From Branchiostoma floridae (lineage: Eukaryota > Chordata > Leptocardii > Amphioxiformes > Branchiostomatidae): a stretch of 64,000 bases of DNA. Shown piece after piece: positions 1 through 64,000 of the stretch. The stretch is taken from contig NC_049997.1 in assembly GCF_000003815.2 (NCBI RefSeq), forward strand, positions 3,245,962-3,309,961, given 5' to 3'. Every line of letters starts with the position of its first letter. Positions within the stretch are counted from its first letter, which is position 1. A program made the translations under genes and the position numbers. A model generated the notes under the pieces. That model was not told the origin of the DNA. It ran no database searches and saw only the letters and a program-made list of their open reading frames with translations.

Positions 1-2009
1 GTGCAGTCATTATCAGGAGCATCACCAGGGTTGGCGGTACGTTCAGAGGAAAGAGTAAGGGTCCTTTCCGGTGTGAGTAGTTCAAAACTTACGGTGCTAA
101 GGCCGCACCTGGGACAATAAGTATCGCATTGAGGTCACCCGAGTTAGCGCCAAATGGCAGTAGCGCACAGAGCATCTGCGATTAGCCCAATCTATTGTAA
201 GCTCCTTGCAATTCAGCAAAGTGAGAGTTTAGCAGTCGACCCATTCACCACGTCAAGATCAATTTTGTATTACCGATGACCAGTTTGTTGTTCGTGTATA
301 CAAAAGACCTCGCCGTGAATATAAAGACCTTGTTGCATCTCTTTGTATTTCTACTCAGATGAACCCGAAGAATGGGTACCTCCATTATTGATGAGTATCA
401 GATGTGCATTTGAGCGCAGATAATCGGTTTCTTAGCCACAAATGACATATAGCTCAAACTCTATACTCTCTTTCTGAGTAAGACATTTTTTACATATTTT
501 ATTCCTGTGAACTGCTATGAGTATAAGGACAAAGGCTAGAGCTTCCGATTGCCCATAAAGACGTCGAGTCAACGAACCAAACAAAGTCAATTTGCTTCCT
601 ACAATTCCCCTACACTCTGCGCTTAGCACATAAAACGTCAGTGTAAGTATATTGGTCCCGATTGGGTCTTAATAGACCTTCCCCGCATGTTGAATAATTA
701 ATGAGTCGATGATGGCCTCTGCTATTTGCTGTTGATGGTGTTATAATGACTCTGATGGCTTCTCTCTGCGCGAACAATACGGAGCGTACCAGATCAGAAC
801 CTTGGGGAAAGGAATTTACATCTAAGGTTGAGTTTTCAAGAGGATGGAGTATTTATGCATTCTTAAGGTGGTGCTAGGTTAAAGGTACGAGGCAAAGACG
901 TTAACTCCCTCTGGAAGTAGTTACAGAAGGAGGTGGTCCCCAATATTTCTTTTAAACATAGGTGGAAGGAATAAGGAATTGCTGTCTTGATTTTAATGTA
1001 GTTTGTTGTTTTTCATGTAGCTTTGTGTTAATTTGTCTCTTAGTCATATTTTTTTAATGAAATACTAATAAAAATGAAATAACGAATACTTATGGATTGG
1101 GATAGTAGCAATTCTCACCGGGAACAAAACTAATTTATTCATATATATTTCCCATTTTACCTTCATTATAACAATTTACCTGCGCCTGTATCTTCATCAA
1201 ATGTACTTGTATATTATCTAAAGATATACGGAAAATGTAGTAGGCATGAATTAGTTAATTGACAAATATGCAACACAAAATATGATAAAATGTCTAATGA
1301 CCGAAGATTTAATGATACAAACAAAATCGCACAAACAATGAAACAAAGATGGAAAAGGGGTATAAATCGTTATGTAATGATTGGCAATGTACCAAGCCTT
1401 ATAATCAAAGATAGAATTTGTCATAGTTCACTTAAACACAACGTTGATCAGAAAAAAGTCATATAAGTTGTATTTTAGCCCTATGGTGGGAGGGGGGCAG
1501 TGTGTATCTGATTTATTCCTAATATAGCATCATCAATAATGAGGTTATACTTTCAACTATTCTTCAAAGTTTGAGTTTGATATATTGAGTCGATTCGTCT
1601 TCGTTAAACCACAGACGACATTCTACAATTCCTTTTTTCTAACCCCGAAGCCATGCGGTCACCTCATCGATCAAAAACTACAGGAAAATTGATGTAGGCT
1701 CTCGGTATGTCAAGAGGACGGAGACCAAAGCTCTAACGCTTTTGGATAGCTTGCCATATATTTAGAATGTAAGAACGAATACTGCTACATGTACTGCATG
1801 TAAAGTGTACTGAAATATACTTTATGATATATTTCATGCAAGTCCAGGCCAGAAGCCCGTATATCATAACTCGTGTAAGTCCTAGTCCGAATGCTAATTG
1901 TAATACCTTCAGGTGACCAAATGATAACGGGAAGACAGAACTAGGTGTATAATCTGATGTAAGTTTCTATATTCAATATTCTTTACATTTCTATAAACTG
2001 TGTTTTTTA
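1..2009. other. no gene seen
   Basis: AT-rich intergenic DNA. Short frames only, none with protein-like composition; no repeat structure that I can define. Confidence 0.6.
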
Positions 2010-3035
2010 TGAAATAGGAAAACTCTTAATGAGTGTACATTATGGCTAGTTTCTTGGGACACCTATGAGTAATATCTAAGAGACACACTGTCTTGGTCAG
2101 TAGTCCACAGGGGACCATAGATGACCATAGCTGTCCATGTCCAGAACTCCGGAGACCAAGCACTAAGACCATGCCCATATTTAGAAACCAGGAAAAAAGG
2201 ATTATGCATCACGATTAGGTTTTAGAGATAGTAACCCTACATCATGGATATGTAGACAGTGTCTTGCTGAAATGGGAAAACTCCATAATGACTGTACATT
2301 TATGGTCAGTTTCTTGGGACACCTATGAGTAATGCTTAAGAGACACACTGTCTTGGTCAGCACTACACAAGGGGCTATATAAGCTGACCGTCACTGACCA
2401 TTTCCATAATTCCAGGCAGACAGTGTGTATTTAAATCTAAGGATCATTGAAAATGATTTTGCATTATTAGGTTTAAGAGACAGTATTTTAAGTTATAATA
2501 TAAGTATATTACATATTGCTGCAATGTCAAAAAATCAATGTGCAATGAGTACATTTATGGTCAGTTTCTTGGGACACCTATGAGTAATATTATTGTAGAG
2601 ACAAACTGTCTTGGTCAGTATTCCTCAGGGGGCTATAGCTGACCATCGCTGGCCGTCAATGACCATATTCATAATTCCAGGCGTCCAGGGAGTAAGACCA
2701 TGTCCATCGCTGGCCATGTCCCTATTCAGGTCTAAAAAACATTGAAAAAGAAGTATGAATCATGATTAGGCTTTAGAGAGAACATTCTAACCTAAGATAT
2801 ATGACGTAGACTGCTAATGTGAAAACTCTATGTGCGATGACTGTACGTTTATGGTCAGTTTCTTGGGATGCCTATTAGTAATATTCAAGAGACACACTGT
2901 CTTGGTCAGTACTCTACAGGGAGCTATAGCTGACCATCGATGACCATGCCTATAATACCCAGGGACCAAGTACGAAGACCATGCCCATATTTAGGTCTAG
3001 GAAACCAGGAAAAAGGGGATTATGCAGTCTGACTT
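2010..3035. repeat. tandem repeat, four units of about 255-295 bp
   Basis: Each unit carries agtttcttgggacacctatg...agagacacactgtcttggtc followed by gaccat-rich words and an ataattcc / aggtcta segment. The cores start near 2046, 2300, 2557 and 2855. Unit length varies through small indels; no open frame runs through it. Confidence 0.88.
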
Positions 3036-3177
3036 GATTTGAAGGAATGTAACTTGGGAATAATGACTAATCAAGTGTAGGCAGACTTCCTGCCATAAAA
3101 GATCGATATAACGGTATAAATCGGATTTTGTTCGCAGCTCGCTCTCAGTCAGTGCAAGTCCTGTAGAAGCGGGTTGG

Positions 3178-3603
3178 TACCACCTATGTTATAGCGTCAT
3201 ACCAAGTAAGTTTGTCATATTCATTACTGTATGGTATAATGCTTTGTCAATGTATGTGAACATGCCGATTTAGACACTTGTAACCACCTATGTCATAGCG
3301 TCATACCAAGTAAGTTTGTTATATTCATTACTGTATGATATAATGCTTTGTCAATGTATGTGAACATGCCGATTTAGACACTTGTAACCACCTATGTCAT
3401 AGCGTCATACCAAGTAAGTTTGTTATATTTATCACTGTATGATACAATGCTGAGTCAATGTATGTGGATGTGATGAAGATTTAGACATGTGTAACCACAT
3501 ATGTCATAGCGTCATACCAAGTACGTTTGTTATAGTTATTACAGTATGATTCAATGCTACGTCAATTTATATGGATGTGATGATGATTTATACATGTGTA
3601 ACA
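3178..3603. repeat. 104-bp tandem repeat, four units
   Basis: taaccacctatgtcatagcg tcataccaagtaagtttg recurs at 3181, 3285, 3389 and 3496 (periods 104, 104, 107). Units 1-3 are almost identical; the fourth is more diverged. It abuts MITE A. Confidence 0.92.
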
Positions 3604-3640
3604 GCCCTGATGGTCGGTAAACTACCGCAAAATAAGAGAA

Positions 3641-3854
3641 TACTGTAAATGCAGAAATGTTCGCGGTGGATTAATGTTCGCGGTTTTCGCGGTGACCACT
3701 TCACCGCGAATTTAAAACCACCGCGAACATTTTTCTATTATGATATTAGATTGCAGTCTATGGTGTTACCGCGAACTTAAATCCACCGCGAAAAGTCTTT
3801 TTTTCCCGCTACCGCGAAATTAAATCCCCGCGAACTTAAAAAACATTTACAGTA
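3641..3854 (+). mobile_element. MITE family A, copy 1 (ttcgcggt-rich, TA-flanked)
   Basis: The ends are tactgtaaatgcagaaatgt and ..catttacagta, with TA as the likely target duplication. The interior is a chain of ttcgcggt / accgcgaa words in inverted arrangement, so the whole element can fold on itself. No coding capacity. The TA target points to Tc1/mariner-type mobilisation (inference). Confidence 0.85.
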
Positions 3855-3859
3855 TGTCA

Positions 3860-6720
3860 TAACTGTCACGAACTAATCTCCGATCAGATCCATAAGCATA
3901 AAATAGTATCAAAAGCTGGTAGAGGAGTAAAGCTGGCCTGCGGTAGCCAAACACACTGTAGTCTAAGGCTGGCTTCATAGATGTTGATACTATATCACGC
4001 TACCGTAGGATCTACTTGGTGATTATCGAATAACTACGTTGCAAAACGTCCTGAAGTGAACGTTCTAAATTTGTCATGCTTGTGCGCGTCACTTCCAACT
4101 TTTCGTAAGATTGGTGTCAAAGTGGGGTTGCCTTCAATGTGTGTTTCATGATTCTGAAATACATTATATCGATTAAGATCAGAGGTGTTGTGCACCGGGC
4201 TAAGCCGTGGTTAGGCTAGCGAACACGAGATCGTGAGGTCACAGGTTCGTTTCCACGACTTTGTGTTCTTGACTGTGATTCTCTGCTCTGACTTTGTCTT
4301 TGAACGGTTGTTAACGAAATTGTTTAGAGCAAAGTCTTTAGACCACTTTAAGGCAATGAACTAATAAGTTGGAAATAACTGTACTAGGAGATAGCGCTGT
4401 ACATTTTTTTGAAGACTGATAAGTTGTAGACAGAAGGGAAAAGTGGATTTTGAGCCTATATTATGTGCTCAATAGCATTCACTTGACTAGGTGTGGCTTC
4501 AAGTTCAGAACGCTGTTTATGAATGCATCTAGTAGACATGATAATGCCCACGGGTTATTTAGCAATCCCGTAACCACCTATATAGACTTATGAATTAATC
4601 ACTAAGGCCTAAACATGCTCATGATGGAATTTACTATTAATAATTAAGAAATCTTTATAAGTAGGTCGCCTATTAAGCGTCTTTAGTGGATATCACCCGA
4701 TTTGAGTGTTGAAATGAAATTTTCAGCATCAATATTTGATATACAACAATCATTTAAGAGCAGTAAGCTGTTGTAACATTGTCCTCGACATAACTGGGAA
4801 TGATTAAAAATGAAATAACAGTTCGTACGTTTTCGTCAATATGCCATAAATAAACAAATAAACTTGTTTCTTAAAATTATCTCACATACAAAATGTTATC
4901 CATTACATCATATAGTCGTACAGTTTGTACTTGGTTGCTACCGGGGTTACGTGATCTATTTGCTTTATTCATGTGAAACAGGCATTATTCTGAATTGTCA
5001 AATCTGTAGTACGGCCTATTTCACTAGTAAGGGGATTAAAGTTGTGTCTAATAGTGAAAAAAAATGTAACAGCGCCCCTCTATCACTTTAATTTACTAGT
5101 AAGAGGAGAAATGTGCGTCTACTAGTCATCATCATCAAATGTGCGTCTACTAGTGAAACAATGTGATAGCACCCCCTGTCACATTAATTCACTAGTAACA
5201 TGTATTTCAATAAATAGGCAAATAAATAAAAGCATAAGATTTTAACTCTTACAGTCTAGTTGAGGTAAAATCAGGTCATATTTTTTGTACTTGTATTAGG
5301 TATCATTAATTCCAGTACGCACCCAATTATTCAGGCCTATTAACTCCTTCAAACCGGTAGGTTCAAGTGTCTGGAGCACATCAAACAGTTGAGCGATAAA
5401 AAAGCAATCATGTAGAAGTATAGGCGAAAACATAGTAGGGTGTGACGGAGGGTCCGACGCTACAAATTATCCGCTCCATTTGATCTATTGCTTGCTGAGT
5501 TACGTGTTTACAATTTGCATAATTGGATGTCATAGAAGCGGTGAATGCATCCCTTTACAAACTTTAAGGCTGGTATTGAAAGTCCTGGACTCCATTTGCA
5601 TTGATAAAATACGTCTTGTTCCATGTAGGTGGGAAGATCAATTTTCCTATCTCCTATCCGGTCAGGTCAAATCTTGTGAAGTTGAATTCTACTTCAAACA
5701 CGTAATTCAAGCTCGTTTATAACGAGAATCCTAATAGCTAGGTGAAAAGGCAATGTCCTGTCTGTAACTGAAAAGAGCCAAATCTAGGCAAGATCTACGC
5801 TTCCTCAAGCACATACACATAGAATGCAGATGCTATCATAGTAACATAATACCATATTTCACTGTAGTTAAACGCATTTTCATATATCTTGCTTTAGTAT
5901 GGTGGGAAATTAAATTTTATCATCTACAACCAAAAAGATCAAATCTAGACAAGAACTACGCTTCTTTAAACATACATGATACAAACTCTTTCATGGTAAA
6001 AACATTTACATGTTGCTTAATATTTCATTTGCAAGATAAGATTCAAACTTTTTCATGACACATTTCTTCGCGCTACACTTCGTATTTCACTGTACATTTA
6101 ATTAAATCCTGAACCTGCTGACGGGTATCCAGACTGACAGAAATGGGCCTCTTTTGTGCGTTCCGCTTTTCAGTTCAGAAATAGGAAATGACCTTCTTCG
6201 TAAAGAAAGGCGAAGGTCATGTCCAAGAAGTTTACAAGTGTTCCGCTGTCGGTTCAAATCTCGGTCAAACTTCTCCATCTGCCACAAACGTCTAATTAAG
6301 ACATTTCCACGGCTATGTAACCGGTAAAGTCAGCCTTAAGGTCGGGCTAGTCTGAATATGTTTGCTTCCGCAGCTCTTTGTACCGTTATGTTGTCTGTCT
6401 GGTGCATTGTACGGTTCAGAATGAATCAGTCTTTGTTTGACACGAACGTCCAGACAAGTTTCCGTTGATCGATGCCAGAAGCTAACCTGGCCATCGGTCT
6501 CTCCCAGGGCTGTATGCTAGTTTTTTTCGGCACTGTAAGCTTCCATCCCCGCATAGCCATCCAAAACCACCCGATGATTTCTACTTTTTAGATTCACGGT
6601 CTCCATCAGGGGGCAGAGGAAAATTTTCCGCGGGGGATGTTGAGCCTGGTACCGAAGAGGTTACCAGTATAGGCCTTGGCAACAGTCCGGATCCTTCGCT
6701 AGCGCTGTGCGTTAGTAGAC
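3860..6720. other. intergenic; short direct duplications
   Basis: No gene. A roughly 90-bp duplication lies at 5016-5198 (ttcactagtaa, gtgcgtctactagtgaaa). A diverged duplication at about 5765-6010 repeats atctag(g/a)caaga(t/a)ctacgctt. A perfect 9-bp hairpin (atgaccttc/gaaggtcat) lies at 6188-6220. Confidence 0.6.
4191..4261 (+). mobile_element. tRNA-like SINE head
   Basis: Contains A-box-like taagccgtggttaggc and, 30 bases on, the B-box ggttcgtttcc, spaced as in a tRNA-derived RNA polymerase III promoter. The sequence does not fold into a clean tRNA with an acceptor stem, so I call a SINE head rather than a tRNA gene. Confidence 0.5.
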
Positions 6721-6724
6721 TTTT

Positions 6725-6985
6725 TATTAGTCAATTGGGTGTTAGAAGAGCGAACACTTCGATCTGTATGAGGCACATGTACATCGCTGGTGGCATATAC
6801 GCAAGGACGAGCACAGGTTTGTCGTACAGTTATTCATCTGTCTCTGCTGTGCGTTAGTATATTGGGTGTCAGAGGATCTCAGAGGAGAGAGAAAACAATT
6901 CGATCTGTATGAGACACAACGCTGATGGCATAAACACAAGGATAGCGAAAGGTTTGTCACACTGTTATTCATCTGTGTTGCTTGC
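6725..6985. repeat. two-copy direct repeat, about 130 bp
   Basis: tcgatctgtatgag(g/a)cacat...gctg(g/a)tggcata(t/a)ac(g/a)caagga...gtttgtc...gttattcatctgt occurs twice, near 6759 and 6900. Both strands show open frames that merely mirror the repeat. Confidence 0.75.
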
Positions 6986-7114
6986 CTCAGAGAATATTTT
7001 TATCAGTAAGCGCTTAAAGCAGTACGACTGGTGTCTTCGATGCAAGGACATAAATATCAAGAAGGGATATGTCTGGAAGGGTAGTTACTATATAGGAAGT
7101 GATCTCAATCTTTC

Positions 7115-7565
7115 TAATCAGCTAATTATCCACTTGAAACCACAGAGAGAAATGTTCCATTTTGTAAAACACCATGTTGATATGTGACATCATACTTACC
7201 TATTATAACTATAACTTTATAACTAAAGAGCCCTATTTTTCCAATACGTTCCGAAGTTATAACGGATAGTTTGTCAATTGCTTGCTTTATTTCATTAACA
7301 CCCTCCATTCTATTGATTAATCTATACGTGTGTAATCTTGCTAATTAACTAATCAGCTAATTATCCACTTGAAACCTTACAGAGTAATAATGTCGAAAAT
7401 CTTGTAAAACACCATGTAACATGGGATTTCATACTTGACTATTTTAGGAGTTCTTTTCTGTCAATACGTCTCTAAGTTATGACGGAAAGTTTGCCCATTA
7501 TCTGCTTTATTCCATTAACACCATTCCCTTTATTGATTAATCTATACCTGTGTAATCTTGCCAAT
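7115..7565. repeat. two-copy tandem duplication, about 230 bp
   Basis: ctaatcagctaattatccac ttgaaacc...cttgtaaaacaccatgt...attaacacc...attgattaatctata occurs at 7116 and again at 7350. The copies have diverged by indels. Confidence 0.8.
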
Positions 7566-7984
7566 TATAAGAAGTTGCGCCTGTCGATTTAAGGGTGCCC
7601 TGTGGTTACAATTATTGTTAAAAATTAACACCAGAATCATATCTGATGAAGGTCTCCATCGAAAACCGATAGCAATAACTTCCAAGGACAAATTATCCAA
7701 TAGATCATCATCTATACTAAGATAACAGTGGCAGACTTTGTAGACACTCAACTAAATCATTGACAGTTTACACGTTTTTTTCTTCTATGCCAAAGTAAAG
7801 TAATTAGATATCTGTTGAGCAATGACAGATTACCTAAATTGATGCACCACCAATCTTTGTTTGCTTTGTAATATTTATCTTTTTAATTTAACACGACAAA
7901 ATTTATTGAAATTAGAATTTCAAGAATGAAAAAAACTCTCCACCCAAATAGTCTGTGAGGTAGGCTAGTCTTATTCATATTGTT

Positions 7985-8567
7985 TCTAACTCAGGGAGAA
8001 AAGTGTTCTAGTCCTTAATTTTATTTCATTGTTCATAAGTGGTCTCTTTGTCTTGCTTTGGAAAAACAATCGCCAGAAAAAAAGGAATCTCATTATGTTT
8101 CTGTTTCAGAGAGAAGAGATGTTGTACTAGCCTTGAATGTAATTTCATGGCCCAGAAGCGGGCCTTGCATTGGTCAACTTCGCCAGAAAAAACAAACCTG
8201 ATTAGATATTTCTGACTCTGATAGAAGTTATGCTGCCCTAGTCCTGAATGTCATTTCACTACCCAGAATCGTACTCTTGGTCTGGCACAAGGAAAACTCG
8301 TTAGAAAAAAATCTAGTTATATATGCATATTTCTGACTCTGATAGAAGCTATGCTGACCTAGTCCTGAATGTTATTTCACTACCCAGAATTGGGCTCTTG
8401 GCCTTGTACAGGGAAAACTCGTTGCAAAACTAGGACGGGCCTTGCACTGTGAAACTTCGTTAGAAAAAAATCTAGATGTTCTACTGCCCAAATCCTGAAT
8501 GTAATTTCATTGCCCAGAAGCAGGCCTTTGGTCTTGCACAGGGAAAACTCGTTAAAAAATCAGGACA
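7985..8567. repeat. tandem repeat, about five units of 115-130 bp
   Basis: Recurrent words: tagtcctgaatgt(c/t)atttca, cccagaa, gggaaaactcgttagaaaaa and tttctgactctgatagaagc. The 66-residue frame over the last unit is part of the repeat and not a gene. Confidence 0.82.
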
Positions 8568-8989
8568 GGATATAACCCATCTCTACGCCAGATGGGCAAC
8601 CCTCTTCTCCAACCATATGACCTTCTCCCAGCTTTCCCCGTCAAAATGGGATTACCATGCTTTCCAGGGCCAATAATAACACATTAAGGTCGGCGAAAGT
8701 TCACTATATTCGGGACATTCAGACCACTCGACTGGTTATTGGCTTTCTACAATTGCTTTGGCCTTTGGCGCATGCTCTGAAGATAGCGTTAGCGCTTGAC
8801 AGCCGGTATATAATGGCGTTGTGATGGGCTTTTTATAATCCTGCTATCAAACCATCAGACTCAATTACCTCTTTGATCGATTAGGACGTGAAGAGACAGT
8901 ACACGATTTCCCTTTGCGGGTCGGAAATGGTGCCAAAAGTACGATACGATTAAACGAATGGTCATAGCGCTGGCGCACTAGACGAATAA

Positions 8990-9800
8990 CCCATTCTTAT
9001 AGTGTGCGGAGAATGGCTCCCAAGTCTTTTTGTTTTTAGAATGGCTGATAATGAATAGCATCTTCGTGCACTGCAAACATATATAAGGAAATATGTACAA
9101 AATATATCGTGGTTGAAAAGACACATTTGCCTTGCAGAGGACAGCCGTATTTTTGGTTAGACTTTGCCATTCTTTTAACTTTATCGTCATCATTTGCATT
9201 CTTATAGTGTAAGGAGAATGTCTCCCAAGTCTTTACTTTTAGGAAGGTTGATAATGAATAGCATCTTTGTGTACTGCAAACAAATGTAAGGAATTCAGGT
9301 ACAAAATATAGCTATCGTAGTTGAAAAGAAATATTTCCCGTGCAGAGGGCAACTGTATTTTGGGTTAGACTTTGCCATTCTTTTAACTTTATCGTCATCA
9401 TTTGCATTCTTATAGTGTACGTAGAATGGCTCCCAAGTCTTTTCACTTTTAGGAGGGTTGATAATGAATAGCATCTTCGTGCACTGCAAACATATGTAAG
9501 GAAATATGTACAAAATATATCGTGGTTGTAAAGAAATATTTGCCCTGCAGAGGACAGCCATATTTTGGGTCAGACTTTGCCATTGTTTTAACTTTATCAT
9601 CAGCATTTGCATTCTTATAGTGTACGGAGAATGGCCCCTAAGTCTTTACTTTTAGAATTGTTGACAAGGATTAGCTATTTCGTGCACTGCAAACACAAGT
9701 AAGGAATTCATCAGCAAAATATAGCAATGGTTGAAAAGCAATATTTTCCGTGTTGTAGGGGGTAGCTGTATGTTTAAACTTTGCCATTGTTTGAAACTTT
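8990..9800. repeat. 205-208-bp tandem repeat, four units
   Basis: tgcattcttatagtgtac(g)gagaatgg begins near 8989, 9195, 9403 and 9608. Each unit carries gaatagcatcttcgtgcact and ttgccattcttttaacttta. Minus-strand frames of 73 and 105 residues are repeat artefacts. Confidence 0.9.
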
Positions 9801-9829
9801 ACTGTCATTTGCATTAATAAACGTGATTA

Positions 9830-10810
9830 GATAGGGAAGATATTTCTCGCATCGTTTATCACATCCAGCCATCAAATATCCTCTTAATCCAAACTGTATA
9901 ATGTTAAAAATTACGATTGTATCTAGTCACCCTCGGGCCTTAGAAGCGGCAAATGATTAAAGACGTAGTCTAATGAACTAAACATCATATACTTATACGT
10001 CAATGTTCCTCGTTTTACGTAAGAAAAGGTATACAAATATGCATTTTGATTTATTAACCGTAGGATAACATCTAATTGTGTACCTTTAATAATTCAGAGA
10101 GCGCTACAATATTGTTTCTCTCTGTATCATACACGCCAGATGTTACATAAATGTAGCCTTATATATTTTCCTGGGGCTTAGAAATCCTTCTAAAGGCCAC
10201 AGCAAGTACATTATAAGGATGCCACCATATACACATGCAAAATCTAATACGAGAGTGCGAAAGAAAAGATGGAATGATTTTTAGATTATCTAGAGATCAT
10301 TTACTCCCTCACTCCCTCACTCACGGCCAATAACCACAGTGGTCGTAGGGTTGATAATTTACATTATAACAAAAAAAATACAACTTATGTTTCGGTATTT
10401 CCTTGTCATGTTGACCATCACAATGGGAAAGAATTTCCTTTTTTGCAATCTAGATTGTATTTGTATCTGCGACGCGGCAGCAGCTGGTTCCTATTACACT
10501 GAACGACCTGTCACACCTAACTTTTGCACGTCTATCTGCAAGCGTTCTTTAAAACTATCCTGCGAAGATGACTCTACTGTGCTTGGTGATGACAAATTCC
10601 CCTCTACGATAGTTCTTGGAATATACGAACTGTATCTGTAACGTTTTCTATATATAGACGACAATCAATATGCGCGAAGATGTCATCCATGAAATGTACT
10701 TGCTATAGCCCGACGGCCACTCTCAGACTGCACTATTGAACGGGTAACCAGTACGCGTATTGCGTTTGATCTCTCCAACAAAAGGACTGACTCTGAGCGA
10801 AGTTGTGAGG
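9830..10810. other. no gene seen
   Basis: AT-rich intergenic sequence between tandem repeats and MITE A. A 100-residue frame at 10339-10641 starts with GTG and has no recognisable domain. Confidence 0.55.
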
Positions 10811-10811
10811 A

Positions 10812-11023
10812 TACTGTAAATGTATTTAAGTTCGCGGGTATTTAATTTCGCGGTAGCGGGAAAAAGGACTTTTCGCGGTGGATTTAACTTCGCGGTAACA
10901 CCATTGACTGCAATCTAATATCATATTAGAAAAATGTTCGCGGTGGTTTTAAATTCGCGGTGAAGTGTTCACCGCGAAAACCGCGAACATGAATCCACCG
11001 CGAACATTTCTGCATTTACAGTA
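10812..11023 (-). mobile_element. MITE family A, copy 2
   Basis: Same element as at 3.64 kb in opposite orientation, about 212 bp and nearly identical, with the same ends and TA flanks. High similarity between the copies suggests recent spread. Confidence 0.87.
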
Positions 11024-11231
11024 TTTCAATTACCAGACTTTCCCACGGAGGAATCATACAGCTCAGTAGTGCTAATTCAAGGTCCGATCGTTCGGGCATT
11101 GACCCGGACCTGCACACCTGGAGTTGACACTTAAAGTAGCCTCCTTCACCGGCCCCTCTGGGCATTGGCGTAAGTTGTTAGGGAGGAAGGGGGGGAGGGG
11201 GATAAAGGATTCGCGATTCTCAACCCGGAAG

Positions 11232-11475
11232 GGCCCCCTCTCACTTGACGTGCGGCACGCTTGCGGCATTGCTGCGTTCGTTCACTGCGTCACTGTTTTG
11301 TTGTTTTCTTCGATTTTTTATGATTCAGATATTGCGCAATACGTAAAAGTATAACATAAAAGACGACAAAATATACAACAAGTAAGAAAATTCGTTCTTT
11401 ATCTCTGAAATTCGTTGAGCATCTTCCGAACGCAGCAATGCCGCAAGCGTGCCGCACGTCAAGTGAGAGGGGGCC
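11232..11475. mobile_element. MITE family B, short copy (49-bp TIRs)
   Basis: Inverted repeats of about 49 bp start ggccccctctcacttgacgt and contain gcggcacgcttgcggcattg. The flanks are cggaagg and ctgaagg, an imperfect 7-bp match that may be a target duplication. The 145-bp core has no frame of note. Confidence 0.85.
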
Positions 11476-11660
11476 TGAAGGTTCTAAGGCCAGAAATGGA
11501 ATCAGAACCTTCCCGGTTGATAATTAGAACTAGAATGTCAATTAGAACTAGACTCATTTGGTAGGGAATGTTGGGCTCCCGGTGTGCGGAGGAAATAGTC
11601 TCCAGGCAGACGTGTCAGCTGGATAAAAAAAAGAATTTGGCCAAATAGGGACAAATGAGT

Positions 11661-11866
11661 TACTCTCCAAGCAGAGATTAGGCTCCGGTTGTTTTTAACG
11701 TTTTTTTGTCGTTATTATCGGGCTTTCTATTTTTTTTTTTAAATTATATCTTGCTGTGTCAAAAAGGCAGGACACAACAACAAAAAATGACAAAATAGAA
11801 AGCCCGATAAAAACGACTAAAAAAACGTTAAAAAATAGCCGGAGCCTAACCTCTGCTTGGAGAGTA
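11661..11866. mobile_element. foldback MITE family C with 9-bp target duplication
   Basis: Almost the whole 206 bp is an inverted repeat: tactctccaagcagagatta at the left and its near complement at the right, both arms passing through atcgggctttctatttt. The flanks are a perfect caaatgagt at 11652-11660 and 11867-11875. A 9-bp duplication is typical of Mutator-like (MULE) transposition, so this is probably a MULE-mobilised MITE. Confidence 0.9.
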
Positions 11867-11879
11867 CAAATGAGTAACC

Positions 11880-13160
11880 ATGGGTTTTCAATCAGTCTTT
11901 TGCAGTCTATCCAGCTAGCACGCCAATTCCGACAGAGAGGCCGAAAAAGAAGGCGTAGCTAAATCAAGGTCCGTTAGTTCATTGACCCCTAAATACCCGG
12001 TACTGATACTACAGGTCTGTAGCATCGGAACACCCTGGATGACAAGCATTTATATCTAGATTTATTAAAAATTGCACACAATGCAATACATGGCAAACCC
12101 AGGCTTACCTGATATTGAGTGAAAGCTCATACATACGTTTACATGGCTAGTTAATGTATACTTTAAATGAAACAAGATCAAAACGCAAGACAAACCTTCT
12201 TGAGTTGAACATAACTTAAACTTGACATGAATGCTTCTCACGAATAAATAAAGGTTCAAACAAAACAAAACAAATATTAAGTAAGTAAAGTACATTTTGA
12301 AGAAGAAAAAAAAACATTTTCTTTACGTGGTTACATCAAAACCATTAGATAAAACTACATCTCTCCGGAACAATGAATATGTCGATACTGTAAGCTAGAT
12401 AGAATAGAAGATGAACACCATTCTGCAGATTATACAATAAAGAGAGCTGAACTTTATAGACTGATTTAGACAAATTCATATTTCTAATGAATTTAGACAA
12501 ACCTTTGATTTCAAAACACATCTGTTTGTTCCTATATTTTCCACATCACAAAGAAGCCGTTTTCACTTAGTAGAATATGATTATTGTGTTAGTTTAACAT
12601 TATAGGGGGTAGAAAACGCATCGAGTCTGAATATTGTATCCTGAAATTTGAGCTTTGAAGACTCGAAATCATTTGGCACTATGTAGTCTGCGAAATTTTT
12701 GGAATTGTGCAAAAAATCTCATTGCCATATCCATCTAGAATGCAACTATTTTTTTTTCACTTACTTCAGCCAACCCACCACAAAATAAGGTTCATCCTGC
12801 CTGATTTCTGAGTCATTGACATATTTTGGGTTACATTGAAAGGAATATGGTTCGGGTGACAGATACCTGTTAACATTTACATAGAAAAGTGTTAGGTCAT
12901 ACCCACCAGGGAAGCAATCACAAGGAAGATTACAGTACTACGAACGAAAGACGCATTCAACATGCAATGAATAATGATTTATAAACCATTACGTTCTGGT
13001 AGCAGACGTATACGTGAGAGCGACCCCGCCCAAGACCTACTTCCGCCTCTGACACTGACAAACGTACTTGTATATGCGCTTTTATTGATTTTTCAAAACT
13101 TACTTAGCTGGTCACCTTTCACTTAACGTATGACCCACACCTAAATTGATAACGTGTTCT
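11880..13160. other. no gene seen
   Basis: AT-rich sequence without convincing frames or repeat units. Confidence 0.55.
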
Positions 13161-13164
13161 TATA

Positions 13165-13405
13165 AGCAGCAGACCATAGTTCAGTTTGGAGCTGAATATT
13201 TTGTATCTTGGTTACTCTATTTTTATATTAAACTTATTCAGTAAAAGCAGCAGACCCTAGTATTCAGTTTGGAGCTGAATATTTTGTATCTTGGTTACTC
13301 TATTTCTATATTAAACTTATTCAATATGAGAAGCAGACCATAGTATCCAGTTTGGAGCTGAATATTTTGTATCTTGGTTATTCTATTTATATATTGCAAC
13401 TTTAT
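13165..13405. repeat. 82-84-bp tandem repeat, three units
   Basis: gcagcagacc(a/c)tag...cagtttggagctgaatattt tgtatcttggtta starts at 13165, 13247 and 13331. Confidence 0.9.
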
Positions 13406-13409
13406 CTAT

Positions 13410-16170
13410 AAAACATTGAATCATTTAGCAGTGAGAAAATGCCGTGAATTGCATGATACCAGGGTACAAAATCTCAATTGTTATGTAACAAAAAGAAATG
13501 TTTGTTTCTTCTGTACAGGTTTTCAGTATCTGATGTCCTGATCTTTTAATTTATAAGTGGCATAAAATTGACATAAAATCTTGCCTGCCAACCAATGCTT
13601 TCAAAGATCGCTAAACGATTGCCGTAAATAAATAGGAAACTGTTTTACGTTTCGTGCCTTTTAATTTATTGTCTTTACAATGATACATTTGATATATGTA
13701 TATCGGACTACCCAAACCATTTGTAAATTGCTGTGAATTGTTTGTTATTGATATTGTCATCTCATCTCATTTGTCCTTTTGTTCTCAGTTGTCATCTTTT
13801 TCTTTTGAAAGGTGATGTTAATATTAGCATGTTGCTAGAGTGCATATCACCTCTCTGCCCTGTACTTTGTTCATCAATAAAAAGAAAGAACATAGGAGCG
13901 AACTACTACCCAGATGATACTCAGGCTAGAAGTCAACGGTAACACAAATGCAATTTTGTTCCCTGTACGGTCGCTCTCTTAACTCATTTCTGCTGTACTT
14001 GGCATAAAGAGGCCGAGAAGGAAATTGAATTTGCGCGACCTAAATACTCTGACACCCGCCATTAGAGACATGAACTGAATTATGATGGATATAATGAAAA
14101 AGTCATTTTTTTTCACACGGATTCTCCCACATTGATCAATAATTGACAAGCGGTCACGCAACTCGTGACGTCACAGGTCACGTGACTAATTATAAACGCA
14201 AGGATACTACTAGTAGTACCACGAAATATCGTGGAACAGGATTGGGACAAACCCTATCATAGCCTCTCTTCCTAACGTTTTAGGTGTATCAAAATTTTCA
14301 ACTGTACTAATGCACAATGTAAATATCAGATGCCGAACACCGTTGTGCATATTGATAACAATTCAGGCATATGGAACTTATAAAATGGCTGTGAACGTAA
14401 ATTTATCATGTTCGGACGGTACACCATTCTACTACAAAGAATGCTGTTAGAGTTTCACCAGAAAGCCCATTCAGACTCCCAGTTCTCCATGCTTTCAAGC
14501 GGCGAGTACTCCGGATCCCAGGGCGCGCCGGCGTTTTACGGGGAGTGTCCTTCTCACGATGGGTATGAGGGGCTTATGCTCCGGAAATACCGCTCTCGGG
14601 TCCCGGAAATGACGCATTGACACGCGTACCTGTACTGCGACACTTCACGAGAAGCGACCTGCGCGCCAAAACACCTGTTCACACCTGAGTACACCTGTGA
14701 GAACACCTGTCCTTACCTGTACGCCGTCCGTGTGTGGATCTAGCGCTGCTCTTTTGGACGTCGGTAAGCGCCCAACTATCCTTTTTTCACCTGAAGCATT
14801 TCAAGGGACTCTTATATGTCAGTATGTAGCTCAAGTTACGACAAGCTTGTATGGAGCAAAACCTGCTATAACATGTTTGCGCTCAGGGAATATGAAAACA
14901 TAAAAAAGTCTACTGTCTTGTCATCATGTGCCGTATAGAGTCCACATTCAAGAGTTACAGTTTATGCTGAAGATAAATACATGTTATAGCTACTGTCGAA
15001 AATGCCGCATGGAACTTATATGGGGATGGAATATTGAATTAGACCAGCGCTCATAAAGGTGGATGGTAGAGCTAGGTGGGGTTGACAGTTGTGTAGTGCA
15101 GGCGGAGTAGGGGAGAAGGCCTGCCTGGATAATATCGTCTGCCATACGGGCATCTGAAGATGGATTACTCAGATAGTGATGGGCCTTTTAGGGAGAACAT
15201 AAGCCACGGTGGACGCGCAAACATGATAGCGTGAAAAATATGTCATTTTACGTGGCTCTATCGCGTAAATGCCAACATTTATATGTCGCGAGACGGGAAC
15301 GTTTTTTGTTGTTTGCGTCGTTACTGTTGGTAATCGTGTGGGTCTCGGAGGCCGGAAAATGTCGTCTAAACGATGATCACTTTAGCGATAAGGAACAGAA
15401 AACGCATTAAGGGTGAATGTGTTGGATTCTTGTGAAAGCATTGACACAAATTCTTCCCATAGCTTTTAAGTTTGACAGTTAGCCTAGGTTAAGGCACAGG
15501 ATTTATGACTTCGTAGTGCCTTTCTATTAAAGTATCAGGTTACCTCGGAACGATTGCTTGCATATCTGAACATTCTTCCAACGCGTTTCTTCTAAGAAAA
15601 ACCTAGTCCCTGGGACAGGAAATGTCAAAAATGATTCATAAAGTTACCTTTTTGACATCCGCACCGTTTATATTGCATTGTACATCGTTTGTGTCGCATG
15701 CCAGGAAAAAGATGACAATACAAATTGTCCGGACTACACTCTGTTATTAGGGTATAAGTCGTGGATATGGAATATTGAGTCTCTATTAAAGAGGTAAGAG
15801 GCGTCATTTGTTTTCCCCACGTTATAAGCCAAGTTCCTACCACGAAAATGAAAACCGGAGCCCCTTTTGATGAAATTCGTGAGGAAGTACGTAGTAAAAC
15901 TTGTTTTCTGTCACGTAGTTCTTTTAAGTAGGCATTGTTGCGTTATGGGGACACACCCCGTTTGTGCTTGCGTGTCGCTAGGTCGCATGGTGAATAATTT
16001 ATTAGAGACATGGGGCTTGGACACGAGTCCCCGGGAAACACTTTGTGTAAAACCATTCCCTCAGAATTGGTCCGGGCCGTTGTGACAAATGCGCGCTGAT
16101 GGTTGCGATCAGGCGGCGCCCAACCGTACTGCCGCCCTTCCATCATCCCGCACACATCGCTAGTCTGCTC
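13410..16170. other. no gene seen
   Basis: Apart from the E-box cluster near 14.7 kb, I see no frame with protein-like composition and no defined repeat. GC rises locally at 14500-14660. Confidence 0.55.
14622..14719. promoter_or_regulatory. phased cluster of ACCTG E-box half-motifs
   Basis: CACCTG occurs at 14672, 14682, 14692 and 14704, with TACCTG at 14714 and another at about 14625. Spacings are 10, 10, 12 and 10 bases. CACCTG/CAGGTG is the ZEB/Snail-type E-box. The helical phasing could be functional or could be a small decayed 10-bp repeat. Confidence 0.35.
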
Positions 16171-16173
16171 CAA

Positions 16174-16760
16174 CGGCCTTTCTGTGGACGTTCGTTAGGC
16201 TAACGTCACATTTCCACAAAGGGGTCTGGCCGACCATTTTTGGGGAACGACAGGCACTACATAAAAGACAACAAAAACATTCCCGTACACTTCGCTAGCC
16301 TTTTCTACCGGCCTTTCGGTGGACAATTCTAAGTTGTTGGGCATGTTATAGATTTGCCATTTTCAACACAAGTTTTGCACCCGTGGGCTAATTGCAGGTA
16401 ATATAAGAGATTCAAACAGTGTAAAAAATCTTGCAAATGATGTTACAAATTTGGGTCATTTCAACTTGATAAGGATCAGAGGACTGATCGAAAGCTTGTT
16501 GGTACCAAGCGCTTTATTTTGTGTACCGTCACAGATGAACTTACATTCAAATATCGCAAGTGTCTACTTTAGTTTAAAAGCTATCTTACGATTCTTGGTT
16601 ATTGGGCTCGGAGACAGTGGATGCCGGGGAGCTTGTAATACGTCCACAGCGGACCCAGCATATATTCCTTTCCCAGCAGAAGAACCTTACCGGTGCGAAA
16701 ATGGCAAATTCCGCCCCCCCCCCCTCAACAACTTACGAACGCCCACAGAAAGGCCTGAAA
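16174..16760. mobile_element. possible inverted-repeat element F
   Basis: The word ggcctttctgtggacgttcg occurs at 16175 in + orientation, in a variant form at 16315 (ggcctttcggtggacaattc...aagttgttggg) and inverted at about 16727-16755. The inner pair (16313 and 16760) matches over about 35 bases at roughly 80%. No target duplication was identified. Confidence 0.45.
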
Positions 16761-17290
16761 TAAGGCTAACACAACGCGTCGTTTTGATCCATCTCACGGC
16801 GTCTAGGGGCGAAAAGGTTAGGAATACTCCAGTCAAGCATAGAAGCCGTTATCACAGGAATATAACAAAGTTCTCTAATGATGGACCTGGGCGTGGTCAT
16901 TAGCACCTCCGCCACTCCAACATTCAGTGGTCTTGAACCCAAAACGAGGGGTTGCTTAGCAACCGTTACATCCGTTACGTTTCCACGTCAATATGAACGT
17001 GAGAGTGTGAGAATGAACTGACGTCAAAAATTCAATATTTGCTGATGAGGGATTTACGGAGTGGGGAAAGTCGGTTTACCGTTAAAAAGGGAGATGATCA
17101 ACGCATCTATTATTTAATAATTGGTCTCTAAGGCATTGTGTGGCAACAATGGCGGAGCAAATATCTGTAATGAGAGTTTTTTTATGGTCTACACTTTGTT
17201 CTTCAATATCCCATCGCCCCTGAGGCCTAAGAAAAATGCGGTGTTTCCGGTTTCAGTCCTGGAAGATGGGTAGCATGTAGGTGGACAGGT

Positions 17291-18374
17291 AGCAAGGAGG
17301 TTTCTATCAGTGACAAGCAAGGAGATTTTGTCGGTCACTAGCAAGGAGGTTTCTATCAGTGACTAGCAAGGAGGTTTCTATCAGTGACTAGCAAGGAGAT
17401 TTCTATTGGTGACTAGCAAGGAGGTTTCTATCAGTGATTAGCAAGGAGGTTTCTATCAGTGACTAGCAAGGAGGTTTCTATCAGTGACTAGCAAGGAGGT
17501 TTCTATCAGTGACAAGCAAGGATGTTTCTATCAGTGACTAGCAAGGAGATTTCTATCAGTGACTAGCAAGTAGGTTTCTATCAGTGATTAGCAAGGGGGT
17601 TTCTATCAGTGACTAGCAAGGAGATTTCTATCAGTGATTAGCAAGGAGGTTTCTATTAGTGATTAGCAAGGAGGTTTCTATCGGTGACTAGCAAGGAGGT
17701 TTCTATCAGTGATTAGCAAGGAGATTTCTATCAGTGACTAGCAAGGATGTTTCTATCAGTGACTAGCAAGGAGATTTCTATCGGTGACTAGCAAGGAGAT
17801 TTCTATCGGTGACTAGCAAGGAGGTTTCTATCAGTGATTAGCAAGGAGGTTTCTATCGGTGACTAGCAAGGAGGTTTCTATCACTGACTAGCAAGGAGGT
17901 TTCTATCTGTTACTAGCAAGGAGATTTCTATCAGTGACTAGCGAGGAGGTTTTTATCACTGACTAGCAAGGAGGTTTCTATCACTGACTAGCAAGGAGGT
18001 TTCTATCAGTTACTAGCAAGGAGATTTCTATCAGTGACTAGCGAGGAGGTTTTTATCAGTGACTAGCAAGGAGGTTTCTATCAGTGACTAGCAAGGAGGT
18101 TTCTATCGGTGACTTGCAAGGAGATTTCTATCGCTGACTAGCAAGGAGATTTCTATCGGTGATTAGCAAGGAGGTTTCTATCAGTGACTAGCAAGGAGGT
18201 TTCTATCAGTGACTAGCAAGGAGGTTTCTATCAGTGACTAGCAAGTAGGTTTCTATCAGTGACTAGCAAGTAGGTTTCTATCAGTGACTAGCAAGGAGGT
18301 TTCTATCAGTGACTAGCAAAGAGATTTCTATCAGTGACTTGCAAGGAGATTTCTATCAGTGACTAGCAAGGAGA
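17291..18374. repeat. 25-bp minisatellite, about 43 units
   Basis: The unit is gcaaggaggtttctatcagt gacta, repeated head to tail for nearly 1.1 kb. Variants recur (gaggt/gagat, cagtg/cggtg, gacta/gatta, aagga/aagta). There are no spacers and 25 is not a multiple of three, so it is neither CRISPR nor coding. A few variant pairs recur in blocks, e.g. near 17880-18060, suggesting multi-unit duplications. Confidence 0.97.
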
Positions 18375-18680
18375 CTTGGATCCCTACCTTCAGTTGGTAG
18401 GTAGGTATTATTTTACATTTTCCTTTTCTACTTTCAGGTTACGACCGTATTGATCCATCAAATACATTTAGCAATGTAAAGAAAGTGGTGATTGTTGCAC
18501 ATTTCGATGGTTCATTTATTTTTTCATAACAGTTTTTCATAACGAATTTTTGATGAATATAATTGTTTATCAAAGTATGACAAAGTTGTAACCTTTTGAT
18601 ATCACATGTCAATGTCACATGTCAATCACGTTTTTAAGACAAAATTAACATAAGATAGATACCTATTGCTGGTTTTACCA

Positions 18681-18808
18681 CTCTCCAATCAGAGGGTAGA
18701 CTCTGGCTGTTTTTTGGACGTTTTTTAGGCGTTTTTATCGGGCTTTCTATTTTGCACCGTTTTCTTGATGTCTTGCGAGACATCAACAAAACGGTACAAA
18801 ATAGAAAA
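18681..18808. mobile_element. MITE family C, partial copy
   Basis: Begins ctctccaatcagagggtaga and runs through gtttttatcgggctttctat to a dyad centred on ttgatgtcttgcgagacatc. The right arm is cut short after acaaaatagaaaat, so only the left arm and the centre remain. Confidence 0.75.
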
Positions 18809-19124
18809 TAGATTTTGCCAGGTCGACCAAAAACACCACATTTATTTCCCTCGGCCTGAGGAGACCCAGGTTAGTGTGCCTTTGTGATGAGAACAGGGAT
18901 GTACAGAATTTCCCTGGGTAATTCTAGGGCTAGATTGAATCCTTTTTAACGGTCAGAGGTCACACGGGAACTAACCGTCGTTAGATTTGTTGTAAAGGTA
19001 AAAATGATCTTGGGGATTTAATTTTGCGGTAAGGAGAAACTTGCGTGTTCGTGGTGTTTTTATCTTCATGAAAAATGGAGAAAAGTTTTGGGCGTGTCTG
19101 TGTGTCCATGTGTTTGTGTTTCCG

Positions 19125-19310
19125 GATTTTTGTAGTCAGTATATCTCAAGAACCTCTCGATGGACTACGATGATATTTGGTATCTGGGTAGGTTTGAAAT
19201 ACGGAGGTCAAGGTTGATATTAAGTCCTCTGGTATGTGACCTTGGTACGGCAGCAGAAATTTAGTTATCTTTTAAATCATTTGACCTGGACATGCCACGG
19301 TCTTGGTAGC
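19125..19310 (+). repeat. interspersed repeat G, copy 1
   Basis: Shares agaacctctcgatggactac, ggtcaaggttg, ccttggtacggcagcagaa and tttgacctggacatgccacg gtctt with two copies at 36.3-36.8 kb. Confidence 0.65.
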
Positions 19311-19719
19311 TTGTTTGGGACCCCCTAGCAGCTCGCTGTGGAACTGCAGGGGCGTTTTTGTTCAATCTTCCAAAGGAACTACGAATAGCACGTAGCTTGG
19401 GGGTTGAAACTTTCATGCCTGTTTTTGCCGTAAATAGGGAACTGAAGGATAAGTAGATTTTAAGTACACGGTGAAAGGTAATCAAGAAAACCTCTTTTAC
19501 AGTATATTCTAGAAGACCGTGAACGGCGGTGGTCTGACCAATCAGGGCACTAGAAATAGATTTAAACTGTCGTAATATTCAATCAGGTTTTGGGATGACA
19601 ATCTTAATCAATTATGGTTTCTAACCGGGTGTATAGGGCGGCCCTAATCTCCTTTCAAATAGGCCCTTCGACCACACAACTTTGTGCAATCACTAAGGCT
19701 GGGGGCGAGTCCACCGGTC

Positions 19720-19895
19720 TTTGTTTTCAACTGCCATACTCTCTGCCAAATGCTGTGTGCTAAGCAGAGAAAGCAGTATGTACCATTTAGATAAAAGGCG
19801 TTGGTATAACCTGGCCGAGATCCAACTCACGACCTATCAAACGCAAGGCGAACAGTCACTCTCTTGGCTATTGCACCGGTCGCGGTCCCCATGCA
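19720..19895 (-). mobile_element. tRNA-derived SINE-like fragment
   Basis: On the minus strand it reads caatagccaagagagtgact...aggtcgtgagttggatctcg (A/B-box-like order), followed by a tail with atggtacatactgctttctc and cttagcacacagcattt. The head-tail layout matches tRNA SINEs common in amphioxus and other marine animals (from general knowledge, not a search). Confidence 0.55.
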
Positions 19896-20435
19896 TGAAA
19901 GCATAGTACCATTTGCAAAGTCAAACAAGAAAGGGGTTACTTCTAACGTCAATTCACAAAGGTATATGGCATTGCTATTGCTGTCTTATCGTTAAGCATT
20001 GAAATGCATTTTCAGTGAGGGCATACATAGGATCAAACAATACAGATCAAATACATGACAACCATGGCGTCAAAATATGCACAAATGTCATCGGGACACC
20101 AAGAAGTAAAAATCTTCACCATTTATCTAATCCTGTCATCCGTGGGTTTTGGGGTCACCTCTTACTCTTCATCATTCTTCATTATCAGCGGATATTTAAC
20201 GGGTCAAATCTGACCGTTGACCAGACTTAAACCTTGTTAAATTCGATCGCTTCATTTTCCGACCTCTGCCCGACTTTTCGTCGCCGGAGTTCTTATCAGA
20301 TTAAATAAAATCAATAGTGGAAGGACGAAGTGGGACTCAAAACTCGAACCGTCGTAAATTGTGTTCTTGTCGCCGTATGAATGTTTACAAGTATGGCAAA
20401 TGGCACCCGATATGAGTGGCAGCTAGGCTGAATAA

Positions 20436-20833
20436 GGTATCAGGACAGTTCGGCACATGGACACTTCGGCCCGGACATTTCGGCCCCAAGTCCAGGACAC
20501 TTCGGCCCAGGCTCAGAAGACACTTCGGCCCCACTAGTTCTTATGGGCACGCTATGCAATTATAATGTACAAATTAACCATCGGGATCTTCATGCCCCGG
20601 AAACGCAAAAAAGCGCTAATGGCTATTTTCTCGAGTAGACAGGAGAACACTATATAATATACTGTACAAGTAAAATCATACGTCCTAAAATTATACGTTA
20701 TTTAGTCGACTCGGGCTACGTGTTAGATAACTATCGTGGACTGGACCCGGGGCCGAAGTGTCCTTGGCTTGGGGCCGAAGTGTCCTGATTGCCAGGGGGC
20801 CGAAGTGTCCATGTGCTGAAGTGTCCGACATTC
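20436..20833. mobile_element. foldback element D with acttcggccc arrays and 9-bp target duplication
   Basis: Both ends carry multiple copies of acttcggccc (left, from 20470) or gggccgaagt (right, to 20820) within imperfect inverted repeats of 80-100 bp. The 9-bp word gctgaataa occurs at 20427-20435 and 20834-20842, immediately outside. The centre (about 20540-20735) has no coding frame. Size, arrays and duplication fit a non-autonomous MULE-like foldback element. Confidence 0.82.
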
Positions 20834-20874
20834 GCTGAATAAAGTTCTAAACGGAAACTATACGGCTCCAGATG

Positions 20875-21092
20875 TCTAAGTGCGTGGTCAGATAGGTCGT
20901 AAGATCGTCTTACGACCGCTAACTTCTTGTATTTTGGAGGACAACAATTTACGTCCCCTGCAAAGTTCAACTGTTTAGGTACACAAAATGTTGTTTTGGA
21001 TCCAAGTCGGTGGTTGGTTCTGTCCTGCTTGAAAATCATATGGCATCAAATCGTACGACGATCACACAACATATGTGACCGCGACCTTAGTG
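20875..21092 (-). mobile_element. MITE family E copy (tcgtacga-type ends)
   Basis: The right end reads atcgtacgacgatcacacaa...gtgaccgcgaccttag and the left end is its diverged inverse. The core contains gttggttctgtcctgcttga (facing the opposite way to the 32.5 kb copy). No frame. Confidence 0.72.
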
Positions 21093-21409
21093 AGCTCGAG
21101 GGACGACTGTGGCGCAAAAGATATCGGTTAGCTTGAGGAATGAATCCAAATTAAACTATATGATATGAATTTTGAATTTCGTAAGAAATATTTATACTCA
21201 GTCTATAGCTTTTGATATCAATATGATACATTTTCTCCCTTCCCCGTTATCAATTCACCACTGTCTAGATTAACATAATTAGATTCATATTCAAAAGAAA
21301 CATACCGAAGAAAGGTTCACTAGAACAAAGTTGAGAACCATTCCTTCTGTTTCTCATCACCTCATGTGATAATCAATTTGGGCCTTTGGAAAGCTGCCCA
21401 AACCCTAGA

Positions 21410-22260
21410 TTTACTATGGCAAAGACTTCTTGAAAGGGGAAAGGTCCTGTTGCTAATAGCAAACAATAAGAAACAATTTTACTGGACATGACGCATGGAA
21501 CTGTTATATGAATTAGCATATGCCTTTTGAACAATGTCAACATGCTCAAACTGTTGACATATTTTCTAGAGACATTTCTTACCGCAATATCCTTGGGAAA
21601 AGACCACCACATGTTTGGTTGTCCGGGCTTTTTGTCGATACCTGCTAGCATAGATGAAGATACTGTTTTAGTGAACATGACATATGGATCATTGTTACAA
21701 ATTAGTACATGCCTCTTGGACAACTTGAACATGCTCAAAGTTTTGACACATTTCCAAGAACTTACAAGCTTGGGGGAAAGACCGCCACCTGTTTGGTGGT
21801 CCGTACTTTTTGTCGATACCTGGAAGCATAGATAAGGAAATTCTTTTAGTGGACATGACACATTGAACTCTGTTACAAGTCAGTACGTGCCTCCTGGACA
21901 ATCTGGACATACCCAAACTGTTGACATATTTCCAAGAACTTACAAGCTTGGGAAGAGATATCCTCCTGTTTAGTGATCAGTACTTTTTGTCGATACCTGC
22001 TAGCAATAATGCAGAAAATGTTTCAGTCACACATTGAATTCTGTTACAAATTTGTACATGTTCCTTGGACCATCGGAACATACTCAAACTGTTGACACAT
22101 TTCCGAGGGACGTAACTTACTGATATCCTTGGGAGAAGACCACCTCCTTTTTGGTGGTCCATACTTTTTGTTGATACCTAGAAGCATAGAAGAGGAAGCT
22201 ATTTCAATGGACATGACTCTTTGAACTCTGTAACAAATTTATACATGTCCCCTAGCCATC
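21410..22260. repeat. about 180-bp tandem repeat, five units
   Basis: tactttttgtcgatacctg(c/g)(t/a)agcata recurs near 21630, 21806, 21985 and 22163, each preceded by a ttggtggtcc variant and followed by agtggacatgaca and ctgttacaaa. Open frames on both strands (up to 162 residues, repeating in their own sequence) follow from the repeat and have no domain. Confidence 0.88.
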
Positions 22261-22374
22261 TGAACATGTTCGAACTGTAAAACGCGTTTACAAGGGTTTG
22301 ACTCACTGACATTCTTAGCAAAATATCAGTGACTGTTGACTGTTTCGTATTTCAAAGGCTGTTAATTGATTAAT

Positions 22375-22760
22375 GCTTCTGTTGGCAAAAAGTATCAACT
22401 GTTCAACATTGTTGGTATTCTTGCCTTCTTTTGGAATTAACCAGCTTGGAGTGAAGACTTTCAGTTGTCGTGGGGTTCAGGGAAAGTTTAGTGAAGTTCA
22501 ACTTTGTTGAGACAACTTCGTATCGGCAATGTCTTTTTGAAGTTGTCGTCAGAAGACCACACGCCACAGATTTTGGACAAAATGACATTCTTAGGAAAAG
22601 ATCAGTGGCTGCCAATTTATTCCTACTTCTGTTGGCAAAAAGTATCAACTATCTAACATTGTTGGTATTCTTGCATTCATTTGGAATTACCCAGCTTGGA
22701 GTGAAGATATCCAGTTGACGCGGGGTTCAGAGAAAGTTTACTGAACTTTGTTGATGCATC
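22375..22760. repeat. two-copy direct repeat, about 130 bp each
   Basis: cttctgttggcaaaaagtat caact...ttgttggtattcttgc...cagcttggagtgaaga occurs at about 22377 and 22626, separated by a unique 110-bp segment. Confidence 0.82.
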
Positions 22761-23780
22761 TTCGATATAGGCAATTTAGAACGCCATTGAGGACAGAGAT
22801 AGTACACCTGTTCAGGGAAACTCGCCCATGATTATTATTATGATGATGATGATAATGTCTTTTTGTTGTTGTTGGATACAGATGTATCAGAATATTGGCA
22901 TCGACATTGAAATTTCCCCCTAAAAGCTTTGGGCCTTTCAAATGTAGCAAATTGTTTAACGTGACGTATACACATACTCTTTTAATCACTTACGTAGTAC
23001 TACGATAGACACTTATAGATAAACGGAAAATATTGTGATAATTAAAAATCTAATAAAAGTAGATACCCTGTGAGTCAACATTTTGACCCAATTTTCTTTA
23101 ACAAGACGATCAATAAACAATGTAACCATTAAATAGAGTTGAACGAGCCATATCCGTCAAAATGCTCGTGACTGATTGCAATATAATTGTTTGTGTACGT
23201 ACTGGTATTCTAATTGCTATAATTATGTTTTCTACGGTACATCGCCAGAGGGCACGAAATTCGGTAATTAGCGGAACAGTAGAGTGCTGAAAACGCCGCA
23301 GGGCAAAAATTTCCAACTATTCTCTTGGCTTCTTATTATGTAACACTAATGAAGAATAGTGAAATGCACCAACAAAATTCTTATTGCTAATGGCGTAATG
23401 AAATCATATTATGCGTTGCCAGATAACAATAACGTTTATGCAAGCAGTAGGTCACTTATAATTCATTTCCAGAGATCTTTATTACACCCGGTTGGTCACA
23501 ACCACTCTTGTGGAAAAAATACATGCTTGTGGTTTTGTTTGACAGACGAGAGGGTAGCTGAAGTGAGAAGTGAATTAACTCTGCAATACTTCAAAAGTGG
23601 AAAATATACAGGCTTGGTATAATACAACCACGTACACAAAAGTGGCCTCTCTTTAATTAAAACATGAACTTGAAACTTTGTATCTACGTAATCTCAAGGG
23701 ATACGTAAAAAAATTATTAATACATCACCTCACTTCACTAACCTCATTCTACCCCAAAATTGACTATAATGAGTACTGTC

Positions 23781-23969
23781 CACTAGTCTTTGATCATAGG
23801 TTACGCTCCGGCTAGTTTTTGACATCTGTTAATCAATGATTTTAGTTGGGCTTTCTAACTTTGTCAGGGTTATGTTTTGTTCTCCAGAGGCCTGACAAAA
23901 AGAGAGCCTGACAAAACGGGCTAAAAAGACGTTAGAACCCAGGCGAGGCCTAACATCTGCTTGGAGGCA
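23781..23969. mobile_element. MITE family C, diverged copy
   Basis: Contains gttacgctccggctag and ttgggctttctaactttgtc in the left arm and cgttagaacccaggcgaggc / taacatctgcttgga in the right arm, matching family C ends with substitutions. Confidence 0.7.
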
Positions 23970-24009
23970 ATCTACTACGTCACACACTGACATAACCATA
24001 TATGGTCAT

Positions 24010-24154
24010 TCTCCGCCCCGCCCCTCCAGGTGGACGTACGAGGCTGTCGTCAGAAGACCACACGCCAGTTTGGTGACTCACTCAAACGGACGAGACTCAG
24101 ACGTCCCCGCCTCAACTCAACTTCAAGTTTCCTCACAAGACACCACACGATTCG
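24010..24154 (+). promoter_or_regulatory. possible promoter and non-coding first exon
   Basis: GC-box-like ccgccccgcccctcc, then a relatively GC-rich 130 bases ending in ttcg|gtaagt, a textbook splice donor at 24155. No coding frame is visible and I cannot identify a partner exon, so this is a weak call. Confidence 0.2.
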
Positions 24155-24159
24155 GTAAG

Positions 24160-27150
24160 TCAAAGCTAGCTACCTTTACGTACTGCTGGAATTTATGAGT
24201 AGAACCTAGATTAAGAAAAGACTGGGCGAACAAAAAATGGCTTGACACGGGGGTTTACTTGTCGGACGGGTACTGGTTAGCCATGCTCGGGCAGGGGTAC
24301 CAGTGAATTATAGTGTGCACGGTGGGGACATGCTGTAGTGGAATGTCGCTTTGTTCTTAACAAACCACCACAAGACAAAGTCTGACGGTTACACTAAGGC
24401 CTCTATACGAGCGTCTAAGTTGTTGAAAACTGCAAAGTCTTGGTTTAACACTTGAAGGGGACGCCTTAGCCTCTGTCGTGAGCTAAGAAACAGCTTCTTT
24501 GTGTTGTGGTCGACAGCGATTTAAGATTCGCCACAGGTTTTCTTGCTCCAGGGGCTCAAGAAATGGTTGCTATTGTAGTATGGATCCCTCTTCCAAAAAC
24601 ACGCTGATCTCGAAGCCGTAAAACCAACAGAAAGTAACTTTTGGACATGCACAGTTTGGGAACGTATATAGTCCCTCCCTCTTTTGCCCTGTCTTCATAT
24701 GGTTCGAAGTACGTGTCAAAATGATCGTGTTATGTCGGTGAGAAGTTAGTAATGTTCGCAGTCTATAAAACTTTAGTACAGCAATCTTCGAGTTTGTTGT
24801 CTGTCCGTACATCGTAACATTGCCATGCCATGCATGCCTACAAGATGACAATCTTAGCTTGTATAACAAGGGTTAAAACACAGTCTTATTTCCTGTCATA
24901 ATCGTTTCTTAAGCAACGTAAACATTGTATCCAACAACACAGCTCAGAACTTCCGTCGGATTCTCGGTGAATAACCTCTGGGATATTTAAGTACAGTTCA
25001 ATCTCTACAGCTGGACAAAAACGGAAATTTACTTCTGGACGTTTCGAGTAACGCCCATTATTCTTGTTTAGCGTCACTAGAATGATTTGATGAATTATCC
25101 AGTTGTAGGGATTGAATTGTAGCTAGATATTGTTTACCTGGATGGCCAACTTTCATAAGCGTAACCTTCTGGAATATTTCATTTTGCGTCCAAGTAGATA
25201 CAAATGCCTCGTCAATATGCAGCTATGATCACCGTAACAAAAGAAAAAAAGTCACAACAGTATAAAACGTACACTAGTATACATAAAAAATGTTTTGTTT
25301 TAAGACAGTCACATCATGGAAAGCTAGCTTAGTCCAGAATCCAGATCAAGCCGGATTGACAATGTCCTCAGTAGGGTCTAGTTAGAGCTACAGCAGTCAC
25401 ACACAATTTTGGTTTGGTCGTATAATCTTCTGTGACGAGTTGAGAGAACGACAATCTGTTGCATTTTCCGTCACAACACAATTCAAGTTTACATGAAGCA
25501 CCCACAGCAGTCAGAGTATAGAAATTGATTTGTCATAACGTTAAGTGCTTGTGACGGGACCTACAAGCGCGGCCAGACTCGTCGTGCGATCGTTGTACAT
25601 TTTGAGGATATCCGTACATATTTAGCGGTCAAAAAATAGCAGTCAAAAAAACGCAGTCTTAATACCTTGTCAGCGGTTAGTTCTATCACAGCCTGCTTGA
25701 AAATCCTACGATATTAAAATCACATGACTATCTACAACGACTGTAAGCACGACATAAAGTTTGTTGAAAAAGTTTGTTCGAAAGGTCATTTCGTTGCGGG
25801 CAAATGCCTCTGCGGACTCAACCTGTACAAAGCTGTCACCCCATTGTGTTTATGCCTATTCACCTGAGTGGAATAATTGACGAGAGTTATGCCGCCAGAG
25901 GCCGGTGGTCATTAGGCAGGGGTGCGGCAGAACTGACCTCCGCGCCAGGAAAGACGCAGAATGGCTCTTCCGCTGGCATTGTGACAACAACCGTACCATA
26001 TTTAAACATTGACTGCGTCATAACAGGTACAACATGTATATTTTGAGAACAGCCAGCGGCCAATCACAAGTTTTGTTTTCTTTACACTTGAATTTTGAGG
26101 GACACATGGAACTTTGAAGGGCTTATTCACTCAGTTACCTTTCTGGGGCAACATCTAATGTTTCAAAGTTTTGTGTACAAAATGGCCGTTGTATTCACAC
26201 TTTAATTTTGTTTGTGTCAAGGCTAGCTAAATGTTAATTGGAGAGTTTCAAAACATCAAGCATCTAACATGCATTGGCATAATACCGGTCATAAGCCTTA
26301 TACCGGTCGATTAAAAATAGTGGAACTTAAAGAGATCTACACATGCAACAATAGTTATTTCTGAGGTATGCACACTTCAGACATCTAGGTGTCCAATACA
26401 TCATTTACAAAGCATCGATAACAATGCATTCGAAGACAACAAGGCCAAAAGTTTTCAGGTCATTTTCGGGGCAGGCGAGCTCGTCGTGGGACAAACACAC
26501 TGTCACGTTCATCGCCAGATTTGTAGATAATAATCACATGTGCTCACGGCACAAGACGAGCATGATTCAACAGCAATCTTGAATTTCTTTTGGTGACCTA
26601 CAACTCGTGTAAAAGTGTGAGGAACCGTTGCATTATCGCCCGGATCTACGGCTGAATGGGTCAAATTGAACGTACGCCGCCATTTTCCCGCCATTTTTAA
26701 TGCTACGGCCAGCAGTAAAGTTTTACGTCATAGAGGTTGTGACGGACCAAAATTAAATGAAAATTCTTGTCAGTATACGCCCATTTTCTCATGACTTTTT
26801 GTATGCTCATGCAGATTTTTGTTCTGTGCAACTACTAACAGGAAAGAAAGGAACAACAGAGGATGTATAAAGGTACATAGCGGCAGTTAATTGTGCCGTG
26901 TTTCGTTCGGCCGGTATAGTGCACCCCCTTCCAACCACGCGCCCGTTCTCCGTGCAATTCCGCGGTGTGTTCCAATTACGATATTATGTTTTTAGCAGGA
27001 CCAGAGAGACAAAATAATTTACACAGAAGAAGTGGCAAAGGTAAGCTGTAACAGCAACATGTAACTGGAGAAAATGATGCGTTGATCATTTGCCAAATTA
27101 GCATTGCTTGAGAAATTGCAGTAAACCGACCGGTATTATGCCAATGGATG
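24160..27150. other. no gene seen
   Basis: Holds only the degraded MITE E copy near 25.6 kb. Frames of 60-99 residues show no domain and no codon bias. Confidence 0.5.
25567..25740. mobile_element. MITE family E, degraded copy
   Basis: Shares gtcgtgcgatcgttgtac near the left end and cagcctgcttgaaaatccta near the right with the other copies. The internal part has been replaced or has diverged. Confidence 0.5.
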
Positions 27151-27154
27151 TTAA

Positions 27155-28373
27155 GGCCCCCTCTCACTGGACGTGCGGCACGCTTGCGGCATTGCTGCGT
27201 TCGAAAACGCAGATGTACCGCCACGGAACCTAGAGGTGCCGCAAGCAAACCTAGAGGTGCCGCAAGCAAACCTAGAAGTGCCGCAAGCAAGCGCGACGTT
27301 TTTTAAAAAGTTTAAAAATAACGCAAGTGGCAAGATGCCGCAACAGTGCCGCAACAGTGCCGCAACGGTGCCGCAACAATGCCGCCACCATGCCCCAAAC
27401 AGTATCAAGGATATATTTTGCCTATTTTACACCAAGAATCAAAAGTAAACATCCTTTTATCACCGAAAAACTATTTTAGATGCATTTCTAATAATTTTAC
27501 AGTGGTTTTCGATCCAGTAAAAACACTGCGAATTCCACAAAACTTACCCTGTATCCGTATTCAGAGTTAACTTAAAAATACATCTTTTGCTTTATTTAAT
27601 TGGAAGTAGGTCAGTATTTTATACTCGAAAACAAAAAATAAGTAACTGGTTTATCGATTAACCTACGGATGTAGAGAAAAAGATTATCGTACAACGTTCA
27701 AAAATAATTTATTTATGTTGGATGATAACGAGTTTGCGTTTGCGTTATAACGTTACAAGCTAATCATTGCTGGTAGCCTGCCGCCGATAAAATACAAAAT
27801 TGCAGTCATTCAAACCGATGGGCCATATTTTTCTCACTTTTTACAAATATGATAGACTTAGACATCAATAGGCTGGCAAGCCATCCGCCGACAATGAAAA
27901 TACTCAGCGTCATACAAAAAAAGTATGAAATATCAAACATTTTCATTTTAGAAATTTGCAAAATTGGTGAATAAACATATAAACATACATAATTACACAT
28001 AACCTTACATGGTGCAAAACGTACACATCGAGTGAAATCTGGCATATAGTTCGTGTCCGTTCATTTGGGTCATTTCCTTTACTGTAAAAGTCTTTCAAGG
28101 TTATTCATAGCATATGTATCATATAATTCATTATCATAAGGGAAATCTTTTTCATTATAAATCTCATTTTGGGGCATTCTCATCATTTTACGGTAATTTT
28201 CATAAATTGACAACGCTGCAATTGTCAATAACATGTTCATTTAGTCTAGAAACGCAACAGTGCCGCACGTCAGTGTGAGTGCAAGACAAAATCGGCGAAA
28301 TTAACACAACAGTGCCGCAGTGAACGAACGCAGCAATGCCGCAAGCGTGCCGCACGTCAAGTGAGAGGGGGCC
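27155..28373. mobile_element. MITE-like element of family B, long copy (1.2 kb)
   Basis: The same 49-bp inverted repeats as the 11.2 kb copy (one mismatch between its own two arms), flanked on both sides by TTAA. Subterminal tandem arrays repeat the words gccgcaagcaaacctagaggt (three times, from 27237) and tgccgcaacag (about four times, from 27334); shorter versions lie before the right end. The interior is AT-rich with no transposase. A TTAA target would suggest piggyBac-type mobilisation, but the short copy does not show TTAA, so the superfamily is open. Confidence 0.82.
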
Positions 28374-28677
28374 TTAACAAAGAAAACATTTGAAAACTCC
28401 AAAGAACTTGTAGCTGTATGGAGCTAATTTTATCAAGGAAGAATTTCTTTTGAAAGTATGAAGTCTTTGTTGTTAATGCTTAATCATATTTTGTAGTAGT
28501 ATGGTTAAATTATGTAGCAACTTTGCAGGAGCGATCAAAAATATGTCAGTTTACAATATCTCCGTGATTTCGTAATGATAAGACCCGCACTACTTGTAAA
28601 TCTCTCTTCCAATACAGGTGTACAAATCACACAGTGCATTTGAATAGAAAAGCTTATCTTGTTCTTCTTTAATTAAC

Positions 28678-29061
28678 CCATCTTGTACGGAACAATTAAC
28701 GCAACAAATGGGCACCCAGAATTTTACGTCATCTCCACAATAGACCCGGGGTGGTCACTCTGGCCCGTACGTAAACGGTCATTTCGCCGTGCAGTAAGAC
28801 GTCATGATGAAAGTATGGGTTGGGATGGGTTGGAACAAAAGAAGATGTTAACCTATCTTGTACGGAACAACGTCAAAAAATGGACATTGGTACACACCCA
28901 GAATTTTACATTATCTCCACATAGAACAAAGACAAAAGAGTTAACCCTTTTGATGTCTGAGGTGGTCACTGGCCGGTACGGCCGTCTTGTCACACAGTAA
29001 AATACGTCATGATGAAAGTATCTAGCTCGGGTTGGGATGGGTTGGAACAAAAGAAGATGTA
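28678..29061. repeat. two-copy tandem duplication, about 175-205 bp
   Basis: atcttgtacggaacaa...cacccagaattttac...gtggtcactggcc...acgtcatgatgaaagtat...gggttgggatgggttggaac occurs twice. The 105- and 147-residue frames across it are on opposite strands and look incidental. Confidence 0.85.
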
Positions 29062-32000
29062 GACACAGAGACTGTGCAATAATTGCACTGACATACCGCA
29101 TTAGGGGTGGGGAGGGTGGGGAATTAGGCTTGAAAGTTACGTTATGCGTGATTTGGTCGCGTTGTTTACGGTAATTTTGACGACTTAATTCTACGTTACC
29201 TAGCCATATTAAACTTTTGCTACACTGTGGAGTTATATTGCAGTTTGCCACCTGACTTACTGTTGCCAAATTTGTGGAGGACCTAATCTGATACAATTAA
29301 GGGTGTAACAAACTTCTGAAATATCATATAATGAAAACGCTCTTGGTTTGTTAGTTGCTCCGTGTTGGTTGAAATTATAACGAAGAAAAGGCTTCATATG
29401 CATTATAGGTTTCATTCAAAAGTTTCTCTCATGTCCTAAGATACGCTAAATGGTACCGGTGGTGCTACGATATCTCGGATGTGTCTTGTCTAGAAGATTC
29501 ATGTCTATTGGCCACCTTTTGCCATTCTGTAAATGTTAATGAGTCAGTAGTTGAGAAAGCTCGTCTCTGCGGCTCGTTTTAGTCTCTGGAGACCCACTAA
29601 TATGTCTGCTACATCTCCAAATAAATGGCCAGGCATTTCCAGACAAGCAAATTTATGCATAGACTTCCTTCATACACAGGCTTCTTCGTAAAGTACATCT
29701 TACGAAGACGCTTGAAGTAATTTCACCTGTGAGAAACCGCAATCTTCCTTGCCGTGATGTAATGGTTCTTCTTTGGTGGCATTTCGCCTGACGCCATCTC
29801 AGGAATGACAAGAACCACATCCCCGCATTTCTGAGATTACCTTGAGATAGTAGGGTGAAGAGACTGAATGGGGATGTCTTGATCTTTGTCACAGTAGATC
29901 TGTCAAAACAACCCTTACAAGGTTCAAGACAACGGCATCTTCACGGGGTTAGACTCAAGAATGTCAAGGCGTCTTGGCGTTTCCTTTCTAGAAAAAAATC
30001 TTATCTAACTTTGATAACTTTTTCCACAGTCAGACTAAAAAAATATGCTAACGTGACATTCAGTAAAACAAGAGAGAACTTTCATTAATACGACAAAAAA
30101 GAAGGTGATCTAGGAATGCCAATGGCATAGCTGCTTCGTGCTGATTGCTTTCTTCGTTACGCCCTGATGTTGATGGTATTGACGCCTGTTTAAGCAAGAA
30201 CTGAACTGGGCCAAAATGGGAAGGTTTGGCCAAAGTACGCCCGACGTCCTGGCAATTGCTAGGGCTAGGGCAATTTTAGCAGCTCGTCTGTTGGTATGTA
30301 ATCCTCTTTGTGAAGGCAAAAAAGACAATTTCCGGAAGGAAACACCGGGCCCAGTATACTAGAACAATTTGTGACGAGTCAGATTTTCGGCGGAAAATAC
30401 AGTCAACGCTCGGGCGACTTTAAACTTCGGCGAGCTCCAGTCTATCTACAAATGAGCTCCCTTGAATTATGACGCAGGCTTTACACAGACGTTTTCAGAA
30501 GAACCCACTTTATTGAGGTAGCCCCAGACTGGTGACCCACATTAGGTCTGGGTTAAAGGTCGCTCAAGACAAATTGCTGTACGGAACCCCAGTGACACAT
30601 TCGTTGCATACTTGTAGTTCTTCTCAAATGAAAAGTTGTAAAAAATCCCCGTCTGGATGTGTCTTGACAGCAGGTTTGGGGCAAACAAACACTTGAAATA
30701 GACTTTCTCACGGTTTCGATACTTGAAAAATACTAAGGTTAAGGCAACATGCGCCGTTTCTTTGGTAGAGTGGAGTTAAGTTAATGTTAATCATTGGCCA
30801 AAACCACTGTAACATGTATAGCACAGTTGTACATTGTGGTAGACTACTCTATCTTTCTGAACCATGCAGCTGTCAAGGAGAAACTGATAGCTGCAAAGCA
30901 AAGACTCTAAGTAAAAAACTTTGGGCCTTTTCATCTCCGTATTAGAAAGAAAAATAGCCTAACAATCAAATACACAGGTGCAAATCTTAGTCATGATGAT
31001 ATGCTTCTAAAGTAAGACAGTGGACTAATACAACGATGAACCTCAATGGGCGCATTCATACGTAGAGCAAATAGGCTTATAAAGTAGGCCAGTGGACAAG
31101 CTTAAGCATAAATATGATTTTCAACGGCACATTAGGGCAATAATGTCTGTAAGCTGCTTAAACCCTACGACCTTGCTAACACCTCCTTTTAGGACTCATG
31201 CGACCCGTATGACCCTACCTACCTGTTAGCATTATTATTAGTTAACACTACCATTTTTACCCACGATAATAGGTTTATAGTCCTCGGAGATTCAATTTTC
31301 CAGATGATCCTTAGATGATTGTTTATGCTTCCTTCCGACACTTTCTCAACTGTATGGACCAACCGCAGTGTAGCTAATAAAACTAATCATTTATTAACCT
31401 CATTGGTTACTGGCTAACTTCTTCTTAGCAACAAATTTTGATGTTATCATACATACCATTTTGTCCATTCTATTTTCCCTTGAGAAGAAATTGTCTAAAT
31501 CCAGTTTTGTACCTATTTTCTGCTTGTATCAGATGGATAAAGAGGAGACCTTGGCTTTTGATTCGAACCTTAAATGTATCAAGATTCTTGTGAATAAGGG
31601 TCGATATTTCTGGTCGGCCCCTGGTCACTCCTCGGCCCCTGGTCGGACAAGTCTCAAAGAATATACACCTTTCTCACGCGGCGGCCATGATAGATCTAAA
31701 ACGAGTTCAACGAGGCAAGCAAAAGACTGTCCTTCATAATTAGCAGTTCAACCAATGATAGAATGCCAGTTAGGAAAGCGACCAATAAGAGAATGGCTGC
31801 ATGTCTGTCAAATATTTGCATTATTATATTTTTATTTTGTATCTCTTAGGGACTATGGGATCAGTCTACACTACTCTGAATTGCTACACCTTTTGGTGCA
31901 TAACACTAGTTATAATATTTATTATTTTATGTTATATTGTGCAAAGTTGTGTGGTTTGGGGGAAAAGTGAATGGGAGCTGGTTTTAGAAATAAGTTTTGC

Positions 32001-32495
32001 CTGTTTGCCTCATTGACCTCGTGTTCGATCTATCATGGCCGCAACGCAAAAAATGTGTATAGGTGGGATAGGAAATTCGTCCCCAAAGCCCTGAGAAACA
32101 AGCAGTATTATAACAACAGTTTTTAAAAATTCTAAGATTTGATTTGAATTTTTCTGCAATAGAGATGTTGATGTTGTATGTGTAGACGCGTTACAAAAAT
32201 TCTGACCTAGAAAAAAATCAAAAACTGCACATACTCCCCAAACCCCATTCCTATTGTAATCCCGGCCCAGGGGCAAACATTGTTGGCTGCTTGTTTGTGA
32301 AATCTTCCCACAAACAGAACAAAGACTTAAGGTTTTTATCTAAGCTTAAAACCAAGGACATTCTGCACCTGCAAGGTCACAGGTGATGTAAACTGTTAGA
32401 AAACATTAGCCTGATTAAATAGCGCTTATAGCGGCCTGTCCAACATTGCCGTTGGGGAGGGGTCTGAGATACAGCCCCGGACAGCGGAGTTTGCG
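29062..32495. other. no gene seen
   Basis: Intergenic. A short cggcccctggtc duplication lies at 31616-31645. No other structure supported. Confidence 0.5.
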
Positions 32496-32498
32496 TTT

Positions 32499-32711
32499 GG
32501 GCGCGATCATATAGGTCGTGCGATCGTCGTACGATTATGATGCCATAGGATTTTCAAGCAGGCCGTGACAGAACCAACCACCGACATGGATCAAAAACAG
32601 CATTTTGTGTACCAAGACAGTTTTACTTTGCAGGAGACGTACATTTTTGTCTTCGAAAATGCCCAAAGTTTAGTAATCGTATGACGATTGCACAATCTAT
32701 GTGATCTTCCT
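32499..32711 (+). mobile_element. MITE family E copy
   Basis: Left end gatcatataggtcgtgcgat...cgtacgat and right end aatcgtatgacgattgcaca...tgtgatctt form imperfect inverted repeats. The core is shared with the 20.9 kb copy (caagcaggccgtgacagaac) and the 55.0 kb copy (gtaccaagacagtt). Confidence 0.72.
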
Positions 32712-33995
32712 TCTTTACAAGGCTCTTAACAGCTCAATATTGCTATCACAAAACTACAATATCAACAGTCGTTAACGCTTATTGTAAAAGGTTACTGTAC
32801 CATAAGGAAGTCGGTGCAAATAGGCGTGTTCTCACTAATGCTTTTCGGCAGAGATAAAGATCTTTACAGCGTGTTTTGCACGTTTACGACGACAGTTACG
32901 GTGCAGCCACGGTATCTCTCTGTGGCAACCGTCAACACAATATGTAACACGTTGTTGGACAACCTGTCTAGCTTTTGACAGATAATAATCTTACGACTTA
33001 TTCTACAATTAAAAGATAGAAGCTACCGTAATGGCACTTCTTGTCTTCTTGTAGCCGCCAGCACAATACCAGATAGGCTGCATCTAGGGTGTTGCGCAAA
33101 TGTAATAATATCTGCTAGCAAATGCTGAAGACAGATTTGAATCTTTACCTCCGCAAAAACGGAGGTGTTGAAATCACCTCGTGTGTTTTTGTTTCTTTAC
33201 TTGTTTGTCTGTTTGTTTCTTTATTTATTTGTAGTCGTGTGTGTCCGCAGTTCCGCAATTGGCATTTGAACTCTAGTCACGTAGGGGGTGCTTAAGTAGA
33301 AAGTTGGGTAATATACCAGAAAGAAACAAGAAAGATGGCAGACTTTCCTCAAGCGCCTCAGGCAGATTTTTACATATATTGTACTAAATACAGCTCAGAG
33401 ATTATTGAAGATAGTCTTCAGAAGCAGAAACTCATTATTTCACAGACGTACGAAACTCCGTACTTTTTTTACAAAATTGAGATCACAGTTAAGACACGTC
33501 CTTGGCACCGCTTCGTATCGACCGCTTACACATTACAAACGAGGTAGCCAAAGGACTCCCGGGTGAAACATCAATTTGAAACTTTCACAATTTGGCACAA
33601 GAGTTTATGAGATACATCCGCTCATTATCAAACGTTTGTCGCTCAAAGCAGCGACGCTTCTCAATCAGTAAGGCCCAGACGTATTGAAAGCAATGGTTTT
33701 AGGATTATGTATGACAAATCATATACGAAAGCTGTCCTTTAATGGTCCTATCCTTATGATTGATCTATTTTGGTCACAATGGGTCTACAGTATTGCTAGA
33801 AGTGATGATCCCCCGAAGACAGCGTGAAAGACCAAACTCTAAAACCAGACACAAGGCACGGTGTTGGTCAACAGTGTTCCACAATGGCCACTTGGCTTGT
33901 GAAAACAAATTAACGTCACGTTGTTGGCAGGTGTATAAAGACGTGAACACGCGATGGATACCCATGCAGAACAACAACAAGCACAGGGTGAGATA

Positions 33996-34653
33996 AGGTC
34001 GAGTAATCGGGCGAGCACTTTTGCTGTAGCCTGGTTCAAAACCTGCACACGTCTTTTAAGCAGTCATCTTTTCAATTAGGTGACGCTAGTCTGTCTAACG
34101 CAAACCCAACGGGACTGTAACTGGTCCATCCAAGAGGGCCACCTGGACATTGGACGGGCCGCTATAAGCGCGATTCAATCAGGCTAAGGTGAAGTATGAT
34201 ACTTTTATTGAGGTCGAGTAACTGGACGTCAGGACGAGCACTGTTGCTGTAGCCTGGTTGAAAACCTGCACAAGTATCTACAGTGAAGTAAAGTAGCCAT
34301 CTTTTCATTAGGTGACGCTCGTATGTGTGACGCAAACTCTGCTGTCCGGGGCTGTAACTTGACTGGATGTTGGACTGGTCGTTATAAGCGCGATCTAATC
34401 AGACTAAGGTGAATTTCGAAGTATGATACTTTTATTGAGGTCGAGTAACTTGGCGAGCACTGTTGCTTTAGTCTGGTTGAAAACTTACACACGTCTGGTA
34501 GAGTAAAACAGTCATGGGTCAGTCATCTTTTCAATAAGGTGACGCTGGTATATGTGTTACGCAAACTCAACTGTCCGGGGCTGTAACATGGCTGGATGTT
34601 GGACGGGTCGTTATAAGCGCGATTTAATCAGACTAAGGTGAAGTATGATACTT
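33996..34653. repeat. about 215-227-bp tandem repeat, three units
   Basis: ggtcgagtaa...gagcac(t)ttgctgtagcctggttgaaaac...gtgacgct...tataagcgcgat(t/c)taatcag(a)ctaaggtgaagtatgatact starts near 33997, 34212 and 34439. Confidence 0.88.
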
Positions 34654-35543
34654 ATATATTCACGTAGCTGGAAGTCCAGTGCGGTTCGCATTTTCAGCAA
34701 AGCACGCCGGGTCACGGCTACTCTAACCGATGAGTCTGTTGAGATCTTTTGTGTAACGAGGTTTGGCCCCTAAGTATAACACCTGATTTTTCAATCATAA
34801 CACCCAGCCTTTGGTTTTACGTCTACATCCAAAATGACCAATGCAACTCTCCAAACCTTTCCCAAGCGGGATTTGACCCTCTACTCTCTAGGCCCACATA
34901 ATTTGATCCAAATGGCGGCGCAGCGGGGGCAAAACGGCTCGAATTATAGTCCTCCAGATATATTGTAGGTTTCCCACACGAAAGATGAATATTAGAATCT
35001 ACCCCCTCCGTCTTAATTATAGCTTTGCTCTAGAAGTAACCAGTAAGACAACCCAGCAAATTATTAACGTTCCTACCGGTAATTATATCATTATACACCA
35101 TGTACTGTCCAATGAGACGCTAGAATGAAAAGAAGTCGGTGTCTATAGTCGTTGACCAGTCATGGGGAACGGTTTCGAGGCTGATTGAAATATTTGGTGT
35201 CAGAAAGGGCAATAGTTTCATATAATGTTACCAGCTGCTGTTCCGTCGCCCCAGGCCCCCGTGATCTTTGAAAAGTTTCTTATCCTGAATTTAAAGTAAA
35301 TAAACACCCTCTGATAGTTCGGTCTGCTATTTGGCATGCCGCGCATCATCAGGGGCTTTTGCCAACAAGAATTTCAAGGTATTACAGTGAAGTATATTCC
35401 ATAAACCAAATATCAATGCGATCCACCCAGGCGTTCTCTAGTTACCTTGCAGACAGACAACTCCATTACAAACACACAGCAGTCAGTACAATACATCCGT
35501 TTCACGGAGGCAATGAACTTCGCGGTGATACTTTGGCCTGCTA

Positions 35544-35643
35544 NNNNNNNNNNNNNNNNNNNNNNNNNNNNNNNNNNNNNNNNNNNNNNNNNNNNNNNNN
35601 NNNNNNNNNNNNNNNNNNNNNNNNNNNNNNNNNNNNNNNNNNN
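35544..35643. other. assembly gap (100 N)
   Basis: Exactly 100 N, a placeholder rather than a measured length. Translations across it are meaningless. Confidence 0.99.
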
Positions 35644-35699
35644 ATTGTGTGATACGTTCACGAAAGAAAGACTTGGAAGAAAGCAAACAAAAATGCACA

Positions 35700-35745
35700 A
35701 AACGTAGAAAATTCGTTCTTTATCTCTGAAATTCGTTTGGTAATC
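35700..35745. mobile_element. fragment related to MITE family B core
   Basis: The stretch with attcgttctttatctctgaa is the same as in the core of the short family B copy (about 11388-11425), and the next bases are weakly similar. It lies just right of the 100-N gap, so the gap may have swallowed the left part of another copy. Confidence 0.55.
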
Positions 35746-36335
35746 TTTCCAACCCCACAGTACCGCACCGGTGCCCCAAGTGCAGTCAGATACCACCTTT
35801 TATACCAGCACCCACTGGGTCACTAATTGTGGAACTAATCCCAAAAGCTGCCAAGAACAGTCTGAATCATTGCTGCTAATCCAGCTGGTCAGTAGAGCGA
35901 GTCTACATTAGCATGTTGGGGCAGACTGTGCCGTAAATTATCCACACTTCCTCACTGTATCAGGGGGAACATCTGTACGGGAAGAGATTCATTCTCGTGA
36001 TTCCTATCGGTACATGGGTGTTTACAGCCTAAGGAGCTGTTCAAGACTATATATTATGGTAGATAAGATAAAACTAAGGAAGAAAAATGCGTGCAGAAGC
36101 AGAGAAGAGTTGCCCAAAGAGGACACAATCTATAAAATACCCTCCCCAGACGACCTAAAGTTCAACACTCTGGCATGGTGACAAAGTAGTATTGGAGGCA
36201 CTGTGACAGTAGGCGTTATTCAGAAAAAATATATATTGAATTCTACAACAGAGACATTTCCAGTGTTACAATCTACGTGAAAAAAAGTTCTAGGTGTATG
36301 CCTCTTGTATTTTTGTATCCAGATATTCTATCAAT

Positions 36336-36482
36336 CATAACTTAAGAGCCTCTGGATGGATCGTGTTGACATGTAGTAGTAGGTGTTCGAAAGGTCGAAT
36401 CTGCCCCCCCCCCCCTCTCGCGACTTTCCTTGGTACTGTATCAGAATTTCAGGGCTTTGTATCATTTGCCCTGGCTATGGAT
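36336..36482 (+). repeat. interspersed repeat G, copy 2
   Basis: Has taagagcctctggatggatc, ctttccttggtactgtatca and gggctttgtatcatttgccc tgg. It is in tandem with the next copy, about 260 bp on. Confidence 0.65.
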
Positions 36483-36596
36483 TTGTTCTATCTTGCATAC
36501 GTGCGCTCCTTTTTGCTGTTCCCTAAAATGCCATGATATCAATTAATCTACTCTGACATTTTTTTTCGTTCATGATAACCCATTTTAACTATTTAG

Positions 36597-36757
36597 TTTG
36601 AGTTGCTAGCCAGAATAACTTTAGAACCTCTGGATGGATTATGCTGATTAGTAGTAGTCTAGACGAAGGTCAAGGTCGGTTCGTTCAGACGGCTTTCCTT
36701 GGTACTGCAGCAGAACTACCGGGCTTTGTATCTTTTGACCTGGACATACTATGGTCT
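36597..36757 (+). repeat. interspersed repeat G, copy 3
   Basis: Has agaacctctggatggattat, aaggtcaaggtcggttcg, ttggtactgcagcagaacta and ttttgacctggacatactat. The mariner element lies directly at its right end. Confidence 0.68.
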
Positions 36758-36763
36758 TCCTGT

Positions 36764-37344
36764 ACGAGGGGCGTTCAATAAGTAATAACCCTGACCCACT
36801 TCCAGTTGTCTGATCTAAATGAAATTTTGCATGTGTAATGATTCATATCTCTAAAGTTTATGTTGCAAAAGACAGCTCTGAACTAATTGTGGTTTCTGAT
36901 TTACTGGTGTTTGAACTGAGTTAGGTGTGACGAAATGGACCAGGTGTGAAATGGAGCCAGTTGAGTGTCGCGCAGTGATCCGGTTTTTGTATTTGAAAGG
37001 ACGCACACCAAATGAGACTTTTGATGAAATGAAATAAACTTATGGTGATGATGCCCCATCATATGACCTTGTAAAACGCTGGCATCCTGAATTCAAACAT
37101 GGCCGGAAGTCTGTGGAAACAGCTCCCAGACCTGGTCGTTCCTCTTCTGTCATTGATGAGGCATCTGTTTGAGGACCAACCCGGGGCCTACAAAAACGGT
37201 GTCCAGAGCTGCATCAAACAATGGGAGAAATGCATAACTCTGGGTGGTTCCTATGAAGAGAAAGACTAATAACTGTGCTAAGTTTCAGTAATCTCCTGCT
37301 ATGGGAAATGAGTCAGAGTTATTACTTATTGAACGCCCCTCGTA
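36764..37344 (+). mobile_element. internally deleted mariner-family element
   Basis: The ends are near-perfect inverted repeats: cgaggggcgttcaataagta at 36766 and its complement ending at 37342, extending over about 30 bases. TA dinucleotides flank both ends, the mariner target duplication. Between them lie a fragment coding for the N-terminal DNA-binding part of a mariner/SETMAR-type transposase and a short frame for its C-terminal tail. The catalytic DD(34)D core is missing. The element is therefore non-autonomous and could only move with a transposase made elsewhere. Confidence 0.93.
36951..37172 (+). pseudogene. mariner transposase N-terminal fragment, broken
   Basis: Starting at the ATG (MEPVECRAVIRFLYLKGRTP) the frame matches the helix-turn-helix start of mariner/SETMAR transposases, stops after DEMK at a TAA, then continues in frame as TYGDDAPSYDLVKRW and SVETAPRPGRSSSV before a TGA. 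A second short piece near 37213-37265 reads KQWEKCITLGGSYEEKD, resembling the family's C-terminus. At least two stop codons and a deleted catalytic region make it non-functional. Confidence 0.9.
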
Positions 37345-39190
37345 TCTTGTAGAGATGAACTACTTTTTATGATATGCTGTCATGATGAATCAAGCTACTC
37401 AGACATTCCTTTTGGTACCGCTCATGATATTCCATTGTAATTATGTACTTTCAAGATCCAAATATACTTTCAAGATCCTAGCTATTTCTAAGAAGCTGTT
37501 ATATCCAAGACACACCCTCTACCATACCGGTACACGCCCTAGCTCCACACACCTGTTGGACAATAACCTTGCGTGCCAGAAAATACGAGCTAAAGCACCC
37601 AGTGGTCGTAAATTTAGATCACCTTGGTGACTCTTATATCCCAGGCGGCCTTTACCTTTATGTAGTTTATAAAGGTATTCTCTATACCTATAATTGCAGG
37701 GATTCTAGCCTGGTAACATGTTTCTATACTCATACAAAAAATAACTGTAAAATATCATAAACCTATATATAAGGTACAACGAATGGCTATCTTTTTTTCT
37801 ATTTGTGTACTTTGAATTATTCTTGGACTGTTATTCGTCGTTTCACGTGGACGCCTTTGTAGAGCTTAATGCTTCATTCTAGGTGACGTCTTTCTGTTCA
37901 AGTTTTTACAGGATACAGAAAAAAAAATACTGCAATTTCTTTGCCGTGTTGTTGGTCTAGCTCTCTGCATGCGTGACTGTAAAGAATATTATCAATGGTC
38001 CGCATTTTACTCTTCTCATTAAAAATGCATGCCATAATGCTGATATTATCCACGTTGTGAAGACCTGTTCTACAAAGCCTCACTAATAAGTCATCACATG
38101 TTGTACGGGGATTAAGTCTCCTGTAGTCTGCGGGTTCGATAAGCCAGGAGGACCGGGGTCTGCCTACTTGTGGGAAGGGACCTCATTTCCGGATTTTTAT
38201 TTCTATTTGCTTTTGGACAGACGAGGTCAATGTGACACTGCACTCAAGTTTTGTAACTTATATTAACAGTTCCACATACCCGGTACAGACAGAAGGTAAA
38301 TGTAGTTTTTTACTCCTCCCCCGACCAAAGGGCAGGTACCCATTTTTACACCTGGGTGAAGTGAGGAAGATCATGTAAAGTGCCTTTCCCAAGGGCACAA
38401 CGGCGCACGGCGAGTATCGAACTCAGGGCCTTGTGAATCAAGTGCAGTTTGCCTTTTAAATATTTTTTCCTGGGCAAATTTTGATCATAAAGGTCGAGGT
38501 TTCTGCTAGAGGGACTGAAGCATGTAAACTTTTTAAATCTTGCCAAAAAATTGACGTTTGGCATGCTTCAACCTGTAATTGACCTCCATATTTTTGCAGA
38601 GAGATTGGACTAAAGGGGTTAGAAGGGGTAAAATCCGGGTATGATGACAAACTTCTGGCTGTAGCTCGTTAAAATGCCGGAGTTGAACTCAGGCTTTTTT
38701 TAACCAAAACAACACTGACAAATCCAGCTTTGCAGTAGGGGTAAACACTTGAGGTTTGAAATGTATGTAAATGTGTTTAAGTTATTGCTCTGCATGGCTT
38801 TACCATGTATTGAATACGAAATTCTTTTTACCACTCCCTCCCCTAGTCACCACCCCGGTTTGACCCCGGCAAAATGGACAGCCACAGGGTTGATTCTATC
38901 GTCTGTAGAAATACATTAGATGTTTATGAAGACCGGTAGTGAATGGGACAACAGATGGGGACTATCTATACATAACAGCGCTTGACGTAACGATGTTTGT
39001 CTGGTGATCGTTTGCGCCCTTCCTGGCTTATCGTCATATAAAAACCTTTTTATTATGGTTTGAAGATGAATACCACAAATATCACAGACAAGTTATTTCA
39101 CGTAATAAGAAGAAACGACAAGGCCTGTGGGCTGTGGATAAATAGCTGCACAGGGGATGTGTGACAAAGGAAAATTTCTAATATATATGC
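37345..39190. other. no gene seen
   Basis: Only the interspersed repeat fragment at 38.3-38.45 kb. Other frames are short and featureless. Confidence 0.5.
38310..38450. repeat. degraded interspersed repeat fragment
   Basis: acacctgggtgaagtgagga...gtaaagtgcctttcccaagg gcacaacgg...cgaactcagggcctt is a word set I recognise from interspersed repeats of marine deuterostomes. A shorter second piece (ttgaactcagg) follows near 38683. Confidence 0.4.
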
Positions 39191-39194
39191 AGAA

Positions 39195-39262
39195 TGGCAC
39201 ACACACACGCCCGCGCGCACACACACACAAACGCACACATACACACGCGCGCGCACACACAA

Positions 39263-39295
<33 letters not shown>

Positions 39296-39435
39296 TATAC
39301 GCACACACACACGCATACCTACACACAAACACATGCACACATACAAACACAGATTCACGCAAATACATACACGTATGTACACACATACATACACACACAA
39401 TCAAATACACGTACATAAACACACAGATACACACG
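39195..39435. repeat. CA-rich microsatellite
   Basis: About 240 bases of imperfect (CA)n with CG and TA interruptions (e.g. cgcgcgcacacac, tacatacacac). Its Cys/Val and His/Thr frames are translations of the repeat. Confidence 0.97.
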
Positions 39436-39439
39436 GTGG

Positions 39440-42400
39440 GTTAGAGCACACAGGCACTGGTCACACAAGGATGTACAGGTTCACATGCATATGCATAGAG
39501 AGACAGATAGACAAAGACAGGAGCATAGGGGCACATATATAGCACATAGACAGAGACACTGCCAACCGACCCTAAAACAATATTCACGTAATAACAGTAC
39601 ACGATTGCCTACGACATACTCTCGAAGCCTATAACCTATCGTCAACTATAGTAACTTCTTAGGTCGTTTCCAATATCTTTTCGCAGTTCACACATTCGGC
39701 TAATGCATCGGTGCCACAGTACGTGGTTGTCATGGCAAGAATATGCTGAGACTATCTACTGATAACTACGCCGAGACAGAGTTTGTAAAACAAGCCATAT
39801 CTGTCGCCATCTCCCATAGAAATCCCTAATTGGGACCTCTATGAATTATTTCCATAGAAATATCTGTGGAGATAGCACACCGATGACGTCATTGCATGTA
39901 TATACACTCTTTCATGCGAGTAATACTTTATACTATGGGCTTAGTTATTCCTAACAATGGCTTGCTCAAATATCCATTGTGTAAGTAAGGTAAAAACACA
40001 GGTGTAGAGACTAAAAATGATCCGCTTTGATAATGGCAGTTGTGTACACGCGTAGATACATTCACTCCCTTCTTGTGACGTACTGTGTCTATGTTGCTGA
40101 GGCATTGTTAACGTCTCTCATTGTTGCTGTAATCTCCAATAATCCAAAGGAATTCCAGGGCCACTCTTTGTCGCTCACGGCAGTGCCTTTTGTTTGACGT
40201 AGAAAAGAAACATAAGTTTAAGCATGCAAAGTTGTTAGGACCAGTGGATAGATCCATGTATTTCTTCATGTAGCTCTTTATATTTGGTTTCTTGTAAGAT
40301 CGTACTTATCTAAGTTCAGAATGTTTCTGATGTGAATAATAGTACTATATATAGGCTTGATGTACATGTAGGATAGATAATGATACCTTTGCACAGAATT
40401 AGAAGTATTCTTCCTTTGAATGTACCAATGTAAACAAAACCAAGTCGTCATCTCAAGGGATAACTAGAGTAAACCGATTATATTCCAGTCCATTTGTGCC
40501 TTACGTTCACGGATATCCCATGTATTTTAGGAATTAACTTGTCACTGTTAGTGTAAGTGTGCGTGGAAGGGGGTGGCACATGACAACACACTGTCGGATT
40601 GTGACCGTACGGACGTGAAACTACTAGTAGTACCATCCTATTTCTACCGGGTTTTCTTACACTCGATTTAGGGCAGCGAGTGCCACGGTAAAAATAGGAT
40701 GGTAGCATGGCGACGAGGCTATAGACCAGAAGCACGTTTGAAACAGATTTGCAGACAGAAAGTATAACTTTCTTTATCTCCAAATCATTTACTAGCTGTG
40801 AAATACGATCTAAAATGTATCAAATGTTTGGTAAGGACATGAAAAACAACAATGAGACTACAAACTGCTGGGATCTTCCTTCTCATCAGAAAAAAAAACT
40901 TACAACTTGTAAACTTTCATGACTTGTTTGACTCATCCTGCAACACTCTGACAAACGGGAATCAGGTATCACTTGAAATGTCAGGGGTCATTGCTCATAT
41001 GTCAAAGGTCAAGGCATAGGTGGCACCTGATTACCGTACTTTGTCACGGAATCGCCCAGCAATTCAGATCACTATAAATACGTGAAGCTGTAAATCTGGC
41101 GCCCCAAGGGCGTCATTATCCAGTTTATACTCGACAAGTAAGCATTAGAAGTGATGATTAATCTGGCTTGTTACACTACTGAGATTTCGTTTCATGTTAT
41201 AATTGTAGCGATCAATTTCAAGTTTGTGGATGTCTCGTCTAGGTAGGGTTGTCAATCATGACATAATGGCAGTTACGGGTGTACCACGTGACTATCATGT
41301 GACTGTGCACGTTATTAATAACTGCAATCTGCAACAATCCTGTTTGGATGTCTAAAACGTCTGACCGTTTCCAATACCATATCCAGCTGCATGAGTAGAT
41401 GCTTTTTGGCGTATGTTATACCTGGATGTCTAACCTACATCGACGAATCCTGTTAAAGTTGCTTCGGCAAAGAAGTCAGCTTTTTACAATATTTTCTATG
41501 ATATTCATGCGTTTTCCCCCAACTATAGATGGTAAACTGTATCTGTGTCTGTATCTGTATCTATATATACAGCCGGTATAACCGCTCTTCGGTGTAACAC
41601 ACCAAACTTTGCTACTCATTAACTTGGTTTTCTGGATTCAAGCGTCTCAAACTATTTTGCTCACATCTTGTTTACCTATGAAAAACTCCAAACACGAGCC
41701 AGCAAAGTCATCATCGTCTGTTTGTGGAATGTTGGAAAGGTCACATGCCCATGGCGCTTTAACAAGTATCAAGTCTTCACAGAGTACAGTGTTGTATGTA
41801 GTCAAGTGTGTACATGGTTCTCCATCATATAGATATACTTGAGTGTTTCTAAGCTCAAAATAGGATGAAGTACATGCTTTAACTCTTCGATCTTCTACAC
41901 AAAAAGCAGCCCATAAACTGACTGGCAGGGCCCTTCTGAAATTGTGACGCGACCTTTGCAAGGTCAATGGTTTACTGAGGGGGCTGTGGAAAAAAATTCC
42001 CTCGGGAGCATGATGGCCTTGGTGCCGATAAGTTGGTCTCTATAGGCGCGGTCGACAGTATGGATTCAACGTTAAATTTATCATAGAAACCTACAAAAAT
42101 TTTCAATGCATATGTTAGCAATGTTCTCTAAGAAGTAGGCTGCGTATCTTGGCAAAATTTAGTTTCTTTTTCTACCACAAAAACAGTTCTTTGTTTATAT
42201 ATTGGTTCCACGTCACAGGTTATTTATGTTTTAAGGCTAAAGGTCCATACTTGGGTGTTGAGATTGATTCCATGCCCGAGGGAACATTTCAGCGGCATCA
42301 TCTCGTAACAAACAACCTAACGATGCAATCCATGTCAGACCGGACGGAATCAATGCACTAGTAATCAATTCCCGACCGGACAATGTAAGCAACCAATGTC

Positions 42401-43570
42401 CGACCGTACAGAATACTTCACTGAACCAGGATAAGGACAAGATATTGGTCATTCGCAACGGGTGTCATCAGTAACATGTAACGTCACGAATTCTAAAAAT
42501 ATGAACCTCGCTTATATCTTGTGTACTCAAAGGTAAAAGAAAATGCACTCACATATCTTGGAATGAACCATTGTTACAAATAGGTGCTGTCAATGTTGTA
42601 TTTACTACAATTTTCGTATATACTGACATGTATTTTTCATATGTTCCTATTAATAACGTACGTTATATGCCTCATATACTAATTTTGCTACAACTAAACG
42701 TACGTTACGACGTTGACGAATCAGCTTTTCAATGCACATGCGTCTTACTCCGTGACAAGCTTACGATCAGAACTATGCAAAGATGTCCTTGCCCATTCTT
42801 GACCTCTTCCTTTCTAACGCCATTGCATACCCAACTAACATCCTTTCATTGCTTTCTAATCCATCTAACAGCACTAATCATGCCCCCATGCTTATGTAGT
42901 ACGCTGCTATTATGTTCATGCAAACGGACTCTTTGTCAGCTTTTGTGTAAAGGCATTTTTTCGGGAGCAGCCAGTGGCGCACCTAGCGGAATGAGATAAA
43001 AATGCAGGTAGGTTGTGACAACAATAAAGTCTCTTTATTGCATGCATACCTTTTGCTTGGTGTTCCTCTTTGGTTGATCTTCCGCTGGATTTTTAGAAAA
43101 TGAATAAAATGCATCAGTGGATATCATTATACTAGTCTACGCAGTTTTACAAAAAAATGTATTTACAGTATGTTTTGTCAACAAGGCACTCCTACGTCTA
43201 GTTATAACGTACGTACAGCAAAGCACTTTTCTAGCCTGATGCATCGCACTTTCCTTCTATCCTTTCACACGGGCCGCTTGTGGCTAAACTAACACAACAT
43301 TAACAACTAGCTAACTCCGTGATTAGGCTTGTGGAGGTCAAAAGTAGTAGAGCAACTTTTCAAGGACAACCGGGCATGTAATGTCAACATCTGCACGGCC
43401 AACCGCCATTTTGAAATGCCAAATATGTCGTCAACGATTCGGGCAAATATTCCAATGAATGAGATTCCATGTTCACCTTGTAACACTCAATAGCACTTTA
43501 AAAAATGCTGTGGTTTCTGTACTTTATCATTATTATAATTATAATTGATTAACTTGCTAACCTACTGGTA
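39440..43570. other. no intact gene seen upstream of the LRR-Ig array
   Basis: Intergenic; holds the hairpin at 40.63 kb. A 106-residue minus-strand open stretch at 41647-41967 has protein-like composition but no ATG and no recognised domain. Non-coding first exons of array gene 1 could lie here. Confidence 0.45.
40631..40704. other. 74-nt hairpin
   Basis: taccatcctatttctaccg pairs with cggtaaaaataggatggta (18 of 19), followed after a 9/3-nt internal loop by cactcg/cgagtg and an 11-nt loop. The size resembles a microRNA precursor, but the large internal loop is unusual. It could also be a tiny foldback transposon. Confidence 0.4.
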
Positions 43571-43586
43571 TTTTTCTATCTTCCAG
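43571..43586 (+). promoter_or_regulatory. probable splice acceptor in 5' UTR of array gene 1
   Basis: tttttctatcttccag is a strong pyrimidine tract with CAG, 250 bases before the start codon. This suggests the coding exon is preceded by a 5' UTR intron. Confidence 0.5.
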
Positions 43587-43836
43587 GATCCTCATGAGGT
43601 AGGGGTCATGGCTGCTCGGCCATTGACCTCTTGGTGTCAACCATGACGACAGCGATGACGTCGTGAAATAAAGCACTACGTCACAGTCACGCCAGGACAG
43701 CAAGAATGAGATTGAAGACCTGAATTGTTCGTAGGACAGTTCACAAGACACTTTCACGCGTGTTCCTAAATGTAAAGTTCACGCTACCATTCAAGGTCAA
43801 CGAATAGAGAGAAAGAGAGAGGGATTTGACAACAGA

Positions 43837-45996
43837 ATGGCGGCTTTGGAACACGTTTTAATATTAGCCCTTTCCTTCGTTACTTTGACGAATGCGGAAA
43901 GTCCTTGCACGCGATCGCGAGTTTTGCACCACCTGATGAATTGTGAAGATGAAAACCTGACAACTGTACCAACAGGCCTACCAATGGACATGGAAACCCT
44001 GGACCTCAGACGCAACCACATCAAGACTCTCTTGTCGAACAACTTTGTAAATTACTCCAAGTTATCAAACATCTATCTGTCTGGAAACAAAGTGGCAGAA
44101 ATACACCAAGACGCCTTCAATGGGCTTACGAAACTGGAAACCCTACAGCTTTCTGACAATTTTTTACGAACGTTTCCATGTCGCGCGTTGGAAGAGCTAA
44201 CAGCTCTACGTACTCTAAAGCTTGACAACAACACAATTGACTTGATTCCTACAAACTGTACTTTACCAGCGCTTACGTTTATAGACCTATCAAACAACAA
44301 TCTCCAAACTCTACCAGAATCCTTTTGCTCGTTTGGCGAAACAACGAAATTGAGTTTTGACGGAAACCCATGGCGATGTGACGACTCGCTCCTCCCCCTT
44401 CTGCCATGTGAGCAGGTCAGCAGCAGAATAAAGTGTACCGTGCCGTTCAACATCTCCGGTGCCATCTTGAGCACTCTCTCTCCCAACCAGCTTGTACATC
44501 ATGCAGACATCAATGTTACCATCACGGGAAGGTCAACCGTTCTCATCGGCGAGTCGGTGAACTTGTGGTGTAACGTCGAAGGTACACTTCAGGGCACATT
44601 ACCCTGGGGAAAGATACAAGACGCTGATGAGAAAAGTTTCTATCGAGAGGGACATAGCCTTGTACTAAGAGATGTCTCTAAGGCAGATGCAGGGGTATAC
44701 ATCTGCGAAGTCTCCGTTGGCAACACTAAGGCTTGGGGAAACGTAAGACTAAAAGTGCTCGCTGTTGAAACATCCTTCACAACCTTACAACCAACAACGG
44801 TCAAACCCTCCGAGGTGACAGGGACAGTGGCAACAACAAAAGTCCCTATAGCTAAGACATTAACAGGCAAGACAGCAATTCTGATCACTTCAATACCAGA
44901 AGTTAACATGACTGTTCAAAGTCGTGTTGCGGAGGGACAAGACCTAGGTTGGCAGCTGATAGTCATAATCTTCGCAGCGGTCTTCATAGCGTTGATCGTT
45001 GCATGTCTGGCACTGATGGCATGGAGGAAGCTGCGATGGGGAAACAATCTGCAACAGTACGAGGGCCCCATCCCTATCGTCGTGGTGGACTCTCCAACTC
45101 CGCGTGATAACTCTGACGGCTTCTTCATGGAGGAAGAACAACTTTACGAAGGAGAACAATACGGGTCCAGGCAATCTGTAGCCAGCTATGAGTCTTACGG
45201 TAATAAACACAATAATAACGGCGATGATGAGCTTAGCGATGAAGTTGACAACCCTGGGTCGCGAGGACGCTTGGGCGTTACAAGGAGTATTCAAGACGAA
45301 AGATACCCTAAAACGCAGCTTGAAGATGAACAAGAACAGTTGATAGATCGAAGTCAATCGAAGGAAAGAAGGAGTGTAGAAAGTTTGCGGAGCGGTGCCT
45401 CGAGTAGAACGTCTAGAAACTCAAGACGGAGAAATACTCGTCGGAGAGGGGAGCATGATAGTAGAGAGCGGGTACGAAAACGTCCAAGAGACAACGCGGA
45501 CAACGTCTCAGCGAGTACGCAGAGCTCACGACTCTCCACAGCTACTCGATCTAGTCGGGGTTCGAGACGTTCCAGACGGAGACAAAAGCCGTCGTCTCTG
45601 GTTCCTGATGTCCTCGTCACAGAAAATGAAGACAATGAAGGAGAAGATGGCGTTGACGGAAAGGCGGGTACGAAGAAGACGATCGCGTCCGAAAGAGACC
45701 TTTGGAGCAGATGGAATCCACAGAGACAGTCAACGTCTAGAAGGGACGTGAAGAGTAGAGCCGGGGGGAGGGCCATCGCAACCGGAAGGGGCGCGGAAAC
45801 ATTTGATTTGAGGAACGCTACGCCACCGGAACAGGCTATGAACGATTCATTTGAGCTTCAAGACTTTTCAAAAACCCGTCCATCAAAGAAACAAACCTCA
45901 CAGCGCTCCCTATCGGACGGAAAGAGAAGTACAAGACGTCCAAAGCGTGGTCGCGAAGACGATGACAGTGGAAAAGGATCATCTAAAGAAATCTGA
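43837..45996 (+). CDS. LRR-Ig single-pass membrane protein (array gene 1)
   Basis: A 719-residue single-exon frame. Residues 1-20 form a signal peptide. An N-cap with C24 and C36 is followed by five LRRs (about 52-165), an LRR C-cap starting NPWRCDD (177-200), one Ig domain with C245 and C290 (DAGVYIC), a Thr-rich stalk (312-345), a membrane helix (372-396) and a 320-residue Ser/Arg/acidic tail. The ATG has A at -3 and G at +4, a strong start context. Compared with the three downstream paralogues it lacks exactly one LRR, and its C-cap has CDD where they have CDC. The tail has QYEGP just inside the membrane and DSGKGS at 710-715, nine residues before the end of that motif's flanking SSKEI terminus. 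LRR plus one Ig is the plan of AMIGO/LRRC4/LINGO-type adhesion proteins and of the amphioxus LRRIG expansion. Orthology to any named gene is not established. Confidence 0.93.
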   Translation: MAALEHVLILALSFVTLTNAESPCTRSRVLHHLMNCEDENLTTVPTGLPMDMETLDLRRNHIKTLLSNNFVNYSKLSNIYLSGNKVAEIHQDAFNGLTKLETLQLSDNFLRTFPCRALEELTALRTLKLDNNTIDLIPTNCTLPALTFIDLSNNNLQTLPESFCSFGETTKLSFDGNPWRCDDSLLPLLPCEQVSSRIKCTVPFNISGAILSTLSPNQLVHHADINVTITGRSTVLIGESVNLWCNVEGTLQGTLPWGKIQDADEKSFYREGHSLVLRDVSKADAGVYICEVSVGNTKAWGNVRLKVLAVETSFTTLQPTTVKPSEVTGTVATTKVPIAKTLTGKTAILITSIPEVNMTVQSRVAEGQDLGWQLIVIIFAAVFIALIVACLALMAWRKLRWGNNLQQYEGPIPIVVVDSPTPRDNSDGFFMEEEQLYEGEQYGSRQSVASYESYGNKHNNNGDDELSDEVDNPGSRGRLGVTRSIQDERYPKTQLEDEQEQLIDRSQSKERRSVESLRSGASSRTSRNSRRRNTRRRGEHDSRERVRKRPRDNADNVSASTQSSRLSTATRSSRGSRRSRRRQKPSSLVPDVLVTENEDNEGEDGVDGKAGTKKTIASERDLWSRWNPQRQSTSRRDVKSRAGGRAIATGRGAETFDLRNATPPEQAMNDSFELQDFSKTRPSKKQTSQRSLSDGKRSTRRPKRGREDDDSGKGSSKEI

Positions 45997-47198
45997 CAAC
46001 TGTTTAGCTGTAATATTAGGGCAGGGTTAGCCCAGTATTAACCCTTATCTTAGATTTGGTGTCAATCTCCTACGCTCATAAAATTATAACTGATAGTATA
46101 AAACATGCTATAAAGGATATGCAGGGTTTATTTATTAAACAACTTCGTAGATAATATATAATTCTTAATTCGAACATCTTTTTTGTAAAGTGCATTTCAA
46201 GAATATTTTTTGTTACATGGATTATGTTTATCCTAATCTCCAAGCAAATCTGTTGGTGGCAAGGAAGCGTCTAAAATACCAACCAGTATGTATCAATACT
46301 CAAGGCTTTCAAATGAAAGTATCCAACAGGCCTGTCGGACACTGGTTTTCCCTTTGGACATCTACTTGGAGATAAGTCTTGTACAACCAAATCAAGAAAT
46401 TAAATTATTTTATTGTGTATTAATCATAAACGTCAAGTACAAATGTGTAAATTTTCAAGTTTATGTGTGGATTTGATTAGACCAGTTGTCTTTCCTCATT
46501 CAGGCAGGGAAATTCATGGTCTGTAGAGCATGTGTATAGTGACGATGGCAATACTTTAAGAGTTACAATTACATTGTATAGAAAATAAATCTGTACATTT
46601 GTTATATATTGTCACTGTGTTTCTTGTATTATATAATCTGGACTTCTTTCCCAATTTGAGAATGTAATAAAAACTGGAGTCACAAGGAGAATAACTAAAA
46701 TATACTTGAATTCGAATGATTTCATTCATTCGAATAAATAATAATGAATAAAGTTTAATTGCTTCACATATATCACACTTCATCCACATGTCTATATCAT
46801 CTTTTTACAATAATTGTGTCTTTATAACATTTAGTTTTCTACCTTTGTTTTCTTGACGTTTTCTCACTGTTTGTCTACGTTTACAATCACAGCACTTCCC
46901 ACTTACTTAATCAAACCGAATTGGTGGCATTTAGTTTCTATTAGACGAACTTTGTAGGCTCTATATGAAAAAAAAATTGTGTAATTATTACTCCCAGTCA
47001 AATAGCATTGTCTGAACAAGGACTATTTTACTTGGGTCAAGATAAAGTTCAAGAGATGTGAACTTCAAATCTGACTACAATGATACTCGGTGTGAAAGTT
47101 ATGTTGATGAGCTGACTTGTACGTAGAAATTTTTACCACCACAATTTCGTTCGAATATGCTAGAGATTGCAAACTTGATCTCAATGGCCTTTATATAT
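45997..47198 (+). other. 3' UTR and intergenic, genes 1-2
   Basis: AT-rich. AATAAA at 46584-46589 and 46666-46671 are candidate poly(A) signals for gene 1. No other gene seen. Confidence 0.45.
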
Positions 47199-47225
47199 CT
47201 AACACATTTTCTATTTTACACACAG
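47199..47225 (+). promoter_or_regulatory. probable splice acceptor in 5' UTR of array gene 2
   Basis: acattttctattttacacac ag lies 350 bases before the ATG. Downstream sequence becomes noticeably richer in GC, as expected for exon. Confidence 0.45.
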
Positions 47226-47574
47226 CGACTTAGTGTCTGACTGGGAGGTGGACCATCAGCACAACTGGAACGTGAGCACAAGACCACTGACAGGACGTGA
47301 CGCAACATCCGGGATACGTGTGAAGTAGACTGCACCGCAGGACGCTTAGGTGATCCTTCGTGTGCAACCCTCCGACTCCGGGTGTCGCATGTGACTCTTG
47401 CTGTCCTATTTTACCGTGTCAACCTAAAAATCCTCTGAACTCGCGTCTTGTTTTCTCCAAAATTCTTCGTATCCCATTCGAGCTATTCTTCTGGACCTAA
47501 AAAGGTTACATCTCATATTGTACCCCTACGAATTCTATTAGATAAAACGACAAAGTGAATTCTATAGCTCGAAG

Positions 47575-49507
47575 ATGGCGTCCACGTTGGAACTGCTTCT
47601 CTTGACGTTGATACTGATGCTAGCAAAAACTGAACATGTTCACGGAGCTCGCGCATGTAACGAGGACAGTCAAAACATGAGGTGTGCGTGTAGCAGTGAT
47701 TTAGTAGGCGGAGTAACAGTCGACTGTAACGGTGAAAACCTCGAAGAGGTACCCGATGGAATACCTCCAAAAACTAAGATGCTGGAACTTGACCACAACC
47801 GAATAAGTGTTCTACCGACCAGCAGATTCTCGCGTTTTCCGGACCTAACCAGGCTTTCTATTGATGACAACGGACTAAGTGTTATACAAAACGGAGCGTT
47901 CTATGACCTAAGCCGCCTTGATCTACTGTCCCTTCGATACAACGCGTTGACAAGTCTGCCGTGTTCGGAGTTCTCCTCGCTTCCGAATCTGCGAAAACTC
48001 ACAGTTCAGGGTAACCCCATCAGCTCTATACCTGACAACTGCTTCGACAACTTGGTGAACCTGGAGTTACTCTACCTGTCGGACATGCGCCTACGTTCCA
48101 TCAGCCATGTGCCTTTCCAGAACCTTCCTCGCCTCAGATACTTGGACATCTCAGGGAACAGACTTCGCACGTTGCCGCCCGCGTTTTGCAACCAGGGGAT
48201 GAACCTGATCCCCACCATAAGTCTGGACTCCAACCCGTGGGTGTGTGACTGCAGCATGAAGTCAATCCGCCCGTGCAGCAACATCAGTAGCGAAGTCACC
48301 TGCGCCATGCCTAGCACTCTACGCGGTCTCACCATGGGGACGGTCTCGACAGAGCGGATGGCCTGCTCGTCTACTGCCATAACGGTTGACCCGATGGACA
48401 CCGTAGCGACGGTGGGGCAGGCGGTATACATTACGTGCCAAGCGGACGGCGTGTCGCGACAGGACATCACTTGGTGGAAGATGTCCAAGTCCATCGGAGG
48501 TGAGCTGTTTCGGAACGGTCATCTCATCGCGTTTCAAAGCGTTAAACCTGAGAACGCCGGCATATACATCTGCGAGGCTTTAACCTCATGGGCCGTCGCA
48601 TCTCTGGTGGTCCTTCCGGCTCCGCCAACGACTACACCAGCGACGACGACTGCCCAGACAANNNNNNNNNNNNNNNNNNNNNNNNNNNNNNNNNNNNNNN
48701 NNNNNNNNNNNNNNNNNNNNNNNNNNNNNNNNNNNNNNNNNNNNNNNNNNNNNNNNNNNNNATCGCTCAAAGTCCAGCAACTCCATAGCCGTTCGCAAAG
48801 CCCCACGTGCCATCCCAGACCAGGTCGACGAGTCTAACCTCCAAGAAGAAGATGACATTGACCGTTACGTTGAGATGGAAAAAGCACAGCGTCGAAACGG
48901 CAGGAGGCCGGCCGGGTCCAGAGCTAACGCCACGGTGAGAAGGCACGGGTCGAACCTGACCGTAGACAATCCTTCAAAAAGAGGAAGTCGAACCAGCCTG
49001 GCAAGCAGGTCGTCCAACAGACCATCAAGCAGGGCGTCTAGTAGGGCATCCAGCCGGAGCAACACCCTCAGTCGCCGCGACGGAAGGGGTCCGGGCAGGA
49101 GTGGATACACGTCTGCCGATTCAGCAAGGTCCTCGCGCCGCAGAGACGACCTCATGTCCTCCCAGCGGGTTGTCATAGAAGTTGACGACTACGATGAAGA
49201 GGGTGATGATTACGACACCCCAGACGGTACCCCTGTTAATCCGAGGCGCGCCAATATGAGGTCCCCTTTAGTCGGGGTAAAACGTGGCACCATGAGTAGG
49301 TCGAGGAGTTCTGAGAACACGAGGCGAGCGTATAACGGCGATCGGGAAGTGGACATAGACAGCGGGAAGGGGTCGTCTAAGGACATCACCATGCTGACGT
49401 CAGATGAGGACTATAACGGGGTTCATTCAGACGTGCCTTTCTCCAAGGGCAGGAGAAAGAGACCCGTCGACTTTGAAGGACGTAGACATAGCGATATGGT
49501 GTACTAA
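47575..49507 (+). CDS. LRR-Ig single-pass membrane protein (array gene 2), interrupted by an assembly gap
   Basis: The first 362 residues read from a strong ATG (A at -3, G at +4). They comprise a signal peptide (1-24), LRR N-cap (C28, C37, C39, C51), six 24-residue LRRs (about 67-205), LRR C-cap (C224, C226, C234, C243, C264), an Ig domain (C288, WW300-301, C333) and the start of a Thr-rich stalk. A 100-N gap then removes the rest of the stalk and, by homology, the membrane helix. After the gap the frame that continues to TAA at 49507 is the one starting near 48764 (RSKSSNSIAV...), offset by one base. The gap length is therefore a placeholder; a true length divisible by three restores one frame. 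The tail is rich in SRASSR-type repeats and holds DDYDTP (a pYDxP-like SH2 site), an RSPL module, DSGKGS (49358-49375) and ends in MVY. It lies 1.6 kb after gene 1, same strand. Confidence 0.9.
48662..48761. other. assembly gap (100 N) inside array gene 2
   Basis: Exactly 100 N. It falls in the low-complexity Thr codon run of the stalk. The missing part should encode the rest of the stalk and the transmembrane helix, as in the three neighbours. Frames on the two sides differ by one base with the 100-N filler. Confidence 0.99.
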
Positions 49508-50003
49508 AATCGGTGATGTGCTTTTTATATCACATTCAGGCAATGTACATTAGATTCTGTGGGGCAGAATATGGCCAAACATATTTATATAAGTATACAT
49601 ACATACATACATTGTGTATAATATCTGGTGTAGTTGGCATAGACTCAGCAATGTAAACATTTCTTATGAAATGGAGTATTTGTAGATATTGTCCCTTAAG
49701 AAAATTAAACGTTTGTACAAACTATTTTGAGCTTTGCTGTCTTTCAGATGGCACAGGACTAACCATGATGAAAAATACAATTATTCTACGGTTTCTTTAA
49801 CAATAGTCAATATGAATTATTTTTCAATGATATTGTTTGTTTTATGCCTAGTGTAGCGTTAAGTATTAACGATACTTTATCCAGCAGCTAAAGGGTCCTA
49901 AAGTATTTCTGGATAAAACTTGGTAATTTTGAATCATTCTATGATTTAAAGTTGCGTTTAAGCTATTGGGTTTAACAGTGTAGATTACATTATTTATATG
50001 TAT

Positions 50004-50043
<40 letters not shown>

Positions 50044-51393
50044 ACATTCTTTTATAAACATTTTATGCATATGCTTATAAAGCCTTATAGAACAGTTATT
50101 ATTTCTATCATAATTGTAGCATGATATGTAGGTATTTAGAAATATCACAGTATAGATTATTTATCCTCATAGTAGTTAAGCGTGATATCATTGACATAAC
50201 AAGACACAATGGTTCTCAAGGTCATTATGAATTCTAACAAATTGTGCAGGTCGCATGAACAGGCACATACATACCTCACATGTACTTCTCACATCTAACC
50301 AGGACAAGCTGCTACGGAGCCCTATCTTACATCACTTCTTTCTGGCATCAAAAGCTATCGGCCACCTCAAAGCCAAGACCATAGCAAGACCATAGCCACC
50401 ACAAAAACACTTATCAAATGTATAAGAGGACGGCGAAGTGCTCAACTATAACAGGCTGTAACCTAGAGCTGGAATATTTCACCCTTCTATGAATCTTTCT
50501 GATTCTTACACACTTACAGTATAATCCGTTGTGTTTTACAATAGTACTGTAATATATTTTCTTTTGAAGTGGAATAAACTATGGAAGGCTGGTAAACTCT
50601 TCGTTCTTCTTCATTTTGAAGTACCTCAGTGTGTATTTTCTACATCTATAGCTATTTTCAATGATCCCAACTACGCATGCAAAAATTTTATATCTATATG
50701 TTAGTTTCTCTTGTCATGTAATGATATGCATCATTAAACCTATGGGAAAAGCACAACTTGGGCTTTAAGTCCTGACGTAAGTTCTAACACAGGAGATTCC
50801 CATGTTAGTCTACTTAGGTCCATATCCTAGTAACTGTATGACCAAACACAGTTATAACGTGATCGGAAACAGGGAAAATATACACACTGGTCGACTATGA
50901 CATTATACTTAATGTTTTCCGTCGTAGGTGTAAATTAAAAAGGGTCATCACAATTATATACACATATATAGCAAAGGTATTGAGATTAGAACCTTTCCCA
51001 AAATAGCCAGTCAAAAGGCAGGATACGTGTAGCATGCCATTTCAAAATGGCGTGTGGATTACGTTTTTCAATCATTTCATTATGATTCACAAAACTGTCA
51101 TTTAGATTTTAATAAGGAACACATATCAAACATTTTCTGTTCAAGTACATATACTATGAATTAAACTAGATATGACTAATTTTGAACTCATTTGAAATAA
51201 TTGAAAAAGATTTTTCAAATCGTCGTTCGACGTGGCAGTAGAAGTGTCTTTTGTACTGCTATGGATATAGTTTGAATCAAGGTTGATAAACTGAAATGAA
51301 TATGGTTGACAATAAAATAGTCTAATTCTAAACGACAACAACAGAATAGTCAGCTTGGTCAGTGAATATAGTATTTCTAAATGCTGAACTAAC
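49508..51393 (+). other. 3' UTR and intergenic, genes 2-3
   Basis: ATTAAA at 49704-49709, 200 bases after the stop, followed by a GT/T-rich stretch, is the likely gene 2 poly(A) signal. AATAAA at 50574 is an alternative. A (TA)n run lies at 50008-50038. No gene otherwise. Confidence 0.5.
50008..50038. repeat. (TA)n microsatellite
   Basis: Uninterrupted alternating TA for about 30 bases. Confidence 0.95.
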
Positions 51394-51428
51394 ATTCTCT
51401 TTTGTTACTTATGTTGAAGATGTTGCAG
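51394..51428 (+). promoter_or_regulatory. possible splice acceptor in 5' UTR of array gene 3
   Basis: tctcttttgttacttatg...gatgttgcag, about 420 bases before the ATG. The pyrimidine tract is weaker than in genes 1 and 2. GC content rises after it. Confidence 0.3.
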
Positions 51429-51846
51429 TTGTACCAAGTGACCTACATTATCGCAGGAACCTGTGACGACACCAAGTTTTGTGCACGGAAACCTCTGACA
51501 TCAAAGGTCACCTGCGGTGGAAGCTAAACTTCGCGGGTTGCCTAGGTGACGGCTTCTCTATGTACTTTCGTTTTTCATTGGTGAAATCTCCATTTTCGGT
51601 GACAGCATGACAAGACCTTTCAACCTTGAACTTTAACCCCAAGAACATTCGAACCTACTTTCACCTCTGTGCGTCTATTGTCTATGTTGGTGGCTCGTCC
51701 GTCTTACTCCGCCGTCTGTACTGGGTGGCTTCGGTGAATTTCGAACTCACGTGGTGGCGTCTCTCTCATGTTTCTCTAAGGATTACAGACATTCTAACAT
51801 TTGGTCTACGTAGTAGATTAAATCAAAGTTGGTTATCTACTTGAAA

Positions 51847-53727
51847 ATGCATTCGTCGATTTACAGACGTTTAATTCTGAATGCGACCGTTATTATGGTC
51901 CTAGCCATTCAAGTATACAGTGCAGAATTGTGTGTCGAAGTGAATCAAAGTTTAACGATAAACTATACGTGCTCGCTATCTGAACCTCAAAGAGGAGTTT
52001 ATTGCGAAAATCAGAACATTTCCACGATGCCCATCGGAATACCAAACGATACTTGCATACTCACTCTCCAAGGAAACATGATACGTACCCTATATGCAAG
52101 GGATTTTTCTGGGTTTTGGAACTTAGAGTATCTAAATTTGTCTAGAAACCGACTGGAAAAGATTGAAATTGGTACTTTTTACGACCTGGTGAGACTCAAG
52201 GTTTTGGATCTGTCACAAAATCGCCTCGAGTCGGTACCATGTGCAGAGTTTCGGAAATTAGCAAACCTCCGGATCTTAGATCTTAGTGGGAATCCCATAA
52301 CTCTTCTTCCAAGGAACTGTTTCAAATATCTCGATAAACTAGAAGAGCTGTACCTGTCAAATACGAGACTGAGCAACGTAAGGGTAGGCGATTTCAGACA
52401 GCTCGGTAGCTTGGCCCTCCTTGATCTCTCACGTAACCGACTCCGTACGTTACCAGCGGGGTTTTGCCGAGGAACAGACGGTATCGTACCGAGGATAGAA
52501 CTGAGCGGTAACCCATGGCTGTGCGACTGCACCATGAAACCACTACAGCGATGTCCTGACATAGCCGGGAAGATCACATGCACCATGCCGAGTAAACTGC
52601 GTGGCCTGGCGGCAAAATTTCTCTCACCGACTTTACTGACTTGCTACAACGTTAAGGTTAGAATCCAACCCGTGGATACGATGGCCACAGTGAACAGCAG
52701 TGTCACCATAACATGTGATGTCATAGAAGCATCGCCTGAGCTTACAGACGTTGAGTTTCGGTGGTGGAAAATAACAAAGGATGGCAAACTCGGAGAAAGT
52801 ATACTAGGCAAAAAATTGAACTTTCCAAACGTACAGGTCGGCAACGCGGGGAACTACAACTGCGAGGCCGTGGATAGAAGGAGAACATTTTCCGTCTCTG
52901 GGATAACAACGCTACAAGTGGTTCCAGTTCAAGTTACAGACTCCACGCAAAGTACAGCAGCTGTAATGCCAAGCACTACTTCAGCACGTACTACACCACC
53001 ACCACAAACAACAACAACACTGACCAAGGGGAAGAAAGTACCGGTTATAGTTGAAACGATAACGACAAGGCAAGCGGTTTTGGGACAACCAGACTTCTCG
53101 GTCTACCTGAAGGGTGCGGTATCTATAGGGGCAACTCTTCTGGTTCTAATCATCGTGTCCACTTGTGTGTTTTGCTACTGGAAGAGGAGACAACGCTTTG
53201 AGGGTCAGAACCTACGTATACAACACAAAACATGTAACGAAGAAGTCAAAGATGAACACAGTGGCATTCATATTCACAACAAAACCACAAAATCGAAGAA
53301 AGATAATCACAAAAGGCGTGCTAACACTACAGTCCGGGACCATCGTAGGAGCCAGTCAAAGGGAAGAGTTAAAAGACGAAGTCAAAATTCCACAAACCAT
53401 GACGGCAAAAACTTCGCAAACGGTAAAAGTCCCCCCGTTAGCAAATCACCAAAGCCACCCAACGGTTACAAAGTGAAAAGTGACATAAAAACAATTGAGA
53501 TGGCCACCGTGAACCCAGCTCGTGCAAGGACGAGGTCTCCCTTACTCCAACCAAAAAGACCACAACACCTCAACCTGGAGATAGGCCATGACACGGATGA
53601 CAGCGGAAAAGGATCATGGGAAGACAACGCAATCGCATCCGGGACCTCAGCCAGGAGCCATAGACCCACAAGTTCAAAGATCAAGAAGTCAAAGGTTGAA
53701 TTTCGAGATGAGGAGTACTACGTATAG
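51847..53727 (+). CDS. LRR-Ig single-pass membrane protein (array gene 3)
   Basis: I place the start at the ATG at 51847 (A at -3). The open frame extends upstream only through TTG codons, and this ATG leads directly into a signal peptide (1-26). The product is 626 residues: LRR N-cap (C29, C42, C53), six LRRs (about 71-207), C-cap starting NPWLCDC (223-267), Ig domain (C290, WW306-307, C339), a Thr/Pro stalk (365-395), a membrane helix (about 422-444) and a basic tail. The tail has RFEGQ at the membrane (cognate of YEGP), an RSPL module (563-566), DSGKGS (585-590, DNA 53599-53616) and the C-terminus DEEYYV. It is closest to gene 2 by its C-cap, Ig start and tail modules. Ligand and partner are unknown. 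Confidence 0.93.
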   Translation: MHSSIYRRLILNATVIMVLAIQVYSAELCVEVNQSLTINYTCSLSEPQRGVYCENQNISTMPIGIPNDTCILTLQGNMIRTLYARDFSGFWNLEYLNLSRNRLEKIEIGTFYDLVRLKVLDLSQNRLESVPCAEFRKLANLRILDLSGNPITLLPRNCFKYLDKLEELYLSNTRLSNVRVGDFRQLGSLALLDLSRNRLRTLPAGFCRGTDGIVPRIELSGNPWLCDCTMKPLQRCPDIAGKITCTMPSKLRGLAAKFLSPTLLTCYNVKVRIQPVDTMATVNSSVTITCDVIEASPELTDVEFRWWKITKDGKLGESILGKKLNFPNVQVGNAGNYNCEAVDRRRTFSVSGITTLQVVPVQVTDSTQSTAAVMPSTTSARTTPPPQTTTTLTKGKKVPVIVETITTRQAVLGQPDFSVYLKGAVSIGATLLVLIIVSTCVFCYWKRRQRFEGQNLRIQHKTCNEEVKDEHSGIHIHNKTTKSKKDNHKRRANTTVRDHRRSQSKGRVKRRSQNSTNHDGKNFANGKSPPVSKSPKPPNGYKVKSDIKTIEMATVNPARARTRSPLLQPKRPQHLNLEIGHDTDDSGKGSWEDNAIASGTSARSHRPTSSKIKKSKVEFRDEEYYV

Positions 53728-56700
53728 ACAAACTCTAAAGAATCTATACGGTATGCGAAGCGTTCGTATAACAGAGTGAAGTACAAAAGAATGTATTTAG
53801 GAATGGAAATATTTTGTCAGACTTAATTGTGCCTGTTATTTAATAGCAACATTTTGCTAGACTTAATTGGTATTGCCATGCGTTATAGCAGCGATGGTGC
53901 CAATTGAATGTTGCATTTTGTTTCCTGATGTTGTTATTGTTATTGTTGTGCATGTATGTGTTTCATTTAATTCACGTATATTGCATGGAGACCGCACGAA
54001 AGCTGTTGACTGTAAATGACAAGTTTTTTTTGTTCATGTTTGTATGACATGTCCATAAATTGTGCATTTGTGTATTGATCTTTGTGTTACTACCTTTTTA
54101 TATTGATGTATCCATTTGCATTGTTCGTACTTCACAAGCTAGAAGAATTGTTTTATTTGTCTAGGTCTCCTAAGTGCCAGTATTACGTTTTGTAAAACAT
54201 TATAGATTTGGGTATATTTTGAAAAAAAAATACTAGTATATCAGGGAACCTAGAACAATTTATCTACTGCGGTCATACAGTATTATAGTCTTAACCTTCG
54301 TGTTATCAATTCATATGATGTTGATAAAAGGCAGACCCTTACAATAGACAGACGAAACTCGTTGGCATGTTTCCAAATATTTAGAATTCTTCTAATTCAA
54401 TTGCGAACAGACACCAGGTTTTGCCATAAAAAAACATAGAAATGCGGAAATTCCAACCAAATACCTGTTTCTCTTTCATGAATATATAGTTTCAACAACA
54501 ACATACGCACGGCATTTATTTGCTCCGGAAATTCACGGTCGAACGGTTACGTTAATAAGACAGATTAATATTCTTATTCGGTTTGGCATACATCGACAAT
54601 GGGCGGTCACGAAAAGAACATCGGCCTGCTTTGTACATTCATGAATGAATTATCGTCACTGCGAAAGAGGCACGACTCATCGTTGTATGACAGTTACTAT
54701 GGATTAACGTAGCATAGAAATATGCTGTACGTGAATATCGAATGGACATGTGTTTAATTGATGATTCTGCCACACGCTACGCGTATGAAACCCTCCCAAC
54801 GACTGCCAGTGTGATGGTCTGGCCAACGAGTTTACGCGTCTTTCATCTTTCTTTCTAATTTTATTCAGTTTTACCACGTTTGTTGAATGATTGGCTATCA
54901 CCTTTTCAATATGTCAGCCCCGAGATCGGACTGTAAGGTAGCATCATAAGAACCCCTTCTCTTTTCGACATGTGTGGCGGGTTCTATGACAAACTACGCG
55001 ACGTGGTCACATAGGTCGTGCGATCGTCGTACGACATGGATACAAAACAGCATTTTATGTACCAAGACAGTTGAACAGAAAACGTACATGATTGTCCCCA
55101 AAAATGCCCAGAGTAAGCGATCGTACGAACCATGTTACCGCGCCCTTAGCCAAACCACGCGACGCCACTATGATAGAAATATTATAGTTCAGACATGCCA
55201 TATTAAAGATTAAGTAAACGCGTGACGATTCAGTCATAACCGTTTAGTATAATGATACATCCTTTTGTGGGCCTGAGACTGAACTGCACGCCCAGAACTA
55301 TCGATCAGTATGTCTGCGTTTTGTCTTCTAAGAAATCGAACATTTCAGCACGGGCGGGACCCAGTATAGCAGAGAACAAGTCTATTCACAGGTAGGTTTG
55401 TGGAAATGGTACGTTTAAGCCGGGTTTATGCGTATATTCAAGTCCGTATGAGTTCCTTATGAAGTTTTTAGCCTCTACCTGGCTCTATAGGAGAAATTGT
55501 AGAAATATAGACACATAACATGTCAGTGGAGTTAGCTGGCTGAGACAATGGTTTGCCACCAGCTGATTCTACTGGCTTGTTATCTGGCCATTTCTATTAT
55601 GTTCCCAGCGACACATGGACCCTGTTAGAGGCGAAGAGGTCCATACGGAACTCATACGGACTTGAATATAAATGCACGTGTAAACCCATCTTTATCTATT
55701 TGGTAAAAGTCAGAGTTAGTTGGTACTCTTTTCTTTCAACTTTTTATTCAAAATTTGAGTTTTCCTCACTAGACAGCACCCAGTAAATACTTCATAGATA
55801 ACGGTGTCTCGGAGTATCTATAAGAACTCATTTTTGTATCGGAAGAAAGACGTACACTTTTGGACAGTGGGATAGTATTCGAAGAAATGATATTAGCTGA
55901 TCTTATGTATCGCTAATTGTGCCAAACGGCTTGTTTTCTGATAACACAGGTTACGAAAACATGCATTTTATTTGATGATCATCAAAGTTTCAAATATTGT
56001 ATATAGTGTTTTATGTAGTATAGAAATAGTACTAATATAAAAAAAGATTTAATCAGATAAATCGTTACATATTCTCAACGACGACTACTTCAGTCAGACA
56101 CCAAAATTGTGATCTTGAATTGATTTACGATAAACCTATAAATCAGCTACCTTTACTACATGTCAAGCACGGTGTGACCTCGAGCGTTCAGATAGATCCA
56201 TAAATCATGATGTAAGTTCTGCTTCATTACCTGATCTGAATTGATTCGCACAGGCGCTGTCTCCTTACCTCAAGCACCCGTCACTTATGTATGGCCTAGC
56301 CAAAAAATGTCGTGTTTTCGGTTAAGGTCCAGACAAATGGGGTGGGTAGATGGGAATTCTCCTCTTTCATCGTATGTTCTAGGCAGCCGAACTGATGAAA
56401 ATTCAGTTTATCAATGCAAAACGTATGACATAATAAGGCACTAATACTCAACACCATAATTACACAGATAAACATGGGTTTGAGTAATATTAAGAAACTA
56501 AAGAAAGAAGTTCAATCTTCACTACACATTCTAACATCGACTTTTGAAAGCCCTAAACTGTCAAAAGAGTGCCATCGACCGACTAAGGAAAGCATTGGGT
56601 CGGCAATTTTTTTCTAGGTTCGGTCGGGTAACCGGAAATAACATTTTTCCTAGGCCCAAACTAGCACATACAAGCGTTCGTCTTTGTGATCTGTTCTCTT

Positions 56701-58303
56701 TCAAAGGGTATGACACTTCGCGTGCGTTGGAATTATCGATGTCAAGCGGGATAATACAACAAAATACTTGCATTATCAGCGTGTCAGGATGTTCTTTGAC
56801 AAAACGTGAAAAAGACGTCCGTAATTGCTCCTTTCACGACCTTCTAAAGCCGGCCTTACAATTCATGCGAACGCCGGCGGAATTTGTAGATCGGTCAGAG
56901 TTCGCCAAATTTTAACATCGTCCGAGCGTTGGCTGTATTTGTCGCTGAAAATCTGCCCCCCCCCCCCACAAATTCAATGGGGCTTGGGCGACGTCTATCC
57001 ATTGCAACACTAATGATTACGTTTATATACCCCCTATGAGATGGTAGCATCTCTTAGACATATGGACGAAGAGAGAATCGACTCACTCGTTAATCTGGAT
57101 CAACTTTAACTTCTGAGTTTTGGAAAATATATAGGGCATACGAGTAAGTGGGGTAGACGGCCATCTTAAAAAACAATAATATTTTGCGCTAGAACGATCC
57201 AAAATCTCATTAAAAGTTCGAAAACAGTCGGCAAGGACTCTTTGAATATAAACTCAGCTTCCAGGAACCCGCGAACGTCGGCTGAACTAGTAAAAATCGT
57301 TCGAACCAGGACGTCGATAGTTCTTCGGCAGAAAATGCCCATTTATAGGTCGCCAACACTTTGGCCAAGCCAATTTCTTGATTTGTAAAGGGGGCTTAAA
57401 GGAGGCATAAACATACAAGATGGTATGAATGTCCACAAAATCGGGTGATTACCTATACTGGGGGTGGGTATTACACTGATAGTAATAATTTAGAAGGTTA
57501 TTAGGCGAGCCTATTCAGGTACTATGCGTAACGCGGTCAAGTAATCTCTATGTATGTACGTAGTGGAGAGATGGTGGTGCTTGGCGTCGTCACGAAACCA
57601 GGTTCGGTGTATTTTGTGTTCTTTGTAGTTTTGTAGTCTTTGACCTTGCTTTTGTGTCATGTTTATGTATGTGTGTATAATGTTTCTTTCATGTGTGGCT
57701 TTGGCATTTGTATGACATCATGTACTATGTGTATCGGTGGGTGTGGTGTTTTCTAAACAAACTGTGTCTGGTGTTATCTTTGCATGTTGCATGACCTGGA
57801 TACTTGACATGTAGATACGAAGATGTTCTCTGTACTTGATTTTTTTTCGGTTAACCTTTTTCTAAGTCAAACACAATATGTACATGTCACTCATGATACA
57901 TTTGCAAGCCATTTTATGAGGATGTAGTTATGTAATAGATGTCCAGAAAGACACTACACGAAACAGGACTGAACAATGATAATATATACAACATACTTTG
58001 GTTAATTGCAAAATTCCTCAAACCATTGCCAACGAACATCATTCCCATTACGTTGTTTAGCATATTACTAAACGTAACATTACCGCATCGTCATTATCAT
58101 GAACAGAAATAATATGCTATGTTTGGACTTTGTGCAATTATACAATTGATAAATGTGCTATCGCTTTACATTGAATTATCTATGCAATCATTCTCATTAT
58201 GAAAAGTACAACTTTTGATTCGGTGTACATTTAAGTGATAAATAAATGTAGGTAGGTAGTTTCTATCTCATAGCCGCAAGGTATTGTATGTAAAATGAAT
58301 GTC
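53728..58303 (+). other. 3' UTR and intergenic, genes 3-4
   Basis: No canonical AATAAA is close to the gene 3 stop; CATAAA at 54054 is a variant candidate. Holds MITE E at 55.0 kb. Frames up to 123 residues (56544-56915, TTG start) show no domain. A C-run lies at 56956-56967. Confidence 0.5.
54996..55149 (+). mobile_element. MITE family E, internally shortened copy
   Basis: gtcacataggtcgtgcgatc...gtacgacatggatacaaaac, then gtaccaagacagtt and a right end gcgatcgtacgaaccatgtt accgcgcccttag. It lacks about 55 bp of core found in the 32.5 kb copy. It lies in the intergenic region between array genes 3 and 4. Confidence 0.72.
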
Positions 58304-58321
58304 CCCATTTTCTGTATACAG
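58304..58321 (+). promoter_or_regulatory. probable splice acceptor in 5' UTR of array gene 4
   Basis: cattttctgtatacag followed by gcttttcg, 270 bases before the ATG, at a similar distance to the acceptors of genes 1 and 2. Confidence 0.42.
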
Positions 58322-58330
58322 GCTTTTCGT

Positions 58331-58456
58331 TGACGTCACACAAATCCTCCGACGACCATGTTGGGTGGCAATTCAATTATGCAGGAGCATCTTCGTTTGG
58401 TTTACAGACGTAGACGTACGCTGTAATCCGACGTTAACATGGCGCAGATGACGTCA
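58331..58456 (+). promoter_or_regulatory. two perfect CRE palindromes upstream of array gene 4
   Basis: TGACGTCA occurs at 58331-58338 and 58449-58456. This is the CREB/ATF site. The second overlaps a small upstream ORF. If the acceptor at 58321 is real, both lie in the 5' UTR; otherwise this is promoter DNA. Confidence 0.45.
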
Positions 58457-58465
58457 ATTGAATAG
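58439..58465 (+). other. short upstream ORF of array gene 4
   Basis: ATGGCGCAGATGACGTCAAT...TAG encodes eight residues with A at -3 and G at +4, 128 bases before the main start. It could lower translation of gene 4 if transcribed. Confidence 0.35.
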
Positions 58466-58592
58466 CGCGTATAGGAAACAATGGCTAATATGGATTAAGA
58501 TAAATGGAAAGATATAGAAGAATAATTTCATTCTTTTTCATCTTTTTTGAAACACCAGAAGCATAGAAGCACCGATCCCATCTTGGAATACA

Positions 58593-60500
58593 ATGAAAAT
58601 GGCGCCGCCTACAATTTACGTCATCACTTACGTCATCATCGCAGTTCTGGTGTCTGAGGCGGTCATGCGCACTGAAGCGCTCCGAGCGTGCGGGCGGTGG
58701 CTGGTGTGCGACTGCGACCCTACCGTCAACGCCGTGCACTGCAACATGTTCAATCTCAACGTCATGCCAGCCGGGATACCAGCTTCCACCATCATCTTGG
58801 ACCTATCCAACAACAGGATACCCACAACAGCCAATCAGTTTGCCAACTTCTACCGTTTGCGGTATTTGGATTTCAGCAGTAACGGTTTGCAGACCATCGC
58901 AGGTGGCACGTTCAACAACCTGAACCAGCTGGAGCTGTTGGATCTTTCCGACAACCTGTTCGTCAACATCCCTTGTGGAATATTGAGTTTGTTTCCAAAA
59001 CTTCGCATTTTTAAGTTCTCGGGGAATCCTGTCTCGTCTTTCCCCGGTAACTGTTTCATGGGAATGAAGGCGATCCAACAACTCGATCTCTCGCGGATGA
59101 AGCTAGCGACTGTTAGCGAAGACGCGTTCCAGTGGGTACCGACACTCAACCAGTTAGACATTTCCAGAAACCAGCTGCAAACGCTGAGCGCTGGATTCTG
59201 TCCAAACGGCGGAAACCTTATCGAAACGATGCAGCTGTATGGTAACCCGTGGCTGTGCGACTGTAACCTGCAACAGATCCAGCGCTGCACGAACATCACG
59301 CGCAACATACGCTGTGCAGTGCCGAGGATGTTGCGAGGGCTCGCCGCCGACATACTTCTACAGTTCGCGCCTGACCGACTCGTGTGTCCGGCTGCACCCA
59401 TGTCCATCAACCTGTCGTCCTCTGACGTCACTGCTTACGTAGGAGACTCCCTGAGTATAACCTGTAACTCACCCGGAGTGCGGAGCGACAAGATCACGTG
59501 GCTAAAGATGACGGGTGACGTAAGAAGGGCCCCGACAAGATCCGTCCAATCAGGACCGATCTTGCCGTTCGCGCGCGTCCAATTGGTTGATGGCGGGACG
59601 TACATTTGTGAAGCAGACAGTAACGCCTGGGCGGTGCTGACTCTTCGTGTTCTCCGGCCACTCCCGACCACTACAACTCTCCCGATGATGACAACGTTGC
59701 CCAACACGACGGCACAGTCAGGAACTACAACCGGCCTACCGCCTGCTGTTGCTACAACTGTGACAACGACTGTGTTAACTACAACGGGGAATTTATTCTC
59801 TTTGTCAGGTCTAGCTGTACAGAGTGGCGGAGACAAACCGTTTGACTGGACGCTGCTTATAATCGCAGTATCAGCGGCAGCGTTTACAGTTGTGGTGGTG
59901 GGTGTCGTGTCCGCGGTGGTGTACTGTATCTGGAAACGGTCGCGCTGGAAAAGGAGGCTAAAGACATACGAAGGCCCTTCGCCCATGTCGGAGCTTGCAG
60001 CGTTTGATCACCTGTTCACAGGACACGACAGCGGGAGTCAGAACTCTACACCCTCAAGTGGTTACGACTCCTCCCCGCTGAACCCGGACAGTGCGAGGAG
60101 CAGACCCTCCTCCCCTGCCGTTCGACAACAGACGCCGCCCGCTGTTCCGTACGTCAACAGGCACAAGCGTAGACCAAGCAAAGCAGGCGACGCCGCTGCA
60201 ACACAGGATGCGTCAGGTGACGTCCCTGACGCTCCGACATCACCCCGTTCTAACGACAGACCGACGTCGCCTGTCTCACCGAGAAGCATCCGGGGACTGG
60301 CCTATCGCCCGAACAGTGCCGGGAGCACGGGCAGCAACAGGAGAACCGGAACCGGAAATACTAAGACTCTAAGGCGAACAGCTCGTCGGGATAAGGGGAC
60401 ACGGCCGGCTAGGAAAGAGGGAGAAAGTATCCCGCTGAGGACGAGGGGGTCGAAGGCTTCTCTTGGCCTCACTGGCGGAGACGAGGAACATTACGTCTGA
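58593..60500 (+). CDS. LRR-Ig single-pass membrane protein (array gene 4)
   Basis: A 635-residue single-exon frame. Two in-frame ATGs lie close together (58593 and 58599), and the second has the better context; either gives a signal peptide ending near 30. An N-cap (C33, C39, C41, C50), six LRRs (about 65-203), C-cap (C222, C224, C232, C241, C265), Ig domain (C291, W303, C339) and a long Thr-rich, mucin-like stalk (358-400) follow. A membrane helix lies at 419-446. The tail begins with RLKTYEGP and has many SP/TP sites (proline-directed kinase type), HDSGSQNS (a looser DSG element, 478-485) and the C-terminus DEEHYV, matching gene 3. It has no exact DSGKGS. GC content in the coding region is clearly higher than in genes 1 and 3. 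It sits 4.9 kb after gene 3, same strand. Confidence 0.93.
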   Translation: MKMAPPTIYVITYVIIAVLVSEAVMRTEALRACGRWLVCDCDPTVNAVHCNMFNLNVMPAGIPASTIILDLSNNRIPTTANQFANFYRLRYLDFSSNGLQTIAGGTFNNLNQLELLDLSDNLFVNIPCGILSLFPKLRIFKFSGNPVSSFPGNCFMGMKAIQQLDLSRMKLATVSEDAFQWVPTLNQLDISRNQLQTLSAGFCPNGGNLIETMQLYGNPWLCDCNLQQIQRCTNITRNIRCAVPRMLRGLAADILLQFAPDRLVCPAAPMSINLSSSDVTAYVGDSLSITCNSPGVRSDKITWLKMTGDVRRAPTRSVQSGPILPFARVQLVDGGTYICEADSNAWAVLTLRVLRPLPTTTTLPMMTTLPNTTAQSGTTTGLPPAVATTVTTTVLTTTGNLFSLSGLAVQSGGDKPFDWTLLIIAVSAAAFTVVVVGVVSAVVYCIWKRSRWKRRLKTYEGPSPMSELAAFDHLFTGHDSGSQNSTPSSGYDSSPLNPDSARSRPSSPAVRQQTPPAVPYVNRHKRRPSKAGDAAATQDASGDVPDAPTSPRSNDRPTSPVSPRSIRGLAYRPNSAGSTGSNRRTGTGNTKTLRRTARRDKGTRPARKEGESIPLRTRGSKASLGLTGGDEEHYV

Positions 60501-60978
60501 TCCAGGCCTATACCATTGTTAAGGGTGTCAAAATTTTGTGTGGTCGAGTGTAGATGTGCTCAGATTTGTTGCATGGCCGACAGGGTGTGCATTCAAGTTC
60601 TTTTCCTCTCAAGTCACCATATTATAAACGTCATGTTTTGTGCCATATAAGTATATTTATAACCATAAGATCAGTAGCGATATTGTATATGTTTATCAAC
60701 CATGTGCTATATCTTCGACACAGCATCATTAACTTGTGCAGCATCGTTTAAACAATATTCTTATATTATATAGTCTATTTTCTTAAGACCTCAGCTTAAG
60801 GCTGTGTGCCTTAAATCTGTACATGTAAAATTTACCTCTCTAAGTGTTCTCTATTGTTAGAAATTTGACACTTACATTCTGAGTGGCTTTTGTCTGATAA
60901 ACCGTCAGCTAAATAAGCAGCATCTGCTGTCTACGTTGGATCCCAACAGGCTAACTGCGAACACATTTCATGTTTCCA

Positions 60979-60984
60979 AATAAA
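60979..60984 (+). terminator. candidate poly(A) signal of array gene 4
   Basis: AATAAA, 480 bases after the stop codon, within an AT-rich trailer. Confidence 0.45.
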
Positions 60985-63130
60985 CGTGCATTTTGTACCG
61001 ATATATTCTTGTAAATAGGAGCATGTGAATGATAAAAACGCAATACTTCGGCAGCCACTTTGTAAATACTTTTGTTTCAGGGGCTCTATAAATATACCAT
61101 AGCAGTGCGTTCATGCATTTGATGTAGATTAGAAATACTCGTCATCAGTATAGTTAAATGATGCCACATGGCATTTTCTATTACTCCAGTTACTTTATGG
61201 TAGAAAAATATTCACGTAGATATTCATTTCTACGTAGCTTCATTTTTGCTTGGATTGTTTAATTAAGGTACGTGTGTACAGTAACTTTGTATCTAATTTC
61301 CCAACTGAAATATGATTGGCATGTGCCAATCATAGATCAAAGCTTCTTGAATGAAAGTCGAGTAGAAATTTGTAAAACGATTATGAACTTGTGCTACGCT
61401 TGAAACGTTGTTAATGATTCCAATAGATATGTTTGTGTTTTTATTCCGATTCGGTATTAAATATGAATATCATTTTTTTATGTTAATTTGTTTACTTCAC
61501 CGAATACACTTACACTGATGAATTAAAATATGTATGAATATAATAGTATGTATGAATATATAGAAAACACGCGAAATCAGCCGCACCAAAAATCTGCTTG
61601 GGGATTACCGTTGCCAAGATAGAGACACAGCTTCAAAAAAGATTACGTCATCTGGCCGAATTCGATTATACAATTTCTTATGTGCTCGGGAGCTCATGGG
61701 CAATGACTTCGAATTCATCCTGAATATGGCACAGGTAGCCAGGTATGACTTTGTAACTCTGTGAAGACAGCGCGCGTGTTGTACCTTGAGAATTTTCATG
61801 GCATGATTATTTCATGGCGGGAATTTTATATAAAAGAACTGTGTAGCCCCCCTCCCTCATAGCGCTGATAAAAATCAACCGTATATTGCCGAAGGCAAGC
61901 TACTAGACATAAGTATCATCTGCTTTATATATAGCAACATGGGACATAACGTTACATGCTTGCAAGGTTAGCATACTATTATGACCGTTTGATATCTTTC
62001 TGACTAAATCATTCTCGCGGATCTGCGAAAAAAAAAGCTTGAAACTCACCTCTGACTTTCGGTTTTGCCGCTCTTTTTACAGACGTAGGGTCAAGGGTCA
62101 GCATTCACTCCTGATGTCCCAAAAAAGTCACATGTCACCCAAAAGAATTGTATCATCACCTCGTATGATGTGTAGGAATTTTGTTTTTGGACTATATTAA
62201 AGTAAAAAATATATTATAGATGTGACTTGCCCAAACAAGCCGAGGATGAAGAACGAAAAATAAGCCAAGGAAAAGAGTTCTTGAATGAATTAATTTCTTC
62301 TTTGCTGGTAACGCGACAATTTATGATGTAATCAGGTACGTCAAGGTGACCTTTATTGACCTCTATCAATGGTCATTTTCAAGCCCCCCTCACTATGTCG
62401 CGCGTCGCCTGGGTAAGTTGTGTGAGGATAGCTTCCAGATAATATAAATAAGTTTCGATGTTGTTTGAATCTAAATAACTCTCAAGAGTGAGAGAAATTT
62501 ACGGCAAGAATACGAACAGGGCACGTCCGGCTTATCCCGGAGACGAATACGCGAGTTGCCGGTTCGCCGGCGCCATTTTGGGTCAGAGGTCAAACGGAGC
62601 CACCCACGCCAGAAACACACTGAAAACCACGCGCGGAGCTGTATTGTTCTTGTTCTTGTTCTGTTTTACCAGTTTAACGTGATTTTTTCCGGGAAAAGTA
62701 TATCTACAGAGTGCAACAGGTATGTAAAGACTCTAATACTGTTGTAAGTCGGTAGAATAGATCGTAGATTGGCGTATTTACTGCGCTCGAAACATTAGTC
62801 TTTGTCTAGTCTATATGTATGTGTGTGCGTGTGTGTGTGTGGGGGGGGGGGGGGTCTGCTAACATGTGATGTGTAAAAACTTCTTGGTGCTATCAAAGAA
62901 TTTCGTTGATGCGAATTGACCATTTTGTGACTTTGTTGAATAGGTTGGATGCTGTTAGATAAACGACGAGCTGTCTATCTTTCTATTATTTTACGTAAGC
63001 AAATAGTAACATGTTCTCCATCAAGTTCTAGTATTTGCATGCTTGTATTTATGAAACCACCCTTTAACTTGTTTACACAGACATCGTTCTCCATGAAGCT
63101 GTAGTTTTATTTACAGATTACAAATGTACT
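60985..63130. other. intergenic, with possible promoter/first exon near 62.5-62.72 kb
   Basis: A GC-rich block at 62490-62640 with ggcgccattttgg (YY1-like) ends in a consensus donor acag|gtatgtaaag at 62720, as in a plus-strand first exon. No coding frame or partner exon is visible. Elsewhere nothing is supported. Confidence 0.3.
62818..62852. repeat. (GT)n plus G-run
   Basis: gtgtgtgcgtgtgtgtgtgt followed by about 14 G's. Confidence 0.95.
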
Positions 63131-63136
63131 TTTATT
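63131..63136 (-). terminator. candidate poly(A) signal of the YqaJ/PHD gene
   Basis: TTTATT on the + strand, i.e. AATAAA on the gene strand, about 210 bases after the stop codon. The intervening sequence is AT-rich with loosely repeated tacatattt/tgtttaca words, as in a 3' UTR. Confidence 0.4.
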
Positions 63137-63346
63137 ATAGTTTTAAGAAAACATATATACATATTTACATATACATTGTTCTCCAGAGAATTCTATGAAC
63201 ATATTTGCTTTGAGTACATGAACACCTATTTACATGTTTACAATGAAATCGTTCTGTAGAAAGTTCTATTTACATATTTGCTTCAAAAGACTTGAAACAC
63301 ATGTTTACAATATGAATTTGTACTGGCTGACAGTAGTAGTATGATA

Positions 63347-64000
63347 CTATACTTTTCCTCTACAAGTAGAACACTGCCAGCAATCAGGGAGCTTTTTCAC
63401 CTGTCTTGAGGTCTTGAGACCAATACATCTGAAATGATACCATTTTCCACATGAGTCACAGCCAACACTGCCATCACCAAACTTTCTGACATCTTCAATA
63501 CATAGACTTGCACAGACAGGGCACATGGCTGGGCCCTGTGGTGATGCTGCCTGGCTGCTGTGATTCCGGGATGGTGTGTTTGATGCTGTTTGACTGCTAC
63601 TAGACGTACTGGTACTACAACTAGCCTGGTCAGTGCCAACTGATTGACCGCTACCTTGGTCACCTGACTCAATCTTTTGTTTCAGCTTTCCTGTAAGTAA
63701 CTCAGGAGCAACATGATCTACAAAGAAAAAATCAAGCGCAGCACACATGTCCTCCCAATACTGACTATCAAAGGCAATGTTGATACTTATACTACCATGT
63801 TTGCTGTAGACGTAAAAGATGCATGCCCTGCAACCTGTAAGTGCCATCTGTCCTTGGCACTGTGCATAGTATGCATTCTTTTGTTTAAGCTGCACACCTC
63901 CAGTAGAACTTTCATACAGATAATCCACGTTACTTATGCTTGGCACAGCATCTTTGCATCTTATGGGACACTTTATCTCTACAACTTGCTGACCATGGCA
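63347..64000 (-). CDS. YqaJ-like nuclease domain fused to PHD finger (C-terminal part, 5' end outside window)
   Basis: The frame is open from the window edge to a TAG at 63347, giving 217 residues without an internal start that needs to be invoked. Residues 7-12 read VEIKCP, the E-x-K core of the YqaJ/lambda-exonuclease nuclease fold. Residues 44-51 (YYAQCQGQ) supply the downstream glutamine motif, and YWEDM...FFF...PELLTGKL closes the domain. A Ser/Thr/Gln linker (112-155) leads to a C4HC3 PHD finger: C160, C163, C181, C184, H189, C192, C210, C213, with WYH and the WQC typical of the fold. PHD fingers read histone tails, so chromatin targeting of a nuclease is an inference. Proteins of this kind occur in marine invertebrates and often look transposon- or phage-derived. 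An AATAAA (minus strand) at 63131-63136 may be its poly(A) signal. Confidence 0.85.
   Translation of the reverse strand, partial: CHGQQVVEIKCPIRCKDAVPSISNVDYLYESSTGGVQLKQKNAYYAQCQGQMALTGCRACIFYVYSKHGSISINIAFDSQYWEDMCAALDFFFVDHVAPELLTGKLKQKIESGDQGSGQSVGTDQASCSTSTSSSSQTASNTPSRNHSSQAASPQGPAMCPVCASLCIEDVRKFGDGSVGCDSCGKWYHFRCIGLKTSRQVKKLPDCWQCSTCRGKV

Follow-up and report, generated by a model that had tools for sequence, protein, structure and literature searches.

Three tandem LRR-Ig receptor genes of amphioxus (Branchiostoma floridae) encode the same six residues, DSGKGS, in C-terminal tails that otherwise change fast. The leading explanation, to which we give about an even chance on the present sequence comparisons, is a beta-TrCP phosphodegron of the Snail/prolactin-receptor kind situated in unfolded cytosolic tails. 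Since the same letters mark human Snail for destruction, the tag may determine the lifespan of the three receptors.

RESULTS

DSGKGS is shared by the tails of three of four clustered receptors

Throughout the 64-kb window (the whole stretch of DNA analysed), open frames were translated and scanned for degron-like patterns. As originally observed, DSGKGS was found in genes 1, 2, and 3, with three of three sites in frame and each located within a long open frame (Table 1). When all six frames of the window were searched for DSGx2-3[ST], seven matches came up, of which three were DSGKGS and one was DSGSQNS in gene 4, in line with the original observation that this gene has only a looser HDSGSQNS. 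The pattern D-S-G-x(2-3)-S was thus present as DSGKGS in three of the four cluster paralogues, and in gene 4 in the x3 form only.

Table 1. Coordinates of the receptor genes and of tail features within the window
Feature	Position	Strand	Description	Basis
Gene 1	43837..45996	+	Coding frame of one exon (719 aa) with LRRs, a single Ig domain, a transmembrane segment and a tail of 324 aa	Open frame
Gene 1 DSGKGS	45964..45981	+	Context REDDDSGKGSSKEI; ten residues before C-terminus	Translation
Gene 2	47575..49507	+	LRR-Ig ectodomain 47575-48661, tail 48764-49507	Open frames
Gene 2 tail block NPRRANMRSPLVGVKR	49238..49285	+	Common to gene 3; 37% over 59 aa, E 0.001	Tail comparison
Gene 2 DSGKGS	49358..49375	+	Context REVDIDSGKGSSKDI	Translation
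Gene 3	51847..53727	+	Coding frame of one exon (626 aa) with LRRs, an Ig domain, a transmembrane helix and a tail predicted unfolded	Open frame, AlphaFold2 model
Gene 3 tail block NPARARTRSPLLQPKR	53512..53559	+	Common to gene 2	Tail comparison
Gene 3 DSGKGS	53599..53616	+	Context HDTDDSGKGSWEDN; residues 585-590	Translation
Gene 3 C-terminus DEEYYV	53707..53724	+	Common to gene 4; 5/6 identical to DEEHYV	
Gene 4	58593..60500	+	Coding frame of one exon (635 aa); LRR-Ig receptor lacking DSGKGS	Open frame
Gene 4 DSGSQNS	60027..60047	+	DSGx3S form near membrane, may be chance; DSGx2-3[ST] in 5.4% of tail-4 shuffles	
Gene 4 C-terminus DEEHYV	60480..60497	+		Tail comparison

DSGKGS was the sole 6-mer common to tails 1 to 3. 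When residues were shuffled 20,000 times, no 6-mer of any kind was shared among the three tails, and a shared 5-mer appeared in 6 of the shuffles. The bare pattern DSG..[ST] arose by shuffling in 5.1% (tail 1), 6.0% (tail 2), and 0.9% (tail 3) of cases and is therefore not rare. Likewise, genome-wide counts of a loose DNA pattern, which also lets in some non-serine codons, were at background (117 + 97 matches versus 116 + 104 in a reversed control). The signal is the co-occurrence of DSGKGS across related genes and does not lie in the motif by itself. DSGSQNS and SSGYDSS of gene 4 were considered as degrons in their own right and rejected, since one or more such broad motifs turned up in 32% of shuffles and two or more in 5%.

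The carriers are diverged LRR-Ig receptors

LRRs, an Ig domain, and one transmembrane segment, the hallmarks of LRR-Ig type I receptors, were recognized by Pfam, hydropathy, and a structural model of gene 3. LRR_8 and Ig_3 matched gene 1 (3e-19 and 4e-7), the first part of gene 2 (4e-37 and 3e-9), and gene 4 (1.5e-23 and 4e-9); in gene 3, whose ATG lies at 51847, LRR_8 scored 8e-30, Ig_3 remained under the Pfam cut-off (8e-6), and V-set_CD47 was over its own. The transmembrane segment was placed at ∼44956-45018 in gene 1 by hydropathy and at ∼53125-53199 in gene 3, where AlphaFold2 modelled a helix at residues 427-451. In gene 2, the transmembrane segment would fall within a gap of 100 N (48662-48761); its tail was joined to the ectodomain by position and similarity, the two parts lying in different frames and the true gap length being unspecified. 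No Pfam family was found in the gene 2 tail, and in all four tails Pfam named no signalling domain above its cut-off.

By sequence, genes 1 to 3 are anciently separated tandem LRR-Ig receptors: ectodomains of the cluster genes are only 30 to 39% identical, and the tails 17 to 36% over aligned positions. The original description of the tails as almost unalignable overstated their divergence. An alignment of tails 2 and 3 covers a stretch that starts just before NPxRAxxRSPLxxxKR and includes the motif, tails 3 and 4 end in a common DEE[YH]YV, and tails 1 and 4 have YEGP in common. Among the matches listed in genome searches with genes 1 and 3, gene 1 showed the weakest kinship to the cluster. 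Its own search listed gene 4 (1.7e-28), then a C2 gene (5.7e-26), then gene 2 (6.5e-25); in the list for gene 3, the best piece of gene 1 (6.4e-18) ranked below many non-cluster genes (top, 1.6e-29), although its two pieces summed scored slightly higher than these. The ectodomain of gene 4 is nearer to those of genes 2 and 3 than is that of gene 1, yet gene 4 lacks DSGKGS, which argues against the degron reading.

Placement of the motif in an unfolded, cytosolic region, the latter part of the original prediction, is supported by hydropathy and modelling. The motif of genes 1 and 3 is found past the sole strong hydrophobic segment after the Ig domain, on the same side as the basic residues; the cytosolic side was assigned from hydropathy only in genes 1 and 4, and in gene 3 also from the model. 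Beyond the helix, residues 451 to 626 of gene 3 were modelled at pLDDT <50, with a mean of 30 across the motif region (residues 581 to 590). This is weak evidence of disorder and partly reflects lack of data, because the underlying alignment had only 4 rows. Disorder-promoting residues made up 58 to 65% of the four tails, which are very basic and serine-rich.

Codon usage and other LRR genes

The synonymous codon differences on which selection for the peptide had been proposed hold for gene 2, in which 1 of the 6 DSGKGS codons is identical to gene 1 and 2 of 6 to gene 3. Genes 1 and 3, in contrast, agree at 17 of 18 nucleotides and in all but one of the six codons (codon-usage null, P 0.008, uncorrected for three comparisons). 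Genes 1 and 3 therefore may not be independent witnesses, and the case for peptide-level selection depends mainly on gene 2.

The genome contains many LRR receptor genes, with at least 80 matches to gene 1 and at least 117 to gene 3. The original proposal to compare all amphioxus LRR-Ig tails was carried out on part of the paralogues of this one genome, namely the 49 LRR frames left from 56 loci after 7 duplicates had been merged, drawn from part of the listed gene 1 and gene 3 matches; a hydrophobic segment followed the LRRs in 44, 4 ran off their locus, and the Ig domain was checked in part. The motif was seen only in the cluster, and DSGx2-3[ST] occurred in 0 of the 49 other frames. This absence says little, as shuffling expects only 1.2 tails and gives a 0.30 chance of none, and a claim that other LRR-Ig tails avoid the motif was dropped for the same reason. 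A genome search with tail 2 returned only itself and is uninformative about further members, since it failed to recover tails 1 and 3 although they belong to the same cluster.

A candidate reader is encoded in the same genome

A single match to PF12125, the beta-TrCP D domain, was detected in the amphioxus genome (E 1.9e-23), and the best PDB matches of the adjoining F-box exon were FBXW11 and FBXW1A. To place contact residues, we used a numbering offset that we take to be 36 residues. Of the 15 beta-TrCP contact residues listed in PMC6499770, the 6 within the exons examined (Tyr271, Arg285, Ser309, Leu311, Ser325, and Leu351, the last placed by counting on from the preceding exon) all had the same letter. 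By sequence, a beta-TrCP predicted to be able to read the motif is thus present in the same organism.

DISCUSSION

How the motif would be used, and what else could explain it

In all three genes, the last motif serine is followed by D or E at +3, a position read here according to the CK2 consensus. An acidophilic kinase such as CK2 would phosphorylate this serine, and GSK3 would then phosphorylate the first serine, which precedes the primed residue by four positions; S-GKG-S fits the S-x3-pS spacing of the GSK3 consensus S-x3/4-pS (PMC5954166) and is a predicted primed site. An SCF ligase with beta-TrCP would bind D-pS-G-K-G-pS and ubiquitinate the tail, and the ubiquitinated receptors would be removed and degraded. 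The fuller proposal, which we advance tentatively and regard as somewhat doubtful, is that this small, old cluster controls its receptor levels through an SCF-beta-TrCP system of its own. Its Snail-identical degron would be primed at the last serine of the motif itself and would have been acquired separately from the vertebrate cytokine-receptor degrons.

A degron also calls for an acceptor lysine at a workable upstream distance. Gene 1 has its nearest one at -7 and gene 3 at -15, but in gene 2 it lies at -26, with no other lysine before the motif's own; this unevenness may speak against the degron reading. The same kinases might instead serve a phosphorylation-controlled docking or trafficking site that beta-TrCP does not read, such as a CK2/GSK3 switch of membrane binding, endocytosis, or adaptor contact. 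The acidic +3 residues, the GSK3 spacing, the basic, serine-rich tails, and the fact that Snail's second GSK3 motif governs localisation (PMC5954166) would all suit such a site. Still, we consider it unlikely, given that three of three genes keep D, S, G, and the closing S of the beta-TrCP consensus and a CK2/GSK3 site alone would require neither D nor G.

Common descent or recent DNA exchange could have preserved a peptide that has no function in itself. The close codon match of genes 1 and 3 would then mark a short conversion tract, and the gene pairs 2/3 and 3/4 do retain further tail pieces in common; however, gene 2 retains the peptide with mostly different codons, and the low overall identity of the tails also makes this explanation decidedly improbable. 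Tails rich in serine, aspartate, and glycine would often yield DSGxxS by chance, in keeping with the shuffling frequencies of the single tails and with the genome-wide background, but coincidence is very improbable for the same six residues in three tails. S-G-x-G is a glycosaminoglycan attachment pattern, and SGKG matches it; with the motif of genes 1 and 3 lying past the only strong hydrophobic segment after the Ig domain, we attach practically no weight to such a modification.

Significance

Overall, the degron interpretation is plausible and, on sequence grounds, better supported than originally thought. The lysine of the motif had been called atypical. This was mistaken, because in a table of reported beta-TrCP substrates the SNAI1 degron, SDEDSGKGSQ, contains DSGKGS letter for letter (PMC10317156; given as EDS96GKGS in PMC5954166), and PRLR (DSGRGS) and GHR (DSGRTS) also have a basic residue after DSG (PMC10317156). 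Identity to a proven degron offers a specific handle on one cluster of amphioxus LRR receptors. If the fuller proposal is true, GSK3 activity would tune these receptors jointly with beta-catenin and Snail. No earlier report of DSGKGS in amphioxus LRR-Ig receptors was found in the literature searched, which included few subscription journals and in which letters inside longer strings escape a term search.

Comparison with known systems

In architecture, the amphioxus proteins resemble AMIGO, kekkon/LRRC24, and NGL in having LRRs, one Ig domain, one transmembrane segment, and a tail; orthology is not implied, and PDB sequence matches (the best 60 of 345 distinct) were scattered over many LRR proteins. 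Lrrc24 is described in PMC2235866 as the closest mammalian orthologue of the kekkons.

Degrons of this type are used in receptor tails, as PRLR, GHR, IFNAR1, and EPOR appear in the substrate table (PMC10317156). Like IFNAR1, IL-10R1 is an immune receptor whose tail is read by beta-TrCP, in its case at DSGFGS (PMC3210801). PMC3210801 places beta-TrCP control at the stage when IFNAR1 and IL-10R1 diversified, and its authors report that neither in B. floridae nor in Ciona did they see a DSG motif in the class II cytokine receptor. A degron in amphioxus LRR-Ig receptors would on this account be of separate origin, and beta-TrCP control of surface receptors would have arisen more than once in chordates. 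Outside receptors, two further reports describe a sea urchin protein that carries DSGHSS and is degraded via GSK3/beta-TrCP (PMC6160229) and an NRF of Branchiostoma japonicum that retains DSGIS (PMC11989980).

The class I cytokine receptors PRLR and GHR share with the cluster a tail with DSG followed by a basic residue, but are vertebrate receptors. Their ectodomains are not known to be related to those of LRR-Ig receptors. Ser349 of PRLR is listed as a GSK3 site with priming unreported, and the Snail degron is primed by CK1 at Ser104 (PMC5954166). Ser104 is without counterpart in the three amphioxus tails, where the corresponding residues are I, I, and N, and this counts against the degron reading. 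SNAI1 nevertheless has the identical DSGKGS with acidic residues directly before it; it differs in being a transcription factor, whereas the amphioxus carriers are receptors.

DSGKGS in the tails of tandem LRR-Ig receptors

Four LRR-Ig type I receptor genes, here called the cluster, occupy the right-hand third of the window (C19:3245962-3309961 in our searches of the genome, which comprises 513 Mb in 431 contigs). Translation of genes 1, 2, and 3 confirmed the six-residue motif DSGKGS of the original prediction at 45964-45981, 49358-49375, and 53599-53616, all three positions lying in their tails (the predicted cytosolic parts C-terminal to the transmembrane segment; 324, 247, and 183 aa, respectively). 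DSGKGS was the single 6-mer common to these tails, and no 7-mer was common to them. In residue shuffles (n=20000), which preserve composition and not repeat structure, a 6-mer common to all three tails never arose and a 5-mer arose 6 times. The looser pattern DSG..[ST] arose in 5.1%, 6.0%, and 0.9% of shuffles of tails 1, 2, and 3, respectively, and a bare occurrence in one tail is common enough by shuffling to mean little alone. Likewise, the loose DNA pattern was not above background genome-wide (214 matches versus 220 for the reversed control). The evidence provided by these sequences is the identity of the motif among distant paralogues.

The motif codons had been described as synonymously different. 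This was borne out for gene 2, in which 1 of 6 codons matches gene 1 and 2 match gene 3; genes 1 and 3, in contrast, share 5 of 6 (17 of 18 nt), a level reached in 0.8% of draws under a codon-usage null. Genes 1 and 3 also have a 22-nt stretch in common with one mismatch (GATGACAGYGGAAAAGGATCAT), and their ectodomains are only ~30% identical. A short DNA exchange or conversion tract between these two genes is possible; gene 2 is the informative witness for the codon argument. In gene 2, the assembly gap falls at the expected transmembrane segment, and the reading frame differs between its two sides. The tail of gene 2 is therefore tied to the ectodomain by position and tail similarity, and the gene model depends on the true length of the gap.

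Features of the receptor cluster
Feature	Position	Strand	Remarks
Gene 1, LRR-Ig type I receptor	43837-45996	+	single exon
Gene 2, LRR-Ig type I receptor	47575-49507	+	single exon; 100-N gap at 48662-48761
Gene 3, LRR-Ig type I receptor	51847-53727	+	single exon
Gene 4, LRR-Ig type I receptor	58593-60500	+	single exon
22-nt stretch, gene 1	45961-45982		
22-nt stretch, gene 3	53596-53617		
DEEYYV, gene 3	53707-53724		C-terminus
DEEHYV, gene 4	60480-60497		C-terminus
YEGP, gene 1	45058-45069		just inside membrane
YEGP, gene 4	59967-59978		just inside membrane
SSGYDSS, gene 4	60054-60074		near membrane

The description of the tails as almost unalignable went too far: tails 2 and 3 align (37% over 59 residues, E 0.001) from just before NPxRAxxRSPLxxxKR to DSGKGS inclusive, and short pieces are common to tails 3 and 4 and to tails 1 and 4. 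The last six residues of genes 3 and 4 are DEE[YH]YV, possibly a PDZ-binding C-terminus, from which the ends of genes 1 and 2 (SKEI and DMVY) differ. YEGP is common to genes 1 and 4, and the juxtamembrane stretch of gene 3 reads FEGQ. In an AlphaFold2 model of gene 3 (4-row alignment; mean pLDDT 59.7, pTM 0.42), the LRR and Ig parts were folded, with a helix at 427-451 and tail pLDDT <50. Because the alignment has so few rows, this is only weak evidence that the tail is disordered; its composition agrees.

Kinship of the cluster and reach of the motif

Genes 2, 3, and 4 were 35-39% identical to one another in their ectodomains, and gene 1 was 30-32% identical to them; tail identity across the cluster was 17-36% of aligned positions. 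When gene 3 was the query, gene 2 (E 5.4e-69) and gene 4 (E 4.4e-63) were far ahead of the best match elsewhere among those listed (1.6e-29), so that genes 2-4 clearly group together. The best piece of gene 1 reached 6.4e-18 with this query, below many outside genes, and with gene 1 as query a gene on another contig, C2 (5.7e-26), fell between gene 4 (1.7e-28) and gene 2 (6.5e-25). By these similarities, the kinship of gene 1 to the cluster is looser than that of genes 2-4. With the split pieces of gene 1 summed, cluster genes ranked first for both queries, and C19 matches were confined to genes 1-4, in each case among the matches listed, which are lower bounds.

As predicted, gene 4 lacks DSGKGS and has only a looser form, DSGSQNS. 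Both this and SSGYDSS lie near the membrane; the latter is similar to SSGYFSS, the degron tabulated for DEPTOR in PMC10317156. Each was within chance for the gene 4 tail by shuffling and was rejected as a degron. Outside the cluster, DSGx2-3[ST] was absent from all 49 distinct LRR open frames examined, which came from 56 loci after 7 had been merged. Of these frames, 44 have a hydrophobic segment after the LRRs and 4 extend past the end of their locus; tail residues numbered 10388. Shuffling predicts ~1.2 tails with the pattern and a 30% chance of none; the motif was thus seen only in the cluster relative to these frames, and we claim no avoidance elsewhere. A genome search with tail 2 matched itself alone, missing tails 1 and 3 as well, and hence had no power on further members.

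Other LRR receptor tails in this genome (loci L014, L016, L019, L020, L021, and others) carry repeated short motifs: among 30 outside tails of at least 150 aa, YENDDE was present in 6, YENDNE in 5, DHQYED in 8, and QTGQGQ in 10. Since YEN fits pYxN, the Grb2 SH2 pattern, these tails may contain arrays of Grb2 sites, a possible tail logic unlike that of the cluster.

A candidate phosphodegron and its known counterparts

DSGKGS is a real peptide that distant paralogues have in common; its letters are those of a proven degron, and its setting fits. We give about even odds to its acting as a beta-TrCP phosphodegron in genes 1-3. The residue at +3 of its last serine is E in gene 1 and D in genes 2 and 3, and an acidic residue at this position is the consensus of a CK2-like site. 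A downstream priming serine of the Snail type is absent (I, I, and N in genes 1-3), so priming, CK2-like, would fall on the last DSGKGS serine itself. GSK3 would then phosphorylate the first serine, and the doubly phosphorylated motif would be bound by beta-TrCP. The two serines are spaced as GSK3 requires (S-x3/4-pS; PMC5954166). Counting against a degron are the absence of the motif from gene 4 and, in gene 2, the lack of any lysine from -26 to the motif's own.

One match to PF12125, the beta-TrCP D domain, occurs in the same genome (E 1.9e-23), adjoined by an F-box exon with FBXW11 and FBXW1A as best matches. With a numbering offset that we take to be 36, Tyr271, Arg285, Ser309, Leu311, Ser325, and Leu351 are intact in the WD40 exons (the third placed by counting on from the preceding exon); these are 6 of 15 contact residues, the other 9 lying outside the stretch compared. 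The 15 are those given for beta-TrCP in PMC6499770.

The literature searched held no report of DSGKGS in amphioxus LRR-Ig receptors; of these searches, the one by exact letters had little power. The motif in this family is a new candidate of a kind that is already known. Lysine had been regarded as atypical within DSGxxS. However, a table of reported beta-TrCP substrates (PMC10317156) includes SNAI1 as SDEDSGKGSQ, with the same six residues preceded by acidic ones, and, besides IFNAR1 and EPOR, the receptor tails of PRLR (PDTDSGRGSC) and GHR (KDGDSGRTSC), with a basic residue in place of K; with these degrons the doubt falls away. For GHR and PRLR, PMC7444064 describes the DSGXXS degrons as well characterised. 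In Snail (EDS96GKGS), CK1 primes at Ser104, a serine without counterpart in genes 1-3, and phosphorylation by GSK3 follows; PRLR Ser349 is listed among GSK3 sites, with priming not reported for it (PMC5954166). NRF of Branchiostoma japonicum retains DSGIS (PMC11989980). The pathway also operates in a related context: like genes 1-3, sea urchin Yan/Tel has a DSG motif (DSGHSS) with no obvious priming site, and it is degraded via GSK3 and beta-TrCP (PMC6160229).
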